Of a stretch of DNA of 22,192 nt, positions 1 through 22,192 are shown piece by piece (the first letter of the stretch is position 1; every line of letters begins with the position of its first letter). This DNA comes from a virus. Both the position numbers and the translations under genes were made by a program. The stretch is taken from positions 1-22,192 of the IMG/VR virus record IMGVR_UViG_3300025151_000340. One strand, written 5' to 3'. The notes beneath the pieces are model-generated. The model searched no databases, had not been told where the DNA came from, and saw nothing but the letters and a program-made list of their open reading frames with translations.

Positions 1-597
1 TCTCAACTTCGCTAACATTTCTTGGTCGATTTCAACAGCAATTTCTTGTGCCAATGCCTGCATAATTTCTGCTTCAACATCAACACCGTGCATTGCGTTT
101 GCATCTTGAGCAGACTCAAAAGTCCATCTTGCTGATAGACGTCTTGATTTTGCTTCAACTGTTTGCTTCAAGATTTGGATAGACATTTTGCTACCTGCTG
201 TTCCTTCGCTGGCCGCAGTTGCGTCAGGTGACCCTGAGTATGCTGTTGCTAATGCGAAAGGACTAAGTGCTTCTTGTCCTGCTGTTACTGAGTCTTTAGA
301 CTCTGCGTATCTTACCCTTAATGTGTGGATTTGTCCTACTGGTCCACTCATTGGTTGCACACCAAGTAATTCGTTGGCGATCAATGAAGGCATAACCCTT
401 CTAATAAGAGGTAACATTACTTTGTTTAAAGAAGCGATGTTTCCACTCATTGTTGAACCTGCGGATGCGGCTTCTTGTAATTGAACTTTTGCGTTCTCAA
501 GAATAACGTCCATAGTGCTCTTTTTTGATCCGTTAAGGCCTTCTAGTAAGGCTTCCTTGGTTGCGGACCAATTTGATTCAAATAATGCTTCTGCCAT
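1..597 (-). CDS. 23: Major capsid protein gp23, N-terminal part (runs off left edge)
   Basis: This is the major head shell protein of T4-like phages; it forms the hexamers of the prohead and is cleaved by gp21 during maturation. Only the first 199 residues are inside the window. The translation begins MAEALFESNW and contains the conserved stretches LPLIRRVMPSLIANELLG (about residues 62-79), GPVGQIHTLRVRY (about 85-97) and, near the edge, VEAEIMQALAQEI followed by DQEM, all typical of gp23. The ATG at 597-595 follows an AGGAGA Shine-Dalgarno, and the gene starts 12 bases after the gp22 stop. A TAAATA string overlaps that stop, but initiation from it would cut into the ribosome binding site, so I do not call a private gp23 promoter. 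The identification is firm. Confidence 0.97.
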   Translation of the reverse strand, partial: MAEALFESNWSATKEALLEGLNGSKKSTMDVILENAKVQLQEAASAGSTMSGNIASLNKVMLPLIRRVMPSLIANELLGVQPMSGPVGQIHTLRVRYAESKDSVTAGQEALSPFALATAYSGSPDATAASEGTAGSKMSIQILKQTVEAKSRRLSARWTFESAQDANAMHGVDVEAEIMQALAQEIAVEIDQEMLAKLR

Positions 598-609
598 TAT
601 ATTCTCCTA

Positions 610-1740
610 TTATTTAAGTCCGGCTAGTTTTCTTAACTCATCGATCTCTACGACTGATGTGTCAACTTTTTCTTCATTGGTGGAGCCGGTCTGCCCGTCC
701 AACGATCTATTACCAGTGTGTTCTGATGTCACTGATTCATTGATGACTGCTTTCTTAGTTCTAACTGAAACTTCTTCGTTAATTACACTTGGAAGGTACT
801 TGTTAAATGATTCTTCAAGTTTTTCAGTTTTTACTGTTTCAAGCAGTTCAGTCATTAATTCTTTCTTGTCCTTGCTTAAAGGTGCAAGTAAGTCTGTCAT
901 GACTTGATTTCTGTTGGCTCTATCCTCAGAAATTCTAAGTTTAGATTCAACTAATTTTTTATCTTCTGCAATCTTCTCAGCATTTGCTTTGGCATTTTCA
1001 ACATCACCTTTCAGTGCTGTTAATTCTGCTCTAAGTTTTCTTACTTCAGTATTTTCATTTAAATATGAAGTTCCATACTCACTTGCCATTGCTTCGAAAA
1101 TTCTTCTGCCGAATTCGTTTTCACGAGCCTTAGTAATATCTTCTTTAAATTGAGAAACTTCGTTTTTCAATGCTGAAGATATGGTTGCTTCAACCTTATC
1201 TGCCGCTCTTCTAATAAATTCTTTTTTAGCATCTGCTAATTGTTCTCTTCCTTCACGGACTAACTGAACTTTCTTTTCAGCCAATTCACGTTTGTCTGCG
1301 TGGAATTCTTTAATTTCTTCTGCTACTGCGTCTAAAACAAAACTTTCAAGTTTAGCAAAGTTTTCACTTTGTAACTTTCTGTCTGCTTTTAACTCAGTAA
1401 CTTCGGATGCTAATGTTTCTGTGATGAACTTGTTAAGGACGCCAGCATGTTCGCTAACTGCCTTTTTATAGTTTACTCTTTCGGCTACAGTTGCCTTCTT
1501 ATCTTCAGCCAATTCTGCTAACTCGTCTTTGAGTGAATCTGTAATAAACTTGTCCATGGCTTCAACAATTTGTTGCTTGTCATGTTCAAATCTTTGAGCA
1601 AATTCTTCTCTAAGTTCTGCTGTTAGTTGTTCCTTGGCTTCAGCAAGGCGTGATTCCCATGCCTCTTGGATCTGTGACTTAGCATCTTCTGATAAGTTTC
1701 CAGATTCTAAAAGGTCATTAAATGTGGTTGTTTCCGCCAT
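610..1740 (-). CDS. 22: Prohead core scaffold protein gp22
   Basis: This is the main internal scaffold around which gp23 assembles; in T4 it is degraded by gp21 before DNA packaging. The 376 residues are almost wholly charged, predicted coiled coil (long runs rich in E, K, A, L from about residue 10 to 290), with a less ordered tail rich in S, T and E ending DELRKLAGLK. It lies between gp21 and gp23, as in T4. It is about 100 residues longer than T4 gp22 (269 aa), the extra length being coiled coil. The ATG at 1740 has a strong AGGAG 8-9 bases upstream and lies 10 bases after the gp21 stop. The call rests on position, composition and length class, because scaffold sequences diverge quickly. 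Confidence 0.9.
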   Translation of the reverse strand: MAETTTFNDLLESGNLSEDAKSQIQEAWESRLAEAKEQLTAELREEFAQRFEHDKQQIVEAMDKFITDSLKDELAELAEDKKATVAERVNYKKAVSEHAGVLNKFITETLASEVTELKADRKLQSENFAKLESFVLDAVAEEIKEFHADKRELAEKKVQLVREGREQLADAKKEFIRRAADKVEATISSALKNEVSQFKEDITKARENEFGRRIFEAMASEYGTSYLNENTEVRKLRAELTALKGDVENAKANAEKIAEDKKLVESKLRISEDRANRNQVMTDLLAPLSKDKKELMTELLETVKTEKLEESFNKYLPSVINEEVSVRTKKAVINESVTSEHTGNRSLDGQTGSTNEEKVDTSVVEIDELRKLAGLK

Positions 1741-1750
1741 TTGCTATCTC

Positions 1751-2377
1751 CTATTTGAGTTCTAATTCACGTATGAAGTTACCCATCATACGTGCAAGGT
1801 GTATTTCTGCTTTTTTGTCATGTGTAACGGACTTCGCCATCTCGTGGATAGCGGCACCGCCTTTCATATTAAATAAACTTTCATAGATCGCTTTAGGGTA
1901 GGCGTCTGGGGCACTTGGTTGTGCCACTATATCAACGGTTACTATGTCAAAATCACTAACTCTACCACTTTCATTAACATTACCACTACCTCGGCTACTT
2001 ACACCTAGTTTAGCACCGCCTTTTAGTAATGCTTCAGCAATCTTACCCATTGGAGTATCCAATAGTTTAAGTTTACCATATCCATTTGAGCCTTCGACTC
2101 TCATTTCTGATATCATATGACTGACACGATCTAAATTTATCTGTAATTCTGTCGGATGATCTAATTCGCCAAGTACAGTCTCCCCGCCATGTAGCCTTTT
2201 ACCAATTGATTCAACTGCTGTAACAATCTCATCTTTAGGATAAACTCTACCATTTTGGTTTTTTACTTCACCTTGAATGAATAGTCCGCTCATACACAAA
2301 TCTTTGCCATCATTACTAGATTCTACAATAATGTTAGCATTGTCTGGACCGTAATATTCAAATAACTGTCTTGCCAT
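1751..2377 (-). CDS. 21: Prohead core protease gp21
   Basis: This serine protease is packaged in the prohead, where it processes the scaffold and capsid proteins before being degraded. At 208 residues it matches T4 gp21 (212 aa). The likely catalytic His is H74 in GELDHPTEL, and the nucleophile is one of the serines in GVSSRGSG (S127/S128), in the conserved spacing of the prohead protease family. A downstream FDIVTVDIVAQPSAPDA stretch (about 143-159) is also family-typical. The start at 2377 follows AAGGAGAT. The gene lies between the acidic core protein and gp22, consistent with co-production of the protease and its substrates. Confidence 0.95.
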   Translation of the reverse strand: MARQLFEYYGPDNANIIVESSNDGKDLCMSGLFIQGEVKNQNGRVYPKDEIVTAVESIGKRLHGGETVLGELDHPTELQINLDRVSHMISEMRVEGSNGYGKLKLLDTPMGKIAEALLKGGAKLGVSSRGSGNVNESGRVSDFDIVTVDIVAQPSAPDAYPKAIYESLFNMKGGAAIHEMAKSVTHDKKAEIHLARMMGNFIRELELK

Positions 2378-2407
2378 CTTTAATCTCCTTAAAATAATTT
2401 AAGTTAA

Positions 2408-3274
2408 TTACTTAACTTTTCCTGCTATTGGACTTTCTGACTTCTCAGCACTTACTTTAGGTGCTGGGTGAGCCTTTGGCTCTTCGCCAATGTTGTCACT
2501 TGCTGGATTGTCCTTTGCTCCGCTGGCTTTTGATCCTTCGCCACCGTCACTACCAAAAAGTTCTTTTTCTGATGTTCCGAAACTTTCCTTCTTTGGGAAT
2601 TTTGGTGATGCTGTGTGATCGCCACTTGCGTCGTTTTTAGCACTTTGAGGTTTACTAAAAGTAGTTGCTTCTTCAACAACTTCTTCTTCAACTTCTTCGT
2701 CAAGGTCGATTTCTTCTTCAAAAGACTCCATTTCCATTTCGTCTTCTAAATCTGCTTCTGCGTCAGCAACTTCGTCGTCGCCTTCTTCGTCGCCCATTAA
2801 CTTTTCAAATTCTGCTTTTAATTCGTCTAGTTGTGCTTCAAGGTCGTCTACTCTATCTTCAACTTCCTCATCGCCTTCTTCTGACTCTTCTTCACCGTCA
2901 ATTTCCATTTCAGGTTCCATTTCGTCATCTTCTTCTTCATTAACGCCACTTTCGTCTGCGCCAACATTTGCTTCTATTTCGTCATAGAAGTCTTCACTTG
3001 GTGATCCGGCTACAGTTTCTTCAACAGGCTCTTCTTCTGATTCTTCAGCCTCTTCAACTGCTTCTTCTTCGGATTCTTCTGCTTCTTCAACTGTTTCTTC
3101 GGATGCTACTTCTTCTTCTATTGCTTCTTCTAAAGCATCTTCATCTAAAAGACTTTCGTAGATAGTTCTACTCTTCTCAACCATAAAACCATGTAATAGT
3201 TCTGAGGCTTTTTCTTCGTCTTCTGCTAAAAGATGTTCAAGAACTTGCTCTAGTACACTTTTGTTCTCTGACAT
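2408..3274 (-). CDS. Highly acidic prohead core protein, gp67/gp68-like
   Basis: This is a 288-residue protein with a helical N-terminus (LLAEDEEKASELLHGFMVEK followed by SRTIYESLLDED, about residues 16-47), a central domain of roughly 160 residues dominated by Glu and Asp, and a Ser/Lys/Pro-rich tail from about residue 205. The acidic part contains an imperfect repeat, VEEAEESEEE (about residues 60-80). T4 carries two small core proteins at this operon position, gp67 (80 aa, helical start then acidic tail) and gp68; the N-terminal plan here resembles gp67, so a prohead core role is inferred. It is much larger than either. The ATG at 3274 has AGGAGAG 5-6 bases upstream. The leucine-rich open frames on the opposite strand are only shadows of GAA/GAG repeats. 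Confidence 0.7.
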   Translation of the reverse strand: MSENKSVLEQVLEHLLAEDEEKASELLHGFMVEKSRTIYESLLDEDALEEAIEEEVASEETVEEAEESEEEAVEEAEESEEEPVEETVAGSPSEDFYDEIEANVGADESGVNEEEDDEMEPEMEIDGEEESEEGDEEVEDRVDDLEAQLDELKAEFEKLMGDEEGDDEVADAEADLEDEMEMESFEEEIDLDEEVEEEVVEEATTFSKPQSAKNDASGDHTASPKFPKKESFGTSEKELFGSDGGEGSKASGAKDNPASDNIGEEPKAHPAPKVSAEKSESPIAGKVK

Positions 3275-3330
3275 AGTAACTCTCCTATAATTTTTGTTAT
3301 ACCGATACTCGATTCGATATATCGTATTTT

Positions 3331-3338
3331 TATTTAAT
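3331..3338 (-). promoter_or_regulatory. Possible weak late promoter before acidic core gene
   Basis: On the minus strand the motif reads ATTAAATA, which shares TAAATA with the GATAAATA/CATAAATA elements elsewhere in the window but differs in the first bases. It would give a leader of about 50 bases before the ATG at 3274. It lies in the only gap of more than 100 bases inside the head operon (3275-3395), which otherwise holds AT-rich sequence with a CGATATATCG palindrome and short A/T inverted repeats. Confidence 0.3.
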
Positions 3339-3395
3339 ATAAATGTGCTGTTTTATTCTAAAAACGGTGTTTTTTGAAGGTGTTTTTGGTTATTT

Positions 3396-4214
3396 TTATA
3401 ATAACTGCCGTTTATACACTTCGTCTAGTATATGTTGTGCGTATATAGAGTGTGCGTATGGTGAGTTATGGTGGCTTACAGGATAATGTGTTGTTGTGTT
3501 GCCCGCCTCATCAATTATCTCTGGATTGAATTGAGCATAGTGTCCTGCGCCATTTTCCAAGTAATATTTATCAGGTACGAAGTCCCAGTTAAAACTGTCT
3601 ATATGGTGATGGTCCTCTATCAAACCCGTTTTATCAAACTCGGAATATTCAAAAGTATTAGGTGAAAATAAAAACGGTATTTTTCGTTCTAGTATACTTA
3701 AAAGACCGCTTTGTAAAACATAGTAATCGTTGTGTGCTTTTATGTTTTCATCAAATACATAATAAGCAAAGTCTTTTAATGCGTCTACTCTACTAGGGTC
3801 TATGTCCTGATAACGCCTTGCTTCTTGGCTTATAACAGTATAAATGCTGTCACACCATATCTGTGGATCGTATGTTTTACCATAGTTTATATGATGTTCG
3901 TGATCAAAGTGGTCCCAATCAAAGTCACCAAAGCATACTTGATCATAACCTTTGTTGTGATCGTAGTTGTTATCTAAGTCTTTGAGTATTTCAAATCGAT
4001 TAACGCCTGTAGCATTAATGATTAGTAGATCTGGATTGAGGTGTTTTAAAGCATAGTCTATTTGTAACCTTATACCAAAGTTACTCATTCCGCATCTTGC
4101 TAGATTAATATAATTATAGCCAAGTTTCCTTGCTACTAAAAAACCATATTCAAAATTAGGATATACTGGGTCTCGGCTACTCCAACTGCAACCGCAGACA
4201 ACTAGTGTCTTCAT
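3396..4214 (-). CDS. SGNH/GDSL-type hydrolase-like protein inserted in the head operon
   Basis: I choose the ATG at 4214 (MKTLVVCGCSWS...), giving 272 residues. The longer frame to 4280 would run through the preceding gene and adds a low-complexity, unrelated start. The N-terminus resembles SGNH hydrolase block I: a hydrophobic strand, then G-C-S-W-S at residues 8-12, with S10 in the place of the GDS nucleophile. GMSNFG (about 42-47) fits block II and INATGVNRFE (about 69-78) block III. A C-terminal HHNSPYAHSIYAQHI stretch could supply the block V His. Family members are mostly esterases or lipases, sometimes acting on glycans; the substrate here is unknown. There is no Shine-Dalgarno, and the start lies four bases after the previous stop, suggesting translational coupling. 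T4 has no such gene between portal and core, so it looks like an accessory insertion. Confidence 0.65.
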   Translation of the reverse strand: MKTLVVCGCSWSSRDPVYPNFEYGFLVARKLGYNYINLARCGMSNFGIRLQIDYALKHLNPDLLIINATGVNRFEILKDLDNNYDHNKGYDQVCFGDFDWDHFDHEHHINYGKTYDPQIWCDSIYTVISQEARRYQDIDPSRVDALKDFAYYVFDENIKAHNDYYVLQSGLLSILERKIPFLFSPNTFEYSEFDKTGLIEDHHHIDSFNWDFVPDKYYLENGAGHYAQFNPEIIDEAGNTTTHYPVSHHNSPYAHSIYAQHILDEVYKRQLL

Positions 4215-4218
4215 TGAT

Positions 4219-4434
4219 TTATAATAGGCCGCCGCCGCCCGAGTCGTCGCCTGCTGGCTTACGATACATTTGCTGGGCAAGTTTTTTATGCTTTTCTGAT
4301 TCTAGTTTTTTGAGTGCCCTGATCTTTCTCAGTTTACCTACTTCTTCTAAACTAAGCATTTTCTTTCTTGTATCAGTTTTATGACGTTGTTGAATTTCGT
4401 CATGTGCTGGTTCGTAAAATTCCATTATTTTCAT
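4219..4434 (-). CDS. Small basic protein downstream of portal (unknown function)
   Basis: This is a 71-residue protein with a predicted helical, strongly basic centre (LRKIRALKKLESEKHKKLAQ, about residues 35-54) and a Gly-rich end (GDDSGGGGLL). Its start overlaps the portal stop in a TAATG arrangement, so the two are probably translationally coupled; a second in-frame ATG lies three codons further on. The position right after gp20 suggests a head or prohead-core component, possibly interacting with DNA or the acidic core protein, but this is inference from charge and location only. I do not recognise a named T4 homologue. Confidence 0.7.
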   Translation of the reverse strand: MKIMEFYEPAHDEIQQRHKTDTRKKMLSLEEVGKLRKIRALKKLESEKHKKLAQQMYRKPAGDDSGGGGLL

Positions 4435-6155
4435 TATACTTCTGGGCCTCCTCCTAATGTATTTAGTTCATCTAGGCCTGCTTGAGCATCACTTCCGCCT
4501 AAATCGGCATCCATACCTGGTTCTGCCGCACCCATATCAACTGGCGCCATACTAACATCTGCCGCTGGTTGCGGTCTTACACCTACTTGTCGTAAATCAG
4601 ATGATGTAGTGTCTGCTGAAATATCATCAACGTCAACAGCATTTTCTTCTGCCCATAATGCCTCGTTCCTAGCAATTTCTTCTTCAGTTAAACCTAAGTA
4701 CTTCTTAAGTTTAAATTGTGTTGCTAAGTAAGGTATTCCTTCTAGTGCGCCAAACAGTTGTGTTCTTGCTTGATCTAATTCTAGTTCTCTGTAAGAACTA
4801 AAGTTTTGTGGGTCAGTAAATTTAATATCAAATAAACTGTTATCGATTTCTACACCACTTGCTCTAAGATAAACTTTAAACTCGTTGTTTAAACTTTTAA
4901 TAATCTGTCTTTGTAATCTTTCACAGTATTTGGCAAATCTATATTCTTGAATATATGCTACACCAACTTTACCATCGTTAAATGGTGCTGAACCATCATC
5001 AGGTCCAGTTGGCAAATAACTACTTGGTATTCTTAATCCTCTAATAAGTTTGTTATTAAAGAATTTTAAATCATCAATTTCACCTAAGTTATCACCGCCG
5101 GGTAGTGTGTCAACTTTACTACCTCTACCATCTGCCGTTTGAGCAAAGAAGTAATCTTCTAACATACTCATTGGATTGTAACTGCTGTCTGCTACGTTTT
5201 GCCCACCACCTGTTTTGTTCGGTATACGTTTTTGTTGTACTTCGTACTTAACACGTTCTAAGTATTGTTGTGCTTTGTGCGGTGGCATGTTACCTACGTC
5301 AATAAAGAACACACGTCTTTCTGGTGCTCTATGTACTCTGTAAATAATAATAGCATCTTCTAATAATTCTTTTTGTTTGAAAATCTTAAACACAGGATCT
5401 AAAATACTGTTACCAAAAGGCCATGTTGTTTCCATGCCTTCGCTCATGCTTATGTGTAAAACATGTTGTGCGTCAATTGGTACAGCATTATTGGCATCAG
5501 GGCCGTAACCTGAACTACTGCTTTTAAATCCTGAAGCGGCTTGTGGATTTGTGTAATCACTCATTATAGCACCTGATCCATATGGTCTCTGTGAGTTAGG
5601 TGATACACTTGTTGCCGCTAAATCTTTTAAATGTAAATCTAAATTCTTAATAAAGTATTGTTCAATTTTTTTACCGTTGCTTTCGTTAACTAAAACTTTT
5701 TCAACTTGGTATGGATCAACCCAGTATAGTTTTTTTGTTTCTGGGTCTCTAATGTAAATTTGATCTCCGTACTTAACTGTACTACGGAACATTTTAAATA
5801 CACGTCTTGGTAATTCGTTTAGTTTACACCATTTTTGTAAACTCTGTTGTATAACTTTAACTTCAGGTGAACTTGGCTTATCGTTGTACTTTACAAGAAA
5901 TGGCAGATTAGTGTCGTCGTCTTCCTGCGTACAAAACTCTGATATAATATCTAGTGCCGCATTAACTTCTAAATCTCTGTCCATTGCGTCATATTGATAA
6001 TAACGCATAATTCTATCTGGTGAACCTTGGTAGACTTCAGGCAACCAACTGCTATATCTACTAGCATACATGTCAGCACTACCTGACTTGTCGCCAGCAA
6101 CACCACTGGGTAGTGCACTGTTTTCTACTGGGTTAAAGTACTTTTTCCAACTCAT
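4434..6155 (-). CDS. 20: Portal vertex protein gp20
   Basis: This is the dodecameric portal at the unique head vertex: head assembly initiator, DNA entry channel and neck docking site. At 573 residues it is slightly longer than T4 gp20 (524 aa). Diagnostic stretches are YDAMDRDLEVNAALDIISEF (about 53-72), IYRVHRAPERRVFFIDVGNM (about 272-291), the NPMSMLEDYFF segment, then LPGGDNLGEIDDLKFFNNKL and RGLRIPSSYLPTG, all typical of T4-like portals and of the region used in environmental gp20 surveys. The C-terminal 60 residues are acidic and rich in Gly/Ala/Pro, probably disordered. The ATG at 6155 follows AGGAA and is preceded by a late promoter at 6184-6191, so this is the first gene of the head operon. 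Confidence 0.97.
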   Translation of the reverse strand: MSWKKYFNPVENSALPSGVAGDKSGSADMYASRYSSWLPEVYQGSPDRIMRYYQYDAMDRDLEVNAALDIISEFCTQEDDDTNLPFLVKYNDKPSSPEVKVIQQSLQKWCKLNELPRRVFKMFRSTVKYGDQIYIRDPETKKLYWVDPYQVEKVLVNESNGKKIEQYFIKNLDLHLKDLAATSVSPNSQRPYGSGAIMSDYTNPQAASGFKSSSSGYGPDANNAVPIDAQHVLHISMSEGMETTWPFGNSILDPVFKIFKQKELLEDAIIIYRVHRAPERRVFFIDVGNMPPHKAQQYLERVKYEVQQKRIPNKTGGGQNVADSSYNPMSMLEDYFFAQTADGRGSKVDTLPGGDNLGEIDDLKFFNNKLIRGLRIPSSYLPTGPDDGSAPFNDGKVGVAYIQEYRFAKYCERLQRQIIKSLNNEFKVYLRASGVEIDNSLFDIKFTDPQNFSSYRELELDQARTQLFGALEGIPYLATQFKLKKYLGLTEEEIARNEALWAEENAVDVDDISADTTSSDLRQVGVRPQPAADVSMAPVDMGAAEPGMDADLGGSDAQAGLDELNTLGGGPEV

Positions 6156-6183
6156 ATTAAATTCCTGAAGTTATATAATACTA

Positions 6184-6191
6184 TATTTATC
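6184..6191 (-). promoter_or_regulatory. Late promoter GATAAATA for the head operon
   Basis: The minus strand reads GATAAATA, one base from the T4 late consensus TATAAATA. By the T4 rule (five bases between motif and +1), transcription would start near 6178, giving a leader of about 23 bases that includes the AGGAA before the gp20 ATG. It lies in the 72-base gap between gp20 and the end of the tape-measure-like gene. Confidence 0.75.
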
Positions 6192-6227
6192 AGAATGTGT
6201 CAACCTGTGGGGTTTAATATTGATAGG

Positions 6228-9002
6228 TTATGTAGAGCCAACTCCAGGTTTGTCTTCCATTTTAACAATTAATCGTTCCAGTGCGTTAAGTAAACTTCTT
6301 TGCATAGCAGTATCTTCGCCATATGTATCTTTGTCAAATCTGCTTGTTAATCGTTCGTCTACATCTCGCTTGATTGCGTCAATTTCGCTTCGTTGTATTC
6401 CGTCTGTTAGGTCAATTTGACCATCTCTTACTAAATTGATTACTGATTGTCTAAATGACCTTGCCGCGGCTAAGCCGTCTGCGCCACCTACATCTCGTTT
6501 GATTTTATCAATTGTACTATCTAGTGTTCCAGAAACTTCACTATAACCGGGTAAGATTCCCATATCATCCCCTCCAAAGCCTTGGGTATTACCAAAATCA
6601 GCACGGGAATAAGTAGTGAAAGTTTCATTCACTGATTTCATGTTATTAGCATAATCTTGTAAGAAACGATTAATCCTAGGATCATTGTCTTTAAATAACT
6701 CAGTTAATTTGGCGGCTGTTACATTGCCACCTCCGACTGCTTCAAATAAGCCAAACTCCTTTAAATAACGAGCAATTTCAATTCTGTTTTCTCTCGCGGC
6801 TTGAACAAGTGTTTCTACAGTAAAAGCATCCATCTCGTAACGGTCCATCATCTCTTTTTTAAAGTCGTCCATGGTCTCGTCTGTTACTCCTGACGCGGTT
6901 TGAAATTCTTTATTAGTTACTCCAAACTGATCTGCTCCAGCAGATCTAGTATCTAATATTTCCTGGAAGAATCCTTCGATGCCGTGTTTTGCGCCTGCTC
7001 CCTCGCTACCGCCAAAGAATAAACCTTTATCGTTCATTGCTCTTGCTTCGTTCATCCTGCCTTGACGTATATATGCCATACCAGCCTGTTGCTTCATAAA
7101 TCTTCCATCGGTTGCTTCGTAAATGCTTAAGGTAATGTCGTCTATAAGTTTTCTAAAGAAATCACTTACAATGGTTCCTAGATTGTTTTCTTTCATATCC
7201 TGTCCGATCTTAGCACTGATTTCATCGATGGTTTGGGTTATTAAATTGTTTAGGCGTTCTGCGGCGTCGGCTCTGTCTTGGCCGCTACCAGCATTAAAAT
7301 AAGCATCTATGGCTTCGTTAAATCTAGCAAAAAATCCTGTTCCTTGGAAGAGATCGCCTATCAAAGGCAAGTTTTCTACAAAGTCTTGTACTAGTATAGA
7401 AAAATTCTTAATTACTGCTCCAAAGTTTACACCCTCTCCTGTGGTACTTACACCAAGTATGCCCATTGTGAATTGCATAATAGCATTTTCAAAAGGTGCT
7501 TTCATCATGTCGAAGAATGTATCTGCTTGAGCACTAATAACTGATATGTTTCTTGCTCTATCGCCATCGGTTGTTAAGTCATTTAATAGTGACTGCCTTG
7601 CTCTAGCCTCACTGGCAAAGTTCACAGCCTGTATTGCTGTTTGACTTCGAGTCATTAAAGCAAGTTGCCTTGCTCTGTTAAATTCATCCTCTGTGGTATC
7701 TACTAAAGAATTCATGATGCTGTTAATTGTGTCGTCGGTGATTTTACCGCTATTAACAATATCTGATTGCGCCATATCCATGGAGTCTACTAATCCAGGG
7801 AAAACTGTAACAAGGTCTGTAAAGCCTTCGTCTAGACCAACAGCACCAGTAATAACAGCATTAATCAATGGACTTGTAATAGCACCGGCATACGTCGGTG
7901 ACAGTCCAACCATCTTAATACTTAATTTTCTTATACTGGTTTGTAATTCTGAAATACCGTCATCGCCTAACTCTCTTGCTCTGGCGGCAATAAGTGTATT
8001 TGTTTCGTCCTCTAGTTTTGCTCTTTCGTAAAGTTCTTCTTCTGCTATACCTGCCGCTTTACCTACGTTCCTTAATGTTCTAGCAACTTCTATAACATTA
8101 CCTGCTAAGTTAGTTCCTTCGGCATCAAGTCTCATACCAAGTCTTGCTCTGATAGATATTTCTCTACCTAACAGTTTTGTCATTTCTTCGTTTTGATAAC
8201 CCATATCAAATAAGCCGCCGGACAGATCCCTTGTAGCATTTCTTAGATCTCTGTAGCCTTCAGCACCTAACACCATAATTTCTTCTGATGTTTCTTGTAG
8301 TGCTTCGGTAAACTCTTTTAAACTTAAACCTGCTAAACTGGCCTGTGTTGCTATATTAGTTGAACCGTCTGTGTACGCACCAACTAATCCTGCTGTTCCG
8401 TTTGATAAACTGTCATTCATTAAGTTAAATGTTTTCATTAATTGTTTACCAATAAACAATGCTACGGCACCTGCCGCCGAGGCAATAGCACCAACAAATC
8501 CAGCAAGTTTCTTAATAGTTTTCATTACCATTTGGCCAAACATAGCAAGAGGACTAATCCTACCACCTAAATCACGCAACATACCTAACGCATTAGCACC
8601 GTCTCCACCATCGCCACCTTGATTGTTTTGACCTAATTTTACTAGTTCGGCAATTCCCTCGTCCATGCTAGTAGTCGACTTTTGTAGAGCCTCCTCTGCT
8701 TTTTGAGTTTTGTTTTGATGTTGTTTGGTTTGTGCTTGATGCTTGTCGTCGTTGGTATTATCTTTTTTCTGTTGACCTTGAAGTGCCTGAATAGCCTTAG
8801 TATTCTTGTCTAATGCCGCTTTTAGCATTTTGCCTAAACCGCCACTAGGATTAAGTTTCTTATCTATAGAACCTAATTTTTTATCAATTAAAGCCTGCGT
8901 GGCTTCTTTTGCCCAATCAGGACCAGTAAAGGTTATACTATACTCGTTACCGCCTCCGGAAGCAGTACCTTTAAAATCCTGTGGTGCTTTACCTTGTGCC
9001 AT
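6228..9002 (-). CDS. Probable tail tape measure protein (gp29 analogue)
   Basis: This is a 924-residue protein, mostly predicted helix. Residues 1-30 contain a strand-like YSITFTGPDW segment. Residues 35-125 are polar and rich in Lys and Gln with coiled-coil character. A Gly/Asn linker follows (about 126-140), then a hydrophobic segment at about 166-186 (AGFVGAIASAAGAVALFIG). Next comes a long Ala/Leu-rich helical region including SLAGLSLKEFTEALQ. One membrane-like segment in a long helical tail protein, next to a baseplate/chaperone gene, is the usual picture of a tape measure protein, which sets tail length and may leave the tube during infection. I see no catalytic motif. T4 gp29 has 590 residues, so sequence identity is not claimed. 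The ATG at 9002 has AGGAAA 8 bases upstream, and a late promoter lies at 9076-9083. Confidence 0.55.
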   Translation of the reverse strand: MAQGKAPQDFKGTASGGGNEYSITFTGPDWAKEATQALIDKKLGSIDKKLNPSGGLGKMLKAALDKNTKAIQALQGQQKKDNTNDDKHQAQTKQHQNKTQKAEEALQKSTTSMDEGIAELVKLGQNNQGGDGGDGANALGMLRDLGGRISPLAMFGQMVMKTIKKLAGFVGAIASAAGAVALFIGKQLMKTFNLMNDSLSNGTAGLVGAYTDGSTNIATQASLAGLSLKEFTEALQETSEEIMVLGAEGYRDLRNATRDLSGGLFDMGYQNEEMTKLLGREISIRARLGMRLDAEGTNLAGNVIEVARTLRNVGKAAGIAEEELYERAKLEDETNTLIAARARELGDDGISELQTSIRKLSIKMVGLSPTYAGAITSPLINAVITGAVGLDEGFTDLVTVFPGLVDSMDMAQSDIVNSGKITDDTINSIMNSLVDTTEDEFNRARQLALMTRSQTAIQAVNFASEARARQSLLNDLTTDGDRARNISVISAQADTFFDMMKAPFENAIMQFTMGILGVSTTGEGVNFGAVIKNFSILVQDFVENLPLIGDLFQGTGFFARFNEAIDAYFNAGSGQDRADAAERLNNLITQTIDEISAKIGQDMKENNLGTIVSDFFRKLIDDITLSIYEATDGRFMKQQAGMAYIRQGRMNEARAMNDKGLFFGGSEGAGAKHGIEGFFQEILDTRSAGADQFGVTNKEFQTASGVTDETMDDFKKEMMDRYEMDAFTVETLVQAARENRIEIARYLKEFGLFEAVGGGNVTAAKLTELFKDNDPRINRFLQDYANNMKSVNETFTTYSRADFGNTQGFGGDDMGILPGYSEVSGTLDSTIDKIKRDVGGADGLAAARSFRQSVINLVRDGQIDLTDGIQRSEIDAIKRDVDERLTSRFDKDTYGEDTAMQRSLLNALERLIVKMEDKPGVGST

Positions 9003-9037
9003 TGTTCACTTTCCTATTAAGTATGTATTTTATGAAT

Positions 9038-9045
9038 GATAAATA
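9038..9045 (+). promoter_or_regulatory. Late promoter GATAAATA for the gp26-like gene
   Basis: GATAAATA on the plus strand; expected start near 9051, giving a leader of about 66 bases before the ATG at 9117. It is one arm of an 11-bp perfect inverted repeat whose other arm is the opposing late promoter. Confidence 0.7.
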
Positions 9046-9075
9046 GTTCTTACATACAGTATATCATATAGTAAC

Positions 9076-9083
9076 TATTTATC
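9076..9083 (-). promoter_or_regulatory. Late promoter GATAAATA for the tape-measure-like gene
   Basis: The minus strand reads GATAAATA; expected start near 9070, giving a leader of about 68 bases before the ATG at 9002. It faces the plus-strand late promoter at 9038-9045. Confidence 0.7.
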
Positions 9084-9116
9084 GATATATTTAAAATATG
9101 TTATAATGGAGAAACT

Positions 9117-9968
9117 ATGACAGCAAAAACATCATTACAGGATTTTTACAGATCCCCTAAACTATACATAGAACTGCCAAGCGGTGGTAAGTTTTATGAC
9201 GAAAGTATTATAGATTGGCCCGAGACAGGCGAACTACCAGTATTAGCAATGACGCCAAAGGACGACTTAATTGTTAGAAACCCTGACGCATTACTAAACG
9301 GCGATGCTGTTATTAGGCTTGTAAAAAGTTGTATGCCGTGTGTAAAGAAACCAGAAAGTCTTATTGCGCCTGATATGGAACTAATATTAGTAGCAATTAG
9401 AGCCGCTTCAGAAAAAAATAAATCAATTGAATTAGATCATAAGTGTCCAGCATGTGAACACGAAATGAAATTTGATCTAGACTTATCAACAGCGGTACAA
9501 GACTTCGAGTCTATAGAAGAACTATCAGAATTCCAATTAAGTAACGGATTAACAGTAGGTATAAAACCTGCTAACTATTTGTTTTCAATACAAACTGCCA
9601 AATCCATGATAGAACAAGCAAATCTACTTACAAAAATTACCAACGAAGAGTACGATTCAGAAAACACAAGACTTAAAAACATTGGCGAAGCATTTGATAA
9701 AATGGCACAGTATAATTATAGTGTGCTTGTAAACAGTATTAGATACATTGCTATTCCAGACAGTGATGAAAGAATTGATGACAGAGATCAAATTTTAGAA
9801 TTTTTAGATAATGTCGATGCTAAAATAGGTAAAGAAATCGACGGTGTTGTTAGCAGTATTAACAACGGCGGTATTAACAAGATACACAATGGCGCATGTG
9901 AAGAATGCGAAGAGCCATTTGAAATACCGATCGATTTTGATCCAGTAAGTTTTTTCTTAACTTCCTAA
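9117..9968 (+). CDS. 26: gp26-family baseplate hub protein / tail assembly protein (zero-frame product)
   Basis: This is a 283-residue protein of the T4 baseplate gp26 type. Family features seen are LPSGGKFYD (about 20-28), MTPKDDLIVRNPDALLNGDA (about 45-64, the strongest signature), the charged central helices, and two CxxC pairs, C110/C113 (CPAC) and C261/C264 (CEEC), that could form one zinc-binding site; the end reads FDPVSFFLTS. In T4, gp26 acts in baseplate hub assembly, and gene 51 follows it directly. The ATG at 9117 has GGAG five bases upstream. The last codons overlap a -1 slippery heptamer (9950-9956), so this is expected to be the major short product, with a minor fusion of about 361 residues ending at 10201. 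The T4 gene number is by family, not by demonstrated orthology. Confidence 0.8.
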   Translation: MTAKTSLQDFYRSPKLYIELPSGGKFYDESIIDWPETGELPVLAMTPKDDLIVRNPDALLNGDAVIRLVKSCMPCVKKPESLIAPDMELILVAIRAASEKNKSIELDHKCPACEHEMKFDLDLSTAVQDFESIEELSEFQLSNGLTVGIKPANYLFSIQTAKSMIEQANLLTKITNEEYDSENTRLKNIGEAFDKMAQYNYSVLVNSIRYIAIPDSDERIDDRDQILEFLDNVDAKIGKEIDGVVSSINNGGINKIHNGACEECEEPFEIPIDFDPVSFFLTS

Positions 9969-10005
9969 ATAGAGCAGAGCCTGAGGAAATCAGGAACTAT
10001 TTAGG
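9950..10005 (+). promoter_or_regulatory. Programmed -1 ribosomal frameshift signal (slippery heptamer plus stem-loop)
   Basis: The heptamer T TTT TTC sits in the correct frame (codons AGT-TTT-TTC, 9948-9956). After seven bases a stem-loop begins: outer stem CCTAAATAG (9964-9972) with CTATTTAGG (9997-10005), nine perfect pairs, and inner stem CCTGA (9980-9984) with TCAGG (9990-9994) closing a GGAAA loop, joined by an unequal internal loop. The zero-frame stop TAA is at 9966-9968, inside the outer stem. Heptamer, spacer and structure match the established -1 frameshift design. Confidence 0.85.
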
Positions 10006-10201
10006 ATTACTAGAGGAGCAGTCAGAAGCAATTCGAAAATCTGTATACGATCTAGTAATCTACACCGAAGGCTCTATTAGTGTTAACGAAGCATGGGCAA
10101 TGGATTTTGGTGATCGTCAAATTGTTATGGACAGTTTCGAAGAATTCATGAAAGCAAAGAATCCAGGTAGCAAGAACGAAATGAAACAAGAACAAATGTA
10201 A
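9956..10201 (+). CDS. -1 frame extension of the gp26-like gene (gp51-like position)
   Basis: This is an 81-codon frame reading LNFLNRAEPEEIRNYLGLLE and onward, ending MKQEQM. It is open only from 9941 (a TGA in this frame is at 9938-9940), and its first ATG comes 47 codons after the slip, so it has no normal start and no Shine-Dalgarno. It encodes a predicted helical, acidic segment. Read through the slip at 9950-9956 it would give a fusion of about 361 residues. In lambda (G/GT), P2 (E/E') and many other phages a -1 extension of a tail assembly chaperone recruits the tape measure protein; in T4 the gene after 26 is 51, a hub-assembly catalyst. Either role fits. The stop abuts the stop of the next, convergent gene with no gap. 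Confidence 0.8.
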   Translation, partial: LNFLNRAEPEEIRNYLGLLEEQSEAIRKSVYDLVIYTEGSISVNEAWAMDFGDRQIVMDSFEEFMKAKNPGSKNEMKQEQM

Positions 10202-11110
10202 TTATAGGTATATGTCGCTTGTTTCGTTGCTGTTTAGATACACTATATACTGCTTAAAATCCTCTTTAAAGTAATTTAAATGCTCTAAATCCATTGATTC
10301 TACTTGCGTATATACACCCTCGACCTCTTTATTATTGGTTAATTTAACGAGGTTTTTTAGATATTTTAACGATTTTATATAGGAATTTGTGCTCTGTACC
10401 TTGTATTTGACGCGGTCATACATAGGTATTTGCTCGTTGTCTTGTATGTGTAATAGTGCGTGATTAATATTCCTGTGTAATACCAACTTCATCTCATCGG
10501 CCTCACTTAAAACCTCGCCTAAGACTGCGTATACGTCGGTGTGTGCTGTTTTCATCAGTATACGGCATACATGTACCAGACTACCAATAGCACTTGCTGT
10601 AAGCACTCTATTGTACAGTTGGAACCATGATAGTTTATTGGTATCTTGGTAAATGGTGTGGAGGCTTAGTTTATACCGCTCCGGCTCAAAATTTCTATCA
10701 GCCACATTAAGCAAACAGTAATCAGTATCATGCTGTACAATAATCCAATCGTATATAGGGTCTACTTCCATAGTCCTAGCAGTTTCTATATCTCCGGGGT
10801 ATAAAAGTACCAAAGCATCGTTATCCTGTCCGTATACTTCCTGGAATACTTGCTCTCTGAACTGTTTTAGCAAATACGGAGCACTCGCACAACGTATATA
10901 CTTGTTTGCTGTATCAACGCAATGCTCACTTAACTGTAACTGACACTCTAGCAGATCTTGTAAATGTCCATCTATACCACCCATGGAGGTTGGTAATAAC
11001 ATTTTGAATAAACCTATGTCTTTGAACTTTTGAATGTTGTAGATGTCATACTCACATGTATGTATAAATTCACTTTTTATGTGTATCCAATTATCTTGTA
11101 CTGGTATCAT
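10202..11110 (-). CDS. Acyl-CoA-dehydrogenase-like accessory protein, probably degenerate
   Basis: This is a 302-residue protein. Residues 28-64 (KFKDIGLFKMLLPTSMGG, then DLLECQLQLSEH) closely follow the N-terminal helical signature of acyl-CoA dehydrogenases and related flavin monooxygenases (GL-x-x-x-x-x-P-x-x-x-GG, then a helix ending before the substrate pocket). Residues 162-225 (FQLYNRVLTASAIGSLVHVC onward) resemble the helical C-terminal domain. The middle beta domain is short, the total is about 80 residues under the usual 380, and I do not find a clear catalytic Glu or FAD-binding arginine, so enzymatic activity is doubtful. No Shine-Dalgarno precedes the ATG at 11110; instead CATAAATA ends five bases upstream, predicting a leaderless mRNA. 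The fold assignment is an inference from pattern; an unrelated helical protein is possible. Confidence 0.5.
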   Translation of the reverse strand: MIPVQDNWIHIKSEFIHTCEYDIYNIQKFKDIGLFKMLLPTSMGGIDGHLQDLLECQLQLSEHCVDTANKYIRCASAPYLLKQFREQVFQEVYGQDNDALVLLYPGDIETARTMEVDPIYDWIIVQHDTDYCLLNVADRNFEPERYKLSLHTIYQDTNKLSWFQLYNRVLTASAIGSLVHVCRILMKTAHTDVYAVLGEVLSEADEMKLVLHRNINHALLHIQDNEQIPMYDRVKYKVQSTNSYIKSLKYLKNLVKLTNNKEVEGVYTQVESMDLEHLNYFKEDFKQYIVYLNSNETSDIYL

Positions 11111-11115
11111 GTAAA

Positions 11116-11123
11116 TATTTATG
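11116..11123 (-). promoter_or_regulatory. Late promoter CATAAATA predicting a leaderless mRNA (acyl-CoA-dehydrogenase-like gene)
   Basis: On the minus strand CATAAATA is followed by TTTAC and then the ATG at 11110. By the T4 late rule the A of the ATG would be the first transcribed base. No Shine-Dalgarno is present upstream. Confidence 0.65.
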
Positions 11124-11136
11124 TGTTTACTTTATT

Positions 11137-11151
11137 AGACACTTCGTGTCT
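11137..11151. repeat. Short hairpin AGACAC-TTC-GTGTCT
   Basis: Six perfect pairs with a three-base loop, followed on the plus strand by only three T (counting the last stem base) before a G. It is too weak to call as an intrinsic terminator; its position upstream of the promoter at 11116-11123 also argues against that for the minus strand. Confidence 0.4.
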
Positions 11152-11242
11152 TTGCCAACTACAAACTTCATTCACTTCGTTCATATCAGTTTTTGTTTGC
11201 AATTTTTTTAAACTTAAAGTTATCATGTATGTTGAGTCATAA

Positions 11243-11262
11243 TTCACCCGTGTCCGGGTGAA
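11243..11262. repeat. 8-bp perfect hairpin TTCACCCG / CGGGTGAA
   Basis: TTCACCCG (11243-11250), loop TGTC, CGGGTGAA (11255-11262). It is stable and GC-rich, with no T-run on either side, so it is not a standard terminator. It could be an operator or part of a structured RNA. Confidence 0.6.
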
Positions 11263-11370
11263 CTAATGTCGATGGTGTCATCATGTGATGTCTCGTCATC
11301 TCTAACTAGGGTGCTTTGCTGGAACCGGTGAGCCTTTAGTCCCTTTACACTACCTTCACGAATCTCACGG

Positions 11371-11412
11371 AAACTTGTATAACCTTGTAGAGTTCAGTTA
11401 TACAAACTTGTA
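11371..11412. repeat. 9-bp inverted repeat overlapping a 9-bp direct repeat
   Basis: TTGTATAAC (11375-11383) and GTTATACAA (11397-11405) are exact reverse complements around a 13-base loop. The direct repeat AAACTTGTA occurs at 11371-11379 and 11404-11412, so one stem can form in two registers. Confidence 0.6.
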
Positions 11413-11671
11413 GGTTGCTTTTTCTCAGTGCCTACATCCTTTAATACTGTTGTCGTTTGTTTGTATCTCATGTACCGCCATACATTCCAGATCTAACGCC
11501 AAGTCAATGGAGTCTCAAGGAAACCGATATTATCTGCCTCGGTGGGGTGGTGTATGGTCCTATGTGTTTGCCGGGTGTGCCGTGATGTGCCGTGTGTGCC
11601 TTAGTCCTGTTGTTCAGTAAATAGTTATCGTCGTGTAACCTTGCCTGTAGTATTTTTCGAATAATCCTAGT

Positions 11672-11679
11672 CATAAATA
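11672..11679 (+). promoter_or_regulatory. Late promoter CATAAATA predicting a leaderless mRNA (2OG oxygenase gene)
   Basis: CATAAATA is followed by TTGCT and then the ATG at 11685, the same motif and the same five-base spacing as at 11116-11123 on the other strand. There is no Shine-Dalgarno before the ATG. Confidence 0.65.
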
Positions 11680-11684
11680 TTGCT

Positions 11685-12185
11685 ATGGAGCATTTTACAA
11701 TCACTGGCATTTTGACTAAAGAAGAATGCTCTGAAATCATAAGCAAATTACCAGATAAGAAAAACAAACTAGATGTTCGTAGCCGTACTCTAATTCCTGG
11801 TAAATGGACCGATGCCGAATGGAGTAAAACTCGCAAACAATTTAACACCCACCGGATAAAATTAGAACAAGATGCCGCAGAGTATATTAGCAATATAATC
11901 AAACCCATAAGTACAGAATTAGAAACGTTGACATTAACTAATAAAGATATTTTTTATGTAAACTATTACAACGCAGGTGAATGTGCTCGTGAGCACATAG
12001 ACCCATCAAAGTATACAATATGTATTGCTCTTAATGATGACTTTGAAGGTGGAGAGTTTTTTGTTAATAAAAAGCCAGTAAAATTAAACACAGGCGACGG
12101 TGTTATTTTTTTAGGTAATACTACACATGCTGTAAGCGAAATACTGTCTGGGTCTAGATGGAGTTTATGCGTCTGGGTTTTTTGA
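11685..12185 (+). CDS. 2-oxoglutarate/Fe(II)-dependent oxygenase (prolyl-4-hydroxylase type)
   Basis: This is a 166-residue single-domain enzyme. The metal triad is H104-x-D106 (in REHIDPSKY) and H148 (in GNTTHAVSEI), and R158 (in SGSRWSLCVW) is placed to bind 2-oxoglutarate. The GGEFFV strand (about 122-127) and GDGVIFLG turn (about 137-144) are typical of the double-stranded beta-helix of this family. These enzymes hydroxylate proteins, small molecules or nucleic acid bases using O2 and 2-oxoglutarate; the substrate is not evident. Such genes are common in marine T4-like phages. The 3' end overlaps the convergent nuclease gene by 21 bases. Transcription probably starts at the ATG itself from the CATAAATA at 11672-11679. 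Confidence 0.88.
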   Translation: MEHFTITGILTKEECSEIISKLPDKKNKLDVRSRTLIPGKWTDAEWSKTRKQFNTHRIKLEQDAAEYISNIIKPISTELETLTLTNKDIFYVNYYNAGECAREHIDPSKYTICIALNDDFEGGEFFVNKKPVKLNTGDGVIFLGNTTHAVSEILSGSRWSLCVWVF

Positions 12186-12608
12186 GTCTTGTTTAAGGCC
12201 TTCACGTAATACTTTTGAACCACCTATGCGAACGTTGATGATTCCGTTGTAGTAATCGTCTGTGAGCAGTACTTCTCGTTCAAATTGTTCTCTTGCTTCT
12301 AAGTAACTTGCTATGCCTCTACTGGCACAGAAGTAAAGTACTTCTCTAGTAAAACTGTCTTCTCCTAATTTTTCTACATCTTCTTTTAGGTGATCTGAAC
12401 TGCCCCAATAGTCTCGCCAGTCACTTTCTTTTGTACTGCGTCTTTTATTCTTTTTGCCTTTAAGCGGAGGGCGAGTAACTTTACGTTTGGCTAATTTTTT
12501 GCCAACGTATTTCATGCCGTTCTTTTTGTTTGTGATAAGATAAACGATTGCTTCGCAATCTTCTGGCAAGTTGTCTATTACTTCTCCGTTATAGGTCCAC
12601 TTGCTCAT
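12165..12608 (-). CDS. GIY-YIG-like endonuclease
   Basis: This is a 147-residue basic protein. The IVYLITNKKNGMKYVGKK stretch (residues 21-38) is a variant GIY-YIG module (IVY...YVG). It is followed by basic residues (about 37-60), KESDWRDYWGSS (about 61-72), and YLEAREQFEREVLL (about 101-114), where a Glu would serve as metal ligand, then YYNGIINVRIGG. In T4 the GIY-YIG proteins are homing endonucleases (Seg). This one sits in an operon with gp46, with its ATG overlapping the gp46 stop (TAATG), so it may be a resident nuclease acting in recombination or host DNA degradation and not a mobile element. The last 21 bases overlap the oxygenase gene on the other strand. Confidence 0.75.
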   Translation of the reverse strand: MSKWTYNGEVIDNLPEDCEAIVYLITNKKNGMKYVGKKLAKRKVTRPPLKGKKNKRRSTKESDWRDYWGSSDHLKEDVEKLGEDSFTREVLYFCASRGIASYLEAREQFEREVLLTDDYYNGIINVRIGGSKVLREGLKQDSKNPDA

Positions 12609-14377
12609 TATGCCTCAACATATTCTGTGTCTGTGTTGTAACTTGTAAAGCCACCTTCTTTTATTACATACAGCACATCATTTACTCTACCACTTAGTTC
12701 TTCTCTGTGTGATATAAGCATAATATTTTTGTTTTGCTCTCTGCTCATTTTCTTAAGTATGCCCAAAGCATTTTCAACACCAGTAGCATCTAAACCACTG
12801 TCAATAAGTTCGTCAATACACAAGAAGTTCATTGGGTGATTAAGACTTTCAAAAATGTCTCTGAATGCCCAACTTAAACTTAGTATAAGTCTATTACGTT
12901 CTCCTCGGCTTAAATTATCAAAGTCTAAGTCTCTACCGTATTCAGTAATCTCAACACTTAGGTCACTGTTAAACTTAACGTCATGCGGTAAGCCAATAGC
13001 ATTTAAGTAGTGTGCTAGTCTGTGATTCAAGTAAGCAATATTTTGATCAATAATACGTCTACGGATAAAACTATCTTTACTTGTTAGCAGTTTATACAAA
13101 AACTCTTGATGATCTTTTAGTGCTGTGAGATCGTTAATGGTATCCCAACTAATTTCTTGTATACCTGTTTGCTTCATAGATTCAATTTGTTCTATGTAAG
13201 GATTGTCCTCACTATGCTTTGTACTAATGCTGTCAATTAAGTTATCAACATTGTTACGATGTGTTAGTGCTTCTTCTAGTGTTTTGTAGAAGGTACTTGG
13301 TCGTTCTTGAATAGGACCAAGTGTTTCAATACCGTCTTTGAGATCCGACTCTTTAATTGTAAGATTGTTAAAGTATTCCTTTTCTTCTGCTATCTTGTCT
13401 TTTAATTCTTGTGTGTATTCTTCGTGTGTATCTAAATGAGCAGTATTTTGACCACAAGCAGGACATACGCCCTCTTCTGCTTTAACAAGATTTGTCTCAA
13501 GTTCTGTTAATTTAGTTTTACTTCTTTTAAAAGAGTTAAGTGTGTTAGTTAAGTTGTTTGATAAAATGTTTAAATTGGCTTCGTGATCTTTTATTGTTAC
13601 CAGTGTATTGTGCTTTTCTATTTCTGTATCAATGTCAATTTCTTTTAATTGCTCTAAGGCATCTGCCATTTCTTCTAATTTAAGAGATTTGTTCCTTTCC
13701 CAAGCATTACTTCTGCTTTCTAACTCTTGTATATTTTTTTCCATACGAGCATTACCGTCCTTCATGGCGTTAATGCGTATTTCTTCTTCTTTAATACTAT
13801 CTCTAGTATCCTTCATTTTTTCTTTTAATACTTCGGCTTTTTGCGAAAGTTCTTGTATGCCTAAGAGTTGCTCGATCATGTCTCGTTGATCGTTGTTCTT
13901 CATTCCTAAGAAAGGTTCAGTGTATGTGTTTAGTGCTACAATATGTTTGAACATTTGATGACTAAAACCAACAATTTTTTCTATTTCTTTTTGTGTTTCT
14001 CTACTGTCGCCCTGTTGTTCTTGATCTTCGTGTTCAGTACCGTTTACAAATAAACGCAATACGTTAGGACGCCTGCCTCTTTCTATGCGATACTCGACAC
14101 CATTAAGTTCAAAGTCACATGATACAATCATGCCTTTGCCGTTAGTTTTGTTAATTAAGTTATCGCGTCTAATGTTTGTTAGTGCCTCTCCATACAAAGC
14201 ATAACTGAGAGCATTGATAATTGTAGTTTTACCTGTACCATTTCTACTACCATCGCCACCTAAGTCTAAGTTGTTACCTAGTACAAGTGTTAAATGTTTA
14301 TCATCGAATCTAACGCCTTGTACGTTATTTCCGACGCTCATGAAATTCTTTACACTAATATTTTTTATATTCAGCAT
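12608..14377 (-). CDS. 46: Recombination endonuclease subunit gp46 (Rad50-like ATPase)
   Basis: This is the SMC-type partner of gp47; the complex resects DNA ends for recombination-dependent replication and helps degrade host DNA. At 589 residues it compares with 560 in T4. Motifs are a Walker A with an extended loop (GGDGSRNGTGKTT, residues 40-52), two coiled-coil arms (about 165-300 and 312-435) joined by a zinc hook CPAC (C305/C308), the ABC signature LSRGERNRL (489-497), Walker B NFLCIDE (517-523), a D-loop SGLD (527-530) and the switch His H557. All ATPase elements are intact. The start lies one base after the gp47 stop, so the two are coupled. Start at the first ATG (MLNIKNISVKNFMSVG), matching the family. 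Confidence 0.97.
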   Translation of the reverse strand: MLNIKNISVKNFMSVGNNVQGVRFDDKHLTLVLGNNLDLGGDGSRNGTGKTTIINALSYALYGEALTNIRRDNLINKTNGKGMIVSCDFELNGVEYRIERGRRPNVLRLFVNGTEHEDQEQQGDSRETQKEIEKIVGFSHQMFKHIVALNTYTEPFLGMKNNDQRDMIEQLLGIQELSQKAEVLKEKMKDTRDSIKEEEIRINAMKDGNARMEKNIQELESRSNAWERNKSLKLEEMADALEQLKEIDIDTEIEKHNTLVTIKDHEANLNILSNNLTNTLNSFKRSKTKLTELETNLVKAEEGVCPACGQNTAHLDTHEEYTQELKDKIAEEKEYFNNLTIKESDLKDGIETLGPIQERPSTFYKTLEEALTHRNNVDNLIDSISTKHSEDNPYIEQIESMKQTGIQEISWDTINDLTALKDHQEFLYKLLTSKDSFIRRRIIDQNIAYLNHRLAHYLNAIGLPHDVKFNSDLSVEITEYGRDLDFDNLSRGERNRLILSLSWAFRDIFESLNHPMNFLCIDELIDSGLDATGVENALGILKKMSREQNKNIMLISHREELSGRVNDVLYVIKEGGFTSYNTDTEYVEA

Positions 14378-14378
14378 T

Positions 14379-15392
14379 TTATAAGTTTTGGTAAATGTTA
14401 ATAAGTTTATCTGTGTCTACGGTGTTACTTTCGATAGTTTTTAATTGACTAATTACAATCTGTTCAACACTTTCGAAATGTATTTCGCCTGCTTCGTATT
14501 CTTCTTCTACTTCTTTAACTGGAACAAGTTGTAGTTCTCTACATTTGTATTTGTCCATAAAGTTTTCTTTAATAAAAGATGCTTCTTCATAACTAATATC
14601 TACATCTAATTTAATTCTAGCATAGGTTGTAGAATCTAAGAATTTACCTGGATTATCAATAAGTTCGACTAATCCACATGTAACATATTTAGGGCAGTCA
14701 GGCCAATTAACAAACATTGGTTCTTTATCCCATTCAAGGAACATATACCCTCTGTCGTTATCTTGTGCGTCTGCGTAATTGTGCGGAAACGCATTACCGA
14801 TATAATGTATGTTGTTGTTATATTGTCTTTTGTGAAAATGCCCTGTAAAAACATATTCTGGTTTTGTAAGCATTGATGCTGTTATGCCTCCGTGGTCAGG
14901 CATTTCTACCATAGCATTCATTTTAAAGAACGGCAGTTCAAAATGACCAAACATATACTTACAATCAATCTTAGCAACTTTTTTATACTCGCTACCTACA
15001 AGCCACGGAATGATAGCACAATCGCCCTCGTGAAATATTTCATCAACCATAACAAAGTTAGGTAAGTCTCTAGCAAACTCGATGCTATTGAGTTCTCTTT
15101 TGTCTCTGTAGTATAAGTCGTGATTACCAGTTATGAAATAAACTTTATCAAAGTTGTCATTTAGTTTTTTTAGATCACGCAAACTAGCATTCATTGTAGC
15201 AATGTTTATACTTGCTCTATGATGATGCCAGTCGCCTAAAAAGAAGCAAGTTTCTGCTCCACGCAATTTTGCTTCTTCAACAAACCAGTCAACGAAATTA
15301 TTACAATCTCTAAGATGTTGGTGGCTGTTTTGTTTTAAGCCGTAATGGATGTCTGTAAATACTGCGGCTTTATCAAATAATCTATCAGTCAT
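14379..15392 (-). CDS. 47: Recombination endonuclease subunit gp47 (Mre11-like nuclease)
   Basis: This is the metallophosphoesterase nuclease of the gp46/gp47 complex. I choose the ATG at 15392 (337 residues): a GTG at 15404 would extend it by four residues but has no good ribosome site either, and family members begin close to the first motif. Phosphoesterase motifs are D14-x-H16 (FTDIHYG), GDWHHH (53-58, with the metal-bridging D54), GNHD (89-92, catalytic H91), then GHFELPF and FTGHFHKRQ for the last metal ligands. All are intact. The gene overlaps the gp55 stop (ATG eight bases before the end of the gp55 frame), so translation is coupled. Confidence 0.95.
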   Translation of the reverse strand: MTDRLFDKAAVFTDIHYGLKQNSHQHLRDCNNFVDWFVEEAKLRGAETCFFLGDWHHHRASINIATMNASLRDLKKLNDNFDKVYFITGNHDLYYRDKRELNSIEFARDLPNFVMVDEIFHEGDCAIIPWLVGSEYKKVAKIDCKYMFGHFELPFFKMNAMVEMPDHGGITASMLTKPEYVFTGHFHKRQYNNNIHYIGNAFPHNYADAQDNDRGYMFLEWDKEPMFVNWPDCPKYVTCGLVELIDNPGKFLDSTTYARIKLDVDISYEEASFIKENFMDKYKCRELQLVPVKEVEEEYEAGEIHFESVEQIVISQLKTIESNTVDTDKLINIYQNL

Positions 15393-16233
15393 TTTTTGTA
15401 GCACTCGACGAATTTGCTTCTCTAAGTTCTTTCATTTCGTTTTCATGTGCTATCTGCCTGCTGTAACTAGGCAAGTGCCCAGAGTCAATAAGTATATCGT
15501 CTCTGATATTTTGGTTCCTTTTTTCAATGTTAAGAACTCTTGTAAAACTATTAGTAATAGCGGCAGTATAATAAGCAAATGGGTTATCCGATTTTGCTTC
15601 GTTAAACTGTAATCCAATCATTGCTAACTGTAATAATGCTTGTCCACGCATTTCGTCAATGTATGTGTAGCCTCTCCAGTTTGCTCTTTGACTATACCTC
15701 TCTACAAGTTTAAGATACATTTTACCTAATTCGTTTGTAATGCTACCGTGATCAACAGAAAACTTACCGCTCTTCAATCCGCCCTTCCAATGGCTTCGGG
15801 CAACTTCAGTAATCTCTCCATTTATTTTAGCATAGTGTTTAAATGCTGGAAAGTTTACTTTTGCTTTTGTTTCTGCTTCGTTCCTGGGATTCTTTTTTCT
15901 GCCTGGCTCTAATGGAATGTGATCCATGTTCATTACTCTTATAGTAATGTCTTCGTCAGGTATAGTTGTTGGGTCAACTAAAAATTCTTTTTGTTTAGGC
16001 TTTTTGTTTGCTGGACCTGAGTAATCTGCTACTGCGGCCTGATAAGCAATATCCTTCATTCTTCCTGCTTTGTTCTGTTTTGCTTGTTCAAATACAGATG
16101 TATTAATATCATTTACATCATCGACGATAATGTCGGGTCTGTCGTACTGTGGTGACTTGGTCCACGTGAAACTCATTTTACTTTTATGAATTTCAGAAAG
16201 CAAGTCTTTATTATTTAAATATTTTTGTGCCAT
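15385..16233 (-). CDS. 55: Late-transcription sigma factor gp55, enlarged
   Basis: gp55 is the T4 sigma-like subunit that directs host RNA polymerase to TATAAATA late promoters, the motif class found throughout this window. The N-terminus KYLNNKDLL (residues 4-12) matches the T4 start (YVNNKELL). Residues about 173-245 (LKLVERYSQRANWRGYTYID...DNPFAYYTAAITNSFTRVLN) match the T4 region 2-like core (sequence GYT, then KNPHAYITQACFNAFVQRI). Between them lie about 150 residues that T4 gp55 (185 aa total) largely lacks, making this 282 residues. The C-terminus (ELREANSSSATKND) lacks the hydrophobic LDFLYE-type sliding-clamp motif of T4. The start at 16233 has a GGAG upstream. It is the first gene of an operon read from a sigma70-type promoter. 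Confidence 0.88.
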   Translation of the reverse strand: MAQKYLNNKDLLSEIHKSKMSFTWTKSPQYDRPDIIVDDVNDINTSVFEQAKQNKAGRMKDIAYQAAVADYSGPANKKPKQKEFLVDPTTIPDEDITIRVMNMDHIPLEPGRKKNPRNEAETKAKVNFPAFKHYAKINGEITEVARSHWKGGLKSGKFSVDHGSITNELGKMYLKLVERYSQRANWRGYTYIDEMRGQALLQLAMIGLQFNEAKSDNPFAYYTAAITNSFTRVLNIEKRNQNIRDDILIDSGHLPSYSRQIAHENEMKELREANSSSATKND

Positions 16234-16256
16234 TGTTTGTAATCTCCGTTTAATGT

Positions 16257-16284
16257 ATTATACATTTATTTTTTCAGAAGTCAA
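16257..16284 (-). promoter_or_regulatory. Sigma70-type promoter for the gp55-gp47-gp46-nuclease operon
   Basis: On the minus strand TTGACT (16284-16279), a 16-base spacer and TATAAT (16262-16257) form a near-consensus host promoter. Transcription would start near 16250, leaving a leader of about 17 bases that includes GGAG before the gp55 ATG. This predicts that the late sigma factor and the recombination genes are made from the host holoenzyme before the late genes. Confidence 0.7.
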
Positions 16285-16331
16285 GTAATAATTATCCACT
16301 TTTTGGAATTAACGGCAGTTTTATTGAAACC

Positions 16332-16339
16332 GATAAATA
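16332..16339 (+). promoter_or_regulatory. Late promoter GATAAATA for the baseplate operon
   Basis: GATAAATA ends 23 bases before the ATG at 16363; the expected start is near 16345, and the leader keeps the strong AGGAGAG ribosome site (16353-16359). It is divergent from the gp55 promoter. Confidence 0.75.
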
Positions 16340-16362
16340 CATTATGTAATTTAGGAGAGATA

Positions 16363-17172
16363 ATGGGATTATTTGATGGAATTATAAAAAAACGTATAAT
16401 GCAACAAGGTGGCCTGACAGCCGAACAGGCCCAAGACCTGATGGATGGTACAACCGCCGCTGAGGCAGAGGCCAACGCACTGGCGGCTAATGCCAATAGA
16501 TCTATTGGCGAAAAATCTAAAAATTCAGACTATAGAGCAAGGTTGCAATTATATAAGAAGAACGCAGACATGTTTTTTGACAAGGAAAGCGAAAATGTAA
16601 TGACACCACTACAGTATAACAGAGGTGTTGTATTTCCGTATACTCCGAACTTGTTCTTATCAAGAAGTGCTACATACGGCTCAATGGAATTCAAAGGCGC
16701 AAACTTTCCTATTTACACATACATGAATTCACAACCACCTGTACTTCCATTAATTGCTACATTTACAGCAACTACCAAACAAGAAGCCAAATACATGTTG
16801 GCGGCATGGAGGTTCTTTAACATAATGACCCAATCTGACTTTGGTGAACAAGCAGTTAAAAGTAATAGATATGGATCTCCACCACCTGTATTACAATTTT
16901 CATATATGGGGCCATTTGGTTTTGACAGAGTTCCTGTATTACTAACAGACTTCAACGTTATTATTGGTAACAACGTTGATATGGTACCTGTAGAGCATCC
17001 AGTGAATACTAACTTAAAAGGCGGTAGTGCTTTTGGTGACAAGGAAGTAACATATATGCCAGTTGATGTAGAATTTACAATTAACATGGTACCACAATAC
17101 TCACCTAGACGTGTAAGAAAAGACTTTAATCTTGATGAAATGCGTATGGGAAGAAACATAGGATTTATTTAA
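16363..17172 (+). CDS. Baseplate tail-tube cap/junction protein, gp48-like
   Basis: This is a 269-residue protein starting MGLFDGIIKKR. The ATG at 16363 is preferred over the upstream ATG at 16303 because it follows AGGAGAG, and the upstream extension would begin before the late promoter. After a helical, Ala-rich N-terminus (about 1-65), the rest has a tube-like beta domain: VVFPYTPNLFLSRSATYGSM, then a helix KQEAKYMLAAWRFFNIMTQS, PPPVLQFSYMGPFGFDRVPV, LLTDFNVIIGNNVDMVPV, and PVDVEFTINMVPQYSPRR near the end. This arrangement is found in the gp48/gp54 proteins that initiate and cap the tail tube on the baseplate. gp48 is favoured over gp54 but not proven. The stop overlaps the next start (TAATG). 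Confidence 0.65.
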   Translation: MGLFDGIIKKRIMQQGGLTAEQAQDLMDGTTAAEAEANALAANANRSIGEKSKNSDYRARLQLYKKNADMFFDKESENVMTPLQYNRGVVFPYTPNLFLSRSATYGSMEFKGANFPIYTYMNSQPPVLPLIATFTATTKQEAKYMLAAWRFFNIMTQSDFGEQAVKSNRYGSPPPVLQFSYMGPFGFDRVPVLLTDFNVIIGNNVDMVPVEHPVNTNLKGGSAFGDKEVTYMPVDVEFTINMVPQYSPRRVRKDFNLDEMRMGRNIGFI

Positions 17173-17474
17173 TGGCTTATTCAAAGAACAGTTTTTTATC
17201 TTCTGCTACAACAAAATCATTTTATACTGGTTTAAATTATAATAATTTGCCAAGGATCAAGCCGAGCATTTCTGATACCACAGTTGTATTAACAGAAAAA
17301 TATAATATGCGTCCTGATTTATTAGCACAAGATTTATATGAGAACGTAGAGTTTTGGTGGGTATTTAGTTTGAGAAATTTAGAAATATTAAAAGATCCTA
17401 TTAATGATTTTAAATCAGGACTATCTATAAAAGTACCCAGCAAAGCAACTATAGAAAAGTTATCTAGAGGATAG
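17172..17474 (+). CDS. 53: Baseplate wedge protein, gp53-like
   Basis: This is a 100-residue protein with the core of the gp53 family: YNMRPDLLAQDLYENVEFWW, VFSLRNLEILKDPINDFKSG and LSIKVPS (about residues 44-92), corresponding to the T4 segment in which a structural unit of the form E-x-x-A-x-x-x-Y-x-x-x-x-x-x-W-V-L is followed by an N-x-x-x-D-P-x-x-D stretch. It resembles a LysM-like module and lacks the C-terminal half of T4 gp53 (196 aa). It would help hold wedges together in the baseplate. It starts on the last base of the previous stop, implying coupled translation in the baseplate operon. Confidence 0.7.
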   Translation: MAYSKNSFLSSATTKSFYTGLNYNNLPRIKPSISDTTVVLTEKYNMRPDLLAQDLYENVEFWWVFSLRNLEILKDPINDFKSGLSIKVPSKATIEKLSRG

Positions 17475-17475
17475 T

Positions 17476-20400
17476 ATGGCAAATAATGATGCCCAAAAAG
17501 AAATACACATTGCCGGAGATTCTCCGTTACCCAATGTTGTAGATTCTTATTCCAGTTATACCTACAACATTACATTTAGTATGTTACCTCAGAGTTTTTG
17601 GTTCTCTGGTATATTACCAATTGGTAAAGACCAAGTAAATAAAATGATCATTGCCCAAACTGGAGTAACAACAAAATTTAATATTGACAACCTAACCATA
17701 CAAACAGTCGCAGACAACTATGGTAGTACATTTACTTCCAGTCTTGGATACACTACCAAAGCAACATTTGAAATTACAGAACCTTTAGGCTCTAGTTTAG
17801 TTACACTTATGCACGAAGGATTTAATCAATTAAAAAAATTAGATGCCAAATTAGGCAACGACAGTGATCAATTATATAATAAAAAGGAAAGCATGGGTCC
17901 GTTGGACTTAATGTATTTGCTAGAAGTAGATTTGATTGGCCATAGAGGTTACAAAGACACAGGCGAGGAACTCTTTGATAATTTAGGACCGTTTATAGCA
18001 ACAGGCGATGGTGGCGAGGCAGAAATATTTGGAAAGTATGCGTGGCCTGTATTTTTAACACAATTTGATTTTAATCCAGACAACGAAGGTACAAGGTATA
18101 ATTTTGAAGTTGTGTCGACACAGAATTTTATAAAAAAATTACCAACCCAAACAAGAAAGATAGACAGCGATTTTGAAATTACAGCACACAATATTCCTTC
18201 CTTTTTGTCACAATTATCTAAAAAAATTAATAATGACATTTTAGCCGCTCAACAACAATTACACGGCGGAAGCCGAAGCAGTCCAAAAAACAGCCATAGT
18301 ATAACTATCAAACGTGGCAAACAATATTTTAGCACAGATAATAAAGAAGGTAGCCAAGACTGGCACGAACCAACAGAAGGCATTGACCCAACACACTTTA
18401 CCGAAAAAGTAACTATAAAATTACCTCCGGCAAAGGAAGCAAGTGATCAAGGAACAGGTGCTAAAGAAGACACAGTTGATGCGGCAAAATTAAAGTTTAC
18501 CAAAGGTGAAAGCATAAAAGATGCCATTATAAAAATATTAAAATTAAATTCTAATTTCTGTACTTTTATTAGTAATCGAAAATTCAAAATGGATCAACCC
18601 AACTCCACCGGAGAACCAAAAGACCCAGAAAAAGATTTAACATATTCTATTAATTTTCACAAAACACTAACAGCAAAGGGCGACCCCGCACCAACTGGCG
18701 GACCAGCATTTAATATAGTATATTCTATTGATCTTAAAGCACAGGCAGGCGTACAGCAAGAGCCAGGAAAAGACGAGACAAAAGAAAAGCAAAAAACCAT
18801 AGTTGAAAAATGGGGAATTGTAAAAAAATACGATTATATATTTTCTGGTCTAAATGATCAGGTGATAGATGTTGATTTAAGTTTTCCACAAGGTCAAGTA
18901 TTTTTATTTCCAGAAGCAGGTGGTTTAACTCCTACTTACAGAGATAGCAAAGCAAAAGTTAACGATCCTAAAAATCTTGAAGATCAAAAGGGCAAAGACA
19001 AGAAAAATCTATTAGCAACAAATAATCCAGATATCATATTACAGCATTTTGAAAAATTACAATCAGATTTAAAAGGAGCAGTTAGCCAAATAACCGAAGA
19101 CGGTAAAGACTTTTTACAAGGACTTAAAACACAGGCCGCACTTGCTAAAGACCCAGCAGGAGCATTAAAGAATTTGAACGGCAGATTGCCCAGTTCACCC
19201 GCAACGGTGTTTCACAAAATAAAAGCAATACAAAGTACCACAGAATTCTTTGATGGTTTATATCAAGACGTTGTAGACTTTCAAGAGTCACTAGAAGATG
19301 CGGCAGAAGACTTTGTTGGCGGTATTGATTTACAAGGAAAGATAGCAGGATTAGTAAAAGATGCTGTTCAGCCTTTTGAATTTGTAACAGAATTTAGAGA
19401 TGGCCTCAGCGGTAAACTACAAGAATTTTCCGGAGGGATAGACGGGTTTGCTGAAAGTTTAGGTCTTGATGCTAGTGCTATTCCAGGACTAGGAGAAATT
19501 CAAGGTGTTGTTGATTCACTAGACGATTTGATATCATCAGCAGGTGGAGGATTCAGTCCAGGGACAATTGGCGGCGGAAGTTTTGAATTACTCACGCAGG
19601 TTACTTCAGAATCTGGTAATAGTTATTTAGAGGAACTTGATTTCTCTTCTACTGGCCGATTTGAAGACGCAGAATTTATAGAAAAAGCGGCAACAGGTCA
19701 AGCAGTAACACCAGACAAAGAAGATACATCGGTAATTCCAGCACAGCATTACATGTCAACAGCATTGAGTTATAGCAAAACAGGTATACCGTACCTTGTT
19801 AGATTGGGATTAGAAGTTAAAGGAGATCCATATTGGATAGGCAGTCAAAATTATGTTACAGAAATTAATAAAGGCAAACCAATCACATTGATAGACGCCT
19901 CTGGAGAGCAAAAGAGATGGAAGCCAGAGTTTGTAGCAGATAGGACTAATACAGACTCAGCACCGTATGACTCGGGGTCGATATTTTTAGCATTTAGATA
20001 TCTGTTCCCTAAAGAGTACGAACACTATCAAGAAGACCCAGAAGACCATACAGGCATAATGAGATTTGGAGGTATGGATTTATCATATTCCGGATACTAT
20101 ATGGTAGTAAAAATACAACATAGATTTGCTGAAGGAAAGTTTTTACAAAATATAGATGCTGTAAAAATGACAACACACCCAAATAAAGTAATATTTTCAG
20201 ACAAGTCTAACATTGAAGAAGAATCAGCAGAAACAACACAGCCTGAAAATGTTAAAAATGAATCAAATACAGCAGTAGCAGGTAATGATGTAACAACTGG
20301 TAACTCTTCTGAAGAGGTAAAGCAGGGCGAATATAGGGGAACAGCAACAGGACCAGGAGACGAAAGATTAAATTATAATAGTACACAAGATTTCCTACAA

Positions 20401-20577
20401 CAAAACGGATATATTTCTGGACCGGCTCCGTCTATGGGAGATTTTGATCCTAGTGCTGTTGATTTATCACAGTATCAAAATATTACTGTAGATTACGAAC
20501 CATTTGACGTAGGCGCCTTTGATGCTTCAGAAATAGTAATATCAGATCCTTTTAAAAGTAGCGGCGGTGGCGGGTAA
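17476..20577 (+). CDS. Large baseplate hub-like structural protein
   Basis: This is a 1033-residue protein. The N-terminal domain (about 10-230) begins VVDSYSSYTYNITFSML and is beta-rich, and FLTQFDFNPDNEGTRYNFEV ends it. A helical/linker region follows (about 235-320), with charged low-complexity segments. The middle includes GESIKDAIIKILKLNSNFCT, then WGIVKKYDYIFSGLNDQVID with VDLSFPQGQ. Near residues 770-800 a hub-like core reads YLVRLGLEVKGDPYWIGSQN, and near 870-900 YSGYYMVVKIQHRFAEGKFL, both patterns seen in baseplate hub proteins of the gp27/VgrG type. The tail is acidic, then Gly-rich (FKSSGGGG). Its place directly before the spike gene supports a hub role. It is far larger than T4 gp27 (391 aa). 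The ATG at 17476 has AGAGG just upstream, two bases after the previous stop. Confidence 0.55.
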   Translation: MANNDAQKEIHIAGDSPLPNVVDSYSSYTYNITFSMLPQSFWFSGILPIGKDQVNKMIIAQTGVTTKFNIDNLTIQTVADNYGSTFTSSLGYTTKATFEITEPLGSSLVTLMHEGFNQLKKLDAKLGNDSDQLYNKKESMGPLDLMYLLEVDLIGHRGYKDTGEELFDNLGPFIATGDGGEAEIFGKYAWPVFLTQFDFNPDNEGTRYNFEVVSTQNFIKKLPTQTRKIDSDFEITAHNIPSFLSQLSKKINNDILAAQQQLHGGSRSSPKNSHSITIKRGKQYFSTDNKEGSQDWHEPTEGIDPTHFTEKVTIKLPPAKEASDQGTGAKEDTVDAAKLKFTKGESIKDAIIKILKLNSNFCTFISNRKFKMDQPNSTGEPKDPEKDLTYSINFHKTLTAKGDPAPTGGPAFNIVYSIDLKAQAGVQQEPGKDETKEKQKTIVEKWGIVKKYDYIFSGLNDQVIDVDLSFPQGQVFLFPEAGGLTPTYRDSKAKVNDPKNLEDQKGKDKKNLLATNNPDIILQHFEKLQSDLKGAVSQITEDGKDFLQGLKTQAALAKDPAGALKNLNGRLPSSPATVFHKIKAIQSTTEFFDGLYQDVVDFQESLEDAAEDFVGGIDLQGKIAGLVKDAVQPFEFVTEFRDGLSGKLQEFSGGIDGFAESLGLDASAIPGLGEIQGVVDSLDDLISSAGGGFSPGTIGGGSFELLTQVTSESGNSYLEELDFSSTGRFEDAEFIEKAATGQAVTPDKEDTSVIPAQHYMSTALSYSKTGIPYLVRLGLEVKGDPYWIGSQNYVTEINKGKPITLIDASGEQKRWKPEFVADRTNTDSAPYDSGSIFLAFRYLFPKEYEHYQEDPEDHTGIMRFGGMDLSYSGYYMVVKIQHRFAEGKFLQNIDAVKMTTHPNKVIFSDKSNIEEESAETTQPENVKNESNTAVAGNDVTTGNSSEEVKQGEYRGTATGPGDERLNYNSTQDFLQQNGYISGPAPSMGDFDPSAVDLSQYQNITVDYEPFDVGAFDASEIVISDPFKSSGGGG

Positions 20578-20580
20578 ATA
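20573..20580 (+). promoter_or_regulatory. Possible late promoter GGTAAATA with leaderless spacing
   Basis: GGTAAATA overlaps the TAA of the hub-like gene and is followed by GCAGT and the ATG at 20586, the same five-base spacing as the two CATAAATA-ATG genes. It has one mismatch (G for A in the second position) from the NATAAATA pattern, so it may be chance. Confidence 0.3.
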
Positions 20581-20585
20581 GCAGT

Positions 20586-22192
20586 ATGCCAAATCTAACT
20601 CATACAGAACAAAAATATTTAGATCAATTAGAAACTAAACAGTTATGGTTTGGTGAAATTAGGTCTACAAAAGATGCTTCGCGAATGGGCAGGATGTTAG
20701 TTTATATACCTGACATAACAGGCTCAGATACAAGTGATACAGCATTGTTTGATTGTGCTTGGACTTCTCCTTTTGCTGGTGCTACACAATACAGCGGCAA
20801 CCCAGCAGACAACGAAGGAGCAACACAGACTAGTTACGGTATGTGGATGCGACCACCAGATCCAGGCACACAGGTTGTAGTAGGTTTAATACAAATGAAG
20901 GGCATACAGGAACCTGTGATACTATCATGCTTATTTCAAAACTACAGAAACTTTATGGTGCCAGGAATACCAGCAAGTAGTACACCCGAAGGACCAAACC
21001 CATCAACAGAAATCAACATTAATAAAGACGTTAAAAGTCACAATGTTCAGTATACAGTAAAAGGAAGTGATGTAGATGTAAAGTCTGATACCAGACCAAA
21101 ATCAAAATTAGCAGATAATTTATTTTATCAAGGATTGGGCAACGACTTTATTAGAGGTCAAACTACCAGTGGAGCAAGACGTGAGGACAACTCAGAAGTA
21201 TTTGGAATACTTACTCCGGGTAATAGAAAATCAGGTAATCCTACAAAAAGAAATCCAGGACACCAATTTGTTATGGATGACAATGAAGCAAATAACTTAA
21301 TAAGACTGCGTACAGGTCAAGGCATGCAGTTTTTGTTAAATGATACACATAATATCATTTATATTATTAATAAAACTGGAACAGGCTATGTAGAAATAGA
21401 CGGCGACGGCAACATAGATATATTTGGTAAAGGCAGTTTCAATGTTAGAACTACAGGCGATTTAAATTTAAGAGCAGATCAAAACGTAAACATTGAAGCA
21501 GGGCAAGACGTTAATATCAAAGCGGCAAATAATTCACCGCACCCATACGATGAAAGTAGAGGACTAGGCGGTATTGTTGACGACATCGAATTGGCCCTTA
21601 TGGATCCAAACTTCGGACCAGACTTTAAAAAAGCAAACAACAAAGGTACTGTCACAATAGAAGGTCAAAAGCAAGTAGAAATTATAGGTAAAAATATTGG
21701 CTTAACTGCTATGCCAAGTTTGATGGGAATTAAAGAGGGCACAGATGGTAAAATTAAAATTGTTGCTTTAGGTACAATGGATACCCAAGTAGCAGAATTT
21801 AATGTTAATTCTGTTGGACGTGCTTCTGAAAAAGGACCCACTCCTGGTTCTGTTTATATGCAATCCACAGGGCCGGCACAGTTACGTGGCACAACATTAA
21901 CACTAAATGCTACAATCAAAAATAATATTGAAGGACCTGCTGTAGATATTGCTACGGCAATAACCCCGCCTAATGAATTGGCCTTGCTAACACCAAGCGA
22001 TTATATTAAAGCATCATACAAGAAAAACACATTGTTTGGATTCGAAACATCACCACTACCTGTGCCTATGCCAGGGCAACCAGAAAAACAAGTTCAAGGT
22101 TCTGGCTTACCAACCAGTTTAGGAAAATCTACAGATCCAATGTCACCGCCTATACCTGCTTGGGAAGGAACTGCATTTGGTGGTGTTAAAAC
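20586..22192 (+). CDS. 5: Baseplate central spike protein, gp5-like, without lysozyme domain (runs off right edge)
   Basis: 535 codons are inside the window. The N-terminal OB-fold is visible at about residues 20-125 (WFGEIRSTKDASRMGRMLVY, later YGMWMRPPDPGTQVVVGLIQ and EPVILSCLFQNYRNF), as in gp5 and VgrG proteins. After a linker, GHQFVMDDNEANNLIRLRTG (about 224-243) opens the C-terminal beta-helix, with short repeats such as GYVEIDGDGNIDIFGKGSFN and DLNLRADQNVNIEAGQDVNI (up to about 317), then further strands KGTVTIEGQKQVEIIGKNI (about 353-371). T4 gp5 carries a lysozyme domain between OB-fold and helix; here only about 95 residues separate them and no lysozyme signature is seen. No Shine-Dalgarno precedes the ATG, which lies eight bases after the hub-like gene stop. 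Confidence 0.82.
   Translation, partial: MPNLTHTEQKYLDQLETKQLWFGEIRSTKDASRMGRMLVYIPDITGSDTSDTALFDCAWTSPFAGATQYSGNPADNEGATQTSYGMWMRPPDPGTQVVVGLIQMKGIQEPVILSCLFQNYRNFMVPGIPASSTPEGPNPSTEININKDVKSHNVQYTVKGSDVDVKSDTRPKSKLADNLFYQGLGNDFIRGQTTSGARREDNSEVFGILTPGNRKSGNPTKRNPGHQFVMDDNEANNLIRLRTGQGMQFLLNDTHNIIYIINKTGTGYVEIDGDGNIDIFGKGSFNVRTTGDLNLRADQNVNIEAGQDVNIKAANNSPHPYDESRGLGGIVDDIELALMDPNFGPDFKKANNKGTVTIEGQKQVEIIGKNIGLTAMPSLMGIKEGTDGKIKIVALGTMDTQVAEFNVNSVGRASEKGPTPGSVYMQSTGPAQLRGTTLTLNATIKNNIEGPAVDIATAITPPNELALLTPSDYIKASYKKNTLFGFETSPLPVPMPGQPEKQVQGSGLPTSLGKSTDPMSPPIPAWEGTAFGGVK

Follow-up and report, generated by a model that had tools for sequence, protein, structure and literature searches.

Organization of the Locus

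The DNA analyzed here, which we call the window, is the whole of a 22,192-nucleotide stretch of viral metagenomic contig (positions 1 to 22,192 of IMG/VR record IMGVR_UViG_3300025151_000340), and the features of the locus are collected in Table 1. Profile searches assign the 283-aa product of the gp26-type gene to PF12322 (E=1.5e-14) and phrog_150 (E=1.7e-15). The protein scores 54.6 bits against a curated PF12322 cut-off of 24.5, and its gene is the only PF12322 copy in the contig. When the AF2 model of this protein (pLDDT 86) was used in a structure search against viral models, T4-like baseplate hub assembly proteins were recovered with E-values reaching 7e-26. Two CxxC pairs (Cys110/Cys113 and Cys261/Cys264) are invariant in nine jumbo-type sequences and resemble a zinc site.

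Table 1. Features of the gp26-type locus in window coordinates
Feature	Positions	Strand	Basis
Divergent 924-aa neighbour, weak candidate for a tape measure or structural protein	6228..9002	-	Position, weak BLASTP
T4 gp26-type gene, zero-frame product, predicted short chaperone (TAC-N / lambda gpG-like)	9117..9968	+	PF12322, phrog_150
Slippery heptamer T_TTT_TTC, in frame	9950..9956	+	Sequence, plus relatives
-1 frame extension, T-like C-terminal domain	9956..10201	+	HMM, AF2, start-codon absence
Predicted RNA stem-loop, probable pause element	9963..10006	+	Fold energy, same offset in relatives
Zero-frame stop TAA, within 5' arm of stem	9966..9968	+	Sequence, fold

The gene ends in the zero-frame reading AGT TTT TTC TTA ACT TCC TAA, which places an X XXY YYZ heptamer in phase 18 nt before the end of the stop codon, just where a first-pass annotation of the sequence had seen it. 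After a spacer of six unpaired nucleotides comes a stem-loop with an outer stem of 10 perfect pairs (9963-9972 with 9997-10006) and an inner stem of 5 bp, CCUGA/UCAGG (9980-9984 with 9990-9994). That annotation had the inner stem right but counted 9 bp in the outer stem and 7 bases in the spacer. The fold has an energy of -16.5 kcal/mol (z=-3.9), which only 1 of 200 shuffles equaled, and it puts RNA structure within the interval of 5-9 nt downstream of the slippery site. Positions 9941 to 10201 are open in the -1 frame, which provides 81 codons after the shift (9956-10198) before its own TAA at 10199-10201, for a predicted fusion product of 361 aa. Its first ATG, GTG, or TTG lies at 10100, which leaves 48 start-less codons; the 81 codons of the first-pass annotation agree with our count, and its 47 start-less codons are one too few. 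The -1 stop does abut the next gene, a convergent minus-strand gene that ends at 10202.

Upstream, the 924-aa neighbour occupies the same place as the divergent structural gene found beside gp26 in PA5oct, XaC1, and Munch. A single BLASTP comparison with the corresponding neighbour in Phosso gave a weak match (E=6e-4), and in XaC1 the neighbour has a tape-measure PHROG match at 0.002. Taken together, we consider the window protein a weak candidate for a tape measure or structural protein. Further downstream lie a 2OG-Fe(II) oxygenase-like gene (11685-12185, +) and a SegE-like GIY-YIG endonuclease gene (12165-12608, -).

Coding Capacity of the -1 Frame

The 77 open codons past the zero-frame stop have a chance probability of about 0.002 at local composition. 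An HMM built from the extensions of 11 other phages, with the window left out, matches the window -1 frame at E=3.2e-16, and the runner-up among 585 six-frame segments of the window reached only E=2.5. This match bears out the earlier suggestion that the frame encodes a plausible protein, which AF2 models as a helical domain (pLDDT 86.7). A tblastn search with the window extension alone gave weak matches, three of which lie directly after gp26 genes (SCTP-2, Vibrio 2.275.O, and Atu_ph07). Judged by its sequence, the -1 frame is real coding sequence. Close to the 3' end of the short gene the locus has an in-phase X_XXY_YYZ heptamer, and its open -1 frame codes for a conserved domain; the heptamer, the stem, and the homologous -1 frame all argue for the programmed -1 frameshift that had been proposed at the end of this T4 gp26-type gene.

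Conservation of the Signal in Relatives

All eight jumbo phages that we fetched carry T_TTT_TTC in the same phase at the end of the gp26 gene, 12 to 42 nt before the end of the stop codon, followed by an alignable -1 continuation that runs 58 to 75 codons beyond it. The signal is also present in CM1 and two more IMG/VR lineages, and 11 jumbo-type phages carry it in all. The heptamer and an open -1 extension also occur in KVP40, HTVC008M, P-SSM4, phiM12, Cr30, Aeh1, Aeromonas 65, phiW-14, and S-RIM8. Apart from the cyanophage-type loci described below, the phages with the site in the same phase thus number 20, of which four have the variant T_TTT_TTT. LR756511 (L015) is ambiguous, since its heptamer lies 72 nt before the stop and its extension is weak. 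When gp26 of the window was used as an IMG/VR query, no relatives were recovered, a degenerate DNA pattern search gave no matches, and an alignment of nine fusions was too diverse to yield a search pattern.

A set of 80 cyanophage-type loci from IMG/VR (77 distinct proteins) was more uniform. Every one has T_TTT_TTC exactly 12 nt before the end of the stop, although these 80 counts are not 80 independent events because the loci are kin. None of the 95 other Phe-Phe pairs in the same genes is written T_TTT_TTC. The -1 frame has no stops in 3680 codons, compared with 331 and 389 in the other frames, and its pN/pS is 0.20 versus 1.0 and 2.4. Cyanophage gp26 and the adjoining "baseplate hub assembly catalyst" (for example, in S-RIM8) share the heptamer, its phase, and the -1 extension with the window, and the catalyst's PHROG is the family to which the gp51 C-terminus belongs. 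The cyanophage pair differs from the window in being annotated as two genes, in often having an ATG in the -1 frame within a few codons of the stop, and in an extension that lacks about 14 residues at its start. Many of these loci may additionally make the T domain as a separate protein. Among the phages examined, related ones with the same signal total about a hundred.

Stems in relatives start about 6-8 nt past the heptamer and show no sequence conservation. Pairing probability at offsets 6-14 was 0.71 in 21 diverse phages (0.46 +/- 0.04 in shuffles) and 0.66 in 79 cyanophage loci (0.45 +/- 0.03 in shuffles). RNAalifold predicted no common stem for the cyanophage set, leaving its consensus unpaired, and we therefore claim conservation of the stem for its position alone. 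The comparison with homologues suggested in the first-pass annotation upholds the heptamer and the -1 frame, and the stem in position but not in consensus structure.

A Probable Frameshifted Tail Assembly Chaperone Gene

These observations make it very probable that the window gene, a member of the T4 gp26/gp51 family, encodes a tail assembly chaperone (TAC) in a short form and a rarer -1 long form. We infer the slippage, its rate, and the role of each form as follows. Most ribosomes would halt at 9966-9968 and release the 283-aa short chaperone. A few, held up by the stem-loop downstream, would slip back one base on T_TTT_TTC and go on to make the 361-aa protein, ending in the helical domain that gp51 of T4 has in frame. 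If labor is divided as between lambda gpG and gpGT, coating of the tape measure protein would fall to the short form and recruitment of tail tube (or hub) subunits to the long one.

Lambda G/GT is one gene with short and long products, made by a low-rate -1 frameshift near its 3' end (PMC5009743). The window would resemble it in deriving both forms from one gene in this way and differs in that the tape measure candidate beside the window gene is divergent and weak and in that no sequence or fold match to gpG/gpGT was found. Neither the gp26 model nor the extension model from the window matched any PDB structure at E<=0.001, solved TAC structures included, an uninformative absence, and because there is no TAC fold match, the link to the lambda/HK97 chaperones rests on gene logic. 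P2 E/E+E' and the Vandenendeviridae TAC (PMC12846349) are likewise -1 frameshifts in the chaperone genes of contractile-tail phages. The Vandenendeviridae slippery motif, GTTTTT, is unlike that of the window (PMC12846349), and both chaperones probably belong to other protein families.

Could the extension instead be a small gene in its own right, read from a start codon of its own or through reinitiation past the gp26 stop? GenBank does list it as a separate ORF in SCTP-2, Vibrio 2.275.O, XaC1, Munch, PBECO4, and S-RIM8, the ATG near the stop in many cyanophage loci would serve such a gene, and in two marine loci (L139 and L144) the domain truly follows its own ATG. We nevertheless consider a separate gene very unlikely for the window, where the first start comes only after the 48 codons noted above; in PA5oct, ATG, GTG, and TTG are wholly absent from the -1 frame. 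Protein conservation begins upstream of the annotated starts, the invariant phase of the heptamer would be needless for a separate gene, and the same domain is fused in frame in T4 gp51, RB43, and CPt10. It is extremely unlikely that both products arise by RNA polymerase slippage on the T-run. Longer runs of the kind this would favor occur in a few relatives (T8 in HTVC008M; T7 in phiM12, Cr30, and CM1), but most have exactly T6C, in the phase for tandem slippage and with a stem at ribosomal distance, and a run of six T is on the short side for slippage by polymerase. An indel from sequencing or assembly that split one long gene has next to no probability and is refuted as the cause, error-prone as a six-T run in a metagenomic contig may be, by the same zero-frame stop and -1 continuation in many independently sequenced cultured phages and in 80/80 of the cyanophage-type IMG/VR loci.

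T4 gp26 and gp51 as a Duplicated Pair

The proposed frameshifting gene of the window has a homologous counterpart in T4 that works with two genes. T4 gp26 and gp51, the TAC-N and TAC-NC of T4-like phages, both match PF12322 (8.8e-64 and 3.9e-52), and by this profile evidence the two are paralogues. A description of gp51 as a mere C-terminal extension was rejected, since PF12322 identifies it as a full gp26 paralogue with the extension in frame. The extension itself belongs to phrog_634, which matches T4 gp51 147-246 at 1.2e-23 and a cyanophage -1 extension at 1.3e-27, and an HMM of all extensions matched T4 gp51 and left T4 gp26 unmatched. T4 gene 26 has TTC TTT in place of the TTT TTC of its relatives, with no extension after it. 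The gp51 domain is thus the in-frame homologue of the window's -1 domain, and the difference lies in two genes versus one gene with a frameshift.

Copy number follows the same division. T4, RB43, and Campylobacter CPt10 have two PF12322 copies, short and long, with the extension in frame in the long copy and no slippery site; frameshift-type genomes in which PF12322 was detected have one copy each (the profile missed SCTP-2 gp26). Because two-copy genomes lack the site and frameshift genomes are single-copy, two genes appear to replace one frameshifting gene. The proposal that gp26/gp51 and G/GT are the same logic in two forms gains support from the PF12322 paralogy and from the match of the gp51 C-terminus to the extension family. 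A gp26 tree groups the window with jumbo phages (support 99/97) and T4 with RB43 at modest support. At a support of 69/33, the tree does not discriminate between one and two duplications for T4/RB43 and CPt10, and a single origin for all gp26 duplications is neither shown nor excluded. In RB43 (L117 1501-2794), the long gene 51 and the short gene 26 overlap in tandem, which suggests a local duplication.

A +1-Frame Extension in a Marine Lineage

In 16/18 informative IMG/VR loci from relatives of the uncultured phage LR756508, several of them near-identical, the extension is in the +1 frame and is preceded by a conserved TTTTGG. These loci (L129-L138, L140-L143, L145, and L146) have it at the gp26 stop, and L014 and L012 show the +1 frame as well. 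In the IMG/VR loci the extension follows a conserved TTC/TTT TTT TGG, which we regard as a candidate +1 programmed frameshift site of this marine lineage; in L129-type loci the candidate site is CTTTTGGCC. In L139 and L144 a separate ORF that starts at its own ATG, immediately past the gp26 stop, encodes the extension, and there is no slippery heptamer. Homology between the extensions of this lineage and the jumbo ones is supported by hmmsearch (3e-7 to 8e-4 for most, at a nominal database of 1000) and by hhalign (probability 96%), which suggests a switch of frameshift direction within the family. The +1 extension of RM378 was unmatched by the extension HMMs, and the +1 frame of SP-15 is known from one sequence, for which a second relative was not found.

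We lean slightly toward a reading in which this family makes its pair in four ways (-1 frameshift, +1 frameshift, duplicated genes, and a separate domain gene), the direction having switched while the protein stayed the same. On that reading, the -1 shift on T_TTT_TT[C/T] in the window, jumbo phages, cyanophages, KVP40, and others is probably ancestral. The +1 class at a conserved TTT_TGG site would hold the marine lineage and perhaps also SP-15 and RM378, T4, RB43 (in tandem), and CPt10 would form the duplication class, and L139 and L144 would form the separate-domain class.

Relation to Previous Work

Although the first-pass annotation knew of no description of the frameshift in this family, Vladimirov, Gautam, and Davidson (Virology 566:9-15, 2022) had, by later accounts, already identified the TAC genes of T4-like phages, which lowers the novelty of our findings. 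As that study is cited elsewhere, it covers T4-like phages that have a short gene and a long fused gene in place of frameshifting (PMC10885494) and poly-T -1 signals in T4-like TAC-N genes (PMC12846349). Going by these citing accounts, what is apparently new here is the jumbo phages, including the window phage, the stem-loop at a fixed distance, and the marine lineage with its extension in the +1 frame or in a separate gene.

According to a 2016 recoding review, long-tailed phages "except T4" widely conserve G/GT frameshifting (PMC5009743). Outside the two-gene phages, nearly every T4 relative that we examined has retained the frameshift, the jumbo phages and KVP40, a member of T4's own family, among them, and T4 therefore looks like a derived exception. 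The predicted long chaperone is absent from the annotated proteomes of these phages because GenBank omits the extension or calls it a separate hypothetical protein. The gp26/gp51 pair has been listed only as hub assembly chaperones, with the function of gp51 unknown (PMC3004832), and it gains a testable stoichiometric role. Finally, uncharacterised proteins of about 490-550 aa from giant phages such as RSF1, RP12, Eowyn, Special G, and PS1 match the window gp26 model at E ~1e-5, and on the strength of these model matches they could be candidate TACs.
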